From Exiguobacterium sp. Helios (GTDB lineage Bacteria > Bacillota > Bacilli > Exiguobacteriales > Exiguobacteriaceae), in the NCBI RefSeq assembly GCF_014524545.1, contig NZ_CP053557.1:1327501-1391500 (forward strand): a stretch of 64,000 nucleotides of DNA, read 5' to 3'. Position 1 is the first letter of the stretch, and every line of letters starts with the position of its first letter. A program made the translations under genes and the position numbers. Positions 1 through 64,000 of the stretch are shown here, one piece after another. The notes under the pieces are model-generated. The model had not been told where the DNA came from. It worked only from the letters and a program-made list of their open reading frames with translations, and did no database searches.

Positions 1-48
1 CTGAGGCGGATAATAGTACCCGAATACGTTAAACAAGGGGAAATCATT

Positions 49-438
49 ATGCGTTCAAAATTATTATTGAGTGTGACAATCCTACTGCAGATTGTCCTCA
101 TTTCCTGTTTCGCCATGATCGGGGATGTTGTGAGTACAGGACTGCAGTTGCCGTTACCCGGAAATATCATCGGCTTGATTTTATTGTATCTGGCATTAAA
201 AAGCCGGCTGCTCAAAATCAGCTACGTCGAGCACGGGGGACGGGTCCTGTTGCTCGTCATGCCGCTATTTTTTGTACCGGCCTTATCCGGTATCATGGAT
301 TACACGGTTTTCATGCGTCAATCCGGCCTTCAGGTCCTGATCATCCTGATCATCAGCAGTCTGTTGACATTAACCGGATCCGCTTTTCTCGTCGATCGAT
401 TGGCCCGACGCAAAGAGGGGGTCGATGCCCATGAGTGA
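49..438 (+). CDS. cidA: CidA/LrgA family holin-like membrane protein
   Basis: This 129-residue protein has the usual length and hydrophobicity of CidA/LrgA proteins, with about four membrane segments (roughly residues 8-25, 30-48, 62-85 and 92-113) and a basic tail. CidA-type proteins act in the cytoplasmic membrane with CidB; they influence murein hydrolase activity and, in recent work on relatives, export of overflow metabolites. The ATG follows an AAGGGGAA site with normal spacing. The next gene, cidB, starts inside its end, so the two are translationally coupled. No LysR-type cidR or LytSR gene is visible here. cid versus lrg cannot be separated from sequence alone. Confidence 0.85.
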   Translation: MRSKLLLSVTILLQIVLISCFAMIGDVVSTGLQLPLPGNIIGLILLYLALKSRLLKISYVEHGGRVLLLVMPLFFVPALSGIMDYTVFMRQSGLQVLIILIISSLLTLTGSAFLVDRLARRKEGVDAHE

Positions 439-1111
439 AGGACTATTTTGGCTGGTATTGACGACTTTGCTGTTTGGCGGCGCGTTTTGGTTGTACCGGG
501 CGTTTCCGTTTGTCTGGACGCTGCCGATTTTGACCGTGACGGCGGCCGTGATTGTCATCTTATCGCTCAGCGGTACGACGCACGCTGTATACATGTCAGG
601 CGGACAGTATTTATCACGGATGCTCGGACCGGCCATTACAGCATTTGCGATTCCGTTGTATCAGGTCCGGCATCATGTCCGGAAGTTTTTACCGGAAATC
701 GCACTTGGTGTCGGGATTGGAACCATCATTGCCCTGACATCCGACTTACTGCTTGGTCTGTTATTGCATCTTGGCCGGACGACCAATCTTGCTTTGTTAC
801 CAAAGTCGGTGACATTGCCTGTTGCTTTGGCGATTTCGGAACGATCCGGCGGCACGCTTGCTTTAACCGCGACCTTTGTTCTTGTGACAGGGCTTGTCGG
901 TTCGATTGTCGGTCCGTGCCTGATGACAGGGCTCCGGATCCGTCATTTTGTCGGACGCGGTGTCGGACTGGCATCGATTGCCCATGTCATGGGAGCGACG
1001 AAATCAATGAGTCTCGATCAGCGGGAAGGGGCGGTTGGTTTACTGACGATGATTTTGACGGCAATTCTCGCCAGCGTCCTTGCACCGTGGATCATTCAAA
1101 TTGTATATTAA
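431..1111 (+). CDS. cidB: CidB/LrgB family membrane protein
   Basis: A 226-residue, highly hydrophobic protein of the LrgB/CidB family, the partner of the small holin-like protein encoded just before it. It has about seven predicted membrane spans and the family's typical central SVTLPVALAISE stretch, which is conserved in LrgB proteins. An alternative ATG lies two codons upstream at 425, but the GAGGGGG ribosome site is too close to it and sits about 9 bases from 431. The start overlaps the end of cidA, so the pair is one operon. Its role is inferred from the family: control of murein hydrolase activity or metabolite transport coupled to cell death and lysis. Confidence 0.85.
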   Translation: MSEGLFWLVLTTLLFGGAFWLYRAFPFVWTLPILTVTAAVIVILSLSGTTHAVYMSGGQYLSRMLGPAITAFAIPLYQVRHHVRKFLPEIALGVGIGTIIALTSDLLLGLLLHLGRTTNLALLPKSVTLPVALAISERSGGTLALTATFVLVTGLVGSIVGPCLMTGLRIRHFVGRGVGLASIAHVMGATKSMSLDQREGAVGLLTMILTAILASVLAPWIIQIVY

Positions 1112-1155
1112 AGGAAACTCCTGCCGAGGAAAGATAAAGGTGGTATATCCGGACA

Positions 1156-1731
1156 ATGATTATTTGGGTCAATGGTACATTCGGTGTCGGTAAAACGACG
1201 GCTGCCCGAGGATTACAGCAACGAATCACAGGCTCGTATTTATTTGACCCTGAGTTGACAGGTCAACTGTTACGCCAACAGCTTCCGCAAGAGAACCAGG
1301 CTGATGATTTTCAAGATGAGCCGCTTTGGCGCCGGTTGAATTTGTTAATGCTCGAACAACTGGATCAAGGTTCTGCCGTCATCATCGTACCGATGACGTT
1401 AACAAATAGTACGTATTTTGAAGAAATCATCGGGACGTTAAGAAAAAACGGACACCATGTTCACCATGTAGCATTGATGGCGAGTCCGAAAACCGTCAGA
1501 CGACGGTTGCGAAGCCGGTTTGAACGCGGACAGTCCTGGGGCGGGAAACAAGCCGAGGACCGGTTGCGTGAGCTTTCCCATCCGCTCTTCTCGCATCATC
1601 TCCAGACGGACGGGATGTCGAAACAGCAAATCGTTGATGCCATCGGATTAGTCTGTAATCTCCGGTTATTGCCGCCACGGAGCGTAAGAGACAGGATTGA
1701 AACGGCAGGATTGAGGGAAATAAAGGTGTGA
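1156..1731 (+). CDS. TmrB-like P-loop nucleotide-binding protein
   Basis: A 191-residue protein beginning with a Walker A loop (GTFGVGKTT, residues 7-15). The layout resembles TmrB of B. subtilis, an ATP-binding protein giving tunicamycin resistance, and more widely AAA_33 or shikimate-kinase-like small kinases. A basic segment with RRRLRSRFERGQ (about residues 113-126) fits a lid region. The distance from cidB and the weak AAAGGTGG ribosome site suggest its own expression or the distal end of the cid unit. The stop codon lies inside the 5' arm of the following terminator. The substrate is unknown; resistance to a nucleoside antibiotic is only a family-based guess. Confidence 0.6.
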   Translation: MIIWVNGTFGVGKTTAARGLQQRITGSYLFDPELTGQLLRQQLPQENQADDFQDEPLWRRLNLLMLEQLDQGSAVIIVPMTLTNSTYFEEIIGTLRKNGHHVHHVALMASPKTVRRRLRSRFERGQSWGGKQAEDRLRELSHPLFSHHLQTDGMSKQQIVDAIGLVCNLRLLPPRSVRDRIETAGLREIKV

Positions 1732-1767
1732 TGCGAAACGAAAGTCTCGCATCACACCTTTATTTTT
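1722..1767 (+). terminator. Intrinsic terminator after the TmrB-like gene
   Basis: A perfect 15-bp inverted repeat (arms 1722-1736 and 1747-1761) is followed by a T-rich tract. The stop codon of the upstream gene is inside the left arm, so the last codons are part of the hairpin. Confidence 0.9.
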
Positions 1768-1794
1768 ATAGTTTTAGTAGGAGGCTTTAGCAAT

Positions 1795-3834
1795 ATGAAA
1801 CAATGGATGACTGAAAAACTAGGGAGACAGCTGATGGCGGTATTTTACAGCGTGTTTGCCTGGAGTGTACTCACATCTGTCGCCAGTTATCTTTATATCG
1901 ACAATTCGGCTGGTCAGACGAAGGAACAAGTACTTGCTCAACTGCAACAAACCCAGTGGTTCTGGTTTTTGAACTTATTGATTTTTCTTTTATGCTTATT
2001 ATTCATCGTCCGACCGTTGATTGGCCGGCTGACGATGCAGTTACATGAACTGAATATCAAAAGTCAGCGACTCGCGGAAGGAAAATCAATTTCGCTCGAA
2101 CACGATGTACTGGTGGAGAACGAAGTCGGACAGCTGACGGAATCCTTTTATCGGATGGCCCGTTCAATCTCCTCGCAACACACGGAGCTGTCACGAAAAA
2201 ATCAGTTGATGGAACAGAATCAAGAAGCCCTTAAAAGTAAACAAACGGAACTGGAACAGGCACTCGAAGTCACACGTTCGAACGAACTGCATCTGCAGGA
2301 CCGCAATGAACTGATTGAAACACTTGCTTCGAAGGAAAGTTTGTTTGATTATTCATCGGTCATCAGTACGATTGTCCGTTTGACGAAAACCGAGTTTGGA
2401 GCCCTGTTATTGATTAAAAACAATGTGATCTCATCCGTCGTCCCAAAAGAAATGACGGAAGAACAGCAGGAGAGCCTGAAAACCGAATCGTTACTGCTCA
2501 AACGGGTCATGATTTCGAAAGAACGTGCCAATTCTTCGAAAAAAGTCGCCAATGACAGTTTGATTGGTTTCCCGTATTACATTTATGAAGCCGTCATCCC
2601 CGTCATGGATCAGGCGAAAGATGAACTGATTGCCTGTCTCTATCTGGCACGGTTCGATCAATCCTTTAACATAAAAGAATTGAATGAACTGGAATCGTTT
2701 TCGAAACAGATTGCAATTTCCTTGATGCGGATGTCACTGTATGAACAAATGGAATACGAACGAAAAGAGACAGCCCAACTGCTGAATTCAGTCCGGGAAG
2801 CCATCCTCTATATCAAACATGACGAAAAAACGATTCTTGGAAATCAGGCGTTATTTGATATCTTCGAATCGTTACAGATCGAAGAAGACAACGATTCGAT
2901 GACATTCCTCGAAGTACGGCCGGAGACGATGTTTGAGCAGGTCGATCAAAAAGAGGCATTTGAAGCGTATTTTGAAGAAGTCTTATCGGGTCAGATTCCG
3001 GAAGGGATGTTTTCGTTATCGATTGATCAAGGGGAATACTTCATTCAGGTCTACGCGGAAGAAATCATGCTTAGTGAACAAGCGAAAGGAACGATTCTTG
3101 TGTTCCGGGACGTGACGGCGGAAACGGAAGTTGACCGGATGAAGTCGGAACTTGTCTCGACCGTCTCACATGAACTGCGGACACCGCTCTCTTCCATTTA
3201 CGGGTTCACGGAACTGATGCTGAAACGGAAGTTGGATCCGGAACGGAACAAACGCTACCTGCAGACGATTCATGATGAATCGAAACGATTGACGGATCTT
3301 GTCAGCGATTTCTTAAATGTTCAACGGATGGAGTCCGGGAAACAGTCCTACGATAAAGAAGTGTTTGATCTGATTGATACGGTCCGGGAACAGACACGTT
3401 TTTATCAGGCGTCAACCGAACAACATCGTCTGCAGCTGGATGTCGATGAGAACCATGAGTTTTTGATTCATGCGGATAAAAACAGCATGAAACAACTGCT
3501 CGGTAATTTACTTCATAATGCAATCAAATATTCACCGGACGGCGGCGATGTCGTCATCTCGCTGACGCATCACCACAATCAGATTGAGTTAAGTGTCCGT
3601 GACTTTGGATTAGGGATTCCAAGCAGTGCGATGCCACATCTGTTCAGCAAGTTTTACCGGGTCGACAATTCCGACAGCCGTAAAATCGGCGGAACGGGCT
3701 TAGGTCTCTCGATCTGTAAAGAAATTGTCCGGGCACATGACGGCAATATTGATGTCGAATCCATTTTAGGGGAAGGTACCGTGTTTAAGGTGTTGTTACC
3801 AAGTGTCTCCGATACATTGATTGAAATGAATTAA
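1795..3834 (+). CDS. Orphan sensor histidine kinase (HAMP-GAF-PAS-HisKA-HATPase)
   Basis: A 679-residue membrane sensor kinase. Two transmembrane segments (about residues 15-35 and 55-77) frame a very short extracellular loop. A HAMP-like linker and coiled coil (about 78-190), a GAF-like domain (about 195-330) and a PAS-like domain (about 335-445) follow. The HisKA box reads VSTVSHELRTPLSS with phospho-acceptor His459. The ATP-binding domain shows the N box (LLHNAIKYSPDGG), G1 (DFGLGIP) and G2 (GGTGLGLSI). With so small an outer loop, the signal is probably sensed in the membrane or cytoplasm. No response regulator is adjacent, so it is an orphan kinase. The ATG is preceded by TAGGAGG. It stands alone between two terminators. 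Confidence 0.9.
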   Translation: MKQWMTEKLGRQLMAVFYSVFAWSVLTSVASYLYIDNSAGQTKEQVLAQLQQTQWFWFLNLLIFLLCLLFIVRPLIGRLTMQLHELNIKSQRLAEGKSISLEHDVLVENEVGQLTESFYRMARSISSQHTELSRKNQLMEQNQEALKSKQTELEQALEVTRSNELHLQDRNELIETLASKESLFDYSSVISTIVRLTKTEFGALLLIKNNVISSVVPKEMTEEQQESLKTESLLLKRVMISKERANSSKKVANDSLIGFPYYIYEAVIPVMDQAKDELIACLYLARFDQSFNIKELNELESFSKQIAISLMRMSLYEQMEYERKETAQLLNSVREAILYIKHDEKTILGNQALFDIFESLQIEEDNDSMTFLEVRPETMFEQVDQKEAFEAYFEEVLSGQIPEGMFSLSIDQGEYFIQVYAEEIMLSEQAKGTILVFRDVTAETEVDRMKSELVSTVSHELRTPLSSIYGFTELMLKRKLDPERNKRYLQTIHDESKRLTDLVSDFLNVQRMESGKQSYDKEVFDLIDTVREQTRFYQASTEQHRLQLDVDENHEFLIHADKNSMKQLLGNLLHNAIKYSPDGGDVVISLTHHHNQIELSVRDFGLGIPSSAMPHLFSKFYRVDNSDSRKIGGTGLGLSICKEIVRAHDGNIDVESILGEGTVFKVLLPSVSDTLIEMN

Positions 3835-3841
3835 ATCAAAT

Positions 3842-3890
3842 AGGACAGGAAGTGCGGAAAAGAATCATCCGCGTATCCTGTCCTGTTTTT
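3842..3890 (+). terminator. Intrinsic terminator after the histidine kinase
   Basis: A hairpin with arms AGGACAGGA...TCCTGTCCT, extended by a G/C-rich inner stem, is followed by GTTTTT. Confidence 0.85.
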
Positions 3891-4096
3891 CGTGAACAGT
3901 GAGGTTTCTCATACCGGGAGAGGATAGAAGAAAAGTGGATGAGAGCAAATTCCATGCGATTTTCTGAAAACATTTGGTGACGAAACGGCTGTTTTCCTTG
4001 CAAATCGTTTCAGATATGCAGGGATTGTCGGTCTTGGAAAGCTCTCGCTATAGTGGGGATACAGATAGAAACCACACGATTTAGGGAGAGATGAAG

Positions 4097-5935
4097 ATGG
4101 ACATACAGACGTTATATGAACAAATCGTTCAGGATCCGTCAACGGATGAGATGCAGGAAAATGCGAATGTCGATGGGAAATCGCCGCTCGGAAAGCTGAA
4201 CCGTCTTGCCGGTGTCGCGGCAAAACAGATGATGCAGGACATGTTGTTATCAGCAGAAGCGAAACAGGCACTTGTTGAAAATATCATCTATGTCCACGAT
4301 GCCGACTATTATGTGACCGGGACGACGACCTGTGTTCAACTGCCGCTCGGGCGATTGTTAACGGACGGTTTTACGATGACCCACGGATCGATCCGTCCGG
4401 CACAGGATATCCGGTCGGCCCTGGCACTCGCTGCCATCATCATGCAGGCGAATCAAAATATGCAACACGGCGGACAGTCCTATCCGATGTTTGATTATGA
4501 TCTGGCTCCGTTTGTCGAAAAAACCTTTCAGCGGCAACTGAAGAAAATCCGGGAACTGGTTCCGAAATGGTCAAATCGACGCAAGCGGGCCTATGCGATG
4601 TCTGAAACATATGAGATGACCTATCAAGCATGTGAAGCGTTTATTCATAATACGAATTCGATGCATTCACGCGGTGGCGGCCAAGTGCCGTTCATTTCCA
4701 TCAATTACGGAACAGATACCTCAACGTTCGGCCGGCTGTTGATTCGGGCACTGCTTGAAGCCACTCGGGCAGGACTTGGAAAAGGGGAGACGCCGATTTT
4801 TCCGATCCAGATTTTTAAGGTTAAAACAGGAGTCAATTTTCAGTCGGAGGACCCGAACTATGATTTGTTTCAACTGGCGACGGAAGTGACCGGGAAACGT
4901 CTGTTTCCGAACTTTGCTTTTCTCGATGCGCCGTTTAACCAATCGACTGGTACACCGGACGAAGAAGTGGCCTACATGGGGTGCCGGACACGTGTGCTTG
5001 AGAACCGGCAAGGTCGAGCTTCTGTCGTCGGACGGGGAAATCTGTCATTTACGAGTCTGAATCTTGTACGCCTTGCCTTGATGACGCAGAGTCTCGATCG
5101 GATGTTTGAAGCGGTCTCCGCTTATACGGCAGTGATTTGCGAACAATTACTGGAACGCTATCATTACCAAGCCAACCGGACGGCAGACGAATTTACCTTT
5201 TTATATCGGCATATCTGGCGGGACGGACAGACGCTGGCTGAATCAGACCGGGTCGAACCGGTCTTACGGCAAGGAACGTTATCCGTCGGGTTCATCGGTT
5301 TGGCGGAAGCGTTGATCGTCCTGACGGGGCAACATCACGGGGAGTCGAAACTTGCCCACGAAATCGGTCAAGCCTTGATTCGATTGATGCGGACGGTTGT
5401 CGATCAGTACGGGGAAAAAACCGGACTGAATTTTTCTCTGCTCGCAACACCGGCGGAAGGACTATCCGGAAAATTCACGGCCGCGGATGCCGAGCGATTT
5501 GGTGTAATGGAACGTGTGACCGATAAACCGTATTATACGAACTCATTTCATCTGCCGGTCGATACGACGGTGACCATCCGTGAAAAAATTCGTTTGGAAG
5601 CACCATTTCATGCCTTATGCAACGGTGGACATATCACGTATGTCGAGACGGACGGGGCTCTCGCGGAAAATCCAAAAGCAATCGAAGACATCGTCCGCCT
5701 GATGGCAGAAGCCGGTATCGGATACGGGTCGATCAATCATCCGATTGACCGCTGTCTGACGTGCCGGACGGAGCAGACGATTGAAACCTCCTGTCCGGTG
5801 TGCGGCGGAACAGAGATTGAACGGATTCGCCGGATTACCGGATACCTGGTCGGAACGATGGACCGGTGGAATCCTGCGAAGCGTGCGGAAGAACGGGATC
5901 GGGTGAAACATGCGACTACTCCACATTCTCGCTGA
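4097..5935 (+). CDS. nrdD: Anaerobic ribonucleoside-triphosphate reductase, class III
   Basis: Class III reductase makes dNTPs from NTPs without oxygen, using a glycyl radical. The C-terminus shows the zinc site, two CxxC pairs (CLTC and CPVC), and the radical loop RITGYLVG, placing the radical on about Gly582 of 612. The core carries conserved reductase stretches such as HGGQSYPMFDYDLAP and YMGCRTRV. At 612 residues it is about 100 shorter than the E. coli enzyme, and the N-terminus goes straight into the catalytic domain, so the usual ATP-cone allosteric domain appears absent. The start at 4097 is preferred to 4091 because TAGGGAG is 2 bases from the latter and 8 from the former. A likely promoter (TTGTCG-18-TATAGT) lies upstream. 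nrdG overlaps its end. Confidence 0.93.
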   Translation: MDIQTLYEQIVQDPSTDEMQENANVDGKSPLGKLNRLAGVAAKQMMQDMLLSAEAKQALVENIIYVHDADYYVTGTTTCVQLPLGRLLTDGFTMTHGSIRPAQDIRSALALAAIIMQANQNMQHGGQSYPMFDYDLAPFVEKTFQRQLKKIRELVPKWSNRRKRAYAMSETYEMTYQACEAFIHNTNSMHSRGGGQVPFISINYGTDTSTFGRLLIRALLEATRAGLGKGETPIFPIQIFKVKTGVNFQSEDPNYDLFQLATEVTGKRLFPNFAFLDAPFNQSTGTPDEEVAYMGCRTRVLENRQGRASVVGRGNLSFTSLNLVRLALMTQSLDRMFEAVSAYTAVICEQLLERYHYQANRTADEFTFLYRHIWRDGQTLAESDRVEPVLRQGTLSVGFIGLAEALIVLTGQHHGESKLAHEIGQALIRLMRTVVDQYGEKTGLNFSLLATPAEGLSGKFTAADAERFGVMERVTDKPYYTNSFHLPVDTTVTIREKIRLEAPFHALCNGGHITYVETDGALAENPKAIEDIVRLMAEAGIGYGSINHPIDRCLTCRTEQTIETSCPVCGGTEIERIRRITGYLVGTMDRWNPAKRAEERDRVKHATTPHSR

Positions 5936-6368
5936 TTCCGTCGTCGACGGACCCGGCCTCCGGACGGTAATCTTTTTTGCCGGTTGTCCCCACCAGTGTG
6001 CGGGGTGCCATAATCCGGAGTCTTGGGCGATGGATGGCGGCGCAGACTACACGGTTCGCCAAGTCCTGGAACAGATTGAAGGCATCGGTTCACGCCGGAT
6101 TACGATTTCCGGCGGGGAACCGTTTTTGCAACGTACTGCCCTGGCAGAACTGGTTCACGCGTTAGCCGGCTGCGACATCTATCTGTTTACCGGTTACCGG
6201 ATTGAACAGTTGCTGGAAGATACGCAAGCCCGACAGATTCTGTCACAGATTGATGGTTTAGTTGACGGGCGGTATATCAAAACCCTTCATGATTCTTCCC
6301 TGTCGATTCGTGGCAGTACGAATCAACGTATCTTGACGAGGGAACAGCTTCAGACTTTTCTAGGATAA
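5910..6368 (+). CDS. nrdG: Anaerobic ribonucleotide reductase activating protein (radical SAM)
   Basis: NrdG uses a [4Fe-4S] cluster and S-adenosylmethionine to place the glycyl radical on NrdD. The 152-residue protein has the radical-SAM cysteine motif CPHQCAGC (about residues 26-33) after VDGPGLRTV, and the GGE motif (ISGGEPF), both diagnostic. Length matches the family. It begins inside the last 26 bases of nrdD in another frame, so the two subunits are coupled and made together. The pair is expected to serve growth without oxygen; the aerobic nrd genes are not in this window. Confidence 0.93.
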   Translation: MRLLHILADSVVDGPGLRTVIFFAGCPHQCAGCHNPESWAMDGGADYTVRQVLEQIEGIGSRRITISGGEPFLQRTALAELVHALAGCDIYLFTGYRIEQLLEDTQARQILSQIDGLVDGRYIKTLHDSSLSIRGSTNQRILTREQLQTFLG

Positions 6369-6412
6369 AAAACAGGTCGTTTCTTCTCATGATAGAGAGG
6401 AAACGACCTGTT
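6366..6412. terminator. Hairpin between nrdG and the convergent exporter gene
   Basis: A 13-bp perfect stem (AACAGGTCGTTTC and its complement). The T tract is best on the minus strand, after the exporter gene, but the stem can stop both convergent transcripts. Confidence 0.8.
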
Positions 6413-6418
6413 TGAGGT

Positions 6419-7894
6419 TTAAGCATATTTCTTTTCACGTGCTTCATCAATGTGAACGACGTCTTGCTCGACTTTCCGTTTCTTAATGAAGAACGATAAT
6501 CCTAAAGCCAGTAAGGCGAGCAACGTGGCGATGAAGAACGTATCATTGATGCCTTCGACCATCGATTGTGTGATGATCGTTTGCGGATTCGTCCCGGGCG
6601 TTGCATTTGCCGTCAGTTCTTTGGCATAGTCAGCGGTCCGTGATGTCATGACCGTAACGAGCAGTCCTGAACCGATCGCACCGGATACTTGCGACAACGT
6701 ATTGTTAAGTGCCGTTCCGTGCGGTGTCAAATGTTGCGGGATATGGTTCAATCCGTTTGTCATAACCGGCATCATGACCATTGAGATCCCGAGGAAGCGT
6801 AATGTGTACATGATGACGAGGAACGAATACGCTGTATCCGCCGTCAGACGACTGAAGAAGAAAGTTGTCAGGACGGTCAAAGACAGACCGATCATGGCAA
6901 GGACCCGGGCACCAAAGCGGTCAAACAGACGACCGGTAATTGGTGACATGAATGCCATGACGAGTGCACCCGGCAACATCAAGAGACCGGAATGGAACGG
7001 TGAAATACCGCGAATCGTCTGGACGTAAATCGGCATCAGGATCATGGCGGAGAACATCGACATGTTCAAGACCATTGAAATGCCTTGCGATAGAGCGAAC
7101 ATCGGGTATTTAAAGATTCGGAACTCAAGCATCGGTTCATCGAGCCGGAATTGGCGTATAATGAACGAAGCGAGACTGATCACACCAATGGCGAGAGCAC
7201 CGATGACGGTCCAAGATCCCCAACCGGCAGACCCGGCTGAACTGAAACCGTACAGTAATCCGCCGAAGCCGAAGCTTGATAAGACCAGTGAAAGTTTTTC
7301 AAGACGCAGTGTACTCGTGACGACTTCTTTCTTTAATAAGAAGAATCCGATGACGAGGACCAGCAGGGAAATCGGTGTAACGATATGGAACAGCATCCGC
7401 CATTCGTAATGTTCAAGCACCCAGCCGGACAACGTCGGGCCAATGGCGGGAGCAAACGTGATGACAAGACCGAAGATGCCCATCGCTTGTCCACGTTTCT
7501 CAATCGGGAAGCCGTTTAACAGAACGTTCATGAGAAGCGGCATCATGATGGCGGAACCGGATGCTTGCAACATCCGCGAACCAAGCAGGACCGGAAACAG
7601 ATCGGCTTGACCGGCGACGATTGTGCCGATCGAGAACAATCCCATTGCCGTTAAGAACAATTGGCGTGTCGAAAACTTTTGAACGAGAAAGGCGGACGTC
7701 GGAATCATGATTCCGTTGACGAGCATGTAACCCGTTGTCAGCCATTGAGCGGTGCTTGCTTCAATGTTGAATGATTTCATGATGGATGGTAAAGCGATAT
7801 TTAACAGCGTCGAGTTCAGGACAGCGACGAAGGCGCCGGCCATCAAGACCGCTAAAATTAAATAAAGACGAGATGATTGCTTCGTTGATTGCAT
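6419..7894 (-). CDS. MFS multidrug exporter, DHA2 (EmrB/QacA) family, 14 TM
   Basis: A 491-residue integral membrane protein with 14 predicted spans, the hallmark of the DHA2 proton/drug antiporters (EmrB, QacA, LmrB, Mdr). The motif-C-like stretch GLVITFAPAIGPTLSGW in TM5 and the motif-A-like loop after TM2 (SAFLVQKFSTRQLF) fit an antiporter. A large loop near residues 420-440 precedes the last span. The gene is divergent from a TetR-type regulator, the classic arrangement of a drug pump with its repressor, and a palindrome sits between the two starts. The substrate cannot be read from sequence. Confidence 0.88.
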   Translation of the reverse strand: MQSTKQSSRLYLILAVLMAGAFVAVLNSTLLNIALPSIMKSFNIEASTAQWLTTGYMLVNGIMIPTSAFLVQKFSTRQLFLTAMGLFSIGTIVAGQADLFPVLLGSRMLQASGSAIMMPLLMNVLLNGFPIEKRGQAMGIFGLVITFAPAIGPTLSGWVLEHYEWRMLFHIVTPISLLVLVIGFFLLKKEVVTSTLRLEKLSLVLSSFGFGGLLYGFSSAGSAGWGSWTVIGALAIGVISLASFIIRQFRLDEPMLEFRIFKYPMFALSQGISMVLNMSMFSAMILMPIYVQTIRGISPFHSGLLMLPGALVMAFMSPITGRLFDRFGARVLAMIGLSLTVLTTFFFSRLTADTAYSFLVIMYTLRFLGISMVMMPVMTNGLNHIPQHLTPHGTALNNTLSQVSGAIGSGLLVTVMTSRTADYAKELTANATPGTNPQTIITQSMVEGINDTFFIATLLALLALGLSFFIKKRKVEQDVVHIDEAREKKYA

Positions 7895-7988
7895 TTCGTT
7901 ATGCTCCTTTTGTACAGTAAGTCTAGTTTGTTATACACTGATTCTACAACTTAGCTATCTTACCGTCTCAAGCAAAACATTACAAATT

Positions 7989-8013
7989 ATTTGCTTTATA
8001 CACTAAAGTAAAT
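7989..8013. promoter_or_regulatory. Candidate TetR operator between exporter and regulator
   Basis: A 25-bp interrupted palindrome with arms ATTTGCTTTA and TAAAGTAAAT (one mismatch per arm) lies in the 164-bp divergent gap. A second copy of its inner TTATACACT occurs at 7931-7939. TetR proteins usually bind such sites and repress both divergent promoters. Confidence 0.55.
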
Positions 8014-8058
8014 GAGTGGTTTTTGAAAAACAGATCATTTAAAGAAAAGGATAATGTT

Positions 8059-8967
8059 ATGAACCCGAAAAAGAAACAGCTCCTTGATGCTGCCTACCAA
8101 CTGTTCGTCGAAAAAGGTTACCAGTCGACTTCGATCCAGGACATACTCGATCAAAGTGTCGTCTCCAAAGGAACGTTCTATAATTACTTTTCATCAAAAA
8201 ATGAATTGTTCATTGATGTCTTCAATACGGTTTTCGAAAAGATGCGTAATGCCCGCAAAGAAATTTTAGTCGGCCGTGACGTCTCGGATTATGAAACGTT
8301 TATCCGGCAAGGGAACTGTTACCTCGAATTGATGCAGAAATATAAACTGTATACGTTGTTTGAAGAAGCGATTGCTTCTAATGAAAAAGAATTAAAAGCA
8401 TTCATGGAAAATAACCGGTTGCTTGAAATCGAATGGACGTACCATCGTCTGCGTGATTTATTCGGGGAAGCGAAAACACCGTATCTGCTCGATTTAGCTG
8501 TCATCTATACCGGAATGTTACAGTATGCGATGTACTTCTTCCGGCAATCGGAACCAAACACGCAACCGGAACGGGTCGTCCGGTATGTCTTTAACCGGTT
8601 GACCCATCTCGTCGAAGATGTCAGCCGGACGGAAGAACAATTGATTCCGCCGCGGTTTTTATCGGTCTGGCTCGATCGTCCGCAAGATGAGGTCGTCATC
8701 CGGAAAGATTTATTCGAAAAGACGAATGCCCATATGAAGCGGCTGATCACGCTGTCCGCGATTTCAGACGAATCAAAAGAAGCGCATGATGAAGTGCTCG
8801 ATTTCATTTATGAAGAATTACTGGAACGGAAAAAACCGAAGATCCATCTGTTGAAGCGGGCACTCGAAACGTTGCAGGAAGATCCGATCTTCACCGGTCA
8901 GGAAATCATGGTCCGTTATCAGGACATGGTCGACGAAATCGTCCGGATCCGGACACTGTTACAATAA
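8059..8967 (+). CDS. Long TetR/AcrR family transcriptional regulator
   Basis: The first 60 residues are a typical TetR helix-turn-helix (LFVEKGYQSTSIQDILDQSVVSKGTFYNYFSSKNELFIDV). Normal TetR proteins have about 190-210 residues; this one has 302, so roughly 100 extra residues follow the ligand-binding domain, rich in charged helices (ELLERKKPKIHLLKRALETLQ). I chose ATG 8059 because AAAAGG lies 8 bases before it; an upstream in-frame ATG at 8023 has no ribosome site and would overlap the operator. It is divergent from a DHA2 exporter that it probably represses until a toxic ligand binds. Confidence 0.85.
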   Translation: MNPKKKQLLDAAYQLFVEKGYQSTSIQDILDQSVVSKGTFYNYFSSKNELFIDVFNTVFEKMRNARKEILVGRDVSDYETFIRQGNCYLELMQKYKLYTLFEEAIASNEKELKAFMENNRLLEIEWTYHRLRDLFGEAKTPYLLDLAVIYTGMLQYAMYFFRQSEPNTQPERVVRYVFNRLTHLVEDVSRTEEQLIPPRFLSVWLDRPQDEVVIRKDLFEKTNAHMKRLITLSAISDESKEAHDEVLDFIYEELLERKKPKIHLLKRALETLQEDPIFTGQEIMVRYQDMVDEIVRIRTLLQ

Positions 8968-8971
8968 GGGC

Positions 8972-9000
8972 TTATCGCTTCAGGTGAAACGTCTTATAAT
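8972..9000 (+). promoter_or_regulatory. Possible promoter of the SulP transporter gene
   Basis: A perfect TATAAT at 8995-9000 is preceded at 17 bp by TTATCG, a weak -35. It lies just after the tetR stop and before the SulP ribosome site. Confidence 0.4.
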
Positions 9001-9036
9001 GAAAAAATATGTTCAAACCAAGAAATGAGGAATTAG

Positions 9037-10482
9037 ATGTTATCACAATGGAGAAAAGAATGGGTCCTGCAACCGAAGGCGGATTTGTTATCCGGAATCG
9101 TGGTTGCCTTGGCACTGGTTCCGGAAGCCATCGCGTTTTCTTTGATTGCCGGCGTCAACCCGATGGTCGGCTTATATGCGTCCGTCATCATTGCCATCAT
9201 CATCTCGATTGCCGGCGGCCGCCCGGGGATGATCTCGGCAGCGACCGGTGCGATGGCACTTGTCGTCGTCCAACTCGTCAAAGATCATGGTGTGGATTAT
9301 TTACTGGCAGCAGGAATTCTCGCCGGAATCTTCCAGATTCTTTTAGGCGTCGCCGGTGTCGCCAAGTTATTGCGTTTTATTCCCCGCGCCGTCATGGTCG
9401 GATTCGTCAATGCCTTGGCGATCTTAATTTTTTCGGCACAATTGCCGCAGTTTGAAGGACAGAACTGGATCATGTATGCGATGGTCGCGGCATCTCTCGC
9501 CATCATCCTGATTTTCCCGCGGTTTACGAAAGTGATTCCGGCACCGCTCGTCGCGATTACAATCATGACGATCCTGACGGTTGCCTTTTCGCTGGATACC
9601 CGCGTCATCGGCGACATGGGACAAATTTCAGCTTCACTCCCAAGTTTCTTCCTGCCGAATGTTCCGTTTTCGCTTGAGACACTGCAAATCATCTTCCCGT
9701 ATGCCTTGTCACTCGCATTCGTCGGTCTGATTGAATCGTTGTTGACGGCGCGGATTGTCGATGAGATGACTGATACGATATCGAATAAAGCGACCGAGTC
9801 ACGCGGACAAGGAATCGCCAACATCGTGGCCGGATTCTTTGGCGGTATGCCGGGCTGTGCAATGATCGGTCAATCGGTCATCAATGTCACGTCAGGCGGA
9901 CGGGGCCGATTGTCGACGTTTACGGCAGGGGCTTTCCTGATGCTGTTGATGGTGACGATGAATGATTTACTGATGACGATTCCGATGGGGGCACTCGTTG
10001 GTGTCATGTTCTTCGTGTCCTATGCGACATTTGACTGGGGATCCTTTAAAATGCTGAAAAATTCTCCGAAAAGTGACTCTGCCGTCATGCTGGCGACGGT
10101 CCTCGTGACCGTCCTGACACATGATTTGTCGATGGGTGTGCTGGTCGGGATTCTGCTCGCCGCGATTCTGTTCGCGTCGAAAATTTCGCGGATTGATGTG
10201 AAACGACATGCCGAAGAGAAAAACGTCGTCTACCGGATCAACGGACCGATCTTCTTTGCGTCGACGACGGCGTTCGTCGGACAATTCGATTTGCCGGCAG
10301 ATCGCGACTTCGAACAGATTACGCTTGATTTTACGCAAGCCCATCTGTTTGATGATTCGGCAACGGAGGCGATTGAAACGGTCGTCTTGAAATATCAGGC
10401 GGCAGGTGTGTCAGTCGACTTGGTTTCCTTAAATGAAGAATCACAGGCGCTTGTTGACCGGTTAGCCCGTCGCATCGCCTGA
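9037..10482 (+). CDS. SulP family anion transporter with STAS domain
   Basis: A 481-residue SulP/SLC26-type permease. The N-terminal signature KADLLSGIVVALALVPEAIAFS and about 11-12 membrane spans fill residues 15-380; a C-terminal cytoplasmic STAS-like domain follows (about 385-481, with ITLDFTQAHLFDDSATEAIE). Members carry sulfate, bicarbonate or other anions, usually with sodium or protons; the specificity here is unknown. The ATG follows ATGAGGAATT. It is a single-gene unit closed by a terminator, with no sulfate-assimilation genes nearby. Confidence 0.88.
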   Translation: MLSQWRKEWVLQPKADLLSGIVVALALVPEAIAFSLIAGVNPMVGLYASVIIAIIISIAGGRPGMISAATGAMALVVVQLVKDHGVDYLLAAGILAGIFQILLGVAGVAKLLRFIPRAVMVGFVNALAILIFSAQLPQFEGQNWIMYAMVAASLAIILIFPRFTKVIPAPLVAITIMTILTVAFSLDTRVIGDMGQISASLPSFFLPNVPFSLETLQIIFPYALSLAFVGLIESLLTARIVDEMTDTISNKATESRGQGIANIVAGFFGGMPGCAMIGQSVINVTSGGRGRLSTFTAGAFLMLLMVTMNDLLMTIPMGALVGVMFFVSYATFDWGSFKMLKNSPKSDSAVMLATVLVTVLTHDLSMGVLVGILLAAILFASKISRIDVKRHAEEKNVVYRINGPIFFASTTAFVGQFDLPADRDFEQITLDFTQAHLFDDSATEAIETVVLKYQAAGVSVDLVSLNEESQALVDRLARRIA

Positions 10483-10486
10483 AGAG

Positions 10487-10522
10487 GAACCGTCCGAGAC
10501 GTATTTCGGATGGTTCTTTTTT
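10487..10522 (+). terminator. Intrinsic terminator after the SulP gene
   Basis: Stem GAACCGTCCGA paired with TCGGATGGTTC (one G-U pair), then TTTTTT. Confidence 0.85.
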
Positions 10523-10581
10523 CGTGAAAGCAGACGATTGGAGAGACTTTTCGGTATACTGGAAAAAAAGGGGGAATAGTC

Positions 10582-11409
10582 ATGAAATGGTTTCGGTTTG
10601 AGCAAGAAGGAGAGTCACGGATTGGGATCGAGGAAGCAGGTTACCGGTATGACGTGACAGCGCAGGTCTATACGGATTCGTTGCTTGAAGTCATCGCACG
10701 GGGCTTCGAGATGGATCTTGATTTGGATGTCGCACCGCGGCTGAACCATGAGATCCGGTTACTCGCACCGTACATACCGCCTCGTAATGTGATTTGTGTC
10801 GGGAAGAACTATGCCGATCATATCAAGGAGATGGATACGGCAGGTGCCGGGAAGTTCGTTTTATTTACGAAAGCACCGAGTTCCATCGTCGGTCCGTTTG
10901 AGGCAATCGAACGGCATGCTGATCTGACACAGCAACTCGACTATGAAGGAGAGCTCGCAATCATCATCGGGACAACCGGTCGTGACCTGACACCGGAAAA
11001 TGCATTGGATCATGTCTTCGGCTACAGTATCGTCAATGATGTGACGGCACGTGATCTGCAAAAAGAGCATGTTCAATTTTTCCGCGGTAAATCACTCGAC
11101 GGTTTTTGTCCGTTCGGGCCGGTCATCGTGACGGAAGACAGTTTTGATCCGGCCGATGTAATGGTTGAGACGCGCGTCAACGGTCAACTGCGGCAATCGG
11201 GTTCGACGAAGCTGATGCTCCGGGATGTCGTGACGATTTTAACGGAAGTTTCCCGCGGGATGACCCTTGAAGCAGGGGATATCATTGCAACAGGAACACC
11301 GGCCGGCGTTGGACACGGGATGAAGCCGCCGACGTATCTTCAGGATGGGGACGTCGTGGATGTTTCGATTGAAGGAATCGGTCATCTGCAAAATCACGTC
11401 AAAGCCTAA
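10582..11409 (+). CDS. Fumarylacetoacetate hydrolase (FAH) family protein
   Basis: A 275-residue protein with the FAH/HpcE fold. The catalytic region starts at IPPRNVICVGKNYADHIKEM (about residues 62-81). The metal-binding acidic residues are visible as the E-x-E pair in DYEGELAIIIG and the D of VNDVTARDLQ, and the C-terminus has the family motif GDIIATGTPAGVGHG. FAH-family enzymes hydrolyse or decarboxylate 2,4-diketo or 2-hydroxydienoic acids, or act as oxaloacetate decarboxylase/acylpyruvase. No aromatic degradation cluster surrounds it, so the housekeeping acylpyruvase or oxaloacetate decarboxylase role is more likely than a dedicated catabolic one. The start has a GGGGGAA site. Confidence 0.85.
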   Translation: MKWFRFEQEGESRIGIEEAGYRYDVTAQVYTDSLLEVIARGFEMDLDLDVAPRLNHEIRLLAPYIPPRNVICVGKNYADHIKEMDTAGAGKFVLFTKAPSSIVGPFEAIERHADLTQQLDYEGELAIIIGTTGRDLTPENALDHVFGYSIVNDVTARDLQKEHVQFFRGKSLDGFCPFGPVIVTEDSFDPADVMVETRVNGQLRQSGSTKLMLRDVVTILTEVSRGMTLEAGDIIATGTPAGVGHGMKPPTYLQDGDVVDVSIEGIGHLQNHVKA

Positions 11410-11437
11410 AAGTGAATACTTGATGACCGTCTTGTTT

Positions 11438-11467
11438 AAAACCGCTCAGAGAATGAGCGGTTTTTTT
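11438..11467 (+). terminator. Intrinsic terminator after the FAH gene
   Basis: AAACCGCTCA and TGAGCGGTTT pair around a 5-base loop; a run of seven or more T follows. Confidence 0.9.
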
Positions 11468-11471
11468 GCGT

Positions 11472-11494
11472 AAACGGTCATATTATGACCGTTT
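11472..11494. promoter_or_regulatory. 23-bp palindrome upstream of the fru operon
   Basis: The arms AAACGGTCATA and ATGACCGTTT form an almost perfect palindrome just upstream of TATAAT (11501-11506), which has no good -35 of its own. A related half-site, ATGACCGT, occurs at 11423-11430. This looks like a protein-binding site at a second promoter; the factor is unknown. Confidence 0.5.
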
Positions 11495-11512
11495 TTGATG
11501 TATAATAGACGT

Positions 11513-11527
11513 ATAACAAGATGTTAT
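11513..11527. promoter_or_regulatory. 15-bp palindrome in the fru leader region
   Basis: ATAACA-AGA-TGTTAT is a perfect inverted repeat 7 bp downstream of the TATAAT at 11501. It may be a second operator or part of a leader hairpin. Confidence 0.35.
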
Positions 11528-11591
11528 TGTCGAATAAAGTCATATTTTGAAGGTTTTTTAACGAAAAACATAAAAAAGTGAATGTTTTTGA

Positions 11592-11620
11592 TTGATTTTT
11601 GAATGTAAACGCTTTATATT
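11592..11620 (+). promoter_or_regulatory. fru operon promoter with embedded cre-like site
   Basis: TTGATT (11592-11597), a 17-bp spacer and TATATT (11615-11620) form a sigma-A promoter. The spacer and -10 carry TGTAAACGCTTTAT (11604-11617), which matches the CcpA cre core except for the last two bases. Two TGAATGT copies at 11579 and 11600, 21 bp or two helical turns apart, could be FruR sites. Confidence 0.6.
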
Positions 11621-11640
11621 AAGGATGTGGAGGGAAACTC

Positions 11641-12387
11641 ATGTTAACGAAAAAACGCCATCAACTGATTCTCGAGCTGCTCGCCCGGGAAGAAGTCGTC
11701 AAAATGCAAACCATTGTTGATCAGACGGGAGCCAGTGAATCAACGATTCGCCGCGACTTATCACAACTTGAATCGGCTGGTCACTTACGGCGGGTTCACG
11801 GCGGGGCAACCGCCAACCATATGCAGATTGATGAACCGAGTTATTTCGAGAAAAGTGACCGTTTCGTCGAAGAGAAGGACCGGATCGCAAAAGCAGCGGC
11901 CGACCTGATCGAAGACGGAATGTACGTGTATCTCGATGCAGGAACGACGACACTAGCCATCGTCCCTTATCTCGAACAAAAGGCGATTACAGTCGTGACG
12001 AACAGTCTTCCTCTAGCGAACACGTTACTCTATCACCGTATCCCGACGTTCGTCGTCGGAGGGCAACTCAAGCATTCGACCCAAGCACTTGTTGGTTACA
12101 ATGCGCGTGAAGGAATGTTGATTTACCATTTTGATGTCGCTTTCCTTGGGATGAACGGTGTTCATCCGACTCAAGGTTTCACGACACCAGATCCGGAAGA
12201 GGCACTCGTTAAGAAGACCGCGATTGAGTTAGCGAAAAAGTCTTATGTATTAGTCGATGAGACGAAACTGGATGACATCAGTTTCAGCCGGGTCGCGTCA
12301 CTGCGGGCGGCAACGATTATCACGATGACATCCAGTGAACAGGAAGCGAAATACAGTCAATATACAGAGGTGGTGAACGCGAAATGA
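11641..12387 (+). CDS. fruR: DeoR family repressor of the fructose operon
   Basis: A 248-residue DeoR-type regulator: N-terminal winged helix with the family signature (QTGASESTIRRDLSQLESAGHLRRVHGGA, residues about 27-55) and a C-terminal sugar-phosphate-binding domain with the DAGTTT loop (about residues 99-104). It is first in a three-gene operon with fruK and fruA, exactly as in B. subtilis, and the stop overlaps the fruK start by 4 bases. By family, it represses the operon until fructose 1-phosphate accumulates. The ATG follows GTGGAGGG. Confidence 0.92.
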   Translation: MLTKKRHQLILELLAREEVVKMQTIVDQTGASESTIRRDLSQLESAGHLRRVHGGATANHMQIDEPSYFEKSDRFVEEKDRIAKAAADLIEDGMYVYLDAGTTTLAIVPYLEQKAITVVTNSLPLANTLLYHRIPTFVVGGQLKHSTQALVGYNAREGMLIYHFDVAFLGMNGVHPTQGFTTPDPEEALVKKTAIELAKKSYVLVDETKLDDISFSRVASLRAATIITMTSSEQEAKYSQYTEVVNAK

Positions 12388-13304
12388 TTTATACACTGAC
12401 ACTCAACCCATCAATCGATTATTACGTCACGTTGCCCGTATTTGAGGCCGGACAAGTCAATCGTGTGGAAAAAGCGGAAAAAGTAGCAGGCGGTAAAGGA
12501 ATCAATGTCTCATTGGTCTTAAGAAATTACGACGTCGAGACGGAAGCTCTTGGATTTTTAGGTGGCAGTACGGGACAGTTCATTCGTGACGAACTGGAAA
12601 AACAAGGCGTCTTGACAGCCTTCACACCGATTGCCGATGAAACGCGGATCAACGTTAAGATCCGTGCCGATCAGGAATCGGAACTTAATGCGGCAGGTCC
12701 TCAAATCAAGGATGAAGAATTGCAGGAGTTACTGGCAGCGTTCGAAACGATGCAGCCGGGTGACATCGTCGTCTTCGCCGGCAGCATTCCAAGCAGTCTG
12801 CCGCAGGATTTATACCGGAAGATTGCGCAAGTTCTGACGGAACGAGGTGTGAAATTCGCTGTCGATACGACGAAGGAAGCCATGCTTGAAGTCTTACCGC
12901 TCGGTCCGTTCATGATCAAGCCGAACCATCATGAACTCGGTGAAATTTTTGATGTCGACATCACGTCAAAAGAAATGGCTGTCCCGTATGCGCAACAACT
13001 CGTTGAACGCGGTGCGGAAAATGTCATCATCTCTTTTGCAGGTGACGGAGCGTTACTTGTCAACAAGCAAGGGGCCTACACGGCGAACACACCGGCCGGT
13101 AAGCTGATTAATTCAGTCGGTGCCGGAGATTCACTCGTCGCAGGATTCGTCGCCAGTTACGCCCTCGGGCGATTGCCGGAAGAAGCTTTTCGCTATGCGG
13201 TCACGACAGGCAGTGCGTCCGCTTACTCATTTGGTTTATGTACAAAAGAAGATATTGACCGTTTATTGACCGATGTCCAAGTCGTTGAACTCATTCAATC
13301 CTAA
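12384..13304 (+). CDS. fruK: 1-phosphofructokinase
   Basis: FruK phosphorylates fructose 1-phosphate, the product of the fructose PTS, to fructose 1,6-bisphosphate using ATP. The 306-residue protein is a PfkB-family ribokinase fold: N-terminal TLNPSIDYYV, the GGKGINVS substrate motif (about residues 37-44) and the C-terminal PfkB signature NSVGAGDSLVAGF, whose Asp is the catalytic base. Length is normal. It overlaps fruR by ATGA and is followed 16 bp later by fruA, so it is the middle gene of the operon. Confidence 0.94.
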   Translation: MIYTLTLNPSIDYYVTLPVFEAGQVNRVEKAEKVAGGKGINVSLVLRNYDVETEALGFLGGSTGQFIRDELEKQGVLTAFTPIADETRINVKIRADQESELNAAGPQIKDEELQELLAAFETMQPGDIVVFAGSIPSSLPQDLYRKIAQVLTERGVKFAVDTTKEAMLEVLPLGPFMIKPNHHELGEIFDVDITSKEMAVPYAQQLVERGAENVIISFAGDGALLVNKQGAYTANTPAGKLINSVGAGDSLVAGFVASYALGRLPEEAFRYAVTTGSASAYSFGLCTKEDIDRLLTDVQVVELIQS

Positions 13305-13320
13305 AAGGAGTGACAAACTC

Positions 13321-15255
13321 ATGAAAATTACAGATCTGTTAACCCGTGATACGATCCAACTCGATTTACGTTCGTCGAATAAAGCAGCTGTCATCGATGA
13401 ATTGGTGGATGTACTCGATCGTGCCGGGAAATTAAATGACCGCTCGGCTTACCGCGAAGCCATCCTGGCCCGGGAAGCACAAAGTACGACCGGACTCGGT
13501 GAAGGAATCGCGATTCCGCATGCGAAGACGGCAGCCGTCAAATCACCGGCCATCGCTTTTGGACGTTCGACAGGAATCGATTACGAAGCACTCGACGGAC
13601 AACCAAGCCGCTTGTTCTTCATGATTGCTGCCGGCGAAAATGCCGACAACGCGCACCTTGAAACATTATCAAAACTTTCTGTCTACCTGATGGACATGAA
13701 GTTCCGTGATACGATTCTTTCCGCCCGTTCGGAAGATGAAGTCATCGCTGCGATCGAAGCAAAAGAACGGGAAGAAGAAGGTCCGGTCGACGTCTCATCG
13801 CCAAACGTCGCACAGGACGCACCATACATTCTTGCCGTCACAGCGTGTCCGACCGGTATCGCCCATACGTATATGGCAGCAGATGCTCTCCGTCAAAAAG
13901 CGGAAGAAATGGGTGTCCGCATCAAAGTCGAGACAAACGGTTCGACCGGCGTGAAAAACGGTCTGACAAGTCAAGATATTCAAGAAGCGACAGCAATCAT
14001 CGTCGCTGCGGATAAAGCTGTCGAGATGGATCGTTTCAACGGGAAACACGTTGTTGAAGTTCCGGTCGCTCAGGGAATCCGGAAACCAAAAGAACTGATT
14101 GACCGTGCCGTTAAACAGGATGCACCGGTGTATAAAGGCAGTGGATCAAGCGATAGCTCGAAACCAGCCCGCGGCGGTTTCTACAAACACCTGATGAGCG
14201 GGGTTTCCGCCATGTTGCCACTCGTCGTTGCCGGCGGACTCTTAATCGCAATCAGCTTCTTCTGGGGCATCAACTCAGCGAACCCGGAAGATCCATCATA
14301 CAACGAATTTGCCGCTCAATTGATGTCGATCGGTAAAGCAGCCTTTGGTCTCCTGATTCCGATTCTTGCCGGATTCATCGCGATGTCGATCGCCGATAAA
14401 CCGGGTCTTGCACCAGGTTTGATTGCCGGTTTCCTCGCAAGCCAAGGGAATGCCGGATTCCTCGGTGGATTGATCGCCGGTTTCCTTGCCGGTTATGTTG
14501 TTCTCTTACTGATCAAAGTCTTGCAAGGTCTTCCGAAAGCTCTTGAAGGGATCAAACCGGTCTTGCTTTACCCGCTGTTCGGTTCATTCATCACAGGTAT
14601 GATCATGTTGCTTGTCATCAACGAGCCAATCGCTGCTTTCATGACATGGTTAACAGATTCACTCAACGGTCTAAGTGGCGGTAACGCCATCCTGCTCGGT
14701 ATGCTCGTCGCAGCAATGATGGCAATCGATATGGGTGGTCCAATCAACAAAACGGCCTACGTCTTCGGAACAGCCGCTTTAACAGCAGGAAACACGGAAG
14801 TCATGGCAGCCGTCATGGCAGGTGGTATGGTTCCACCGCTTCTCGTCGCTTTCTCTTCCACATTGTTCGCACGTAAGAAATTTACACCGCAAGAACGCGA
14901 AGCGGGTATCGCTGCTTACGCAATGGGTGCGTCATTCGTCACAGAAGGTGCGATTCCATTCGCAGCAGCCGATCCACTTCGTGTCATCCCGGCAAGCGTC
15001 ATCGGTTCAGCAATCGCCGGTGCATTGACAATCGTCTTCGGTGTGTTGCTTCCGGCACCACACGGCGGTGTGTTCGTCTTCCCATTACTTGACGGACCAT
15101 CAGGCACATGGATGGCCGTTCTCAGCTACGCAGGTGCCATCTTAATCGGATCACTTGTCGGAGCTGCTATCCTCTCGATCTTGAAAAAACCGCTCGTCGA
15201 TCAAGAAGTTGCGAAAAAAGAAATGACTTCTGGTACGGGAACAAAAGCTTCATAA
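13321..15255 (+). CDS. fruA: PTS fructose transporter subunit IIABC
   Basis: A 644-residue fusion of all three PTS parts. EIIA (residues about 1-145) has the phospho-His motif AIPHAK. EIIB (about 165-265) has the phospho-Cys motif VTACPTGIAHTYMAA. EIIC (about 295-625) is the membrane channel, with many glycine-rich spans. Phosphate passes from HPr to EIIA, EIIB and then to incoming fructose, giving fructose 1-phosphate for FruK. I chose ATG 13321 because AAAGGAG lies 10 bases before it; an in-frame ATG at 13273 would overlap fruK by 32 bases and has no ribosome site. Codon choice in EIIC is visibly that of a highly expressed gene. Confidence 0.95.
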   Translation: MKITDLLTRDTIQLDLRSSNKAAVIDELVDVLDRAGKLNDRSAYREAILAREAQSTTGLGEGIAIPHAKTAAVKSPAIAFGRSTGIDYEALDGQPSRLFFMIAAGENADNAHLETLSKLSVYLMDMKFRDTILSARSEDEVIAAIEAKEREEEGPVDVSSPNVAQDAPYILAVTACPTGIAHTYMAADALRQKAEEMGVRIKVETNGSTGVKNGLTSQDIQEATAIIVAADKAVEMDRFNGKHVVEVPVAQGIRKPKELIDRAVKQDAPVYKGSGSSDSSKPARGGFYKHLMSGVSAMLPLVVAGGLLIAISFFWGINSANPEDPSYNEFAAQLMSIGKAAFGLLIPILAGFIAMSIADKPGLAPGLIAGFLASQGNAGFLGGLIAGFLAGYVVLLLIKVLQGLPKALEGIKPVLLYPLFGSFITGMIMLLVINEPIAAFMTWLTDSLNGLSGGNAILLGMLVAAMMAIDMGGPINKTAYVFGTAALTAGNTEVMAAVMAGGMVPPLLVAFSSTLFARKKFTPQEREAGIAAYAMGASFVTEGAIPFAAADPLRVIPASVIGSAIAGALTIVFGVLLPAPHGGVFVFPLLDGPSGTWMAVLSYAGAILIGSLVGAAILSILKKPLVDQEVAKKEMTSGTGTKAS

Positions 15256-15271
15256 GAAAAAAAGATTCGAT

Positions 15272-15306
15272 AAAAATCACTCCAAGACTTCTTGGAGTGA
15301 TTTTTT
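15272..15306 (+). terminator. Intrinsic terminator of the fru operon
   Basis: A 14-bp perfect stem (AAAATCACTCCAAG) with a 4-base loop is followed by TTTTTT. Confidence 0.92.
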
Positions 15307-15372
15307 AATTGCCTTTTTCGGGTATTAGAGCAAGAATAGGGGGCGTATCCCCACTATGAAGGAGGTTTGTAT

Positions 15373-16518
15373 ATGGGCGGTCAGTCTTTACAAATCGGAC
15401 CACGTACCATCAAGACCGGACTTGCGGTCATCTTGGCGCTGATTATCAGTAACCTGTTTAATCTAAGCCCGATCCTACCTGCGATTTCGGCAGCTACAAC
15501 GTTATTACCGTCCGTGTATCAGACATGGAAACAATTCCTCGAGGAAGCGGAAGCCAACCTGATCGGAGCCTTCCTGACACTCGTCTCGTTATGGATTCTA
15601 GGTGACAACCCGGCCAATCCACTGGCAATCGGAATCGTCATCATGGCTGCCATCTCGATTTTACTGGCATTTGGTTTCGGCCGGACGATTCCCCACGTCG
15701 TCTTGATGATCATCGTCATCCTGGAAAGTGTTGAAGGGGCGACGGATCCGTTGTGGCAAATCGTCCTGATCCGTTACTTACTCGTCATGCTCGGGATCGG
15801 TTGTGCCCTCGGTGTCAATGCGCTGATTTTCCCGCCGCGTTACGGGAACGTCTATTATCAGAAAGCCTCGAAACTGTTCGAGAAGCTGCTTGTCGTGACC
15901 CGGGCAATTGCCTTTGAAGGGAAAGTCACACCGTACCGGTCAGCGATCGACAAAATGAGCCGTTCGATGCTCGAGACAAAGACGTTATTTAATCTGCACC
16001 GGGAAGAAATTCGCGGATCCCGGCAACGGCACGTCTCGTTATTGCGGAATTTGATCATTTTGCAACATATGCAGTCGTGTCTGGAACGGGGGGTTGCGAC
16101 CGCTGAACGGTTCCGGGAGCGGGAGAAGGCGTTGAATTCGATTGCTGACGAGTTACGGAGCGAATTGTTCTATCACCTGATGCATATCGCCCAGCGTCAG
16201 GAAAAAGTCTTGCTGACGTACGATCTGTTACTGACGGAAGAACCACTCGCGATGGAAGACCTCGTCAAAGAAAATATCGCTTTCGTCAAACACTCGTTTC
16301 TCGACCGGGATGAACTGGAAGAAGAAATCATCATGGAAATCCTGCCGATCGTCGTTGCGATGAACGAATGGATTCAGGAACTGGAATTGTTTGAGAAACG
16401 GCTGAACGGGGCGCTTCGTCGCCATGTGACGTCGCTGTCGATCGAACAGAAATCAGTCCGTGATAAAACCTTTAACCGCTTTAAACGAAAAAAAGCGATT
16501 GACGAAAGTCAAAAGTAA
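15373..16518 (+). CDS. Aromatic acid exporter (ArAE/FUSC-like) family membrane protein
   Basis: A 381-residue protein with six predicted membrane spans in the first 165 residues and a long, charged, helical cytoplasmic region after them. This half-size layout fits the aromatic acid exporter family (DUF939, as in B. subtilis YqjA and YgaE). It begins with GPRTIKTGLAVILALIISNL, typical of that family. An in-frame TTG two codons upstream is possible, but AAGGAGG is ideally spaced from ATG 15373. It lies just before the phenylalanine hydroxylase gene, which is suggestive for aromatic compound export, but the T-box leader separates them. Confidence 0.75.
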   Translation: MGGQSLQIGPRTIKTGLAVILALIISNLFNLSPILPAISAATTLLPSVYQTWKQFLEEAEANLIGAFLTLVSLWILGDNPANPLAIGIVIMAAISILLAFGFGRTIPHVVLMIIVILESVEGATDPLWQIVLIRYLLVMLGIGCALGVNALIFPPRYGNVYYQKASKLFEKLLVVTRAIAFEGKVTPYRSAIDKMSRSMLETKTLFNLHREEIRGSRQRHVSLLRNLIILQHMQSCLERGVATAERFREREKALNSIADELRSELFYHLMHIAQRQEKVLLTYDLLLTEEPLAMEDLVKENIAFVKHSFLDRDELEEEIIMEILPIVVAMNEWIQELELFEKRLNGALRRHVTSLSIEQKSVRDKTFNRFKRKKAIDESQK

Positions 16519-16577
16519 GCGTATAGTCCTTCTTAACAACACTTTAGTTGCTAACAGCATAACAGCATAACAGAACA

Positions 16578-16817
16578 AAAGAAGTTGGACGAAGACGAAA
16601 CCGAAGTAGAAACAATCTCCCTGTTTCAGAGAGCACGTGGCGCTGCGAACGTGTACACAGATTGAATCGAATTACAGTTTCCGAGTCTCTTGCCATGCAA
16701 GCGGAGAAAACCGTTATCCCGTAATGAAGCGATCTATGTCTACGTAGATTATCAGGGTGGTACCGCGGCCTTTTGTCGTCCCTGTCGAACATCTTTGTTC
16801 GGCAGGGACTTTTTGTT
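16578..16817 (+). promoter_or_regulatory. T-box riboswitch, probable tyrosine specifier, upstream of phhA
   Basis: The leader has all T-box landmarks. Stem I carries an AGTA (16605-16608) facing GAATTACA (16669-16676), and an AGAGAG...GTGG...CTG apical region (16627-16646). The T-box core TGGTACCGCG is at 16758-16767, and a terminator follows at 16778-16817. In Stem I, GACGAAAC pairs with GTTTC...GTC below the specifier loop and CAATCT with AGATTG above it. The codon immediately before the conserved A and the lower helix is TAC (16673-16675), Tyr. Uncharged tRNA-Tyr would favour the antiterminator and turn on phenylalanine-to-tyrosine conversion. UUA (Leu) is the alternative register. Confidence 0.88.
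16778..16817 (+). terminator. T-box regulatory terminator
   Basis: GTCCCTGTCGAAC pairs with GTTCGGCAGGGAC (one G-U), followed by TTTTT. This is the attenuator of the T-box leader; the antiterminator formed with the T-box core competes with it. Confidence 0.9.
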
Positions 16818-16845
16818 GTTCATCTACTTTCAAGGGGGAATTCAT

Positions 16846-18492
16846 ATGTCTACACCAATCATTCCAAGTCACTTACAACCACACGTTGCACCGCAACACT
16901 ACGACGATTACACGCCGACGGATCACGCGGTCTGGCGTTACGTCATGCGACTGAATTTAAAGACGTTACAAGATACAGCCCATCCGGCATACCTCGAAGG
17001 ACTCGCTGCATCCGGCATCAGTCCGGAACGGATTCCGGATGTCCGGGAGATGACGGCCAACTTGAGCCGGGGCGGCTGGGGAACGGTCGCCGTTGACGGT
17101 CTGATACCGGGCGTCGCATTCTTTGACTTCCAGGGACACGGCTTGTTACCGATCGCAACGGATATCCGCAAGGTCGATAACATTCTCTACACACCGGCAC
17201 CGGACATCTTGCACGAAGCAGCGGGACATGCACCAATCCTGATGAATCCGACGTACGCAGAATTCGTTCGCCGGTTCGGTGAGATCGGTGCCCATGCCTT
17301 TAACCATAAAGCGGAGCACGACGTCTTCAAAGCGTTAAAAAAATTGACGATTGTCAAAGAAAGCCCGTTTTCGACACCGGCTGACATCGAGCAGGCGGAA
17401 ATCGCCCTTGCTGAAACCCGGACCCATGTGACGGGAATCTCGGAAGCGAATGAAATTTCACGTCTGTTCTGGTGGACGGTCGAATTCGGTCTGATTGGCG
17501 ATATCGACAATCCACAAATCTACGGAGCTGGTCTCCTGTCATCGGTCGGCGAGAGCCGTCACTGTCTGACAGACGCGGTCGTCAAACATCCGTTTTCACT
17601 TGAAAAAGCACTGGCGACGAAACATGACGTCACGAGCATGCAAAAAGAACTGTTTGTCTGCGAATCATTCGAACAGCTCCGGGAAGCCCTGGAAGAGTTC
17701 GCGCAGACGATGTCATACGTCCGCGGCGGCATCCACGGATTAACGAAAGCCGTCGATTCAGGCAACCTTTCGACGCTTGTCTTTGACAGCGGCGTCTCGC
17801 TCGTCGGTGTACCGGCAACACAGGAAATCCATGAAACCCTGCACATCGTCAAGCTGACCGGTCCGACGGCGCTGGCTGCGAAAGGTGAAGTCATGACAGG
17901 TCAAGGGCTGGCTGATCATCCAGAAGGATTTACACTCCTTCACGGACCGGAGCTGAACGAAGTCTTGCTCCAGGTCAAAGTCGGGGAAGAGCTGGACTGG
18001 ACAGAAGGTGCAGTTCACGTCACAGGACAAATTTCAGCGATTCAAAACGTCAACGGTCACCGGGCACTCGTCGTCTTGGAAGACGCTCAATTAACGAACG
18101 ACGGTCAAACGACGGCAATGGACCGGATGGAGTTAGTCGTCGGAGACATCACGTCGGCTTTCCCGGGAACAGAAGTCGAAGCGTTAAAACCGATTCCGGA
18201 GACAGTCGAATTCGAACGGATCGAACGTCCGTTGACAGCTGCTGATCCGATTTTTGAAGCCATTCGGGAAATGCGGGAAGGACGGGCCGATCGTCAACTG
18301 TTGCCGCAACTGATTGACCGGACGTTGACTCAATTACCGGATGCCTGGTTGTTGCGTCTTGAATTACTGGAACTGGCGGATGAAGTCGATCAGCCCCGGT
18401 TAATCGCGGATTTAGACCGTCTGAAGCAGACGTCGGCCGAACGGGACGAGCTGATCAGCCGCGGCATGCGCCTGCTGGATCTTGTCCGGTAA
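16846..18492 (+). CDS. phhA: Phenylalanine 4-monooxygenase with long C-terminal extension
   Basis: This iron- and tetrahydropterin-dependent enzyme hydroxylates phenylalanine to tyrosine. The N-terminal 290 residues are an aromatic amino acid hydroxylase domain: PDILHEAAGHAP (about residues 122-133) supplies the two iron-binding histidines, and the third ligand is a downstream glutamate, probably in WWTVEFGLIG. The protein has 548 residues, against about 260-300 for Pseudomonas-type enzymes; the last 250 residues form an extension of unclear function. ATG 16846 follows AAGGGGG after the T-box terminator; the open frame upstream is leader RNA. No phhB (pterin carbinolamine dehydratase) gene is adjacent. 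Confidence 0.92.
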   Translation: MSTPIIPSHLQPHVAPQHYDDYTPTDHAVWRYVMRLNLKTLQDTAHPAYLEGLAASGISPERIPDVREMTANLSRGGWGTVAVDGLIPGVAFFDFQGHGLLPIATDIRKVDNILYTPAPDILHEAAGHAPILMNPTYAEFVRRFGEIGAHAFNHKAEHDVFKALKKLTIVKESPFSTPADIEQAEIALAETRTHVTGISEANEISRLFWWTVEFGLIGDIDNPQIYGAGLLSSVGESRHCLTDAVVKHPFSLEKALATKHDVTSMQKELFVCESFEQLREALEEFAQTMSYVRGGIHGLTKAVDSGNLSTLVFDSGVSLVGVPATQEIHETLHIVKLTGPTALAAKGEVMTGQGLADHPEGFTLLHGPELNEVLLQVKVGEELDWTEGAVHVTGQISAIQNVNGHRALVVLEDAQLTNDGQTTAMDRMELVVGDITSAFPGTEVEALKPIPETVEFERIERPLTAADPIFEAIREMREGRADRQLLPQLIDRTLTQLPDAWLLRLELLELADEVDQPRLIADLDRLKQTSAERDELISRGMRLLDLVR

Positions 18493-18571
18493 TTCAGGCA
18501 TCGAGAAATCACCTGAAACCTGTTAGAATGGAAACCGTGTGAAAGTGATACGGAACAGGGGAGTGATCGAT

Positions 18572-19084
18572 ATGAAACAACCGAATTATTATCAGGACGT
18601 CAAACAATTTCATCAGACGTTCCGTCATCCGGGTGCTGAACAGCCGACAGCGATTCCGCTCGAACGGGGTGTCAAACGGGCGACCTGGACAGCGGAAGAA
18701 GCAGTCGTTGAGTTTCTCCACCAGTCGTCGCAAAACGAAACCGATTTTTTGGCAGCCATCGAGACGTTTAAGACAGGACTTGATCAGGCGGTTCAAAAAT
18801 CATTGAAGGAAACCTACCCGACGACGGAAGTCGAACGGTTGGTCGGTCAAGGCGATGCGTTGACGGATGCCCTGTACTTCATCATGGGCAGTTTTGTTGA
18901 AGCAGGTCTTGAACCGGGTCCGTTGTTTGAAATCGTCCAACAGGCGAACATGGCGAAACTGGGTCCGGACGGTCAGCCGATTTTCCGGGAATCCGATCAA
19001 AAGGTCATGAAACCGGACGGCTGGTTGCCGCCGGAACCGCAGCTCGAGGCAGAAGTAGTACGCCAAATGAAGGAAAAAGCATAA
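18572..19084 (+). CDS. MazG-like/all-alpha NTP pyrophosphatase-type protein
   Basis: A 170-residue protein that resembles the phosphoribosyl-ATP pyrophosphohydrolase-like branch of the all-alpha NTP pyrophosphatase superfamily. It shows EEAVVEFLHQSS near residues 42-53, then GDALTDALYFIMGSFVEAGLEPGPLFEIVQQANMAKLG (about 92-130), with the expected E-x-x-x-D-type acidic residues. The C-terminus ends in a short PDGWLPPEP segment seen in these proteins. Start 18572 is chosen over an in-frame 18539 because GGGGAGTGAT precedes it. It lies 79 bp after phhA with no terminator between, so it is probably co-transcribed under T-box control. Substrate unknown. Confidence 0.6.
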   Translation: MKQPNYYQDVKQFHQTFRHPGAEQPTAIPLERGVKRATWTAEEAVVEFLHQSSQNETDFLAAIETFKTGLDQAVQKSLKETYPTTEVERLVGQGDALTDALYFIMGSFVEAGLEPGPLFEIVQQANMAKLGPDGQPIFRESDQKVMKPDGWLPPEPQLEAEVVRQMKEKA

Positions 19085-19126
19085 AAAAAGGAAGTAAGCC
19101 GCATCGATGCGGTTTACTTCCTTTTT
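19085..19126. terminator. Bidirectional terminator
   Basis: A stem AAGGAAGTAA-CCGCAT with its complement is flanked by A and T runs. It ends the phhA unit and the convergent alkyltransferase-like gene. Confidence 0.88.
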
Positions 19127-19127
19127 G

Positions 19128-19415
19128 TTAGACCTGATAACGGGATAATGATAGTTTCCCGGGATGCTCAAAGACGACGCCTTCCGCCTCGAGTGCCAGT
19201 TGCTGTTCGTCACCGTCGAGTGAAATCTCACCTTTCGCATTCAAGACGCGGTGCCAGGGCAACTGTTCCGTCCGGCTGAGGCTGTGAAGAATCCGGGCCA
19301 CTTGTCGGGCAGCCCGCGGATTTCCGGCAAGGCGGGCGATTTGACCGTACGTCATGACGCGTCCTGCCGGAATTGAACGAATGACCTCAACGACTTCTTG
19401 TGTGAACGGAATCAA
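19128..19415 (-). CDS. Alkyltransferase-like protein (ATL; MGMT homologue lacking the active Cys)
   Basis: A 95-residue protein matching the C-terminal DNA-binding/active-site domain of O6-alkylguanine-DNA alkyltransferase. The helix-turn-helix segment (AGRVMTYGQIARLAGNPRAARQVARILH, with the arginine-finger region) is present. The active-site motif PCHRV is replaced by PWHRV (about residues 53-57), so it cannot accept an alkyl group. By family, ATL proteins bind O6-alkylguanine, flip it out and hand the lesion to nucleotide excision repair. It overlaps the upstream CDF transporter gene by 4 bases and is probably co-transcribed with it. Confidence 0.88.
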   Translation of the reverse strand: MIPFTQEVVEVIRSIPAGRVMTYGQIARLAGNPRAARQVARILHSLSRTEQLPWHRVLNAKGEISLDGDEQQLALEAEGVVFEHPGKLSLSRYQV

Positions 19416-20383
19416 GGGGTTTCGTTGGTCGAGACGATGTATTGTTGAATCTTGTCATCTTCGTCAAATCCAATCGTGACATCAGTGATTCCTTGCTGAA
19501 GCCGGATTTGCAGTTCGAGCCGGTCTTTGATGTCATCGGCCTGGGCAATCGTCAACGCCGGATCGACTTCAATCTCGACTTCGACATGGAAATGATCGCC
19601 TTCCTTGATGACTTCGAGTTTGCTGATGTCCCGGACATCGGCATCTTGCATGATAAGCCCGCCGAGCCGTGCTGCCATCGTTTCGTCTGCTTCTCCGAGG
19701 GCGCCGGCTGCATTTTGTAAAAAGACGTTGCCGACGACATAAAACATCATCAGTCCGATGATGATCGAGGCAATGCCTTCCGCCTGATGAAACGGTGTCA
19801 GATGCGAGATGATGACGGCGATCATTGCGACAAGTCCGCCGGCCGTTGCGACTAAATCTTCGAGGAAGACAAGGCGTGTCGCCGGTTTTGCCTGCTTTAA
19901 GGCACGGAAACTGTCGAGAATCAATTTCGGACCTTTTGTCGTGATACGGGCATCATGTGCGATTTCCTGCATCGCTTTATAAAAGACACCACTTTCAAGG
20001 ACGACACCGACGAATAAGACGGACAAGGTAATCCAGAAACCGGTTGATTCGGTTGGTTGGATGATGTGAGCAATTCCTTCATGAATCGTTTCGTAGGCCA
20101 TGATGCCGACGAATAAAATCGCGCCGAGCAACACGAGGTTGACGAGACGGCCAAACCCGTTCGGGAACCGTTTCGTCGGTGCCTTTTTACTGAGGGCGGA
20201 ACCGATGAAAACAAAAAATTGGTTGGCGGCGTCCCCAATCGTGTGCATCATTTCCGCAAACATCGCGACGTTGCCGGTTAAGACATAAGCGACGGCTTTG
20301 ATGATGGCGATGACCGAGTTGACGATGCCGGCCGTCAGAGCAGAACGATTGCCCCGTTTTAATAATGTAATGAATTCTCCCAT
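19412..20383 (-). CDS. Cation diffusion facilitator family transporter
   Basis: A 323-residue CDF protein: six membrane spans (about residues 15-220), the metal-site motif HTIGD in TM2 (about residues 47-51), and a C-terminal cytoplasmic domain (about 230-310, FHVEVEIEVDPALTIAQADDIKDRLE). CDF proteins export Zn2+, Mn2+, Co2+ or Fe2+ against protons. The second metal motif in TM5 (usually HxxxD) reads EDLVATAGG here, which is closer to Mn/other branches than to zinc CzcD. The ATG follows AAAGGAGA. The alkyltransferase-like gene overlaps its end. Confidence 0.82.
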   Translation of the reverse strand: MGEFITLLKRGNRSALTAGIVNSVIAIIKAVAYVLTGNVAMFAEMMHTIGDAANQFFVFIGSALSKKAPTKRFPNGFGRLVNLVLLGAILFVGIMAYETIHEGIAHIIQPTESTGFWITLSVLFVGVVLESGVFYKAMQEIAHDARITTKGPKLILDSFRALKQAKPATRLVFLEDLVATAGGLVAMIAVIISHLTPFHQAEGIASIIIGLMMFYVVGNVFLQNAAGALGEADETMAARLGGLIMQDADVRDISKLEVIKEGDHFHVEVEIEVDPALTIAQADDIKDRLELQIRLQQGITDVTIGFDEDDKIQQYIVSTNETP

Positions 20384-20463
20384 GATGCGTCTCCTTTAGC
20401 TAATAAACTTGATTACTAATAGTAGTATGTTACACCAGATGGTCCCGATAAAACCAATTCAAA

Positions 20464-20502
20464 CAAAAAAAGACCAAATCGCCGAAAGACGATTTGGTCT
20501 AA
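20464..20502 (-). terminator. Intrinsic terminator after the stress-protein gene
   Basis: AGACCAAATCG pairs with CGATTTGGTCT; on the minus strand a run of seven T follows. Confidence 0.88.
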
Positions 20503-20509
20503 AAGAGAC

Positions 20510-20998
20510 TTATGTCAAATCTACTTTTTTGTTGATTTCGTTCGAGTCATCGTTGCCGACTGCTTTTTTCAACAGTTGCTTAACGGATTTTGTTGTGTTG
20601 CCGGTTTCCCAATATTCAGCGCCTTCCGTGTTGACCTTGATCAAGACGACTTTTGGATCTTCATATGTCGTTCCGAGATACGCTTCATAACGCGGGCTCC
20701 ATAATTCTTTTTTACGGGCCACGTCTTCGACGAATTCTGCTTTCCCGCGAATCGAAACGTAAGATTTATCAACGTAGGCGACGTTGACGTTCGGATTTTT
20801 AAGAATTTCATTATATTTGCCTGTATCTTTTGATGTAAGGAACCAGAGATCGCCATCGAACTCGATATCCTGAGTTTGCATCGGACGTGAGACAAGACCT
20901 TCATCAGAGATCGTCGTCAGCATGGCTGTTTCGATTTTATCGATTAATTTTTTGACCGTTTCAACGGCTTCTTGATTTGATGTATGGTTCGTTGACAT
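20510..20998 (-). CDS. Pyridoxamine 5'-phosphate oxidase-like general stress protein (GSP26 family)
   Basis: A 162-residue split-barrel flavin-binding protein. Residues about 15-150 have the order of general stress protein 26 family members such as B. subtilis YdaG: KKLIDKIETAMLTTISDEGLVSRPM, then DLWFLTSKDTGKYNEI and NVNVAYVDKSYVSIRGKAE. The family binds FMN or F420-like cofactors; its reaction is unknown. ATG 20998 is preferred to an upstream GTG at 21007 because GAGGTG lies 6 bases before it. It is a single-gene unit. A sigma-B promoter was not identified. Confidence 0.8.
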   Translation of the reverse strand: MSTNHTSNQEAVETVKKLIDKIETAMLTTISDEGLVSRPMQTQDIEFDGDLWFLTSKDTGKYNEILKNPNVNVAYVDKSYVSIRGKAEFVEDVARKKELWSPRYEAYLGTTYEDPKVVLIKVNTEGAEYWETGNTTKSVKQLLKKAVGNDDSNEINKKVDLT

Positions 20999-21163
20999 GA
21001 AAAACACCTCATCCTCTAAGTTTTAATTGCTGCTACTTTAAGAATGTTCCCTGAATTTCAAATTGAAAACGTCGCCATCGGGTAAACAGGCAGTTTAATT
21101 GCATTCGATTATCAGACAGGCGTACAGTTTAGACATGAAGTCAACATCAGAGGAGAGATTATA

Positions 21164-22174
21164 TTGAAATTAAGTATTTTAGACCAATCACCGGTCTCAA
21201 AAGGACAGACCCCGTCAGAAGCTTTACATGAAACAGTTGAACTTGCGAAGATTGCCGATGAACTCGGATATACACGATTATGGGTATCGGAACACCACTT
21301 TGCCAAAACACTTGCCGGATCAAGCCCGGAAGTCTTAATCGCTTACATGGCAGCGGTCACGAAACAGATTCGTCTCGGTTCAGGGGGCGTCATGTTACCA
21401 CATTACAGTCCGTACAAAGTCGCAGAAAACTTCCGTGTCCTCGAAGGACTGGCACCAAACCGGATTGATTTAGGACTAGGCCGGGCACCGGGCGGTATGC
21501 CGCTCGCAACCCGTGCACTCCAGGAAGGATCGTCCCCACGATTCGGCGGAGCAGACTACGGGGCACAACTCGATGATCTCGTCGATTATTTAAAAGACGG
21601 GGCACCGGCTGATCACCGGTTTGCAGGACTCGTCGCAACACCGGAAGTCGATACGACACCGGAAGCCTGGTTGCTCGGATCAAGCGGCGGCAGCGCCTTG
21701 AATGCGGCGCAACGCGGATTCGGATTCGCCTTTGCCCACTTCATCAACGGACAGGGCGGTCAGGAAGTAATGGATTACTACCGTCATAACTTCATGGCGA
21801 CGTCGTTCAATGAGACACCGCAAACGCTCGTCTCGATTTTCGTGACATGTGCGGAGACAACGGAAGAAGCGGAACGATTGGCTTCGAGTCTTGATTTGTC
21901 ATTGCTCCTGCTTGAGAAAGGTATCTCGTCAACAGGCACACCGACTCCGGAAGAAGCAGCCGCTTACCAGTACTCGTTCCAAGACCAGTTCCGGATTGCC
22001 GAAAACCGGAAACGGATGATCGTCGGAAATCCGGAAGACGTCGCGCGTCAGTTGCAGAATCTCGCCGATTCGTACGGAACAGATGAAGTGATGATTGCTT
22101 CGATGATTGCCGATAAAAAAGCGAAACAAGACTCACTCCGTCTGATCATGGACGCAGTCAAAGCAAAGGTTTAA
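21164..22174 (+). CDS. Luciferase-like flavin monooxygenase (LLM class)
   Basis: A 336-residue bacterial-luciferase-fold oxidoreductase of the MsnO8-like single-subunit group (as B. subtilis YwcH). Typical stretches are LDQSPVSKGQTPSEALHETVELA at the N-terminus, WVSEHHFA (about residues 42-49), GGVMLPHYSPYKVAENFRVLEGLAPNRIDLGLGRAPG and the late WLLGSSGGSA. These enzymes use FMNH2 and O2; the substrate is unknown. It starts with TTG after AGGAGAG at 7-base spacing; no better ATG exists in frame. Single-gene unit with its own terminator. Confidence 0.85.
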   Translation: MKLSILDQSPVSKGQTPSEALHETVELAKIADELGYTRLWVSEHHFAKTLAGSSPEVLIAYMAAVTKQIRLGSGGVMLPHYSPYKVAENFRVLEGLAPNRIDLGLGRAPGGMPLATRALQEGSSPRFGGADYGAQLDDLVDYLKDGAPADHRFAGLVATPEVDTTPEAWLLGSSGGSALNAAQRGFGFAFAHFINGQGGQEVMDYYRHNFMATSFNETPQTLVSIFVTCAETTEEAERLASSLDLSLLLLEKGISSTGTPTPEEAAAYQYSFQDQFRIAENRKRMIVGNPEDVARQLQNLADSYGTDEVMIASMIADKKAKQDSLRLIMDAVKAKV

Positions 22175-22191
22175 ACGAATAATGATCAAGG

Positions 22192-22228
22192 ACGTTCATC
22201 TCAGTTCGCTGAGGTGGACGTTTTTTTT
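22192..22228 (+). terminator. Intrinsic terminator overlapping a convergent gene end
   Basis: ACGTTCATCTCAG pairs with CTGAGGTGGACGT (one G-U), followed by TTTTTTTT. The 3' end of the minus-strand MFS gene, including its stop, is inside this hairpin. Confidence 0.88.
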
Positions 22229-23475
22229 GTTTCAAGCGACGTGAGTTCTTCTGAGCGTTCTGCCCGAACATCATGCCGCAAATGAAAGAATCCGATACTG
22301 ACGGTCACGAGTAAACCGAATGAACTGATCCCGAGTATCAGAGTGAGCGAGACGTGATCACTTAAGAAGCCGAATAACAACATACCGAGCGGAATGATCC
22401 CCATCGCGAGTGATTCCATGACACCCATGACACGACCTAAGTATGCAGGGTCTGTTTGACGTTGAACGAGCAGTTGAATCGGAATGTTTGAGCGGAGGAT
22501 GATGAACCCTACCGTGAAGGAGAAAATGAGAAAATAACCAAATGTCCAGTTCGATGGAACGATGTCGAGTAACGGCAACAGAGGTGAAAGAAACAGCATA
22601 CCGACTAAAGCGATTGACTGAAATAAAGTCATCAACGGACGTTTGATCGTAAAGCGAGGCAGAGCAAGCATCAGTGAACTAAGTAAGAGACCAGCACCTA
22701 AAGCGGCTTCAATTGTTCCGAACTGGAAGGGTGTAAATTTGAGATGATCGAGTAAAATGATCGGATAGATGACTTCCAAGGCGATGAAAAAGAAATTCAA
22801 AACAAGGGCCATTAAGATGAGCGTCGTCAGGACACGTTGTTTGAACAAATAACGGTAGCCTGATTGAAAGTCTGTCCAGAGTGAAGGCGTACTTTCTTCA
22901 CGGGCAAATGGGATGACCCGGAACGTCAGCCGCATGTTCCAAAGTGCGGCGAAGGAAAACAAGCTTAACGGTAAGAGGGTGAAGAGATGAATCGGTGCAA
23001 AGGCTAACAGGAAACCGGCAAGCATCGGAGCAACAATTGATGAAAGGGAACTGATACTTGAAATGAGGGAATTACCACGCTGTAATTCCGCATCATCAAG
23101 CAATCGTGTCAACGAACTCATTAAGGTGACGGAAAGGAAAGTTGAAAGAGCAGTCAAAAGGGCGCTGACGATCATGTAATGCATCGTGTGGACAGGGAAA
23201 AAGGTCGCGTAACCTGCAAATATGGCAAGTATGAAGGCACTTGATACCTCGGTCGTGACGATGATTTTTTTCCGGTTCCAGCGATCAGACAGAACGCCGG
23301 CAACGGGAGATAGCAGAATCCGCGGCAGTGTCCCTGCGAGTAAGACAAGTGCGAATTGAAGCCCGGATGACGTTTCCCGTAAAACAGTCAGACCGGCAAC
23401 GAACGTAAACAGACTGGCGGCGAACAATGAACAAAACTTACCGAATAATAACCTTTGTAAATTTTTAGACATCAT
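22201..23475 (-). CDS. MFS transporter (MefA/enterobactin-exporter-like)
   Basis: A 424-residue major facilitator protein with about 12 membrane spans. The N-terminal FGKFCSLFAASLFTFVAGLTVLRETSSG and the loop GVLSDRWNRKK (motif A variant, about residues 59-69) place it with MFS_3-type exporters of macrolides or siderophores. Two ATG codons stand together at the start; the second (23472) is better spaced from AAAGGAGG. It is divergent from an XRE-TPR regulator and a 17-bp palindrome overlaps its leader, so it is probably controlled by that regulator. The substrate is not known. Confidence 0.83.
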   Translation of the reverse strand: MMSKNLQRLLFGKFCSLFAASLFTFVAGLTVLRETSSGLQFALVLLAGTLPRILLSPVAGVLSDRWNRKKIIVTTEVSSAFILAIFAGYATFFPVHTMHYMIVSALLTALSTFLSVTLMSSLTRLLDDAELQRGNSLISSISSLSSIVAPMLAGFLLAFAPIHLFTLLPLSLFSFAALWNMRLTFRVIPFAREESTPSLWTDFQSGYRYLFKQRVLTTLILMALVLNFFFIALEVIYPIILLDHLKFTPFQFGTIEAALGAGLLLSSLMLALPRFTIKRPLMTLFQSIALVGMLFLSPLLPLLDIVPSNWTFGYFLIFSFTVGFIILRSNIPIQLLVQRQTDPAYLGRVMGVMESLAMGIIPLGMLLFGFLSDHVSLTLILGISSFGLLVTVSIGFFHLRHDVRAERSEELTSLETKKTSTSAN

Positions 23476-23489
23476 AATTCCTCCTTTTT

Positions 23490-23506
23490 GTTCAATTAAA
23501 TTGAAC
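23490..23506. promoter_or_regulatory. 17-bp palindrome in the leader of the MFS gene
   Basis: GTTCAATTAAATTGAAC is a near-perfect palindrome (one central mismatch) just upstream of the AAAGGAGG of the minus-strand MFS gene. Its half-site GTTCAATT resembles GTTAAATT in the second palindrome at 23549. Confidence 0.55.
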
Positions 23507-23548
23507 TTTCCTTTATACTAGAGGAATAGGGAAAGATTGTAAATGTAA

Positions 23549-23569
23549 AAGTTAAATTTAATTTAACTT
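23549..23569. promoter_or_regulatory. 21-bp palindrome in front of the XRE-TPR regulator gene
   Basis: The arms AAGTTAAATT and AATTTAACTT are perfectly complementary around one base, 25 bp before the regulator start. With the site at 23490 it probably forms a pair of operators for the adjacent regulator. Confidence 0.55.
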
Positions 23570-23593
23570 ATTTAATAAATTGAGGTGACAACG

Positions 23594-24781
23594 ATGCTGG
23601 GAAAACGCATTAAAAGTTTACGGAAAGCAAAAAAAATGACACAGTCTGATGTCGCAGACGGCATCATGACGAAGTCGATGCTCAGTATGATCGAGAACGG
23701 AAAGGCGACACCGTCCTTACCGGCCTTACAGTCGATTGCCAATCGTCTGCATGTCTCAATCGACGAGTTATTGATTGATCCGCGCGCCGTTGAAATGAAG
23801 CAAGTGATTGAAAAAATCAATTCGACCGCAAGCGGTTATTATGCAGAGGGACAGATTACGATGATGCTCGCACCGTATTTGGAGCCCGCCATCAATTCTT
23901 ACTGGCAAGGACAAATATATTACGAGTATGGAAGTGCTTTACGTTTTTCCGATACGGAAAAAGGCTTACATTACTTCGATCTGGCAGAAGACGTATTTAA
24001 ACAGCTCGGATTGCGGGATGAACAGATTAAAGTACAGATTTCAAAAGTCTATTTTTTATTTTTCCTGCGCCGTTATGAAGAAGCGTACCGAAAGATTGAC
24101 GGGATGATGATTTTTCAGGATGTCCCGCTCGCGCACGAAACGTTTTTGGACTATCAAATGTTACAGGCGATTCGTGTCAGTGTGATTAACGATAACTGGA
24201 GTCAGTCAATCGTTTTCTTACGGGAAGGGATCAGCTATATGCGGGAAAAGGGCGTCTACAGTGATGTCAGTAACTACCACCGGCTCCTCGCCTTATTTTT
24301 AAGCTTAGAAGAGGACTATGAAGCAGCAGAATTTGAACTCGAAAAATTGCGGCACTTCTTTTTATTTACGGAAGCGACAGCGTTTGATCAAATCCTTGTC
24401 GACCTGACAAAAGGATCCATCGCGGTCCACCGGAAGGATTACGCCGGAATTCGTGAGGCACGGGAACGGCTGATCGAAGTCGAGATTGAAGCCTGCCTTC
24501 ATTACATCGGGTATTTCGAAGTCTACCTTTGTTTGTGGAATGATTCAAAAGAGGAACTCACATTTGACCTGCAAAGCGCCGTTTCTAAAATTTGGAGGAA
24601 TGCACACTTATGGCGGGCTGGTGGTGAGTACGATCATGCGATGATGTTATATGCGCTCGCGTTTGCCATGCGGGCCGGAGTTGGACTGGACCGTCAAGCA
24701 GAAGTAGAAGAATTGACAACACAACTTTCATCCGGTCATTTCAAACAAAAAATTGAACAAACCTTGACAGCATTAACGTAA
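23594..24781 (+). CDS. XRE family regulator with TPR-like sensor domain
   Basis: A 395-residue protein. Residues 1-65 are an XRE helix-turn-helix (GKRIKSLRKAKKMTQSDVADGIMTKSMLSMIENGKATPSLPALQSIANRLHVSIDELL). The remaining 330 residues are helical, TPR-like repeats (for example GLHYFDLAEDVFKQLGLRDEQIK). This is the architecture of RNPP-type peptide-sensing regulators (PlcR, NprR, Rap-related, Rgg). No short secreted peptide gene is visible next to it; the partner is a divergent MFS exporter. ATG 23594 has GAGGTG 6 bases upstream; the GTG at 23585 lies within that site and is less likely. Confidence 0.82.
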   Translation: MLGKRIKSLRKAKKMTQSDVADGIMTKSMLSMIENGKATPSLPALQSIANRLHVSIDELLIDPRAVEMKQVIEKINSTASGYYAEGQITMMLAPYLEPAINSYWQGQIYYEYGSALRFSDTEKGLHYFDLAEDVFKQLGLRDEQIKVQISKVYFLFFLRRYEEAYRKIDGMMIFQDVPLAHETFLDYQMLQAIRVSVINDNWSQSIVFLREGISYMREKGVYSDVSNYHRLLALFLSLEEDYEAAEFELEKLRHFFLFTEATAFDQILVDLTKGSIAVHRKDYAGIREARERLIEVEIEACLHYIGYFEVYLCLWNDSKEELTFDLQSAVSKIWRNAHLWRAGGEYDHAMMLYALAFAMRAGVGLDRQAEVEELTTQLSSGHFKQKIEQTLTALT

Positions 24782-24822
24782 AAAAACAGGACCAACCAGG
24801 TATCATCCCGATTGGTCCTGTT
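24779..24822 (-). terminator. Intrinsic terminator after the NlpC/P60 gene
   Basis: AACAGGACCAA pairs with TTGGTCCTGTT around a 16-base loop; the minus strand continues into a T run. It may also serve the convergent regulator gene. Confidence 0.8.
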
Positions 24823-24825
24823 GGA

Positions 24826-26259
24826 TTAAAGTGCTTTAAAACCAAGTAACTTTTGTGTCCAGTATTTTTCAGACAGGCGACTGATCCCGAGTGACGGTGT
24901 ATTGGCATGAATAAACTGATCGTTGTTCAACATGATGCCAATGTGAGTCGGACCGGCTGCATACGTATTTTCGAAGAAAATGATATCGCCGCGGACCGGT
25001 TGGCGTAATTTCGATAACTTTTGACCAAGGTAGCCGTCGTTGTTCCAGTAACCGTTGACATTGGTCCGGGCCACTTTGTAGCCGGCCGTATTCAACGCAT
25101 AGTTGATGAAACCGGAGCAATCAAAACCACCGTTAACGGGACTGCTTGAACCCCAAACGTACGGAGTACCGAGATATTGTTGTCCGATGGAGATGGCTTT
25201 TTCCATGATGCCGGACGCTGGAATTGTCGTCATTGGCGGCGTGACCGGTGGTGTCACAGGAGCCGTGACGGATCCTGTCGTAATGTAAGTTTTGGCGACG
25301 TAGTAATACGCAGTGCCGATTTTAATCTGGTACCAGCCCGCAGATACTCCCGTCGTTTCACCGGAGACTTGAACAGTTGATCCGTGTGCGAGTTGCGTAA
25401 AGACCGTCGAAGTTGTACTTGGAGCCGTCCGGACATTTAAGCCGGTCGGCGCATCCACTTTATACGTCTTCGATTGATCGACCGGTGTGACCGAGACACC
25501 CGGTGTAGGCGGTGGTGTCTCCTTGGCCGTCGCTGAAACATAACTCGAAGCGACATACAGATCTTTTCCATCGAGCTGGATTTGATACCATTTATCAAGC
25601 GATCCAGTTACTTTTAAAACGGTTTTATGTGCTAACGTCTTGTAAATTTTAGCGGTCGTTGACGCTGACAGACGGGCATTTAACCCTTCTTTTGCATTGA
25701 CTTCATATTGTTTGGACGAATCGACTGCTTTGACGGCAGTGGAAACAGGCGGTGTCACCGGCTTCGTGACCGGAGGTTTTGATCCTGTCGTCACTGTCGA
25801 TGTTTTAGCTGTGACGAGTGTCGTATGGACATAAGCGGACTTATTTTTGTAATTGATTTCGTACCATTCACCGGTTTTCTTTTTAACGGAAAGACTGACA
25901 TTCTTCGCAAGTTTACCAAGCGATTTCGAAGTGGTCGTTGCTTTCTCGCGCACGTTGACGGATGAGGTGTTCGTTATGTAGGTCGTGGTTGTCGGTGCTT
26001 TTGCTGGAACGGTTTTGACGTAAGCGGCAGTGATAAAGGCTTTTTTGGATTGATGACGAATCTCGTACCAGGAACCGGTCTTCTTGACTGCGGTGACCGT
26101 CGTTCCTTTTTTGAGAGTCGTAATGACAGGAGCGGAAGTAGTGGCAGCAGTCCGGATATTGACGTTGTCTGTCAAGATGAGTGTCGTTGATGCGGCTTCG
26201 ACGCCAGTGGCTGAACTGATCAGCGCAAGTGTCGTCAAAGTGAGAAAAGTCTTTTTCAC
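24826..26259 (-). CDS. Secreted cell-wall endopeptidase with four SH3b domains and NlpC/P60
   Basis: A 477-residue secreted hydrolase. A signal peptide (VKKTFLTLTTLALISSATGVEA, start GTG at 26259 after GAAGGGAG) is followed by four bacterial SH3 repeats (about residues 25-85, 93-150, 178-237 and 255-315). A Pro/Thr-rich linker and a C-terminal NlpC/P60 domain (about 345-477) come next. The catalytic Cys is in GGFDCSGFINYA and the His in PTHIGIML, with a further His in FIHAN. Such enzymes cut the gamma-D-glutamyl-diaminopimelate (or lysine) bond in wall peptides. A longer frame to 26322 exists, but it would put 21 residues before the signal peptide. Single gene, divergent from an ABC exporter. 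Confidence 0.92.
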   Translation of the reverse strand: MKKTFLTLTTLALISSATGVEAASTTLILTDNVNIRTAATTSAPVITTLKKGTTVTAVKKTGSWYEIRHQSKKAFITAAYVKTVPAKAPTTTTYITNTSSVNVREKATTTSKSLGKLAKNVSLSVKKKTGEWYEINYKNKSAYVHTTLVTAKTSTVTTGSKPPVTKPVTPPVSTAVKAVDSSKQYEVNAKEGLNARLSASTTAKIYKTLAHKTVLKVTGSLDKWYQIQLDGKDLYVASSYVSATAKETPPPTPGVSVTPVDQSKTYKVDAPTGLNVRTAPSTTSTVFTQLAHGSTVQVSGETTGVSAGWYQIKIGTAYYYVAKTYITTGSVTAPVTPPVTPPMTTIPASGIMEKAISIGQQYLGTPYVWGSSSPVNGGFDCSGFINYALNTAGYKVARTNVNGYWNNDGYLGQKLSKLRQPVRGDIIFFENTYAAGPTHIGIMLNNDQFIHANTPSLGISRLSEKYWTQKLLGFKAL

Positions 26260-26418
26260 GTAGTGTGGCTCCCTTCCAAATGATGAATCTAGTCCGATCA
26301 TGGATCGAATCGTTGTTACCATTTTGTCATAAGAAGCCGGGAATTCACCTGATTTTAAAATATATTTTTTGAGAAAGAAATTCGATTCGTTTTCAAAAAA
26401 AGAACGACGGTTTGTAAA

Positions 26419-26433
26419 CGAGAATTATTTTCA
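26419..26433. promoter_or_regulatory. Fur/PerR-box-like palindrome before the ABC exporter gene
   Basis: CGAGAATTATTTTCA agrees with the B. subtilis 7-1-7 Fur consensus at 11 of 14 fixed positions and is close to the PerR box. It lies 42 bp before the ABC exporter start. One weak site; the factor is uncertain. Confidence 0.3.
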
Positions 26434-26474
26434 GTAATCCTGTACACTAAAGGTAATTTGAAAGGAGGACTCGC

Positions 26475-28187
26475 ATGTTAAAACGGTTTTATCATTATTA
26501 CATACCGCACAAACGGTTGTTTTGGCTTGATTTTTCGTCCGCCTTATTCGTCGGCCTGCTCGAGTTGGCTTTTCCGCTTGCTGTCAAATGGTTCATCGAC
26601 TCATTGCTACCAAAAGGGGAGTTGAACTGGATTATTTTAGTTAGTGTCGGATTACTCGGATTGTATGTCATCAGTACGCTGATGCAGTTCGTCGTCAACT
26701 ACTTCGGGCATAAGCTCGGCATCAATATCGAGACCGACATGCGGCGGCAATTGTTTGGTCACGTCCAAAAGCAATCATTCCGTTTTTTTGACAACACCAA
26801 AACGGGGCATATCATGAGCCGGATTACGAACGATTTGTTTGATATCGGTGAACTGGCTCACCATGGTCCGGAAGATGCTTTCATTGCCGTCATGACACTG
26901 CTCGGTGCCTTTTCGATCATGATGACGATCAATGTGCCTCTCGCACTCGTCACGATCATTGCCGTACCGTTCCTAATCTGGCTGATCAGTTATGCCAATG
27001 TCCGGATGAACCGGTCATGGGACCGGATGTACGGTAACATTGCCGAAGTCAATTCGCGGGTTGAGGACAGTGTGTCCGGAATCCGTGTCGTTCAATCGTT
27101 TACGAATGAAGCCCATGAGGTCGCACGGTTCGAAAAAGATAATGCGACGTTCCGGCAATCAAAGATCAATGCCTATAAAGTGATGAGTACAAGTTTATCC
27201 GGCATTTATCTGACGACACGTCTGATGACGCTTGCTGTCCTCGTCGTCGGTGCCTATCTCAGCTATACAGAGAAACTCACTTACGGGGAACTCGTTGGAT
27301 TCATTCTTTATATGAATATCCTGCTGAAACCGATTGATAAAATTACGGCACTTTTGGAACTTTATCCGAAAGGGATGGCCGGCTTCAAACGTTTTCTCGA
27401 GATGATTGATCATGACGAAGAACTGAAGGATGCACCGGATGCCATTCATGTGTCGGCATTACGTGGGGCGATTCGGTTTGATGACGTCAGCTTCGGTTAT
27501 GAAGCCGAACGGTTGATTTTAAAAGACATCAGCCTGTCCATCGAACCGGGACAGACGATTGCCTTCGTCGGGACGTCGGGTGCGGGGAAAACAACGATCT
27601 GTTCGTTAATTCCGCGGTTTTATGATGTCACGGACGGTGCGATTACGATTGACGGAATCGACATCCGCCAGATGACGAAGTCGTCGTTGCGGCAACAAAT
27701 CGGAATCGTTCAACAGGATGTCTTCCTGTTTTCGGGGACGATTGCTGACAATATCGCCTACGGGGATTTGACGGCAAGCCGGACGGACATCATCCAGGCG
27801 GCAGAACGGGCGCATCTTGGACAGATGATTGCCGATTTACCGGATGGATACGATACCGAGATTGGTGAGCGGGGGTTGAAGCTGTCCGGTGGACAAAAAC
27901 AACGGCTGGCGATTGCGCGGATGTTCTTGAAAAATCCGCCAATCCTGATTCTTGATGAGGCGACGTCAGCTCTTGATACCGAGACGGAAGCCATTATCCA
28001 GGAGTCACTTGCTGAATTATCTAAAAATCGGACGACGCTGATCATCGCGCACCGCCTGGCGACGATTCGTCAAGCAGACCGCATCCTGGTCGTGACGAAA
28101 GATGGAATCGTCGAAGACGGGACACATGAAGAATTGGTCGAAAACGGAGGATATTTCTCACGACTCCTTGACCGGCAACGCGTCTGA
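26475..28187 (+). CDS. ABC exporter half-transporter (fused permease/ATPase)
   Basis: A 570-residue half-transporter: six membrane spans in residues 1-300, ATPase in 330-570. Walker A GTSGAGKTT, Q-loop IGIVQQDVFLF, signature LSGGQKQR, Walker B LILDEATSALD with the catalytic Glu, and the H-loop IAHRLATIRQ are all intact, so a homodimer could hydrolyse ATP at both sites. It resembles multidrug or lipid exporters of the BmrA/MsbA/YfiB-YfiC type. It stands alone with AAAGGAGG at 7-base spacing and a hairpin after it. A Fur/PerR-like site lies upstream. Substrate unknown. Confidence 0.87.
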   Translation: MLKRFYHYYIPHKRLFWLDFSSALFVGLLELAFPLAVKWFIDSLLPKGELNWIILVSVGLLGLYVISTLMQFVVNYFGHKLGINIETDMRRQLFGHVQKQSFRFFDNTKTGHIMSRITNDLFDIGELAHHGPEDAFIAVMTLLGAFSIMMTINVPLALVTIIAVPFLIWLISYANVRMNRSWDRMYGNIAEVNSRVEDSVSGIRVVQSFTNEAHEVARFEKDNATFRQSKINAYKVMSTSLSGIYLTTRLMTLAVLVVGAYLSYTEKLTYGELVGFILYMNILLKPIDKITALLELYPKGMAGFKRFLEMIDHDEELKDAPDAIHVSALRGAIRFDDVSFGYEAERLILKDISLSIEPGQTIAFVGTSGAGKTTICSLIPRFYDVTDGAITIDGIDIRQMTKSSLRQQIGIVQQDVFLFSGTIADNIAYGDLTASRTDIIQAAERAHLGQMIADLPDGYDTEIGERGLKLSGGQKQRLAIARMFLKNPPILILDEATSALDTETEAIIQESLAELSKNRTTLIIAHRLATIRQADRILVVTKDGIVEDGTHEELVENGGYFSRLLDRQRV

Positions 28188-28235
28188 AAAACCGGAAGTC
28201 AACTCATCATCAGGATGATCATGGCTTCCGGTTTT
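28188..28235 (+). terminator. Terminator-like hairpin after the ABC exporter
   Basis: AAAACCGGAAG pairs with CTTCCGGTTTT; the T tract is short and interrupted. Confidence 0.65.
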
Positions 28236-28317
28236 GTCATCTTTTTAATTAGCGTGGAAGAAAGGCGGAATGATTTCACAAGAACCGGGAACATATAAGG
28301 GAAGGGAGGATGGGAAG

Positions 28318-29178
28318 ATGTATGGTTTGTTTTGCGAAAACTATGATGAGACCTATTCGACGTTACACGGGGAATCTTCACATGATTTCCACCGTTTTTT
28401 TGCCTTATCTTATACGATTCATGATACAGTCTTTGACAAAACCGCGTTTGATCGGATGATGCAGATCGTCAAACAAAAGACGACCCGGTTTTCAGCCTTA
28501 CGCAGCCGGTACACGCCGCTCTTGATCTCACATATCCAGTTAAACAGTCCTGAATCGGAGCGATTGCTAGAACGGGTCATCGAGGCGGAGCGACACATCA
28601 AACGACGCTTCATTAAAGAAAAGGCAGTCCGACCGTTCTTTGCACTTGGTGAAGTCTTAAACCGTGAGCAGGGAATCGACGCCTTTCCGATCGTGGAACA
28701 ACTGCGACAGACACGTCCCGTCCTCAATCTGGCAAAACAATATGTGGTGACTTCGACACTGATGGAGACAGGGCAATTACCTGACTCTTTCGTTGAAACC
28801 GTCGAACAGGCCGAAAAATGGCTGGAGCGATGGATGAACCCTTCAAGCGAACGTTTGATGACAGCTCAGATTTTAGCTGCATCCGACGCAATTGACAGTC
28901 AAAAAAAACGGATTCAGGTCTGGTGCGAAATGATGGAAGAACGGGAGCTCCGGATTTGGGATCGGATTTTTCCGTTACTGGCGTTACTTGAGACGACCGA
29001 ACGGGTTGATATGATTTATGTGACGCGTGTCGTCGACCGGGAGCGGTCCCGCAATCGCTTTTCAGATGAGGTCAACTGGTTGATTGCGTTTCATCTGTTG
29101 CTCGCGAAAAGCGGCAAAAGTCGTCTGCAATCGGCCTTACTGATTTTAGCGACGCTGGAACTGACGAAAAAACCATGA
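28318..29178 (+). CDS. Uncharacterized protein, DUF4003-like
   Basis: A 286-residue soluble, helix-rich protein with no signal peptide. The order of conserved words (FFALSYTIHDTVFDKTAFDRMMQIV, then FSALRSRYTPLLISHIQL, then FFALGEVLN) is like the DUF4003 family of Firmicutes, recognised from memory and not checked. No catalytic motif is evident. ATG 28318 has GGGAGGA 8 bases upstream; an in-frame ATG at 28270 is without a ribosome site. It follows the ABC exporter on the same strand but is separated by a hairpin. Confidence 0.55.
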   Translation: MYGLFCENYDETYSTLHGESSHDFHRFFALSYTIHDTVFDKTAFDRMMQIVKQKTTRFSALRSRYTPLLISHIQLNSPESERLLERVIEAERHIKRRFIKEKAVRPFFALGEVLNREQGIDAFPIVEQLRQTRPVLNLAKQYVVTSTLMETGQLPDSFVETVEQAEKWLERWMNPSSERLMTAQILAASDAIDSQKKRIQVWCEMMEERELRIWDRIFPLLALLETTERVDMIYVTRVVDRERSRNRFSDEVNWLIAFHLLLAKSGKSRLQSALLILATLELTKKP

Positions 29179-29191
29179 AAATAACAGCCCA

Positions 29192-29225
29192 AAAGGATCC
29201 TCGGAAAATCAACCGAGGATCCTTT
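29192..29225. terminator. Hairpin between convergent genes
   Basis: A perfect 13-bp stem (AAAGGATCCTCGG) with an 8-base loop lies between two convergent stops; flanking T or A runs are short. Confidence 0.65.
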
Positions 29226-29239
29226 GGTGTGTCTGCTGA

Positions 29240-30487
29240 TTAATCAAACGTCGTGAAGGTGGCATGTTGTTCCACCGGATACAATTCTTTGCCGGCGACA
29301 TCATTTAAGATGAGTTGATTGCGCGAAACGGACATGCCGAGGTTATCGGCTGCCGGACCGTGTGACAGTTCGAGGTTCGTTGTCGCATACAAGTGATGAT
29401 TCGCCGAAACGCTTCGGCTGATCCGGTAGTTGGCATCGACCTTCCACGCTTGTTCCCCTTCAAACTCGATCTCGAGTCGGTTGATGAAGCGGGGGAGAGA
29501 CGGGACGAAGCCGGTCGCAGCGACGACGGCACCGGTTGTTGAAGTCCGTTGGTCATTCAGTTCAGTATGCCGCATCGTGATGGTAAAGTCGTTCTCGTAC
29601 GAAATCTGATCGACTTCCAGATTGGCACGGATCTTTACGCGATTCTGTTCTTCATTTGATAGATCATACAAATGTTCATAGATAGCTTGCAACGTTTCCG
29701 GGCTAATCCCGTTTTGCGACCGAGCGAATTTTGTGACGGCTTCTTGTCTGACAGCTAACGGCAGACTGTTGAAATAACGGACGTAACTCGGAGAGAAGAT
29801 TTCTTCACCCAGTTTACCGGTTTCGAGCGTTTCAAAAATCGTCGAGCGGGAAATCCATTCGAGTTCGAATGTCTTTTTCCGGTCACTCGTTAACAGATCA
29901 AGGAAGATTTCGGCGGCACTTTGACCGGAACCGACGATACTTACTTTATCCTGTTGCAGGATGGTCTCTTTTTCCATGACGTATTGGGTGTTATGAATGA
30001 CACCTTTATCGAAGCTCTCCGGAATCGACGGTTTTGAACCGGTTCCAAGCACGACGTTGCGTGTTTCATAAGTCGTCCGTTTCCCGGTGGCGACTTCTTC
30101 CACCAATACTTCGTAACTGTCCCCTGTATCCTGGATGTCGATGACACGGGTCGAAAAATGTAAATCATCGAGCTGCGTTGAAACCCATTTCAAGTACGCA
30201 TTATATTCTTGTCGGGAAATAAGTAGTTTTTCATAAAAATAAAACGTATGCAACCGGTTGATGGATCGTAAGTAGTTGAGATACGTAAAAGGACTGGTCG
30301 GATCAGCCAGTGTGACGAGATCGGAAATGAAGCTCGTCTGCATCATTGAATCCTTAATCATCATCCCGGGATGCCAGGAAAATTGTTCGCTTTCATCAAA
30401 AAATAATGTCCGTAAAGGTGTCGGATGAGCCAGGGCACTTAAGCCTAAATTCATCGGTCCGATACCTACGCCAATCAAATCATACAT
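29240..30487 (-). CDS. Siderophore-type N-hydroxylating monooxygenase (lysine/ornithine)
   Basis: A 415-residue flavoprotein of the SidA/IucD/PvdA family, which hydroxylates the side-chain amine of lysine or ornithine with FAD, NADPH and O2. The N-terminal FAD motif is [14 protein letters not shown] (about residues 5-18). [36 protein letters not shown]-type sequence follows (present here with YTYLNYL variation), the NADPH motif is [11 protein letters not shown], and a late ATGFVPSLP motif is present. No NRPS, NIS synthetase or siderophore transporter gene is adjacent. ATG 30487 is chosen because GGGAGG lies 8 bases before it; the frame remains open upstream into a hairpin that includes that ribosome site. 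Confidence 0.9.
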   Translation of the reverse strand: [415 protein letters not shown]

Positions 30488-30539
30488 AAAAAAAGCCTCC
30501 CAATCGATATTGTTATAAAACAATACCCGATATGGGAGG
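30488..30539 (-). terminator. Terminator-like hairpin that contains the next gene's ribosome site
   Basis: On the minus strand CCTCCCA-T-ATCG pairs with CGAT-TGGGAGG, and inside it TATTGTT pairs with AACAATA (loop TTAT), giving about 18 bp. Seven T follow and the next base is the A of the hydroxylase ATG. The 3' arm GGGAGG is also the only Shine-Dalgarno of that gene. It can end htrA transcription and, when read through, hide the ribosome site. Confidence 0.85.
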
Positions 30540-30565
30540 GTGTTGAAACGTATCTTGTCAGTTCT

Positions 30566-31696
30566 TTACAGTTGATCCGTCGTTGTCGTTTGCGTCGACA
30601 CTGTCATTTGTTTGCCGTCACGGATGATGGTCAAGGTGACGTTACCGTCAGATTTGATGAGTGCCGTCTTGATATCAACAAAACTTTTAATCTCTTCCTT
30701 GTTGATTTTCGTGATGACGTCTCCGGTTTTTAATTTAGCGGAAGCAGCAGGGCTGTTCGGTTCAACCGACATGATGACGACACCTGTTTTTTGGGACTCC
30801 GGTAATTTAACTTGATCAAGCAGATAGCCGGCCGGGAAAGCCGAGACGTCCTGCAGGGACACACCCAGCGTCGGGTGTTTCACTTCACCGTTTGTTTCGA
30901 GCTGTTTCAAAATCGGCAGAGCGTCATCAATCGGGATGCTGAAACCGACTCCTTCGACACCGGTCTCGGCAATCTTCATCGAGTTGATTCCGACCAGTTG
31001 CCCCTGTTCATTGATCAGGGCACCACCGGAGTTCCCCGGATTGATAGCGGCGTCGGTCTGGATGACCGTCGTATTGAAATCATCCTGTCCATCCTTGTTC
31101 GTATCGACGGGAACGGTCCGGTCGTTTGAGCTCACGATTCCGCGGGTGACGGAGTTTTGGAACTCACCGAGCGGATTCCCGATCGCAAGGACGGTTTGAC
31201 CGGCTTTTAAGTCAGCCGATTTTCCGAGGGTGATGACGGACGGGACGTCACTGGCGTTGACTTCCAACACGGCTAAATCATATGTTTCGTCACTACCCAA
31301 TAATTTGGAACTGAGTGTTTTTCCGTTGTTTAACGTGACTTCGAGTTTGGACGCACCGTCGACGACATGGTGATTCGTAATGATGTAGGCTTTGCCGTCT
31401 GCTTTTTTATAGATGACACCTGAGCCGGAACCTGCGGCTGCTTCTTCCTGACTCATCGCATTACCCGCCTGATAGTTCGTGACCGTAACGACGGCTTTTT
31501 GCGCTGTCGCTACAGCGTTCGTCACCGGATCGCTTGTTGTCGTCGAAACTTGTTTTGGCATGCCGTTTGAGAGTGGTGTATCGGCGACTTGCTGTTCTTG
31601 GTCCATTAAAATCGGAAAGGCGACCGTCGCGGTAAGTACAGCACCGATGATGCCTCCGGTAAGTCCTGGTAAGAGTTGTCTTGTTTTTCCTGCCAT
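30566..31696 (-). CDS. htrA: HtrA/DegP-like membrane-anchored serine protease
   Basis: A 376-residue quality-control protease. A short cytoplasmic start is followed by one transmembrane anchor (about residues 10-30). The trypsin-like domain (about 65-260) has catalytic His in ITNHHVVDG, Asp in YDLAVLEV and Ser in NPGNSGGALI; one PDZ domain follows (about 275-365, GVVIMSVEPNSPAASAKLKTGDVI). HtrA proteins degrade or refold misfolded exported proteins at the membrane surface. ATG 31696 is preferred over 31714, which has no ribosome site. In B. subtilis the equivalents answer to CssRS; no CssRS genes are here. The following gene is separated by an unusual hairpin. Confidence 0.92.
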   Translation of the reverse strand: MAGKTRQLLPGLTGGIIGAVLTATVAFPILMDQEQQVADTPLSNGMPKQVSTTTSDPVTNAVATAQKAVVTVTNYQAGNAMSQEEAAAGSGSGVIYKKADGKAYIITNHHVVDGASKLEVTLNNGKTLSSKLLGSDETYDLAVLEVNASDVPSVITLGKSADLKAGQTVLAIGNPLGEFQNSVTRGIVSSNDRTVPVDTNKDGQDDFNTTVIQTDAAINPGNSGGALINEQGQLVGINSMKIAETGVEGVGFSIPIDDALPILKQLETNGEVKHPTLGVSLQDVSAFPAGYLLDQVKLPESQKTGVVIMSVEPNSPAASAKLKTGDVITKINKEEIKSFVDIKTALIKSDGNVTLTIIRDGKQMTVSTQTTTTDQL

Positions 31697-31907
31697 CGAA
31701 ATCCATCCCTTCATGTGGTGTTTTTTCTAAGATTAATGTATCAGATTTCACCGAACGGAATGAAATTACGGTGGTTTTTCCAAAATGCCTCATCATTCCC
31801 CATAATTCGACAACAATCTCAAACAGTTGAGTCGAGCCGGTCAGTTCGGTACACTGAGTGTGTTTCGTACTTAAGCAACCGACTTAGTCGCAAAGGGAGA
31901 GATTCAG

Positions 31908-32264
31908 ATGAAGTATGTACTGCGTATTTTATATGGTGCCGGTTTATTGTTCGCCGGAATCGGTCATTTCCGGAATGAAAAGGGATTTGTTAAGATTATG
32001 CCCGCTTTCATCCCGTTCAAACGTTTTTTCGTCCAGGTGACGGGGGTCATCGAAATTCTGTACGGTTTGATGTTGCTGTCCGGACGTGGCGTTGATCTCG
32101 TCCGGAAGACGTTACCGGCGTTTTTATATGCCGTTTTACCGGCAAATATCAACATGGCGGTCAATCCGAAACCGATTAACGGGAAAACATTGCCGGCTTG
32201 GGGATTATGGGGCCGTTTGCCGTTACAGTGGGTCTTGATTGCTTTTGCTAAACGCTTAAAATGA
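31908..32264 (+). CDS. Small DoxX-like membrane protein
   Basis: A 118-residue protein with about four membrane segments. YGAGLLFAGIGHFRNEKGFVKIMPAFIPFKRFFVQVTGVIEILYGL fits the DoxX/DUF417-like family, where GHF and the GxxEI(L) motif in the second helix are typical. The family function is unclear; members have been linked to thiosulfate:quinone oxidoreductase and redox homeostasis. The ATG follows AAAGGGAGAG. Single-gene unit ended by a bidirectional terminator. Confidence 0.72.
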   Translation: MKYVLRILYGAGLLFAGIGHFRNEKGFVKIMPAFIPFKRFFVQVTGVIEILYGLMLLSGRGVDLVRKTLPAFLYAVLPANINMAVNPKPINGKTLPAWGLWGRLPLQWVLIAFAKRLK

Positions 32265-32270
32265 AGAGAC

Positions 32271-32317
32271 AAAAGGGTTACCGGGAGCAGTTGAATCGCA
32301 CCGGGTAACCCTTTTTT
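32271..32317. terminator. Bidirectional terminator
   Basis: AAAAGGGTTACC and GGTAACCCTTTT pair around an inner stem; a T run follows on the plus strand and an A run precedes it. Confidence 0.85.
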
Positions 32318-32326
32318 GTTGTTCCA

Positions 32327-33091
32327 TTAAAACCGTTTTTCGACGGCGAGGATGGCTGCATTCGCAATGTCTTCGTATGTCGAGTCGTTCGGGTGGAACT
32401 GGTCGCTTGAAAGATCACGTTTGACGTCACGGACGAGGTTAAACGTATCGATGATTTCGATATCATGTTTTAGACCAAGTGTCCGGGATTTAGCGTTCCA
32501 CTCTTGAACGATTGCGTCAAATGCTTCTCCGTTTTCGCTGGCGCGGAACGGATTATAGAGTCCGACATAGAAAATGACGGCATCCGGATTTTCTTCACGT
32601 AAAATGCGGAACGTTTTTGCCAGATTGTCTTGAGCCTTTTCAATCGTGGCGGCCGTTTTTTTTGCATTAAAGTTTGCGACACCTTCGCCACGGTTAAACA
32701 AATCGTTTCCGCCAATCGTCACGGAAATGACTTTTGCTTGGGACAACGTACGACGGACTTCTTTTTGTTCCAATTGTTTTAAGAGATTTTCCGTCCGTGC
32801 ACCGCTGACGGCAAGATTTTGGAAACGTTCGACGCGGTCGTTTTTGACAAGGTCGCGACCAACGATGGCTGCATAACTGTTTCCGTTTGAGGCACCGACA
32901 CCACGCGTCAATGAATCACCGAGCGCGACATACGTCCCGCCTTTTTTGACGGGTTCTTCCTTTGTCGGCGTCAAGACGGCCCGTTTCGGTGGATTGACGA
33001 CATCGTTATAGGCACTGGCGAAACCGTACCCGAAGACTGCCGTTAAAATTAGAGAAACTACTAAAAAAAGTGGCCAAAGATATCGTTTCAT
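32327..33091 (-). CDS. Membrane-anchored SGNH/GDSL-family hydrolase (YpmR-like)
   Basis: A 254-residue esterase/lipase-type protein with an N-terminal signal anchor (residues about 5-28). The SGNH blocks are all present: catalytic Ser in YVALGDSLTRGVGAS (about residues 55-69), SGARTENLL, GGNDLF, and Asp/His in SSDQFHPNDSTY near the C-terminus. It most resembles B. subtilis YpmR. It probably acts outside the membrane on acyl or acetyl esters, perhaps wall or lipid modification. Divergent from the ABC-2 transporter genes. Confidence 0.88.
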   Translation of the reverse strand: MKRYLWPLFLVVSLILTAVFGYGFASAYNDVVNPPKRAVLTPTKEEPVKKGGTYVALGDSLTRGVGASNGNSYAAIVGRDLVKNDRVERFQNLAVSGARTENLLKQLEQKEVRRTLSQAKVISVTIGGNDLFNRGEGVANFNAKKTAATIEKAQDNLAKTFRILREENPDAVIFYVGLYNPFRASENGEAFDAIVQEWNAKSRTLGLKHDIEIIDTFNLVRDVKRDLSSDQFHPNDSTYEDIANAAILAVEKRF

Positions 33092-33217
33092 GAACCGTTC
33101 CTCCTTTTGCTGTTACTATGATTGTAGCAAACCTTTTTGGAATGTGCGGTTTTGAAGTGTTCCGATAAGGTAAATCATTCATTATTCCGCTAGAATGGAT
33201 ACTAAGAGGTGAGAGAC

Positions 33218-34138
33218 GTGAAACCAACTGTAAAATTAGAATCAGTCACAAAAGTCATTGGAAAAAAGACAATCATCGACAATATTTCATTTGAAATCTT
33301 CCCCGGTGAAGTATTCGGATTCCTCGGCCCGAACGGTGCCGGGAAAACGACGACGATCCGGATGCTTGTCGGGTTAATTAAACCGACATCCGGTAAAATT
33401 ACGGTCTGCGACTTTGATGTCCGGAAACAGTTTGTCCAAGCGATGCAACGAATCGGCTCGATCGTTGAAAATCCCGAGCTGTATAAATATTTGACGGGAC
33501 GTGAAAATTTACAAGTGTTTTCACGGATGTTGCCAGGTGTTGACGATGCCCGGATTCAAGAAGTCATTGATCTGGTCGATTTGACAGCACGGGTCGATGA
33601 TCAAGTCCGGACGTATTCGCTCGGGATGCGTCAGCGTCTCGGGATTGCCCAAGCCCTGCTCGGACGTCCCGATGTCCTGATTCTCGATGAACCGACGAAT
33701 GGGCTGGATCCGATGGGAATTCGTGATTTACGACAATTCATCCGGAAGCTGGTTGATGAGACCGGTTTATCCGTGCTCGTCTCGAGTCATATCCTGGCGG
33801 AGATCGAAATGCTGGCGGATCGTGTCGCCATCATGAGTTACGGAAAAATCGTCCAGGTCGGAACGGTCAAGGAACTGGTCGAGTCGCTCGCACCTGGTGT
33901 CGACTGGCGTGTCGACGATGCGTTCAAAGCAAACGAAATCCTGTCGGCGTCGCCTGACGTCCAGGTCTCGGAAATCGTCGATGCCAATACGGTCCATACA
34001 TTGATGGATGCCAGCAAGACACCATCCTTAAATAAACAGCTGTTCGAAGCGGGTGTCGAAGTGTGGACGATCGAACGTAAAGTCCAGACACTCGAAGATC
34101 TCTTCATCACACTGACAGGAGGAGATCATATTGCGTAA
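33218..34138 (+). CDS. ABC transporter ATP-binding protein (bacitracin/ABC-2 type)
   Basis: A 306-residue ATPase. Walker A GPNGAGKTTTIR (about residues 41-52), Q-loop IVENPELY, signature YSLGMRQRLGIAQ, Walker B DVLILDEPTNGLD and the H-loop LVSSHIL are intact. An extra C-terminal region (about 225-306) is typical of BcrA/CcmA-like subunits. GTG 33218 is chosen because GAGGTGA ends 5 bases before it; a GTG at 33209 lies inside that site. The permease gene overlaps its end by 8 bases, so the pair forms one transporter, possibly for peptide antibiotics or other amphipathic compounds. No two-component system is adjacent. Confidence 0.88.
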   Translation: MKPTVKLESVTKVIGKKTIIDNISFEIFPGEVFGFLGPNGAGKTTTIRMLVGLIKPTSGKITVCDFDVRKQFVQAMQRIGSIVENPELYKYLTGRENLQVFSRMLPGVDDARIQEVIDLVDLTARVDDQVRTYSLGMRQRLGIAQALLGRPDVLILDEPTNGLDPMGIRDLRQFIRKLVDETGLSVLVSSHILAEIEMLADRVAIMSYGKIVQVGTVKELVESLAPGVDWRVDDAFKANEILSASPDVQVSEIVDANTVHTLMDASKTPSLNKQLFEAGVEVWTIERKVQTLEDLFITLTGGDHIA

Positions 34139-35129
34139 TCCGAACATGCTCGGCTTGATTCAAAACGAAGTCATGAAGATTGCTTCGAAAAAACGTTTTG
34201 CCGTCGTTGCGATCATCCTGGTCGTCCTCGTTTCAATGTTTACGTATGCCCAGTACCGTGATATTCAGGAGCAAATCAAGAAACAGGGCACACTCGACTG
34301 GCGGGTCGAACTGCAACAGGATATCGTCGACACACAAAACCGTTTGGCATCAAGCAGTATTCAAGACGAATTCCGACAATTTTTGGAGTTTGATTTAAAA
34401 CAAAACCAGTATTATCTCGATAATGATATCAATCCGAACTATCCGGGGGCACCGACCTTCATCCGGATTTTCTTCTCGCAAGGATTGACGTTGATTCTGC
34501 CGCTGTTCATCATCGTCATCATGGCCGATATCGTCAGCGGGGAGCAAAATGACGGAACGATTAAGACGTTGCTGTCCCGTCCCGTAAGGCGCTGGAAAAT
34601 CTTAATGGCGAAATGGCTGACGACGTTGCTGTATACGTCGATGCTGATGGCGTTGACTGCCGCCGTCTGTTATGCGATTTCCGGTATCGTCCTCGGATAT
34701 GACGGATGGACCGCACCGATTCTGACCGGGTTCCAAGCGTCACCGAGCGGAACGTTCTCGACCGAATTCGTGCATACGATTCCGATGTGGGAGTATCTGT
34801 TGATGGCGATTGGCCTTGCCTGGATTGTGACCGCAGTCGTTGCGACGATTGCCTTGATGGTGTCCGTATTGGTCAAAAACACGGCAACCGGGATCGGCAT
34901 CATGATGGCTGTCCTGATTTCCGGTACCTTGTTGACGACACTCGGTTCTAGTTGGACGAGTTCGAAATATCTCGTTAACGTCAACTTCGGATTAATCAAC
35001 TACCTGGATGGACAAGCACCACCAATCGAAGGGATGACGTTACCGTTCTCGCTCGCCGTTCTCCTCTGCTGGACGATTGGAGCATTGGTCGTCGCGTTTT
35101 GGAACTTTACGCAAAAAGATATGTACTGA
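34131..35129 (+). CDS. ABC-2 type transporter permease
   Basis: A 332-residue membrane protein with six predicted spans. One lies near residues 20-40, followed by a large extracellular loop (about 45-120), and the others are after residue 125. GEQNDGTIKTLLSRPVRRWKILMAKWLTTLLYT is the classic ABC-2 segment between TM2 and TM3. It begins with TTG after AGGAGG at 7-base spacing inside the end of the ATPase gene. The two proteins should form a dimeric exporter. The substrate is not known. Confidence 0.85.
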   Translation: MRNPNMLGLIQNEVMKIASKKRFAVVAIILVVLVSMFTYAQYRDIQEQIKKQGTLDWRVELQQDIVDTQNRLASSSIQDEFRQFLEFDLKQNQYYLDNDINPNYPGAPTFIRIFFSQGLTLILPLFIIVIMADIVSGEQNDGTIKTLLSRPVRRWKILMAKWLTTLLYTSMLMALTAAVCYAISGIVLGYDGWTAPILTGFQASPSGTFSTEFVHTIPMWEYLLMAIGLAWIVTAVVATIALMVSVLVKNTATGIGIMMAVLISGTLLTTLGSSWTSSKYLVNVNFGLINYLDGQAPPIEGMTLPFSLAVLLCWTIGALVVAFWNFTQKDMY

Positions 35130-35141
35130 TTTTAACCTGAA

Positions 35142-35272
35142 TGAAAAAAAGTCCCTTCTCCGTAATGGAAAAGGGACTTTTTGCAGATGTCGGGCATCTG
35201 CGTGGAATCAAGAGGGGAATCCCTCTTAAAAGAAGCCGATGCAGGTCAGCTTCTGCGCTACGTAACAATCGT
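35142..35272 (-). ncRNA. Candidate small regulatory RNA, about 130 nt
   Basis: No open frame is found here, yet the minus strand has a consensus promoter, several stable hairpins and a terminator. From the promoter, the RNA would contain AGAAGC...GCTTCT (loop of 12), AAGAGGG-ATTC-CCCTCTT, GCAGATG-CCCGA-CATCTGC, and a terminator stem with seven U. The unpaired or loop segments include C-rich stretches (ATTCCCC, CCCGA) of the sort used by Firmicute small RNAs to cover Shine-Dalgarno sites. hfq lies 1.3 kb away. I do not recognise it as a known RNA family (not SRP RNA, 6S, tmRNA, RNase P, RoxS/RsaE or FsrA by eye). The ends are estimates. Confidence 0.6.
35144..35183. terminator. Bidirectional terminator shared by the permease gene and a minus-strand small RNA
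   Basis: AAAAGTCCCTTCTCC pairs with GGAAAAGGGACTTTT (one G-U/mismatch) with T runs on both strands: TTTTT on plus, TTTTTTT on minus. Confidence 0.88.
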
Positions 35273-35278
35273 ACTTTT

Positions 35279-35307
35279 ATCATAGCGATTCCAGTAATTG
35301 GTGTCAA
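35279..35307 (-). promoter_or_regulatory. Consensus sigma-A promoter of the small RNA
   Basis: Read on the minus strand: TTGACA (35307-35302), 17-bp spacer, TATGAT (35284-35279). This is the best promoter match I noticed in the window, and no protein gene follows it. Confidence 0.75.
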
Positions 35308-35379
35308 ACCTGCTTGAAAGGGTTTACGAAATCCCGGATTTGTCAAAAGGTATCTAAAGACAACGAGGAGGTGCCCGAC

Positions 35380-35472
35380 ATGACAGATTGGGGAATCATG
35401 CTGACCGGTTTAGTGATTTGCGGATGGTGTGTATTTAGTGCAGTATATGACGACTTTATTCGTCGGGTCTAA
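35380..35472 (+). CDS. 30-residue putative single-span membrane peptide
   Basis: A short gene with a strong GAGGAGG site 8 bases before its ATG and its own terminator 16 bp after the stop. The peptide starts MTDWGIML, has one hydrophobic segment (about residues 5-22, with GLVICGWCVFSAVY) and ends in a charged tail DDFIRRV. Two cysteines lie in the span. I do not recognise it. It is divergent from the candidate small RNA, a layout known from type I toxin-antitoxin loci and from small membrane-protein regulators. The segment from its Shine-Dalgarno to the start codon (35369-35381) can pair with the leader-like sequence 35187-35199 over 13 positions. Confidence 0.65.
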   Translation: MTDWGIMLTGLVICGWCVFSAVYDDFIRRV

Positions 35473-35487
35473 CAGAAGCAACTGAGT

Positions 35488-35515
35488 CGTCTTCCTTAGT
35501 GGGAGACGTTTTTTT
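35488..35515 (+). terminator. Terminator of the small membrane-peptide gene
   Basis: CGTCTTCC pairs with GGGAGACG (one G-U) around TTAGT, followed by seven T. Confidence 0.85.
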
Positions 35516-35580
35516 GTCCTGTCGTCCGCTTGTCCGGATATGATACACTGACTACAAAAATGTATGAACTAGGAATGGTG

Positions 35581-36519
35581 ATGTCATTGAGTAAACAGCC
35601 CGTCATTGTCATCGTTGGACCGACTGCCGTCGGAAAAACCAAGACAGGAATTGAATTAGCAAAACGGTTAAACGGAGAAATCATTTCAGGAGATTCCGTT
35701 CAGGTCTATAAACAGATGAATATCGGATCCGCGAAGGTGACCCATGAAGAAATGGACGGGATACCGCACCATCTGCTCGATCTGGTTGATCCGGACGACG
35801 AGATGAGTGTCGCCCGTTTTCAGACGTTAGCCCGGACGGCGATCGATGAGATTGCGGCAAAAGGCAAGTTACCGATCATCGTCGGCGGAACCGGACTTTA
35901 TATCCGTGCGATCCTGTATGATTATCAATTTACCGTTCAGGCAGAAAATAAGGTCTTGCGCGAGGAACTGGAACAGTTTGCACAAGCGGAAGGAGCTGCA
36001 GCTCTTCATGACCGCCTGCGGCAACTGGACGCGAAACGGGCGGACGAGATCCACCCGAACAATATTCAACGGGTCGTCCGGGCAATTGAGGTCGCAATGA
36101 GCGGACAAACGCAGACGTCCGGCAGTGAACCGAGTTTGTATGACAGTCTGTTGTTCGTCTTACATATGGAAGACCGGGAACAGCTGTACACGCGGATCGA
36201 TCAACGGGTCGATCTGATGCTCGATCAAGGGCTCGTCCCTGAAGTCGGACAGTTAGTCGCAGCTGGTTATAAAGAAACCAAAGCGATGCAGGCAATCGGC
36301 TACAAGGAAATCGTCCCGGTTCTTGAAGGAGCGCCGCTCGAACCGGCTGTTGAGCAATTGAAACGGAATACCCGACGCTTCGCAAAACGGCAGTTAACAT
36401 GGTTCCGCCATCAATTTGACGGAAATTGGATTGAAATGGGAAGGCTTTCATTTGAAGAAAACTTCAAAATTATCTATGATAGAACAGTAGGGTTTCTGAA
36501 AGCGGTTAAATCGGAATAG
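35581..36519 (+). CDS. miaA: tRNA dimethylallyltransferase
   Basis: MiaA adds a dimethylallyl group to A37 of tRNAs reading UNN codons. The 312-residue protein has the P-loop GPTAVGKTKTGIELAKRL (about residues 14-31), the DSVQVYK motif (about 40-46), GGTGLYI (about 107-113) and the C-terminal RQLTWFRHQ. ATG 35581 is chosen because AGGA lies 7 bases upstream; an in-frame ATG at 35530 has no ribosome site. It precedes hfq by 46 bp, as in B. subtilis and many other bacteria. Confidence 0.95.
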   Translation: MSLSKQPVIVIVGPTAVGKTKTGIELAKRLNGEIISGDSVQVYKQMNIGSAKVTHEEMDGIPHHLLDLVDPDDEMSVARFQTLARTAIDEIAAKGKLPIIVGGTGLYIRAILYDYQFTVQAENKVLREELEQFAQAEGAAALHDRLRQLDAKRADEIHPNNIQRVVRAIEVAMSGQTQTSGSEPSLYDSLLFVLHMEDREQLYTRIDQRVDLMLDQGLVPEVGQLVAAGYKETKAMQAIGYKEIVPVLEGAPLEPAVEQLKRNTRRFAKRQLTWFRHQFDGNWIEMGRLSFEENFKIIYDRTVGFLKAVKSE

Positions 36520-36565
36520 CCTGAAGTAAAAAAAACAGATAAAAATAGAGGGGGCACGGGGGCTT

Positions 36566-36817
36566 ATGAAGGCAACGTACAACATTCAAGACTATTTCCT
36601 AAATCAATTGCGTAAAGATTCAGTTCCGACGACAGTATTTTTAATCAGCGGGTATCAGTTACGGGGATTGATCAAGTCGTTTGATAACTTCACCGTCATT
36701 TTGGAATCAGAAGGCAAACAACAATTGATTTACAAGCATGCCATCTCGACATTCGCACCGGCACGGAATGTGACGCTGTATGAACAAGAGGCGGAAACGG
36801 AAGAAGTCACACGTTAA
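36566..36817 (+). CDS. hfq: RNA chaperone Hfq
   Basis: An 83-residue Sm-like protein. Sm1 is seen in [41 protein letters not shown], with the Q-x-x-x-L and FD-N-F positions expected of Hfq, and Sm2 in YKHAISTF (the YKH motif of the proximal face). It forms hexamers that help small RNAs pair with targets. The core is about 65 residues with a short acidic tail, the usual Gram-positive form. It follows miaA and is ended by a strong terminator. Confidence 0.95.
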
Positions 36818-36848
36818 AAAAAGACGGCCGGGGGGCCGCCTACTCGAT

Positions 36849-36879
36849 GGGACAACGCCATGGCGTTGTTCCTTTTTTT
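36849..36879 (+). terminator. Intrinsic terminator after hfq
   Basis: GGGACAACGCC pairs with GGCGTTGTTCC (one G-U), then seven T. A second G/C-rich hairpin lies just upstream. Confidence 0.88.
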
Positions 36880-36880
36880 G

Positions 36881-37855
36881 TTACAGTAAATCTTTCAGTT
36901 CGTCGACTGCTTCCGCATACCGACGGAGGGAGACTTCCTTATACAGACAGGTCTTCGTCAACCGTTCCTCTTTCGTCAACTCTTCGAGATACGTTCCGAG
37001 AATGAAACTGTTCCGCAACATCGATGGGGTGATGATCCGCTTATTGTCCGACCGTTCGTTTAACTGACGCATCATCTTCGTGATCATGACGATCGACAAT
37101 TGTTTCGGGGCATTTTTGCTGTAGACCCAGCGGAACGTCATCCGTGAGAAATCAAAAGCGACAAAAAATGGATCGGTCGAATGATACCGCGGACGAACCG
37201 GTTCCGGGATTGTCTTTAAATACGCGAGCATCAGATCCTGATCGTCCCGCTCGAGGTGAAGCAGGTAGGCATTACCGAGCCGGTCATGAACCGTCATCTC
37301 CCGTTGGGCAAAGTTCAAGTCCTGCATCTTCAGACCAATGATATGGTGGACGCGAAGACCATACCGGTAAAAGAGTCGTAAAATCAATTCATTGCGGTCG
37401 ATCAGATACGGCCGCGCAACGAGCTGATGGTCCGTCAAACCCCGGTCGGACCGGTTCGTCCGGATCAGTTGCTCATATTCGGCAAGGGACGCAACATGCT
37501 GCGGCGTCAACTCATGCGTCGGCTGGGCATACTCGATCAGCTTCGATTTTGTCTGACGAATCTGGTAGTTCAGCTGATTGAGGACGGTGACAATCCGGGC
37601 GACCGTCGCCTGTTGGTACAATTTTTCCTCGATCAGATAGTCGTTGATGAACGTTTTCCACGTTTCGAGCGGAATCGCCTTGAAATCGTCGATCGTCTCG
37701 AGCGGCTGATCGACTTCCGTCATATAACGATGAATTTCAATTAAATCGTAGCGGTACCGTCGGATCGTCGAGTCCTGTCTGCCGCTCGCGCTCAGGAAAA
37801 ACAGATACCGTTCGATGAATTCCGGCAAGGTATAGTCGAGTCGTTCTCGTGCCAT
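36881..37855 (-). CDS. Tyrosine-recombinase-like protein with eroded active site
   Basis: A 324-residue protein with the two-domain layout of phage-integrase/XerC-type recombinases. It has an N-terminal SAM-like core-binding domain (about 10-110, ERYLFFLSASGRQDSTIRRYRYDLIEIHRYM) and a catalytic-like domain (about 150-320). The first Arg is kept (FYRYGLRVHHIIGLKMQDL) and a tyrosine occurs near the end (TCLYKEVSLRRYAEAV). The box usually reading H-x-x-R-H is SMLRN in TPSMLRNSFILGTYLEEL, so two of the catalytic histidines are replaced. It may bind DNA without cutting, or use an altered chemistry. ATG 37855 follows GGAGGT. It sits on the opposite strand between hfq and hflX, with no mobile-element remains around it. 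Confidence 0.72.
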   Translation of the reverse strand: MARERLDYTLPEFIERYLFFLSASGRQDSTIRRYRYDLIEIHRYMTEVDQPLETIDDFKAIPLETWKTFINDYLIEEKLYQQATVARIVTVLNQLNYQIRQTKSKLIEYAQPTHELTPQHVASLAEYEQLIRTNRSDRGLTDHQLVARPYLIDRNELILRLFYRYGLRVHHIIGLKMQDLNFAQREMTVHDRLGNAYLLHLERDDQDLMLAYLKTIPEPVRPRYHSTDPFFVAFDFSRMTFRWVYSKNAPKQLSIVMITKMMRQLNERSDNKRIITPSMLRNSFILGTYLEELTKEERLTKTCLYKEVSLRRYAEAVDELKDLL

Positions 37856-37991
37856 CACGGACCTCCTGTGTAAAGTACTTTTCTTTATGATAAACCGAAC
37901 GGATGTTTCCTGTCCAAAAATGTTCAGACGGCAGGTCCGTGTGGTATGATTAGGGACGCAGAAGGTTTGTTATTTTGAAAGGAATGATTCT

Positions 37992-39233
37992 ATGTCAGAA
38001 CGCGTTATCGTCGTCGGTTGTCAGCTCCCCGGTGTACCGGATCATATTTATGAAGAATCGGTCGCGGAGCTCGAAGCACTCGTTACGACTGCGCACGCCG
38101 TCGTGGTAGGACGACTCGATCAAAAACGTCAATCGATCGACCGCCGCACGTTTATTGGAAAAGGGAAGGTTGAGGAACTGGTTGCATTGGCACAGGAACT
38201 CGAACCGGATTTGATTATTTTTAATGCCGAAGTCACGCCGGGGCAGATGAAAAACATCCGGATTGCCCTCGAAGATCCGGAATCGATCAAATTGATCGAC
38301 CGGACCCAGTTGATTCTCGACATCTTCGCCGGCCGTGCCCAGTCGCGGGAAGGGAAGCTCCAGGTCGAACTCGCCCAGATGAGTTACCTGTTGCCGCGCT
38401 TAAGCGGACAAGGAACACAATTGTCCCGCCTCGGCGGCGGGATCGGGACTCGTGGTCCCGGTGAATCAAAACTTGAGACAGACCGCCGGCACATCCGCCG
38501 CCGTGTCGACGAAATCAAGAAACAGCTCGAAACGTCGGTTGCCCACCGTGCTCGCTACCGCGAACGCCGGAAGGAAAACCAGACGTTCCAAATCGCCCTT
38601 GTCGGATATACGAATGCCGGGAAGTCCACCATCTTCAACCGGTTGACCAATGCCGACACGTACGAAAAAAATGAATTATTCGCGACACTCGATCCGTTGA
38701 CGCGTCAGTTCGACTTACCGGAAGGTGGACAGATCCTCCTGACCGATACCGTCGGATTCATTCAGGATTTGCCGACGAAACTAATTGCCGCATTCCGGTC
38801 GACACTCGAAGAAGTGCTTGAGGCAGACCTGATCATTCATGTCATCGATGCGTCAAGCGAACATTATCTCAATCAGATGCAGACGACCAATGATGTTCTC
38901 GATGAGCTCGGTGCCGGGGATATCCCGCAACTTGAAGTCTTCAATAAAAAAGACCGGTTAACGAAATTGTTCACAGGTGGAAAACTGTTGATTTCGGCAC
39001 TCGATCCGGCAGATATCGAACGCCTGACCGTCGAAATCGAAAAAGCGATCAGTGAGATTCTCGAATATCTCGAGATCCGAATTCCGGTCAACGCATTTGC
39101 CCATTACAATCCGGCAAAAGAAGTCATGATGAATTTAACAGAACAATATGAAGAGGACGGCTCCGTGACCTTGAAAGGCTACTTGCGCAAAGATACACGT
39201 CTGTACTCGACATTGAAACAATACGAGGTGTAA
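37992..39233 (+). CDS. hflX: Ribosome-associated GTPase HflX
   Basis: A 413-residue GTPase that splits stalled or hibernating 70S ribosomes after stress. The N-terminal HflX domain (about residues 10-190) contains FIGKGKVEELVAL and the RLGGGIGTRGPGESKLETDRR motif. The G domain has GYTNAGKSTIFN (G1), DPLTRQF, DTVGFIQDLP (G3) and NKKDRL (G4). Length is that of the long Bacillus form (YnbA). It is 3 bp before the ynbB gene, so the two are co-transcribed. Confidence 0.94.
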   Translation: MSERVIVVGCQLPGVPDHIYEESVAELEALVTTAHAVVVGRLDQKRQSIDRRTFIGKGKVEELVALAQELEPDLIIFNAEVTPGQMKNIRIALEDPESIKLIDRTQLILDIFAGRAQSREGKLQVELAQMSYLLPRLSGQGTQLSRLGGGIGTRGPGESKLETDRRHIRRRVDEIKKQLETSVAHRARYRERRKENQTFQIALVGYTNAGKSTIFNRLTNADTYEKNELFATLDPLTRQFDLPEGGQILLTDTVGFIQDLPTKLIAAFRSTLEEVLEADLIIHVIDASSEHYLNQMQTTNDVLDELGAGDIPQLEVFNKKDRLTKLFTGGKLLISALDPADIERLTVEIEKAISEILEYLEIRIPVNAFAHYNPAKEVMMNLTEQYEEDGSVTLKGYLRKDTRLYSTLKQYEV

Positions 39234-39235
39234 GC

Positions 39236-40513
39236 ATGTTTACAGAGTTAACGCATTATGAAACAATCCGTCCGTTCGTCGAGCGGGCGGAAGAAAAAAT
39301 CGCACCCGGTATTCGCAAGGCACAACAAGTCGCGGAACAGAATCAGTTCCGTGTCCTGAATGCCTTCCGTGAGCATAAAGTGAGTGACTTTCACTTCATG
39401 CCGTCGACAGGTTACGGCTACAACGATGAGGGCCGCGATAATCTCGAACGGATTTACGCAGCGGTCTTCGGAGCGGAAGCCGGACTCTGCCGGGCGCAGA
39501 TCATCAGCGGGACCCACGCGATCGGCATCGCGTTGTTCGGTTTGCTGTTACCGGGAGACGAACTGCTGTACATCACCGGTAAACCGTACGATACACTCGA
39601 AGAAATCGTCGGTATCCGCGGTGACGGCCGCGGCTCGTTAAAAGAACTCGGTGTCACGTATGACGTCGTCGAGATGAAACAGGCAGAGACGATTGATCTG
39701 GATGCTGTCCTCGCCCGAATCACGGACAAGACAAAAGTCGTCGGGATCCAGCGTTCAAAAGGGTATGCGACACGCCGGAGCTTGCCTGTCGCAGAAATCG
39801 GTCAAGCGATTGAAGCCATCAAGGCGCAACATCCGCACGTTATCGTCTTCGTCGACAACTGTTACGGCGAATTCGTTGAAACGATCGAACCGACCCATGT
39901 CGGAGCGGATTTGATGGCCGGCTCACTGATCAAGAATCCGGGTGGCGGTCTCGCGAAGACAGGCGGTTATCTCGTCGGACGCCGCGATTTGATTGAACGG
40001 GCGTCGTTCCGAATGACGACACCGGGAATCGGTGCCGAGGCCGGTCCGTCGCTTTATTCGCTGCAGGACATGTATCAAGGGTTCTTCATGGCCCCGCATA
40101 CGGTCAGTCAGGCACTGATGGGGGCGATGTTCACCTCGAGCATGATGGAACAGTTCGGATTCGATACAGCACCGCACTATGCAGCAGAACGGACGGATTT
40201 GATCCAGTCGGTCTCTTTCCATGCACCTGAGCCGATGATTGCCTTTTGTCAGGCGATTCAAGCGGCGTCTCCCGTCAATGCGCAAGCCTTGCCGATTCCG
40301 GATTATATGCCGGGATATGCAGATGATGTCATCATGGCTGCCGGAACGTTCATTCAAGGATCATCGATCGAGTTATCGGCAGATGGTCCGATCCGGGCAC
40401 CGTACACGGCCTATGTCCAGGGCGGACTGACTTACAGTCACGTCAGAATCGCGATTGTCTCGGCCGTCAATCAATTAATGGAACAACAATTGATTCAACC
40501 GCAACAGGTTTAA
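39236..40513 (+). CDS. ynbB: PLP-dependent aluminium-resistance/cystathionine-lyase-like protein (YnbB family)
   Basis: A 425-residue fold-type I PLP enzyme. The family words QFRVLNAFREHKVSDFHFMPSTGYGYND, the SGTHAI segment, and SLIKNPGGGLAKTGGYLVG (about residues 234-252, whose Lys in LIKNPGG should hold PLP) match the aluminium-resistance/methionine gamma-lyase-like family. This is the partner of HflX in Bacillales. The biochemical role is not settled; gamma-lyase activity on sulfur amino acids is inferred from the family. Start ATG 3 bases after the hflX stop. Confidence 0.88.
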   Translation: MFTELTHYETIRPFVERAEEKIAPGIRKAQQVAEQNQFRVLNAFREHKVSDFHFMPSTGYGYNDEGRDNLERIYAAVFGAEAGLCRAQIISGTHAIGIALFGLLLPGDELLYITGKPYDTLEEIVGIRGDGRGSLKELGVTYDVVEMKQAETIDLDAVLARITDKTKVVGIQRSKGYATRRSLPVAEIGQAIEAIKAQHPHVIVFVDNCYGEFVETIEPTHVGADLMAGSLIKNPGGGLAKTGGYLVGRRDLIERASFRMTTPGIGAEAGPSLYSLQDMYQGFFMAPHTVSQALMGAMFTSSMMEQFGFDTAPHYAAERTDLIQSVSFHAPEPMIAFCQAIQAASPVNAQALPIPDYMPGYADDVIMAAGTFIQGSSIELSADGPIRAPYTAYVQGGLTYSHVRIAIVSAVNQLMEQQLIQPQQV

Positions 40514-40574
40514 AAAAATAGCTTGATGTGAAAAGACCTCTGTTACGCAGGACGTCTGACTTGTAAGAAAGTCA

Positions 40575-40591
40575 TGTTAACTTTCCTTACA
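40575..40591 (+). promoter_or_regulatory. GlnR/TnrA box
   Basis: TGTTA-N7-TTACA fits the GlnR/TnrA consensus TGTNAN7TNACA exactly and lies immediately upstream of the glnR -35. It is also nested in a larger symmetric element, TGTAAG-AAAGT (40562-40572) to ACTTT-CCTTACA. This supports feedback repression of glnRA by GlnR when nitrogen is plentiful. Confidence 0.85.
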
Positions 40592-40595
40592 TCTC

Positions 40596-40624
40596 TTGAC
40601 AACTTGCCTCACAGAGGTTTATTC
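40596..40624 (+). promoter_or_regulatory. glnRA promoter
   Basis: A perfect TTGACA (40596-40601), 17-bp spacer and TTATTC (40619-40624), next to the GlnR box. Confidence 0.7.
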
Positions 40625-40653
40625 TCATGAGGTAAGGAAAAAGGAGGAACGAA

Positions 40654-41052
40654 ATGGCAGACTTATCACGACAGTCCAAGCCACTATTCCCCATCGGAGT
40701 CGTTCAAGAGTTGACCGCGTTATCTGCCCGACAAATCCGATATTACGAAGAACAAGGATTGATCAAGCCGGAGCGGACAGAGACGAAACGTCGCCTCTAT
40801 TCGTTCAACGATGTCGATCGCTTGTTATCGATCAAGGAATATCTGGACCAGGGACTGAATATCGCAGGGATTAAAATGATTTTTGACAATGATCTTGTCA
40901 AGCGCGAACGAGTTGCGGAGAAGGTCGTTACGGCCCGTCCGGAATTATCAGATGGCGAATTGTATAAACTCCTGAAAAATGAATTGCAGGAAGCAGGGCG
41001 ACATGGGAAAACGTCACTCATCCAAGGTGAGCTCGGACGATTTTTCAAGTAA
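40654..41052 (+). CDS. glnR: Glutamine synthetase repressor GlnR (MerR family)
   Basis: A 132-residue MerR-type regulator. The winged helix spans residues about 12-80 (IGVVQELTALSARQIRYYEEQGLIKPERTETKRRLYSFNDVDRLLSIKEYLDQGLNIAGIK), identical in order to B. subtilis GlnR. The C-terminal tail (GRHGKTSLIQGELGRFFK) senses feedback-inhibited glutamine synthetase in known GlnR proteins. It precedes glnA by 45 bp in the same operon, behind a GlnR box. RBS AAAGGAGG. Confidence 0.96.
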   Translation: MADLSRQSKPLFPIGVVQELTALSARQIRYYEEQGLIKPERTETKRRLYSFNDVDRLLSIKEYLDQGLNIAGIKMIFDNDLVKRERVAEKVVTARPELSDGELYKLLKNELQEAGRHGKTSLIQGELGRFFK

Positions 41053-41097
41053 GCACCTGTTACCATATAAAAAAGAGCCGGAGAGGGGATTTGTCAC

Positions 41098-42444
41098 ATG
41101 ACACGTCGCAACATTACACGAGAAGACATTATGAAAATCGCTAAAGCTGAGGATGTACGTTTTATTCGTTTACAGTTCACAGATATCCTCGGTACGATCA
41201 AGAACGTTGAAATTCCAGTGAGCCAATTGGAAAAAGCACTTGATAACAAAATGATGTTCGATGGTTCGTCAATCGAAGGATTCGTCCGCATTGAAGAATC
41301 AGATATGTATCTCTTCCCAGACCTCAACACATGGGTGGTCTTCCCATGGACAGAAGACGGAACGGGTAAAGTCGCACGTCTCATCTGTGACATCTACAAT
41401 CCGGATGGCACACCGTTTGCTGGAGATCCGCGTGGTCAACTCAAACGTGTACTTAAAGAAATGGAAGAGCTTGGCTTCACTTCATTCAACGTTGGTCCAG
41501 AACCAGAATTCTTCTTGTTCAAGAAGGATGCTAACGGCCGTCCGACACTTGAACTCAATGACCAAGGCGGTTACTTTGACTTAGCACCAGTCGATCTCGG
41601 TGAAAACTGCCGTAAGGAAATCGTCATCGAGCTTGAAAACATGGGCTTTGAAATCGAAGCATCTCACCATGAAGTCGCACCGGGACAACACGAAATCGAC
41701 TTCAAATACGCTGACGCGATCACAACGGCGGATAACATCCAAACGTTCAAACTCGTTGTTAAGACGATTGCAGCGAAACATAACTTACACGCGACATTCA
41801 TGCCAAAACCGCTTTACGGTGTCAACGGTTCAGGAATGCACGCCAACATGTCTCTCTTTAAAGGCAACGAAAACGTCTTCTTCGACGAAGCGAACAGCAA
41901 CATGCAATTGTCGGATGATGCCCGTGCGTTCACAGCCGGTATCCTGAAGCACGCCCGTGCCTTCACAGCTGTCTGTAACCCGACAGTTAACTCGTATAAA
42001 CGTCTTGTGCCTGGTTATGAAGCACCTTGCTACGTCGCATGGTCAGCGCGTAACCGTTCACCGCTCGTACGTGTACCGGCAGCCCGCGGTCTCTCGACAC
42101 GAATCGAAGTCCGTTCAGTCGACCCGGCAGCAAACCCGTACTTGGCACTTGCGACCTTGCTCGCTTCAGGTCTTGACGGAATCAAAAACAACTTGAAAGC
42201 ACCGGCTCCAATCGACCGTAACATCTACGTGATGGACAAACCGGAACGTGTGGCAAACGGCATTGACGATCTTCCGTCAACACTCAGCCACGCACTCGAA
42301 GTCTTGAAAGCGGATGACGTCGTCATGCACGCACTTGGCGAGCACATCGCAGAGCACTTCGTTGAACTTAAAGAAATCGAATGGGATATGTTCCGGACGC
42401 AAGTCACGGAATGGGAACGCGATCAGTACATGGTCTTGTTCTAA
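41098..42444 (+). CDS. glnA: Glutamine synthetase, type I-alpha
   Basis: GlnA makes glutamine from glutamate, ammonia and ATP, and in Bacillales its feedback-inhibited form also activates GlnR. The 448-residue protein has the beta-grasp ([35 protein letters not shown]), the catalytic motif GPEPEFFLF, the ATP-binding [18 protein letters not shown] and [31 protein letters not shown]. It lacks the adenylylation-site insert of type I-beta enzymes. Codon choice is that of a highly expressed gene. ATG 41098 follows GGAGAGGGG with about 9-base spacing. Confidence 0.97.
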
Positions 42445-42472
42445 TCTAAATGATGAAAAATGAATGAAAAAC

Positions 42473-42527
42473 AGGCTAAGAATAGTCAATACGCTTTTGT
42501 ATTGCTTTTCTTAGCCTTATTTTTTTA
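42473..42527 (+). terminator. Intrinsic terminator after glnA
   Basis: AGGCTAAGAA pairs with TTCTTAGCCT, with an inner CAATAC/GTATTG stem, followed by ATTTTTTT. The next gene's ribosome site starts right after it. Confidence 0.88.
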
Positions 42528-42540
42528 GGGAGGGATTGCA

Positions 42541-43314
42541 ATGACTAAGCGTATTTCTATTTATGAACAGCTTAAAGAGATGTTAAAGCATAAAAAAGAA
42601 GAAGTTGTAACTCCGAGTGAAATGAAAGAAGCCTTGTTTCACAAATATGGAACAAATAAAGATAGTGTGATACTTTCTGACTATTGTTACAATCGTTCAA
42701 ACCGTGGAATTTCTTTTAATAAGCATTTATTTGTATATCTAAATTATGGAATGTATAAATATATTGGCGAAAATGCTGATTATAACGGATTAATTTATGC
42801 GCGAACACGAAATTCTCCTGATGATCAAGTAGTAGGGATATGGACAGACGGAAAAAAACAACTATCTATAAATAAGTTATTAGAAAATCAGGAATTTCTT
42901 AAAGGTAATTACATAATCCAACTATTTGAAGAGTATATGGACATTTTGAAATTTGAAATGAACGTTCTTGGTTGTAAAGCCACAGAGTTGCGTCATTTAA
43001 TAGGTCGATTGGGAGAGTTTTTTTGTGCTATATATACGAAAGGGAAATTAGCTCATGTGACCAACCAACACGGTTTTGATGTAATTAGTAATGGAAGACG
43101 GATTAGTGTAAAAACAACGGCTCAAAAATCTGGTTTCATCTCATTGAATATAAGAACTTTAGATCAATTTGATGATATCTTCATAGTCCAGTTCCTAAAT
43201 AATGAATTTCACTTATTATTTTATGCATCAAAAGATCAACTACCTAAGGGACGGATTTACAAACAGCGGTTAGAAGTTGATTTATCTTCTTTAAAACAAG
43301 AGCAACTCCTATGA
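42541..43314 (+). CDS. AT-rich probable acquired gene; solitary PD-(D/E)xK-like nuclease candidate
   Basis: A 257-residue protein whose gene is about one-third G+C by eye, far below its neighbours, with AT-ending codons throughout: a strong sign of recent transfer. The N-terminal half (about residues 20-100) has DYCYNRSNRGISFNKHLFVYL and GMYKYIGENADYNGLIYAR, words I associate with accessory domains of restriction-like proteins. The C-terminal half (about 145-240) has GRLGEFFCAIYTKG, then HGFDVISNGRRISVKTTAQ, and later FDDIFIVQFLNNEFHLLFYA. This resembles an E...D...(x)VK nuclease core, as in DUF6998-type endonucleases, though the usual acidic/Gln before VK is Ser. No methylase or helicase neighbours. 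GGGAGGG precedes the ATG at good spacing. Confidence 0.5.
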   Translation: MTKRISIYEQLKEMLKHKKEEVVTPSEMKEALFHKYGTNKDSVILSDYCYNRSNRGISFNKHLFVYLNYGMYKYIGENADYNGLIYARTRNSPDDQVVGIWTDGKKQLSINKLLENQEFLKGNYIIQLFEEYMDILKFEMNVLGCKATELRHLIGRLGEFFCAIYTKGKLAHVTNQHGFDVISNGRRISVKTTAQKSGFISLNIRTLDQFDDIFIVQFLNNEFHLLFYASKDQLPKGRIYKQRLEVDLSSLKQEQLL

Positions 43315-43435
43315 CTGAATAAAGCTTTAGATTTTAAGTATAGGAAAGTACAAATCATCTTAAAAAGGGGTATGTATATATGATGTAAAACAGCAAGACT
43401 GCACTCTTAATCTACTTTGTAAGGAGGCGTTTTAA

Positions 43436-43648
43436 ATGAAAAAGGCGTATGAAGGAAAAGGGATCACCGTTTATTTTGATGCCGAAGTCTGTATCCATTC
43501 CGGTCATTGTGTGAAGAGTTTACCGGCCGTCTTTGATGTTAAAAAGCGTCCATGGATTGAAACGGACGGGGCCCCGGCCGAAGATGTCATGCGGGTCATC
43601 GATGGCTGTCCGAGCGGCGCCTTATCGTATGAACGGAGGGAAGCATGA
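43436..43648 (+). CDS. Divergent mono-cluster [4Fe-4S]/ferredoxin-like protein (YjdI family)
   Basis: A 70-residue protein of the Fer4_19 family. Cysteines at about positions 19, 25 and 58 (AEVCIHSGHC and DGCPSGALSYER) and the middle RPWIETDGAP are diagnostic. Such proteins carry a single iron-sulfur cluster and are often fused or adjacent to CDGSH or GNAT proteins. The next gene, a small acetyltransferase, overlaps its stop, the same pairing seen for yjdI/yjdJ in enteric bacteria. The ATG follows AAGGAGG. Function unknown. Confidence 0.82.
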   Translation: MKKAYEGKGITVYFDAEVCIHSGHCVKSLPAVFDVKKRPWIETDGAPAEDVMRVIDGCPSGALSYERREA

Positions 43649-43917
43649 TGGAATTTAAACGAGCGGATCAAAAGATTGAAGCCTATCAAGAGGGGCAAGT
43701 TGTCGGGGAAATCACGTACAGTGACACAAAAGGCGGCAAGTGGATCATTGATCATACGTATGTCGACCCGAATCATCGGAATCAACAAATCGGCGAACAA
43801 CTGGTCAAAGCCATGGTCGAGTGGGCACGCGAAGAAAACGTCAAGCTGTTGCCGCTCTGTCCGTTCGCGAAACGGGAGTTCGAGCAGACGCCGGACTATG
43901 CAGATGTATCGGCTTAA
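43645..43917 (+). CDS. Small GNAT-like N-acetyltransferase (YjdJ family)
   Basis: A 90-residue minimal GNAT protein. The motif THTYVDPNHRNQQIGEQLVKAMVEWAREENVKLLPLCPFAKREFEQ (with DHTYVDP here) is the compact acetyl-CoA-binding domain of the YjdJ/GTLF3B-type family, in which CPFA is the conserved acceptor region. The start overlaps the ferredoxin-like gene by 4 bases (two ATG codons, 43645 and 43648). The pair is probably expressed together. The substrate is unknown. Confidence 0.82.
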   Translation: MMEFKRADQKIEAYQEGQVVGEITYSDTKGGKWIIDHTYVDPNHRNQQIGEQLVKAMVEWAREENVKLLPLCPFAKREFEQTPDYADVSA

Positions 43918-43936
43918 TCGAAAGCGTGTAATTATC

Positions 43937-43984
43937 AAAAGACGAGGAGAGCGGATCATCGGATCCGCTCTCCTCGTCTTTTTG
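43937..43984. terminator. Bidirectional terminator
   Basis: A perfect stem of about 20 bp (AAAAGACGAGGAGAG...) flanked by A and T runs ends the ferredoxin/GNAT unit and the convergent azlCD unit. Confidence 0.92.
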
Positions 43985-44002
43985 ATTTATTGTGAACAAG
44001 TT

Positions 44003-44329
44003 TTACAGAAACAAACGAAGCAACGCCATCGACAGGACACCGGTGATGACAGTGTAGGAAAGGCTTTTGCTGCTGACGGCGACGAGGACGGTCGGAACGG
44101 ATGCTGCGAGGTTTAGAAGGGAGAGTGTCGGATAGTCTCCGTTTCGTGCCACTAGTAAGTTTTGAAAAAATAAAGCACTTAACAAACAAACCGGGATAAA
44201 CGACAACCAATCGGTCAGCAGACGGGGTAACGTCAGACCATGCATCAACAAAAACGGCAGTATCCGCGGAATCAACGTGACGAGACCGCAGGCAGCAAAA
44301 AGGACGAATAGTTCTAAGCGGATTTCCAT
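44003..44329 (-). CDS. azlD: AzlD family branched-chain amino acid export subunit
   Basis: A 108-residue membrane protein with four predicted spans and the AzlD-typical LVTLIPRILPFLL at residues about 17-29, followed by LLTDWLSFIPVCLLSALFF. AzlD works with AzlC (BrnFE-type pair) to export branched-chain amino acids or analogues such as 4-azaleucine. Its start overlaps the end of azlC by 16 bases, so the two are coupled. Confidence 0.88.
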   Translation of the reverse strand: MEIRLELFVLFAACGLVTLIPRILPFLLMHGLTLPRLLTDWLSFIPVCLLSALFFQNLLVARNGDYPTLSLLNLAASVPTVLVAVSSKSLSYTVITGVLSMALLRLFL

Positions 44330-45009
44330 CGTGAGATTACAACTCCTATACTGGCAGCTATCATCGTCGCGAATAAAACGGCGAGTTCCGGTGACAGATA
44401 GCGCATTGATATGTACAACAACAGGAAAACAAGGACGAGCAACAGACCATTTAGAGCGATGCGGGACCGCTCGCTTTCAAACTGCAGGTACAATAACCCG
44501 ATGAACATCGCGGTTAAAGCAAAATCCAGTCCGAATCGTTCCGGATCCGGGAACCAACTGCCGACGAGTGCTCCGAGGACTGTCGAGGCAATCCAGCTCA
44601 GATAAGCGGTTATGTTCAATCCATGCATGAATGGTGCATCAAGCGGCCGTTTTAAGGAAGTATTCATGGCTACGGCAAACGACTCATCTGTCAAGAGAGC
44701 GCCGATTCCAAACCGATCGAAGAAATGCCGGCTTTTAACACGCGGTGCGAGCGTCATACTCATCAGAAGATGCCGGGAATTGACGATGAACGTCGTCAAG
44801 ATGATGGCAGAAAACGGACTGTTTAGTAACAGTAGACTCGTAATGATGAATTGAGCAGCGCCGGCATAAATCAAGATGGACATCAATCCGATTTCAAGCG
44901 GACTGAGTCCGGCGGCGCGTCCGACGATGCCGGCAGAAAATCCGATGCCGAGATAACCGAGGACGGTCGGCAGACAGGCTTTGATACCTGCTTGAAACGA
45001 AGCGTTCAT
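44314..45009 (-). CDS. azlC: AzlC family branched-chain amino acid exporter subunit
   Basis: A 231-residue membrane protein. The AzlC signature is clear: FSAGIVGRAAGLSPLEIGLMSILIYAGAAQFI (about residues 22-53), then NSRHLLMSMTLAP and LTDESFAVAM. It is the large subunit of the AzlCD exporter. The ATG is preceded by AGAGGAGTCACC (reverse strand). An interrupted inverted repeat at 45029-45056 lies just upstream and may bind a regulator; no Lrp-type azlB is present next to it. Confidence 0.9.
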   Translation of the reverse strand: MNASFQAGIKACLPTVLGYLGIGFSAGIVGRAAGLSPLEIGLMSILIYAGAAQFIITSLLLLNSPFSAIILTTFIVNSRHLLMSMTLAPRVKSRHFFDRFGIGALLTDESFAVAMNTSLKRPLDAPFMHGLNITAYLSWIASTVLGALVGSWFPDPERFGLDFALTAMFIGLLYLQFESERSRIALNGLLLVLVFLLLYISMRYLSPELAVLFATMIAASIGVVISRWKSA

Positions 45010-45028
45010 AGAAGGTGACTCCTCTCGC

Positions 45029-45056
45029 GATGATGTGTTATCAGCATAGCATCATC
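45029..45056. promoter_or_regulatory. Interrupted inverted repeat upstream of azlC
   Basis: GATGATG and CATCATC arms are separated by 14 bp containing a possible -10 (TATGCT on the minus strand). Possible operator; weak evidence. Confidence 0.3.
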
Positions 45057-45175
45057 AAAACGGATTGGAAATGAACTGGTCAATATTTTCATATGTTTCC
45101 TTGACATAAGTCGTCTCGATTTGTGGTAAAGAGTAAGTGGTACGGCAAAATTCGTTAGACGAAGGAGCGTTCAAG

Positions 45176-46144
45176 ATGGATAAATTAATGCAAGATGCGA
45201 ACCGGTTTGTCTCAGATATGGTGGAAGGTCTCGTTTTAGCACATCCTGATCTTTATGCAAAAGTCGGCGGAGTCAATGTCATTAAACGAAAAGAACCGTT
45301 GAACGGGAAAGTGGCCCTTGTATCCGGTGGGGGAAGCGGCCATGAGCCGGCGCATGCCGGATTTATCGGGGACGGTATGCTCGCAGCTGCTGTCTGTGGT
45401 GAAGTCTTTACTTCTCCGACACCTGACATGGTGCTTGAAGGAATCAAGGCGGCAGACGGTGGGAAAGGGGTGCTGCTCGTCGTCAAAAACTATTCTGGAG
45501 ATGTCATGAACTTCGACATGGCGAAAGAATTGGCCGAACTCGAAGACATCGAAGTCGAGACGGTCATCGTCCGGGATGATATCGCCATCAAAAAAGAAGA
45601 AGACCGCCGCGGAGTCGCTGGCACGATTTTTGTCCACAAGATTGCCGGAGCTGCGGCAGCAGAGGGCAAATCACTTGCTGAAGTCAAAGCAGTCGCTGAG
45701 AAAGTCATTGCCGGCGTCCGGTCAATCGGAATGGCGTTGTCCCCATGTTATATGCCGGAGAGCGGTAAACCCGGTTTTGATTTGCACGAGGATGAAATGG
45801 AAATCGGAATTGGGATTCACGGTGAAAAGGGTCTGGAGCGGAAACCGATTGCCTCCGTCGAAGCCATCGTGACGGAATTACTCGATCGATTGACAGCGGA
45901 AGTAACCGATAAAAAAGTAGCGGTCATGGTCAACGGAATGGGCGGAACGCCTGAATCGGAATTGTACATCACCTATAAATATGTCGCGGAACAATTGCAG
46001 GCAAAAGGATACGAGATTGTTCGTCCGTTCGTCGGCAACTATATGACATCACTCGAAATGCACGGTTTCTCAATTACGCTGCTTCCGGTTGACGATGAAC
46101 TGGTCGGCTACTTGGATGCAAAAACGAACGCAATCGGATTCTAA
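45176..46144 (+). CDS. dhaK: Dihydroxyacetone kinase subunit DhaK
   Basis: DhaK binds dihydroxyacetone covalently through a histidine, here in the GIGIHGEKG segment (about residues 205-213). SGGGSGHEPAHAGFIGDGMLAAAVCGEVF (about 45-73) is the signature of the family. Length 322 is close to the usual 330. ATG 45176 is chosen because GAAGGAG lies 8 bases upstream; an in-frame ATG at 45137 has none. First gene of dhaKLM, with phosphate supplied by the PTS through DhaM. Confidence 0.94.
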   Translation: MDKLMQDANRFVSDMVEGLVLAHPDLYAKVGGVNVIKRKEPLNGKVALVSGGGSGHEPAHAGFIGDGMLAAAVCGEVFTSPTPDMVLEGIKAADGGKGVLLVVKNYSGDVMNFDMAKELAELEDIEVETVIVRDDIAIKKEEDRRGVAGTIFVHKIAGAAAAEGKSLAEVKAVAEKVIAGVRSIGMALSPCYMPESGKPGFDLHEDEMEIGIGIHGEKGLERKPIASVEAIVTELLDRLTAEVTDKKVAVMVNGMGGTPESELYITYKYVAEQLQAKGYEIVRPFVGNYMTSLEMHGFSITLLPVDDELVGYLDAKTNAIGF

Positions 46145-46163
46145 TTAAAAGAGGGTGAGATAG

Positions 46164-46763
46164 ATGAAGTTATCGACTGAAGAATTCCGCAAAGCATTGC
46201 TTAAAGCGGCTGCCGATCTCGAACACCATAAAGATGAATTGACGGATCTTGACCGGGAAATCGGTGACGGCGACCACGGCATCAATTTGTCGCGCGGTTT
46301 CCAGGCTGTACAAAAAGAACTTGAGGCGCAAGAAGAGTATGAAGATCTAGGTGTCTTATCAAAACAAGTCGGAATGACCTTGATTAAAACCGTTGGAGGT
46401 GCATCCGGTCCGCTCTACGGTACGGCATTCGTTAAATTTGCCGGAGCGTTTAAAGGGAAAAGAGAAGTTGAAGGGGCGGAACTGGCAGCGGCGTTTAAAG
46501 AAGCGACGGATGGGATTAAAATGCGCGGGAAATCAGAGTTTGGACAAAAAACGATGGTCGATATTTGGACACCGTTTTACGAAGCACTGGAACAAGAGAG
46601 TGATTTGAACGCAGCACTCGATCAAGCATTGGCAGATACAAAAGAGCGTGTGGCGACAAAAGGACGGGCTTCTTATTTTGGGGATGCAACGGTCGGTGTC
46701 CAGGATCCCGGTGCGTTATCAAGTTCACTGTTATTACGTTCGATTGGGGAGGTCTTGTCATGA
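46164..46763 (+). CDS. dhaL: Dihydroxyacetone kinase ADP-binding subunit DhaL
   Basis: A 199-residue all-helical protein that holds ADP/ATP and transfers phosphate to dihydroxyacetone on DhaK. The Mg-binding motif LDREIGDGDHGINLSRG (about residues 28-44) and the GGASGPLYGTAF loop (about 79-90) are complete, and the late KGRASYFGDATVGVQDPGA is typical. It lies 19 bp after dhaK and overlaps dhaM by 4 bases. Confidence 0.94.
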   Translation: MKLSTEEFRKALLKAAADLEHHKDELTDLDREIGDGDHGINLSRGFQAVQKELEAQEEYEDLGVLSKQVGMTLIKTVGGASGPLYGTAFVKFAGAFKGKREVEGAELAAAFKEATDGIKMRGKSEFGQKTMVDIWTPFYEALEQESDLNAALDQALADTKERVATKGRASYFGDATVGVQDPGALSSSLLLRSIGEVLS

Positions 46764-47125
46764 TTAATTTGATTTTAGTCTCCCATAGTGAAAAGCTTGC
46801 GACCGGACTAAAGGAACTATTGGCTGAAATGGCTCCGGACACACCCGTGTTACTCGCAGCTGGGCTTGCGGACGGCAGTATCGGGACCGATGCGTCCCGA
46901 ATTGAAGAGACGATGAATGAGTTGAACGATGACGGCTTAATTTTGACCGACATCGGATCGGCGACGATGAACGCGGAACTGGCCTTAGAATTATACAGTG
47001 GGGACCGGAACGTTCAGTTCGTCGAAGCACCGCTGGTAGAGGGCGCTTTTTTGGCAGCGGTCTTAAGTGGTCAATCAAAAACGCTGGATGATATCGTAAC
47101 AGGCGTCAAAGCAGAATTTTCGTAA
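46760..47125 (+). CDS. dhaM: PTS-dependent dihydroxyacetone kinase phosphotransferase subunit DhaM
   Basis: A 121-residue EIIA-mannose-like domain that passes phosphate from HPr to the ADP on DhaL. The phospho-His is in LVSHSEKLATG (about residue 9), and DGLILTDIGSATMNAELALE is the conserved second half. This short form lacks the HPr and EI domains of E. coli DhaM, as in other Firmicutes. Last gene of the dha operon, followed by a terminator and the convergent glpFK genes, so the region handles C3 compounds from both ends. Confidence 0.93.
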   Translation: MINLILVSHSEKLATGLKELLAEMAPDTPVLLAAGLADGSIGTDASRIEETMNELNDDGLILTDIGSATMNAELALELYSGDRNVQFVEAPLVEGAFLAAVLSGQSKTLDDIVTGVKAEFS

Positions 47126-47141
47126 AACAGGTAATCCGACT

Positions 47142-47181
47142 AACAGGTTCGTTTCCGAAGAGGAAGCGAACCTGTTTTTTT
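47142..47181 (+). terminator. Intrinsic terminator of the dha operon
   Basis: AACAGGTTCG-TTTCC pairs with its complement around a short loop, followed by seven T. Confidence 0.88.
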
Positions 47182-47188
47182 AGGGAAA

Positions 47189-47223
47189 ACAAAAAAACTG
47201 GTATTCCGCGAGGGAATACCAGT
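47189..47223 (-). terminator. Intrinsic terminator of the glp operon
   Basis: ACTGGTATTCC pairs with GGAATACCAGT around a 5-base loop; on the minus strand seven T follow. Confidence 0.9.
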
Positions 47224-47230
47224 AAAGAAA

Positions 47231-48775
<1,545 letters not shown>

Positions 48776-48785
48776 TCAAACAAAA

Positions 48786-49490
48786 TCAGTTTTGCAGCAG
48801 TTGATACAGCAAGACGGCTACTCCACCACCGATAATCGGACCAACGATTGGAATCCACGAGTAACCCCAGTCAGATGAACCTTTTCCTTTAATCGGTAAG
48901 ATAGCGTGTGCAATCCGCGGACCAAGGTCACGGGCCGGGTTGATGGCATATCCTGTTGTACCACCGAGCGAGAGACCGATGACGACGACAAGAAGACCGA
49001 CGATGAATGGTTTCAGTCCGTCACCAAATGTTGTCAGACCAAATGACAGGATTCCGAATACCAAGACAAACGTCCCGATGATTTCTGAAATCAGGTTTGA
49101 CGGTGTATGGCGAATCGCCGGACCTGTTGCGAACACACCCAGTTTTGCTGCTTGATCATCAGTCGCTTCAAAGTGTTTCATATAATGAAGCCAAACGAGT
49201 ACTGCACCGATGAATGCTCCGATTAATTGACCGGCGATATAGACAGGTACGTCTGCCCACGGTAAATCGGAATTCATGGCAAGCGCCAATGTCAATGCAG
49301 GATTGAGATGTGCACCACTCGAGGCAGCAATGTATGCTCCCGTCATGACGGCGAGACCCCAAGCGAATGTAATGACAATCCAGCCGCCGTTCTCAGATTT
49401 CGTCTTTCTCAAGACAACCCCTGCAACGACTCCGTCGCCGAGCAAAATCAGAATCATTGTTCCAATCAGCTCACTTGTAAAGTTACTCAT
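48786..49490 (-). CDS. glpF: Glycerol uptake facilitator (aquaglyceroporin)
   Basis: A 234-residue MIP-family channel with six spans and the two pore-forming loops: [10 protein letters not shown] (about residues 64-73) and [13 protein letters not shown] (about 183-195); the Asp after the second NPAR is the mark of glycerol-conducting members. ATG 49490 follows GGAGGG; the frame is open further upstream but without a start. First gene of glpFK. A cre-like site lies 62 bp upstream, so catabolite repression by CcpA is likely. A GlpP-type antiterminator hairpin was not convincing in the leader. Confidence 0.94.
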
Positions 49491-49551
49491 GCAAAAACCC
49501 TCCCTTTGGATTAAAGCAAATAATGGCCTTTCCATTTAAACCTACATCTAA

Positions 49552-49567
49552 TTGAGAACGTTTTCAA
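49552..49567. promoter_or_regulatory. cre-like (CcpA) site upstream of glpF
   Basis: TTGAGAACGTTTTCAA matches the cre consensus WTGNAANCGNWWNCAW at all but one fixed position. Confidence 0.75.
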
Positions 49568-49636
49568 TACAATTAATTCAAATCTTTGAATTAAAATTTC
49601 CTTAATTTATGTTTAAAAAAATGAATAATGGATACT

Positions 49637-49678
49637 AAAAAAATCCTTCGTTCATTTTTACAATGAACGAAGGATTTT
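49637..49678 (-). terminator. Intrinsic terminator after the DUF2227-like gene
   Basis: AAAATCCTTCGTTCATT pairs with AATGAACGAAGGATTTT; T run on the minus strand. Confidence 0.9.
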
Positions 49679-50148
49679 CAACGACGCTTTTTCCGCTTCT
49701 TTTTTGTTCGAAAGAAGCTGCTGGAGTGATCAAGGACAATATGTATCGTACTGGCAACCATGACGCCGATGATGAAAGCAGGCATGGACGCGAACCAGGA
49801 ATCGACCGTACTCGATTCAATGATTTTCAGGTACAGCGCCAAAAATAAAAGCGGAATCAGAAAAGCGGCGCTGTACATCAGGCGAATGAGATCGCCGATG
49901 ATCAAACCGTGCGACCAGATGGAGCGGTGGGGCATGATTTTGACATAAGGCATCCAAAGGACCCGTAAAGGACCGTGCCGGTAGTAAGGTTCGGACTTCA
50001 AGTCGAGGTCTGGTGAAAGCCAAAGGGTGCCGACGGCGATGCCGACAGCGGTTGGAAGCCAATCCGTCTGCTGGGTTGCGACCGAATACGCAACATAGCC
50101 GGTTAAAGCAACGGTATTGACTGTATCGTGTACATTTCCAGAAGGCAT
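49678..50148 (-). CDS. Membrane protein with metal-binding His/Asp motifs, DUF2227-like
   Basis: A 156-residue protein with MPSGNVHDTVN at the start, LSPDLDLKSEPYYRHGPLR near residues 44-62, MPHRSIWSHG (about 71-80) and HIVLDHSSS near the end. These His/Asp clusters and about four membrane segments fit the DUF2227/YdjM-like putative metal-dependent hydrolase family. A basic tail (RTKKKRKKRR) ends it. The start codon directly follows the T run of the lexA terminator, and there is no Shine-Dalgarno at normal distance; the only GAGGG lies before the hairpin. Confidence 0.68.
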   Translation of the reverse strand: MPSGNVHDTVNTVALTGYVAYSVATQQTDWLPTAVGIAVGTLWLSPDLDLKSEPYYRHGPLRVLWMPYVKIMPHRSIWSHGLIIGDLIRLMYSAAFLIPLLFLALYLKIIESSTVDSWFASMPAFIIGVMVASTIHIVLDHSSSFFRTKKKRKKRR

Positions 50149-50172
50149 AAAAAAAGACCAGCTGTGCTGGTC
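50149..50172 (-). terminator. lexA terminator abutting the next start codon
   Basis: GACCAGC-ACA-GCTGGTC followed by seven T on the minus strand; the next base is the A of the downstream ATG. Confidence 0.85.
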
Positions 50173-50178
50173 CCTCGC

Positions 50179-50793
50179 TTAGTGGATCGTCCGATATACG
50201 CCGATGACCTTGCCAAGAATCGAGACGTTATCGAAATACATCGGGTCCATCGAATCATTTTCTGGTTGGAGACGTACTTGTTGATCTTCTAAGAAGAACC
50301 GTTTGACAGTCGCTTCGCTATCTTCGGTCATAGCAACGACGATTTCACCATTCTCTGCTGTGTTTTGCTGACGAACGATGACCCGGTCACCGTCTAGAAT
50401 ACCTGCGTTGATCATCGACTCACCATCAATCGTCAACATAAAGACATTTTCGTTCCCGACGTAATGGGCAGGAAGCGGGAAATGTTCTTCAATGTTTTCG
50501 ATGGCCGTGATTGGAAAACCAGCCGTTACTTTCCCGATGACGGGAATATGAACGATGGCTTCGTGATCTTCATCAGTTTTATCAAGCAATATCTCAATCG
50601 CACGTGGCTTAGTTGGGTCACGGCGAATCAGTCCGCGTTTTTCTAGACGATCCAAATGACCGTGTACCGTTGAGCTTGAAGCAAGACCAACAGCCTCACC
50701 GATTTCACGAACTGATGGGGGATACCCTTTCAGTTTCACTTGAGCAACGATGTAGTCAAGGATTTCTTGTTGTCGTTTCGACATTTTCCGCAT
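50179..50793 (-). CDS. lexA: SOS repressor LexA
   Basis: LexA represses SOS genes and self-cleaves when RecA filaments form. The 204-residue protein has the winged helix ([64 protein letters not shown], residues about 5-68), the Ala-Gly cleavage site (VTAGFP, about residues 91-96), catalytic Ser in IDGESMI and Lys in ATVKRFF. ATG 50793 follows AGAGGTGG; the longer open frame upstream crosses the operator. Divergent from yneA with SOS boxes between, as in B. subtilis. Confidence 0.97.
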
Positions 50794-50883
50794 ATGAATT
50801 GCCACCTCTTTCCGGATTGGTTTTTTGAAGGTTATAGGAATACATGTTTCTAAAATCACTATAACATAGAACAAATGAGCGTA

Positions 50884-50897
50884 CAAACAATTGTTCG
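50884..50897. promoter_or_regulatory. SOS (LexA) box 1
   Basis: CAAACAATTGTTCG agrees with the Bacillus SOS box CGAACRNRYGTTYC at most positions; nearest to lexA. Confidence 0.75.
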
Positions 50898-50912
50898 ACA
50901 TTTTGTGTTGAC

Positions 50913-50926
50913 CGAACACCGGTTCT
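50913..50926. promoter_or_regulatory. SOS (LexA) box 2
   Basis: CGAACACCGGTTCT keeps both CGAAC and GTTC halves of the SOS box. Confidence 0.78.
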
Positions 50927-50945
50927 TGGTTTAAGATGAGTTATG

Positions 50946-50959
50946 CGAACAATTGTTCC
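50946..50959. promoter_or_regulatory. SOS (LexA) box 3
   Basis: CGAACAATTGTTCC has both full half-sites (CGAAC, GTTCC); nearest to yneA. A weaker fourth copy (AGAACATCTATTCT) follows at 50961-50974. Confidence 0.88.
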
Positions 50960-51003
50960 GAGAACATCTATTCTAAAAACATTTTTAACTGGAGGGATTT
51001 ATC

Positions 51004-51291
51004 ATGATGCATACGATTCGTACCCATGCCTTTTCCATTGTTTTTTATACGCTCAGCCTGGCTTTCATTCTTTTCCTTTTAACACCTCGACCGGACGAGA
51101 AGGTCGAGCAACTCTTGACGGCTTCTGTCACAGTCGATCAAAACGCGACCGTCGAACAGGTCGCCGAAGTCTATAATGACGGATCGATGACAGATCAGGA
51201 ATATGTCGAGTGGTTGATCGAGAATAATGAACTGAAGACGACTCATGTCATTTCGAAAAACAAAATCGTTGTACCAATCGCGCAACAATGA
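51004..51291 (+). CDS. yneA: SOS-induced cell division suppressor YneA (LysM-like)
   Basis: A 95-residue protein with one transmembrane segment near the start (about residues 9-27) and a C-terminal LysM-like region (about 40-92, TVDQNATVEQVAEVYNDG...WLIENNELKTTHVISKNKIVVP). In B. subtilis YneA delays septation during the SOS response. It is divergent from lexA with a strong SOS box 45 bp before its start, and precedes yneB by 45 bp. Sequence similarity to known YneA is modest, so the call rests partly on position and layout. Confidence 0.85.
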   Translation: MMHTIRTHAFSIVFYTLSLAFILFLLTPRPDEKVEQLLTASVTVDQNATVEQVAEVYNDGSMTDQEYVEWLIENNELKTTHVISKNKIVVPIAQQ

Positions 51292-51330
51292 CAAACTGTA
51301 AAGGTTGTCAAAGAACGAACAGGGGTGTGA

Positions 51331-51990
<660 letters not shown>

Positions 51991-51994
51991 GGAA

Positions 51995-52039
51995 GTAAGT
52001 TTGATGCCTCAGCGGCGCATCAAACTTGCTTTTTTTTTT
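51995..52039 (+). terminator. Intrinsic terminator after yneB
   Basis: AAGTTTGATGC pairs with GCATCAAACTT, followed by about ten T. Confidence 0.92.
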
Positions 52040-52103
52040 CGTGTCTTTTACAGTAAGGTTACTATTGAAAGCTCAACTTTGAGTCAACAGAAAGAGGGAT
52101 ATC

Positions 52104-52340
52104 ATGTTATCACAAGAACAACTGGACCGGATTAACGAATTAGCCAATAAATCAAAAGTCGAACCACTGACTGATGCAGAAACAGCGGAACAAAAAGAAT
52201 TACGGACTGCCTATCTGGAAGCATTCCGTGGTTCGTTCAAAAATCAGATGATGGGCATCAAAATCGTCGATGAAGAAGGAACCGACGTAACACCTGAAAA
52301 ACTAAAGCAAGCGCAGGAAGAAGAACGGAACAAACAATAA
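52104..52340 (+). CDS. ynzC: DUF896 family protein YnzC
   Basis: A 78-residue protein of the UPF0291/DUF896 family. The N-terminal LDRINELANKSKVEPLTDAETAEQKELRTAYLEAFRGSFKNQMMGIKIVDEEG is the whole family signature: a helical hairpin with the LRxxYLxxFR motif. In B. subtilis it follows yneB in the SOS region. The tail is charged and probably flexible. Function is not established. RBS AAAGAGGG. Confidence 0.92.
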   Translation: MLSQEQLDRINELANKSKVEPLTDAETAEQKELRTAYLEAFRGSFKNQMMGIKIVDEEGTDVTPEKLKQAQEEERNKQ

Positions 52341-52345
52341 TGACA

Positions 52346-52388
52346 AAAGCTATGTCACTCATTGGGATGAGTGGCGTAGCTTTTTTTG
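52346..52388 (+). terminator. Intrinsic terminator after ynzC
   Basis: AAAGCTA...CACTCAT pairs with ATGAGTG...TAGC(TTT), with a T run. Confidence 0.85.
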
Positions 52389-52478
52389 GTGAAACGTTCG
52401 TAATATGTATCACGAAAGTGCCAAGAAAACGGCAATAGAGAGCGCATTCATTTCAATGTGACATACTATTTAGAAAAG

Positions 52479-52507
52479 TTGTATCACATTTGTGGGTATG
52501 CTAAAAT
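52479..52507 (+). promoter_or_regulatory. tkt promoter
   Basis: TTGTAT (52479-52484), 17-bp spacer and TAAAAT (52502-52507). An imperfect inverted repeat, ATGTGACATAC to GTATCACAT (52456-52489), overlaps the -35, and GTATCAC recurs near 52408. Confidence 0.6.
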
Positions 52508-52544
52508 GAGGAGGAATTTGTGAAAAAGAGAGAGGATGATTGTT

Positions 52545-54524
52545 TTGACGAACATGACAACAGTAGAATTATTAGCAGTAAATACGATTCGTACCTTATC
52601 AATTGATGCAGTACAAAAAGCGAACTCGGGTCACCCGGGAATGCCGATGGGTGCAGCACCGATGGCATTTACATTATGGGCGGATCATATGAACCATAAC
52701 CCTAAAAATCCAGAATGGTTCAACCGTGACCGTTTTGTACTTTCAGCAGGACACGGTTCAATGCTTCTCTACTCACTCCTCCATTTATCAGGTTATGATC
52801 TCGCGATGGATGACTTGAAGTCATTCCGTCAATGGAACTCAAAAACACCGGGTCACCCGGAATACCGTCACACAGCAGGTGTCGATGCGACGACTGGTCC
52901 ACTCGGACAAGGCATTGCGATGGCTGTCGGTATGGCGATGGCAGAACGTCACTTGGAAGCAAAATACAACCGTGACGAGTTAAACGTCGTCGATCACTTC
53001 ACATACGGGATTTGCGGAGACGGTGACTTAATGGAAGGTGTTTCGGCAGAAGCGGCATCACTTGCAGGACATTTAGGTCTTGGCAAATTGGTTGTTCTGT
53101 ATGATTCAAACGATATCTCGCTCGATGGCGATCTCGATAAATCATTCTCAGAAAACGTTCAACAACGTTTTGAAGCATACAACTGGCAAGTCATCCGTGT
53201 CGAAGACGGAACGGATCTTGATTCGATTTCAAAAGCAATCGAAGCAGCAAAAGCTGAAACAACAAAACCGACATTGATTGAAGTGAAAACAGTCATCGGA
53301 TTTGGTTCACCAAACAAATCAGGTAAATCGGCTTCACACGGTGCACCACTCGGAGATGCGGAAATCAAGTTGACGAAAGCAAGCTACGTTTGGGATCACG
53401 AAGAATTCTACGTCCCGGAAGAAGTCAAAGACTTGTTCGAAGAACGCATTGTCAAACGTGGTGCTGATACAGAAGCAGCATGGACTGAGAAAATGGAACA
53501 ATACAAAGCGGCGCATCCAGAATTGCATGCTGAACTTGTTCAAGCCATCAACAACGAATTGCCAAGCAACTGGGAAGCAGACCTGCCAACATATGATCTG
53601 ACATCGAAAAAAGCGACACGTCAGACAAGTGGTGAAGTCTTGAACGCTCTTGCGAAAAACATCCCGTCAATCTTCGGTGGTTCAGCTGACTTAGCAGGAT
53701 CAAACAACACGATGCTCAAAGGCGAAGCTGACTTCGACATCGATCCAAGCGGCCGTAACATCTGGTTTGGTGTGCGTGAGTTTGCGATGGCAGCAGCTGT
53801 CAACGGTATGGCGTTACACGGTGGTGTCATTCCTTACGGTGCGACATTCTTCGTATTCTCGGATTACCTCCGTCCTGCAGTTCGTTTAGCAGCGTTGATG
53901 GGTATCCAGTCGATTTTCGTCCTGACACATGACTCGATTGCTGTTGGTGAAGATGGTCCAACACACGAGCCGGTTGAACACTTGATGAGTTTCCGTGCGA
54001 TGCCGAACTTGACAGTTTACCGTCCGGCAGATGGGAAAGAAACGATTGCCGCATGGAAAACAGCCGTTCAATCAACAAACAAACCGACACTTCTCGTCAT
54101 GACACGTCAAGGATTACCTGAACTTGAAGGTACGACGGTTGAAGGCGCTGAAAAAGGCGGATACGTCATTGCGGGTGACATCAACAAAGCGGATACAATC
54201 TTAATGGGAACAGGTTCTGAAGTGCATCTGTTAGTCGAAGCACAAAAAGAACTTGGCGAAACGGCAGCAGTCGTTTCACTTCCATCATGGGAATTGTTTG
54301 AAGCGCAATCAGCAGAATACAAAGAATCAGTTTTACCAAAACGCATCACGAAGCGTCTTGCGATTGAAGCCGGTGCTTCACTCGGTTGGTATAAATATGT
54401 AGGAACAGAAGGACAAGTCATCGGAATCGATCGCTTTGGTGCTTCGGCTCCTGGAGATCTTCTGTTAAAAGAGTACGGCATGTCTGTCGAAAATGTCTTG
54501 AACACAGTCAAGCAACTCGGTTAA
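52545..54524 (+). CDS. tkt: Transketolase
   Basis: Transketolase moves two-carbon units between sugar phosphates in the pentose phosphate pathway with thiamine diphosphate. The 659-residue protein has [16 protein letters not shown] near the start, the thiamine-binding [32 protein letters not shown], and in the pyrimidine domain [19 protein letters not shown] and the [12 protein letters not shown] motif. TTG 52545 is preferred because GAGAGG lies 9 bases before it; ATG 52536 touches the ribosome site and ATG 52554 is 18 bases away. Codon choice is that of a highly expressed gene. Confidence 0.96.
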
Positions 54525-54526
54525 TG

Positions 54527-54558
54527 AAGAAAGGTGCGCAAACGCGCGCACCTTTTTT
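54527..54558 (+). terminator. Intrinsic terminator after tkt
   Basis: AAAGGTGCGC pairs with GCGCACCTTT, then T run. Confidence 0.9.
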
Positions 54559-54632
54559 TTGCATTATCTATGCAAAGGCTTTAAATTATAGTATAGTAAA
54601 AAGCGACGTTTGAAGTTAGAGGAGGAAGCAAC

Positions 54633-54863
54633 TTGGCTACATGGATTTGGATTTTAATTGCCCTTCTTTGCTTGGTAGCTGGTGTCGCCCTTGGTTTTTA
54701 TATCGCTCGTCGATACATGATGAACTATTTGGAGCAAAACCCACCAATCAACGAAGATATGATTAAGACATTGATGATGCAAATGGGTCAAAAGCCATCA
54801 CAAAAGAAAGTCAACCAAGTGATGCGTTCAATGAGTGGTTCAATGAAATCACCGAAAAAATAA
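54633..54863 (+). CDS. yneF: YneF family (UPF0154) small membrane protein
   Basis: A 76-residue protein with one N-terminal membrane segment ([25 protein letters not shown], residues about 3-27) and the UPF0154 signature [32 protein letters not shown]. It begins with TTG after GAGGAGG at 7 bases. It follows tkt as in B. subtilis. Function unknown, but the family is highly conserved in Firmicutes. Confidence 0.93.
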
Positions 54864-54871
54864 CGACTTGT

Positions 54872-54901
54872 AAAAGGAGACCAATTTGGTCTCCTTTTGT
54901 T
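54872..54901 (+). terminator. Hairpin terminator after yneF
   Basis: AAAAGGAGACCAA pairs with TTGGTCTCCTTTT with almost no loop; T tract short. Confidence 0.75.
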
Positions 54902-54981
54902 TGCTATTTTTTAGGAAGATGGCTAATCTAAAATGTGAGACTATTAGAAATACTCAATCGATTTAAAAAGGGGGGACTTGT

Positions 54982-56739
54982 ATGGGAGTCTTCAGGAAAC
55001 TGAGTTGGTTTTTCCGACTCGAATGGAAAGCATACAGTTTAGGCATCATTGCTTTAATTTTTGTTGCCGGACTGGAACTGATTCCGCCGAAAGTAATCGG
55101 TTCGACGGTCAACGGACTGAGCGAAGGCAGTTTGACGAAAAATGATTTATGGAAACTGGTCGCGACACTGGTGTTGATCGGGGTATCGACCTATGTGATT
55201 CGTTATTTTTGGCGGTTTTACATCTTCGGAGCGTCGATCCGGCTCGGCCGGTTGTTGCGAAGTCAGCTATATGGTCATTTTTCGGACCTGGATCAATCAT
55301 TTTACAAGAAGTACCGCAGCGGGGATTTGATGGCTCATGCGACGAATGATGTACAAGCCGTCTCGATGACGGCAGGAGCCGGTATTTTGACACTCGTCGA
55401 TTCCGTGACGATGGGCAGTTTCGTCATCATCACGATGATTACGACGATCAGTTGGAAACTGACGCTTGTTTCGTTGTTACCGATGCCGCTGATGGTTTAT
55501 TTGACGTCACGGTACGGGAAGATGCTGCACTCCCGATTCCACGATGCGCAGGAAGCTTTTTCGGATTTGAATGACAAGGTCGCAGAAAGCGTCAGCGGAG
55601 TCCGCGTCTTGAAAGCAACAGGGGAAGTTGAATCGGATGTCGGAACGTTTACTTCGTTATCTGATGATGTCGTTCAAAAAAACCGCCGGGTCGCGAAAAT
55701 CGATGCCTTATTTGATCCGACGATTTTCGGTTTGGTCGGCTTATCTTATATCATTGCCGTCGGATACGGCGCGTATTTATTACAGCAAGGGGAAATTCGG
55801 ATCGGGGACATCGTGTCCTTCACTACATATTTGGGATTACTGACGTGGCCGATGCTTGCGTTCGGCTGGTTGTTTAATATCGTCGAACGGGGACGGGCTT
55901 CGTACGACCGGATTGAACGGATGCTTGCAATCGAACCGGAAATCAAGGATGCGAAAGAAGCGGCGACGACGGTTTCGTCCGCTGATTTACAAGTCGCGAT
56001 TGATCGGTTTGTATATGAGACACAACCTGTGCTTGTGAACATTCACGTGACATTGACACCCGGACGGACACTTGGAATCGTTGGTCGGACCGGTGCCGGA
56101 AAATCGACGTTCGTTCGTCTGTTATCACGCGAATACGATGTCAAATACGGTTCGATTGCGATTGGCGGACAGGACGTCAAACAATTGACGCGGGAAACGG
56201 TCCGCAAGCAGGTTGCAATCGTTCCGCAGGATCATTTCCTGTTCTCTGCTTCGATTGCTGATAATATCGCCTTTGCGAAACCGGATGCATCGATGGAAGA
56301 AATCATGGAAGCTGCACGGATTGCTGCCGTTCACGAGGATATTCTCGGCTTTACGGAAGGCTATGCGACGATGGTCGGGGAACGGGGTGTCACATTATCC
56401 GGCGGTCAGAAACAACGGATTTCGATTGCCAGGGCGTTACTCGCGGATTGTCCGATTCTGGTATTGGATGATGCCTTGTCGGCGGTTGATGCCAAGACGG
56501 AGGAAGCGATCATCGAACACTTCCGGACAGCGGATAACGAACAGTCACAAATCATTGTCGCCCACCGTCTGTCGGCGGTTTCGCATACCGATGAGATCAT
56601 CGTCCTCGATGCGGGTCGAATCATTGAACGGGGAACACACGATGAACTGCTTGCCCGTGACGGTTGGTATAAAGAAACCTACGACCGTCAGCAACTCGAA
56701 TCACTCGTCGAACAGGGAGGTGGAACGCTTGAATCATGA
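54982..56739 (+). CDS. Heterodimeric ABC multidrug exporter subunit, BmrC/YheI-like
   Basis: A 585-residue half-transporter: six spans (about residues 15-310) and an ATPase (about 335-575) with Walker A GRTGAGKST, Q-loop VAIVPQDHFLF and signature LSGGQKQR. Walker B is LVLDDALSAVD, with Asp in place of the catalytic Glu, so one of the two ATP sites of the dimer is degenerate. The partner gene overlaps its last 11 bases. This asymmetry and order match B. subtilis BmrC/BmrD. The ribosome site is AAAGGGGGG. Substrate not known; no leader peptide bmrB-like attenuator was recognised. Confidence 0.88.
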   Translation: MGVFRKLSWFFRLEWKAYSLGIIALIFVAGLELIPPKVIGSTVNGLSEGSLTKNDLWKLVATLVLIGVSTYVIRYFWRFYIFGASIRLGRLLRSQLYGHFSDLDQSFYKKYRSGDLMAHATNDVQAVSMTAGAGILTLVDSVTMGSFVIITMITTISWKLTLVSLLPMPLMVYLTSRYGKMLHSRFHDAQEAFSDLNDKVAESVSGVRVLKATGEVESDVGTFTSLSDDVVQKNRRVAKIDALFDPTIFGLVGLSYIIAVGYGAYLLQQGEIRIGDIVSFTTYLGLLTWPMLAFGWLFNIVERGRASYDRIERMLAIEPEIKDAKEAATTVSSADLQVAIDRFVYETQPVLVNIHVTLTPGRTLGIVGRTGAGKSTFVRLLSREYDVKYGSIAIGGQDVKQLTRETVRKQVAIVPQDHFLFSASIADNIAFAKPDASMEEIMEAARIAAVHEDILGFTEGYATMVGERGVTLSGGQKQRISIARALLADCPILVLDDALSAVDAKTEEAIIEHFRTADNEQSQIIVAHRLSAVSHTDEIIVLDAGRIIERGTHDELLARDGWYKETYDRQQLESLVEQGGGTLES

Positions 56740-58495
56740 TATTAATGAAAAAGCGGTCTTACGACGATTGCTGGGATTCGTCAAACCGTTTAAAAAACAG
56801 GTGTTAGTCGCCTTTTTACTGTTGCTTGTGACGACCGGAGCAAAGCTCGGAGGTCCCTATCTCGTTAAAATCTTCATCGATGATTATGTCGCGGTCGGCA
56901 ACTATCCGGTGCAGGAAGTGGCGTTATTGTTCGGCGTGTACTTACTGTTGCATACGACAGGGATCGTCGTCGATTATCTGCAGGCGTTTGAGTTCCAAAA
57001 AATCGCCTTGAAAGTCATTCAACGGCTTCGGATCGATGTGTTTCGCCACGTCATGCACTTACGGCTCGGTTATTTTGACCGGACACCGGCTGGCGTACTT
57101 GTTTCACGGATCACAAACGATACGGAAGCCATCAAAGAACTGTATATCGGTGTCTTGTCGACGTTCGTCCAAAGCGGGGTGCAACTGATTGGAACCTATC
57201 TGTTCCTTTACTTACTGGAACCGCGCCTCGCGACGATTGCGTTAGTCCTGTTACCGCTGTTTTATTTCATCATCTGGATTTACCGCCGTTATTCAACGAA
57301 ATATTACGCTGAAGTCCGGGATTTGTTGTCGAAGATTAACGGACAGCTGAATGAATCGATCAACGGGATGGCAATCATTCAACAATTTCGCCAGGAAAAA
57401 CGGTTGATGGCGGAATTTGAAGAGACGAACATCGCCCATCAGAACGGCCGTTACAAGAACTTGAAGCTCGACAGCTGGCTGCTTCGGCCAATCATCGAGT
57501 TGATGTTAGCGCTGACGATTGCGTCCTTGATTACGTACTTCGGTGTCCTGTCATTTTCACAAACGGTCCAGGTCGGGGTCGTATATGCCTTTATCAGTTA
57601 CATGGAGCGGATTTTCCAACCGGTTCAGCAAATCATGCAACGTCTGTCTGAATTCCAACAGGCTGTCGTCTCGGCGGACCGTGTCTTTAAAGTACTCGAT
57701 ACGGATGAGCCGGAACCTGCGAAGACGATTGCGGGTGACGCTGATATTACAGAAGGACATATCGTCTTTGATAACGTCCGCTTCAGTTATGACGGAGAGA
57801 AGGAAGTTTTAAAAGGAATTTCGTTTGAAGCGAAGAAGGGTCAGACGATTGCCCTGGTCGGTCAGACGGGCAGCGGGAAGAGTTCGATCATCAATATCCT
57901 GATGCGTTTTTATTCCTATCAGTCGGGTCGAATCTTGATTGACGGGCAACCGCTCGAACAATTGCCGGAAGACGAACTGCGGCGCCATGTCGGACTGGTG
58001 TTACAGGATTCATTCCTGTTTACTGGAAGTGTCGCCGATAACATCCGGTTATTCGATCCCTCGATTCCATTCCAAAAAGTCGAGGAAGCAGCCCGTTTTG
58101 TCCAAGCAGATGGCTTCATCAATCAGTTGGACGAGCAATATGACAGTCCGGTCGCAGAGCGGGGAGCGACGTTTTCTGCCGGGGAACGCCAGTTGGTCTC
58201 GTTTGCCCGGACGATGGCGCGGGATCCGAAAGTCCTGATTCTCGACGAAGCGACAAGTTCAATCGATACGGAAACGGAAGAAAAAGTTCAAGTCGCCTTA
58301 AAACGCATGCGACAAGGGCGAACGACGATTGCGATTGCCCACCGGTTGTCGACAATCCAGGATGCGGATTTGATTTTAGTCCTGCACCAAGGGGAAGTCG
58401 TGGAACAAGGGAATCATCAGACGTTGATTGAAAAGAACGGATTGTATAAAAAAATGTATGAATTACAATCCGGACACGTTTCATCCGTTTCGTAA
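56729..58495 (+). CDS. Heterodimeric ABC multidrug exporter subunit, BmrD/YheH-like
   Basis: A 588-residue partner half-transporter. Six spans occupy residues about 20-310; the ATPase (about 340-580) has Walker A GQTGSGKSSI, Q-loop GLVLQDSFLF, a degenerate signature FSAGERQL in place of LSGGQ, and Walker B LILDEATSSID with the catalytic Glu. Combined with the Asp-containing Walker B and intact signature of the partner, this gives one active and one degenerate site, the standard heterodimer pattern. It begins with TTG at 56729 after GGGAGGTGG; the same frame is open for 500 bp upstream inside the partner gene, but that is not translated. Confidence 0.88.
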   Translation: MNHDINEKAVLRRLLGFVKPFKKQVLVAFLLLLVTTGAKLGGPYLVKIFIDDYVAVGNYPVQEVALLFGVYLLLHTTGIVVDYLQAFEFQKIALKVIQRLRIDVFRHVMHLRLGYFDRTPAGVLVSRITNDTEAIKELYIGVLSTFVQSGVQLIGTYLFLYLLEPRLATIALVLLPLFYFIIWIYRRYSTKYYAEVRDLLSKINGQLNESINGMAIIQQFRQEKRLMAEFEETNIAHQNGRYKNLKLDSWLLRPIIELMLALTIASLITYFGVLSFSQTVQVGVVYAFISYMERIFQPVQQIMQRLSEFQQAVVSADRVFKVLDTDEPEPAKTIAGDADITEGHIVFDNVRFSYDGEKEVLKGISFEAKKGQTIALVGQTGSGKSSIINILMRFYSYQSGRILIDGQPLEQLPEDELRRHVGLVLQDSFLFTGSVADNIRLFDPSIPFQKVEEAARFVQADGFINQLDEQYDSPVAERGATFSAGERQLVSFARTMARDPKVLILDEATSSIDTETEEKVQVALKRMRQGRTTIAIAHRLSTIQDADLILVLHQGEVVEQGNHQTLIEKNGLYKKMYELQSGHVSSVS

Positions 58496-58501
58496 GACAT
58501 A

Positions 58502-58540
58502 AAAAAGCCTGCCAGGCGATCTCGCCCGGCAGGTTGTTTG
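58502..58540 (-). terminator. Intrinsic terminator after the 3D-domain gene
   Basis: GCCTGCC-GGCGA stem and its complement; T run on the minus strand. It may also serve the convergent exporter operon. Confidence 0.8.
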
Positions 58541-58549
58541 TGTTTAAAA

Positions 58550-59443
58550 TTAGTAGACAGTAACAGTGACGTTTTGACGTCCCCAGTTGAGTGCTTCTTG
58601 TTGTGAACCAACGAGAAGGTCAAGTTTGTTACCTTGGATAGCGCCGCCACGGTCAAGTACGATGGCTTCACCGATACCAGAGATGTGCATGCGTGTACCA
58701 ATTGGGTATTGAGCTGATGCTGCAACGATACGCATACCATTGTACGTGATCGTGTTTGTAACATCATAACCGCTGGCAGTCAATGCGCGACCGTTGTAAA
58801 GGCGGCTACCGTTATTTGATGGATCAGTTGTGTACGCTGTAACGTTCATTGTTACTTTCGTACCTGATTTTGCTGCTGTTGTTTGTTTTGTTGCTACAGC
58901 TGGTTGAGCTGCTGCTTTTGGAGCTGCTTTAGCAACAGGTGCTGCTGGAGCTTTAACAGCTGGAGCTTTTGCTGTTGAACCTGCTAAAGTTGTATAATCG
59001 CTGTGTACGTAACGAGTTTTTCCGTCGATTGTTGTTTTGATCCAAGCACCGACTTTGCTTTCTACGTTAACGGACTGGCCTTTATACAAGTTGCCAACGT
59101 CTTTAGAGTTTGTAGTAGGTTGCGTACGAACGTTTAATACTGCCGTAGTGACTGTAGCTTTTTTAAAGTCGAATGAAGAACCGGCTGAAGTGTAAGCACC
59201 GTGTACATAACGTTTTTGGCCATTGATGTTTGTTTGAATCCATGCACCAGAACGTCCTTCGACATTTAATTTTTGACCTTTATATACGTTACCTACATCC
59301 GCTGATGCCGTAGTAGGTGCTGTCCGTACATTTAATACCGCTGTATTTACTGTTACCGTCTCTGAGGCAGCCTCTGTCTCTTGGGCGAATCCTACTGATA
59401 GAGCCGTTGCTGCAAGACCTGCAGCGAAAACTGCTTTTTTCAT
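58550..59443 (-). CDS. Secreted 3D-domain wall protein with two SH3b repeats (YocH-like)
   Basis: A 297-residue exported protein. Signal peptide (residues about 1-26, ending TEAAS), two SH3b domains (about 30-90 and 95-155), an Ala/Pro/Lys-rich linker (about 160-205), and a 3D domain (about 210-297) named for three aspartates: TAYTTDPSNNGSRLYNG, then IGTRMHISGIGEAIVLDRGGAIQGNKLDLLVGS. This fold resembles MltA-type lytic transglycosylases; such proteins (YocH, YorM, Rpf-like) process wall glycan. ATG 59443 follows CAGGAGGA. Heavy use of A/T-rich codons such as GCT and GTA points to high expression. Several TGTAAA/TGTAAC half-sites upstream hint at WalR control, without a canonical pair. Confidence 0.9.
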   Translation of the reverse strand: MKKAVFAAGLAATALSVGFAQETEAASETVTVNTAVLNVRTAPTTASADVGNVYKGQKLNVEGRSGAWIQTNINGQKRYVHGAYTSAGSSFDFKKATVTTAVLNVRTQPTTNSKDVGNLYKGQSVNVESKVGAWIKTTIDGKTRYVHSDYTTLAGSTAKAPAVKAPAAPVAKAAPKAAAQPAVATKQTTAAKSGTKVTMNVTAYTTDPSNNGSRLYNGRALTASGYDVTNTITYNGMRIVAASAQYPIGTRMHISGIGEAIVLDRGGAIQGNKLDLLVGSQQEALNWGRQNVTVTVY

Positions 59444-59860
59444 TATTGATGTCCTCCTGACATATGCTGTGTTTACTGTTCCTACTTTACACGGCAATTC
59501 AGGGTTGTGCGTTTACAGGTCAGAGTCATTCAAGTTACAAACCGGGCTAGTATGACAAACAGATTGCAAAAATGCATGTTTTGTCACGTCTAGGTCATAA
59601 TGCTTGGAAAATTAAAGTGGAAGTAGGACTTTAGGCATGGTAAAGAGGAAATATTCTAATTATTCACCTAACTAAAGACTCAAAAAAAGAATCGGATGAA
59701 GAAAGTAAAGAAAGAATTAAAGATTTTTTAAAACATAAAACAAAAAAACGCATTATATAGAAGAAACACGAAAAAGCCGCTGACGAATACCATACGTCAA
59801 CGGCTTTTACATCAGGCTATATGGACGACTGTCGTGTTGTTGCGACAACAAAACAATGTT
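59444..59860. other. 417-bp gap: leader of the 3D-domain gene plus a degraded-looking AT-rich stretch
   Basis: The left half (to about 59600) is the promoter side of the 3D-domain gene. The right half is AT-rich. A stop-to-stop frame 59644-59760 on the plus strand could encode 38 residues with the charged run DSKKESDEESKERIKDFLKHK, but it has no ATG, GTG or TTG and no good ribosome site. It may be the relic of a lost gene end. A terminator hairpin follows. No RNA gene was recognised. Confidence 0.4.
59771..59808 (-). terminator. Intrinsic terminator after the Spo0E-like gene
   Basis: AAAAGCCGCTGACG pairs with CGTCAACGGCTTTT (one G-U); five T on the minus strand. Confidence 0.85.
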
Positions 59861-60058
59861 TTATCCTAAAACAGATTCGTTCGTACGGGAAGGATACGTG
59901 TACTTCTGAACGAAACGGGAGTATTCCAGTAATAATAAATCCAGTTCATGACTCAGTTTCAACACATGAGGGGAGGTGAAACTAGACCGATCCGCTTGAT
60001 GATACAGTTCACTTCGTTTTGCCTCGATTGCTAAAGTCAATAGATGTTGGCTTGTCAT
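59861..60058 (-). CDS. Spo0E-like aspartyl-phosphate phosphatase
   Basis: A 65-residue helical-hairpin protein. IEAKRSELYHQADRSSFTSPHVLKLSHELDLLLLEYSRF carries the Spo0E signature S-x-x-L-D (SHELD), the catalytic loop that dephosphorylates Spo0A-type response regulators. ATG 60058 follows AGGGAGGA; the longer open frame upstream begins in a non-conserved stretch. If the host does not sporulate, as expected for Exiguobacterium, the target is probably another response regulator. Single-gene unit. Confidence 0.82.
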   Translation of the reverse strand: MTSQHLLTLAIEAKRSELYHQADRSSFTSPHVLKLSHELDLLLLEYSRFVQKYTYPSRTNESVLG

Positions 60059-60272
60059 AGGATCCTCCCTTACATTGATGTCATATCCATATTCTAGCAA
60101 GTGGTTTCTGGCAGTGCAACGACATTTCATCTGTTTTGAGGAAATGTAATTTTTTTGTAATTTCAGTTGTCATGAATCTTTTTAATCTTTCGGAAGATAA
60201 TAGGTGCTAAATGTCGATTAGTTTGGCAAAATAGAGAAGGAACTTCTTCTTAATTAGAAAGGAGCTGCTGAA

Positions 60273-60971
60273 ATGGAGCTCTCGCTTTGGTTAGCGTTTG
60301 GTGCAGGGTTATTGTCATTTGTCTCACCTTGTACGCTTCCGTTATATCCGGTGTTCCTCTCATACATTACCGGTGTTTCTGTAACGGACTTAAAAGAAAA
60401 AGGGGTCAGAGAAAAACGGTCACTGTTGCATACAGTAGCGTTTTTGGTTGGATTTGCAATGGTCTTTGCTGTTCTTGGCCTATCGACTTCCTTATTAGCG
60501 GATGTTTTCATTACCTACCGTGACACATTGCGGATGGTCGGCGCGCTCGTGATTTTCGTATTTGGTGTGGTATTGCTTGGATTGTGGCAACCGACATTCT
60601 TGATGCGTGAGAAAAAACTCAATTTAGGTGAACGAAAGGGCGGGTACATCGGTACGATCCTTGTCGGAATCGGTTTTGCTGCCGGATGGACACCATGTAC
60701 GGGTCCGATTTTGGCAGGTGTCATCGGACTGGCAGCGACGAACCCGAGTCAAGGCATGTTGTATATGCTGTTTTATGTGCTCGGATTCTCGATTCCATTT
60801 TTATTGATGGCCTTTTTCGTCGGTCGTTCGAGATTATTCGTTCAATACAGTTTAAAGATGACAAAATTCGGTGGAGCATTGATGATGTTGTTCGGAATCG
60901 TCCTGTATTTTGACGGACTCAGCGCATTTGCTGCATGGATGAGTGATATCGTAGGATTCACTGGATTTTAA
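60273..60971 (+). CDS. ccdA: Thiol-disulfide interchange/cytochrome c biogenesis protein CcdA
   Basis: CcdA carries reducing equivalents across the membrane for apocytochrome c maturation and other extracytoplasmic thiol-disulfide reactions. The 232-residue protein has six membrane spans and the two active cysteines in LSFVSPCTLPLYP (TM1, residue about 19) and AGWTPCTGPILAG (TM4, about 144). Its start follows AAAGGAG. ccdC is 15 bp downstream. The yneI (ccdB) response-regulator gene found between them in B. subtilis is absent. Confidence 0.94.
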   Translation: MELSLWLAFGAGLLSFVSPCTLPLYPVFLSYITGVSVTDLKEKGVREKRSLLHTVAFLVGFAMVFAVLGLSTSLLADVFITYRDTLRMVGALVIFVFGVVLLGLWQPTFLMREKKLNLGERKGGYIGTILVGIGFAAGWTPCTGPILAGVIGLAATNPSQGMLYMLFYVLGFSIPFLLMAFFVGRSRLFVQYSLKMTKFGGALMMLFGIVLYFDGLSAFAAWMSDIVGFTGF

Positions 60972-60986
60972 CAAGGAAGTGATGGG

Positions 60987-61469
60987 ATGATTTGGGTATC
61001 AACAGGGGTTGCGCTCGTCATGGGTTTACTGATCAGCTTCATTCGTGTCAAAGCTTCGGCTAAACCGACGAACGCTAAAAAAATCTTAATCCCGCCCTTC
61101 GCCATGTCGACCGGGATGCTGCAGTTTTTATATCCGGCATCACGTCTGACCTGGACGGAAGTGGCAGAAGCGTTATTGATCGGGATGATCTTCAGTATTT
61201 TTTTGATCAAGACGTCTAATTTTTACGAAGCCGAAGGACAAATTTATTTGCAACGGTCGAAAGCCTTTTTCATCGTCCTGTTCGGGATTCTGATTGTCCG
61301 GACCGTCGCGAAGTTTGTCATCGGCGGGCAAATTGATATTTTTGAGACGGGCGGAATTTTTTATCTCGTCGCCTTTGGGATGATTGTGCCTTGGCGGATT
61401 GCGATGTACCTGAAGTATAAGCAGGTTAAGTCGGGAATCGTTCCGGTCAAACATTTACCGCAAAACTAA
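60987..61469 (+). CDS. ccdC: CcdC family membrane protein (YneJ)
   Basis: A 160-residue membrane protein with about four or five spans. ANAKKILIPPFAMSTGMLQFLYP (with TNAKK here), LIGMIFSIFLIKTSNFYEAEGQIYLQRSKAFFIVLFGILIVRTVAKF and GGIFYLVAFGMIVPWRIAMY are the family signature (DUF1453). CcdC lies with CcdA in Bacillales; its role in cytochrome c maturation is not essential in B. subtilis. RBS AAGGAAGTGATGGG. Confidence 0.9.
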   Translation: MIWVSTGVALVMGLLISFIRVKASAKPTNAKKILIPPFAMSTGMLQFLYPASRLTWTEVAEALLIGMIFSIFLIKTSNFYEAEGQIYLQRSKAFFIVLFGILIVRTVAKFVIGGQIDIFETGGIFYLVAFGMIVPWRIAMYLKYKQVKSGIVPVKHLPQN

Positions 61470-61506
61470 AAGGAAGGATTCTCGCGAGAGAGTCCTTCCT
61501 TTTAGT
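61465..61506. terminator. Bidirectional terminator between ccdC and yneK
   Basis: ACTAAAAGGAAGGA pairs with TCCTTCCTTTTAGT around CTCGCGAGAG; both gene ends lie inside the stem. Confidence 0.88.
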
Positions 61507-61927
61507 TTTGGAAATAAAGTTCGTAATCCCGCCAATCGATGGCGTGTTCGCGTAAGGCTTTTTTCAAGAATTTATGATCCCGTTTCGGTGTCGCAGAAAT
61601 ATAGCCTTTGACGACCAGTTCGGACGTCATTACAGATGCGCGTTCTTCCAGTGCGAACTGACCGATCCGTCCCGCGATCTTTCGGCGTGCCACATCCCGA
61701 AAAGCAGCCGGAACAGGCATAACCAGTGCATTTAATAAATCAAGTGTTTCATCCGTCCATAAATGGCGGGTCTGATCGATGTATTCATCTTCCCAGTCCA
61801 TCATCGATTTGCCGTCTTCTTTCGGAAGTTTCTTTAGGAACTTCCGAAACATGAAGAAACCGCCAATCGCCATCAATGTGATCATGATAAAGCCCCAGAG
61901 CAAAATTCCATTCATGAACCATGCCAT
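61502..61927 (-). CDS. yneK: DUF2621 family protein (YneK-like)
   Basis: A 141-residue protein with one N-terminal membrane segment (about residues 8-28) and a cytoplasmic helical domain (EDGKSMMDWEDEYIDQTRHLWTDETLDLLNALVMPVPAAFRDVARRKIAGRIGQFALEE). The later KRDHKFLKKALREHAIDWRDYELYFQN is close to B. subtilis YneK, which lies next to ccdC there too. Function unknown. RBS AAAGGGGGAT. Confidence 0.85.
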   Translation of the reverse strand: MAWFMNGILLWGFIMITLMAIGGFFMFRKFLKKLPKEDGKSMMDWEDEYIDQTRHLWTDETLDLLNALVMPVPAAFRDVARRKIAGRIGQFALEERASVMTSELVVKGYISATPKRDHKFLKKALREHAIDWRDYELYFQN

Positions 61928-62019
61928 CCGTGACTCATCCCCCTTTCAACATCACTTATACATTAGCATAATTTTTTTTGTCATGCTATGATAAATGACG
62001 GAGAAAGTGAGGCGGAACG

Positions 62020-62343
62020 ATGTTACAACCTTATGTACAATTGGATGAGTCCGGACGACCTCAAAAAGGTCTGTTGCCGGAGACAGCGGACGGTCGTGTC
62101 GTCGAATTTTATTACGATACGAACGGAACGGACATCACGGTCGTATTCGTGACGATTCCGGTTCAGGATACGAGCCGGAAGCGGGCGTTCACGGTCGGAA
62201 AAACGTTTAAGACGATTTCGACGCTCGAGGACTTTACATTGGTACGATACGACTTGACGGACCATAAAATCCTCGCGACACTCGAGATGTTTGCCGATGG
62301 ATCGAAGCGTCAAATTGATGCTTCGAGATTGCTCGACTATTAA
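62020..62343 (+). CDS. Uncharacterized 107-residue protein
   Basis: A small soluble protein with alternating beta-type sequence (VVEFYYDTNGTDITVVFVTIPVQ, then FTLVRYDLTDHKILATLEMFADGSKRQIDASRLLDY). No membrane segment, signal peptide or known motif. The start has GAGGCGGAA at normal spacing and the gene ends with its own terminator, so it is real, but I do not recognise the family. Confidence 0.6.
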   Translation: MLQPYVQLDESGRPQKGLLPETADGRVVEFYYDTNGTDITVVFVTIPVQDTSRKRAFTVGKTFKTISTLEDFTLVRYDLTDHKILATLEMFADGSKRQIDASRLLDY

Positions 62344-62345
62344 AG

Positions 62346-62384
62346 AAGGAGGAGACGCGGATCGCCGCGACTCCTCCCTTTTTT
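62346..62384. terminator. Terminator between convergent genes
   Basis: GGAGGAGACGCGG pairs with CCGCGACTCCTCC (one mismatch), followed by six T. Confidence 0.88.
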
Positions 62385-63684
62385 AATGTTGAATCGAAAT
62401 CATGTCGTCTTCCATCGAGACCTTCCCGCCGATCGGGAAGGTGAAGAGCGGCATCGTATGACCGAAGTCTGCTCCGGAGATGACCGGAATCGATGAGAGA
62501 GCAGGGTACAGGCTGACCAGATAACGCAGGTGTTCATCTGTCATCTGAGTTGCGAGCTGAAAACGACCAAAGACGATTCCTCGAATTTGATCTGCCCCGG
62601 GCTGTGCCATCAAAGAAGTAAAATCACGGGCAAATGTCGCCGGATGGACTTCGTAATCATCTTCAAGGAACAGGATACTGTCACGTAAGTCCGGGAAGTA
62701 CGATGTACCTTGTAACAGATTTAACGTACAGAGGTTTCCGCCAAGCAGACGTCCTGTCGCAGAACCGGACGACAGGACGACAGGTCCCGGATTCGAAAGC
62801 GTTACATTTTTTCCTTCGTACTGATCATGCCAATTGACACTCGGCTCAATCAGCGTCGTTCCGCTTTCGAATAAAACCTTCACGAACGACTGTAACGTAT
62901 AGGCATCGCGGGAGGCGAGTGCGCGTAACATCGGTCCGGAATAGGTAACGAGTCCGCTTTGCGTCAGGAGTGCCTGACTAAGCGCCGTAATGTCGGAAAA
63001 ACCGCAGAGAATCTTTGGATTGTTCCGGATTAAATCGTAGTCCAGCCCGTCCAGCAATTCATTGGAACTAAATCCACCGCGGACACATAAAATCGCATCA
63101 ATCGATGGATCGGCGAACGCGGTGTGGAGATCGTCCAGGCGGCATGCAGGATCACTCGAACCAAACGGATTCAAGGCCCGGGCATGTTGACTGATCGAAA
63201 CCCGTAAGCCAAACGATTCCAAAACCGTAATTGCCTGATCGAGGATATTTGACTCGACTGTCGCGAGACTTGAGGCCGGTGCGAGCAAACGAACGTGGGA
63301 ACCGTTCGTCAGCCGTTTCGGGACGATAACGGGAATTTGCTGTTCAATGCATTCAATCCGGTTACCGAACGGGTCATTTGTAAACAAACGTCGGCGTGGT
63401 GCCAGGCGGTCATCAAACTGAACAGGGTATCCGTCAGTCTGTAACCGGTTTGCCAAGTCATCCAGATGCGAAAAGGTCAGACCCGGATGCGCTTTTGTGG
63501 CAGGATGAAACGGCTCTTCGATACCGAGGTGAAGCAAGGCAGCGTGCGATTCAAACCAGACACCACCGCTTGCTTTGACACCGGACGGTTTGTCAACTTC
63601 CTTCATATGTAAAAGCCCGGCATAAAAAGCCCGAGCCTGTTCTTCCGAGTTTCTTGGGGCAGCTAACTGTACATGATCTAACAT
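62383..63684 (-). CDS. Fusion: VOC (glyoxalase-like) domain plus S66 LD-carboxypeptidase/MccF-like domain
   Basis: A 433-residue two-domain protein. Residues 1-120 form a vicinal-oxygen-chelate domain (MLDHVQLAAPRNSEEQARAFYAGLLHMKEV at the start, FTNDPFGNRIECIE at the end), as in glyoxalase or bleomycin/fosfomycin-resistance proteins. Residues about 130-433 are a complete S66 serine peptidase: GSHVRLLAPASSL, the nucleophile Ser in CGFSDITAL, LCVRGGFSSNELLDGLDYDLIRNNPKILCG, and the C-terminal His in SGADFGHTMPLFTFPIGG. S66 enzymes cut the L-D bond of wall tetrapeptides or inactivate microcin C-like compounds. ATG 63684 follows GAGAGGACG; 63702 is possible. The upstream partial gene ends 23 bp before it. 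Confidence 0.88.
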   Translation of the reverse strand: MLDHVQLAAPRNSEEQARAFYAGLLHMKEVDKPSGVKASGGVWFESHAALLHLGIEEPFHPATKAHPGLTFSHLDDLANRLQTDGYPVQFDDRLAPRRRLFTNDPFGNRIECIEQQIPVIVPKRLTNGSHVRLLAPASSLATVESNILDQAITVLESFGLRVSISQHARALNPFGSSDPACRLDDLHTAFADPSIDAILCVRGGFSSNELLDGLDYDLIRNNPKILCGFSDITALSQALLTQSGLVTYSGPMLRALASRDAYTLQSFVKVLFESGTTLIEPSVNWHDQYEGKNVTLSNPGPVVLSSGSATGRLLGGNLCTLNLLQGTSYFPDLRDSILFLEDDYEVHPATFARDFTSLMAQPGADQIRGIVFGRFQLATQMTDEHLRYLVSLYPALSSIPVISGADFGHTMPLFTFPIGGKVSMEDDMISIQH

Positions 63685-63707
63685 TCTGACACGTCCTCTC
63701 AAGAAAA

Positions 63708-64000
63708 TTAAACGATGAATTCTGTGACCCGTTTGAGTTCCCGTTCGACGAAATTCAAATAAAAATGTCCGTCAATCCGTCGATCCAGTTCCTGGGCGAC
63801 TTCGTAAATATTGGAGCGCAGTACTCCGAGATAGGCAACTTCGGCATGACGCGCAGCACGGTAGGACGCTGCATAGTGGGCGAGCAGGAATTGCAGGTAA
63901 CCACGGTCCGTCAATAATGGAATCAACTGTTTTTTCTCTTCCATCGACCAGACGTACTTGTCGTCGTAATACATTGCGGCATAGAGGTGGTACGGTTCAT
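63708..64000 (-). CDS. Uncharacterized protein, 5' end outside the window
   Basis: The C-terminal 97 residues of a gene that enters from the right edge: the frame continues upstream of the ATG at 63974 as EPYHLYAAMYYDDKYVW without a stop, so the true start is beyond 64000. The sequence is acidic and aromatic, with MYYDDKYVWSMEEKKQLIPLLTDRGYLQFLLAHYAASYRAARHAEVAYLGVLRS and the end NFVERELKRVTEFIV. No family recognised. It lies 23 bp before the VOC-S66 fusion gene on the same strand, so the two are probably co-transcribed. Confidence 0.6.
   Translation of the reverse strand, partial: EPYHLYAAMYYDDKYVWSMEEKKQLIPLLTDRGYLQFLLAHYAASYRAARHAEVAYLGVLRSNIYEVAQELDRRIDGHFYLNFVERELKRVTEFIV

Follow-up and report, generated by a model that had tools for sequence, protein, structure and literature searches.

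A structured small RNA and a divergent 30-residue membrane peptide gene, both conserved beside miaA-hfq in Exiguobacterium

Between the genes for an ABC-2 permease and MiaA, Exiguobacterium sp. Helios carries two divergent small elements, a structured small RNA on the minus strand and a 30-codon gene on the plus strand. Along the plus strand, the gene for the ABC-2 permease (+) is followed by the small RNA (-), the 30-codon gene (+), miaA (+) and hfq (+), the last of these adjoining miaA and encoding an RNA chaperone (Table 1). The window, by which we mean the whole stretch of 64,000 nucleotides that was analysed, was compared with genomes of the same family, and Exiguobacterium sp. RIT594 carries the locus in a copy that is 97% identical. 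A published phylogeny (PMC10837837) recognises three parts in Exiguobacterium: clade I, which is nonsaline, clade II, which is saline, and E. flavidum, which stands isolated. Our genus set g1 (n = 19 genomes) consists of clade I species and E. flavidum, and the sister-genus set g2 contains a further 19 genomes, for a family total of 38; we assume g2 to be clade II, given the way in which GTDB splits the genus. Both the RNA and the 30-codon gene occupy the same site in all g1 genomes, at identical divergent spacing.

Table 1. Positions of the features of the locus within the window.
Feature	Position	Strand	Remarks
Small RNA, about 130 nt, structured (predicted)	35142..35272	-	predicted start 35272, end in U-run near 35142
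Sigma-A-type promoter of the small RNA	35279..35307	-	TTGACA (35307-35302), 17-nt spacer, TATGAT (35284-35279)
Conserved 70-nt RNA core	35203..35272	-	unpaired 5' tail, hairpin 1, hairpin 2, then GATTCCA
Unpaired 5' tail of the core		-	ACGATTGTTACGTAGCGC, 18 nt; nearly invariant
Hairpin 1	35254-35231	-	loop CCUGCA, nearly invariant
Hairpin 2	35229-35208	-	within the 70-nt core
Hairpin 3	35201-35183	-	sequence turns over between clades
Intrinsic terminator of the RNA	35182-35146	-	sequence turns over between clades; absent in L012-L020
Candidate sigma-B-type promoter of the peptide gene	35301..35325	+	GTGTCA-13-GGGTTT, conserved block in g1
Ribosome-binding site	35365..35371	+	GAGGAGG, 8 nt before ATG
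30-codon gene, predicted single-span membrane peptide	35380..35472	+	MTDWGIMLTGLVICGWCVFSAVYDDFIRRV; 38/38 family genomes
Intrinsic terminator of the peptide gene	35488..35515	+	hairpin with U-run; separates gene from miaA
miaA (IPP transferase)	35581..36519	+	PF01715 match
hfq	36566..36817	+	PF17209, E 3.5e-32

The initial annotation had described a minus-strand TTGACA-17-TATGAT followed by three hairpins and a terminator over about 130 nt, and both parts of this description hold. The promoter is present at 35307-35279, matches the consensus at 11 of 12 positions and keeps its hexamers and spacing unchanged throughout g1 (19/19 genomes), while the predicted fold of the segment 35272-35138 (-), at -58.4 kcal/mol, comprises three hairpins and a terminator, with z = -8.2 against dinucleotide shuffles. 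The RNA core finds matches in 19/19 g1 genomes (E = 3e-22 to 8e-14) and is single-copy, with one strong match per genome, all other covariance-model matches being at noise level. Among 12 distinct core sequences, hairpins 1 and 2 covary: 6 of their 14 pairs are changed on both sides, in 12 cells, and standard pairs occupy 98.8% of the cells across the 14 pairs. The covariation score of 0.331 compares with a shuffled mean of 0.195, was matched by none of 500 shuffles and also lies above the scores of all slid versions of the alignment. Of the hairpins, whose conservation had been proposed as a check, the first two are conserved in g1; hairpin 3, like the terminator, is nearly wholly different between clades. 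The terminator is kept in ten of the 19 g1 genomes, E. flavidum included; because it may also serve the convergent ABC permease, we do not count it as independent evidence for the RNA. The most invariant parts of the RNA are unpaired, namely the 18-nt 5' tail and the CCUGCA loop of hairpin 1, a pattern that would be typical of target-pairing RNAs.

The same minus-strand element could in principle encode a small protein, with the ATG within TATGAT as its start codon, and most genomes do contain an open frame that begins MIKVRL(L/V)RSAEADLHRL. That frame, however, has no ribosome-binding site, is only 17 codons long in E. flavidum before it stops and is shifted by an indel between clades, breaks for which it was rejected as a coding frame, and it is the stems that covary instead; we give a protein-coding origin of the element virtually no weight. 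The RNA had no match in Rfam, Pfam, NCBIfam, PHROGs or PADLOC. In the Rfam covariance-model search no family exceeded its gathering score and nothing rose beyond noise even at E 5, the best score on the RNA strand being 20.9 bits for PyrR against a cut-off of 54. Elsewhere in the window, Rfam identifies a T-box leader at 16583-16786 (+) (RF00230, 106 bits). No RNA core was detected above noise among the 19 g2 genomes. The best g2 covariance-model match (L087/L107, G019) lies just after a gene and consists of a hairpin, with GCCGACCTGTATCGGC as its near-identical stem-loop, and a trailing U-run; its resemblance to hairpin 1 is probably due to chance. The RNA has so far been found only in g1, that is, in Exiguobacterium clade I and E. 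flavidum. It is very likely a real transcript, and, as far as sequence comparison can tell, the RNA itself is near certain to be a structured non-coding RNA of an undescribed family.

In nine g1 genomes (L012-L020), one of which is that of E. indicum, the ABC permease and the RNA are separated by a P-loop kinase gene on the RNA strand, and in these genomes the U-run terminator is missing and a strong GC-rich hairpin has been gained. The inserted kinase is of a shikimate-kinase/AAA-like P-loop type. Because the kinase gene lies downstream on the same strand and the U-run terminator is missing, the RNA core in these nine genomes is probably the leader of the kinase gene, a small RNA that was apparently captured. 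This arrangement, together with the leader-like succession of hairpins and terminator, would also suit an RNA that works in cis, as a leader, and not as a small RNA in trans, one that senses or attenuates with the terminator as its output and still leads a gene in nine genomes. In the other ten g1 genomes, however, no gene follows the RNA on its strand and the next one is the convergent ABC permease, and kinase relatives are present elsewhere in the genome in nine of these ten, E. flavidum having none. Since the core is single-copy while the kinase relatives sit elsewhere or are absent, the core does not travel with the kinase, and the location of these relatives at other sites, along with their absence from E. 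flavidum, makes the stand-alone RNA look ancestral. We therefore consider a general cis-acting role improbable.

On the plus strand, the 30-codon gene with GAGGAGG, an ATG at a distance of 8 bases, a predicted membrane span and a terminator of its own, as initially described, was seen at 35365-35515, the terminator being placed at 35488-35508 and, in Table 1, at 35488..35515. A strong purine-rich site precedes the peptide start in the genomes aligned, and a terminator-like hairpin with a U-run follows the gene in nearly all genomes shown, its stem sequence differing between clades; in clade I this terminator usually stands between the peptide gene and miaA. Ahead of miaA, an extended -10-like element, TGRTACACT (35538-35552), is kept across clade I, which suggests that transcription of miaA-hfq starts afresh, from a separate promoter downstream of the terminator that ends the peptide gene. 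The peptide combines a hydrophobic segment (best 19-residue hydropathy mean 1.91) with a charged C-terminus, YDDFIRR, and is predicted to insert in the membrane as a single span. Its gene is a single-copy core gene in every genome, including all 19 g2 genomes, in which it also stands ahead of miaA and encodes MSDGLILLLGLLICGWMLFAVVFDDTIKRRI or close variants thereof; across the g1 and g2 alignment the residues M1, G10, C14, W16, F19, D24, D25, I27 and R29 are invariant. In the clade I sequences, variable sites fall on codon positions 1, 2 and 3 in the numbers 5, 0 and 24, with 20 codons varying only synonymously and four with a residue change, and pairs of sequences with 19-22 base differences differ in 2-4 residues, compared with the 11-13 that would be expected if sites were random. 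Within the sequences compared, this pattern shows a frame under strong purifying selection as a protein. The frame, whose integrity in relatives had been named as a point to verify, is conserved with this coding signature in 38/38 family genomes, and we have next to no doubt that the gene is real.

The peptide likewise found no family match in Pfam, NCBIfam, PHROGs or PADLOC, in keeping with the initial impression that neither part of the locus resembles a known one, and no credible relative outside the family was found in a sample of 300 Bacilli genomes. Three weak matches in that sample were rejected: two, on inspection, are parts of a thiolase-like protein and of a membrane transporter, and the third falls inside an open frame of 415 residues. 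Prli42 (DUF4044, PF13253) is a miniprotein of the membrane that has been connected with sigma-B and the stressosome in Listeria. The Exiguobacterium peptide is similar to it in size, in its one membrane span and in the link to sigma-B proposed here, but differs in the charged residues at its C-terminus. Homology to Prli42 was rejected, as the peptide does not match PF13253; nor did any of 11 family genomes yield a PF13253 match over the cut-off. The suggestion that the locus holds a regulatory RNA and a gene for a short membrane peptide, both of them new, is supported.

A type I toxin-antitoxin-like pair, the other possibility initially raised, fared less well. With the layout of tisB/istR-1, the RNA would be the antisense antitoxin and the peptide a putative membrane toxin, and the short hydrophobic peptide, the divergent structured RNA and a possibly stress-induced peptide promoter are what such a pair would display. 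Known type I antitoxins pair with the toxin mRNA over at least 18 nt, IstR-1 having 21 nt complementary to the tisB 5' UTR (PMC4147584), and we took at least 18 nt as the threshold for antisense pairing (PMC4147584). The longest stretch of the RNA that is complementary to the predicted mRNA of the peptide, in contrast, is 6-8 nt in each of the 19 g1 genomes, no longer than random neighbouring pieces give and not conserved in position, and the total duplex energy equals that of shuffles. The two elements also do not obligately co-occur: both are present in 19/19 g1 genomes, but the peptide stands alone in 19/19 g2 genomes, where the sequence upstream of it is unrelated to the RNA. The locus thus resembles tisB/istR-1, shoB/ohsC, zor/orz and dinQ/agrB in pairing a divergent structured RNA with a gene for a hydrophobic peptide of about 30 residues, and perhaps in stress control of the peptide promoter; it differs from these divergent pairs in that the RNA has no antisense pairing region and the peptide is encoded by an invariant core gene, strongly selected in every genome and conserved without the RNA. 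The only features common to the locus and the type I pairs are the divergent layout and the short hydrophobic peptide. Because complementarity does not exceed chance and the peptide is kept without the RNA in g2, the toxin-antitoxin reading appears, from the genomes compared, to fail in both of its testable defining features, pairing and co-occurrence; it is not supported, and we judge it highly improbable.

The DNA between the two elements may instead hold their regulation. A conserved block ahead of the peptide gene extends beyond the -35 of the RNA promoter and ends after GGGTTTAC at 35327. In g2 the corresponding place reads TTGTGTCTAAA(A/G)TGTGAAAA..GGGAA, and since g2, which has no RNA, keeps GTGTCT-14-GGGAAT ahead of the peptide, the block serves the peptide. 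We read the g1 and g2 blocks as candidate sigma-B-type promoters (GTGTC, a spacer of 13-14 nt after the hexamer, GGGWWT). Within the same bacterial family, the promoter of the rsbV-rsbW-sigB operon reads GTTTAA/GTTTCA-13/14-GGGAAW (GTTTAAAGATGTTCAAATGCGGGAAT), and the candidate peptide promoter matches it in spacing and -10; sigB itself was over the TIGR02941 cut-off in 13/13 genomes examined. The assignment has its weaknesses: the candidate -35 reads GTGT, not GTTT, the candidate -10 of E. flavidum would be GCGTTT, and with a relaxed sigma-B motif the peptide site is one of 8 matches in 64 kb, about 1 per 16 kb per strand by chance. The candidate -35 of the peptide gene (35301-35306) and that of the RNA (35302-35307) have positions 35302-35306 in common, on opposite strands. 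Between the two promoters lies an inverted repeat, AAACC-N10-GGTTT (window 35300-35327), which in E. flavidum has changed symmetrically to AAACGC-N8-GCGTTT; it could instead be the operator of a regulator. We also weighed whether the conserved block might contain a cre (CcpA) site and dismissed the idea, as the central CG is replaced by CC everywhere except in E. flavidum.

The reading we prefer, to which we tentatively assign a probability of about 0.45, is that of a probably trans-acting small RNA transcribed by sigma-A and a stress-inducible membrane peptide under a sigma-B-type promoter, with transcription mutually exclusive at the -35. The leftward sigma-A promoter would give rise to the structured RNA of about 130 nt, which would probably base-pair in trans, using the unpaired 5' tail and the loop of hairpin 1, both invariant, and might act with the Hfq encoded next door. 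The rightward promoter, of the general stress type, would produce a monocistronic mRNA for the 30-residue single-span membrane protein. Because two polymerases cannot hold the common -35 bases at once, mutually exclusive transcription is the simplest model, and the RNA would be made in growth and the peptide under stress. We infer the use of sigma-B, the competition between the promoters and any physiological role. Going further, the locus might constitute a compact stress switch made of two new gene families, in which the sigma factor chooses RNA or peptide from one -35 and the membrane peptide would modulate the stress response or the envelope; we hold this to be rather unlikely.

A trans-acting role for the RNA is likewise inferred as probable. 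In its length of about 130 nt, its own sigma-A promoter, its conserved unpaired 5' tail and loop and its intrinsic terminator it is like the trans-acting small RNAs of Firmicutes, but it differs from them in having no Rfam match, in being confined to g1 and in that partial seed searches gave no target. Of the sites exactly complementary to the hairpin-1 loop, most proved to be Met-Gln-Val codons within genes; sites nearly complementary to the 5' tail also fell within genes, secY among them. Neither set contained a target, and we set these sites aside as coding coincidences.

The RNA and the peptide gene could also be unrelated neighbours, a conserved small RNA and a conserved membrane peptide that sit in one intergenic region with separate regulation and no functional coupling. 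The presence of the peptide without the RNA in all g2 genomes, the absence of RNA-mRNA complementarity and the imperfect sigma-B motif all agree with such independence, whereas the unvarying spacing in 19/19 g1 genomes and the promoters with common -35 bases argue for a connection; we regard independence as a possibility to be taken seriously, if a doubtful one.

Exiguobacterium is known for its tolerance of cold, salt and drought. At this locus the genus harbours a small RNA family and a miniprotein family that are absent from the libraries searched and universal in the genus sampled, and the sister genus, which has this miniprotein but not the RNA, amounts to a natural experiment. Should the common -35 be functional, it would constitute a very small switch from housekeeping to stress transcription and back, and one that can be tested directly.
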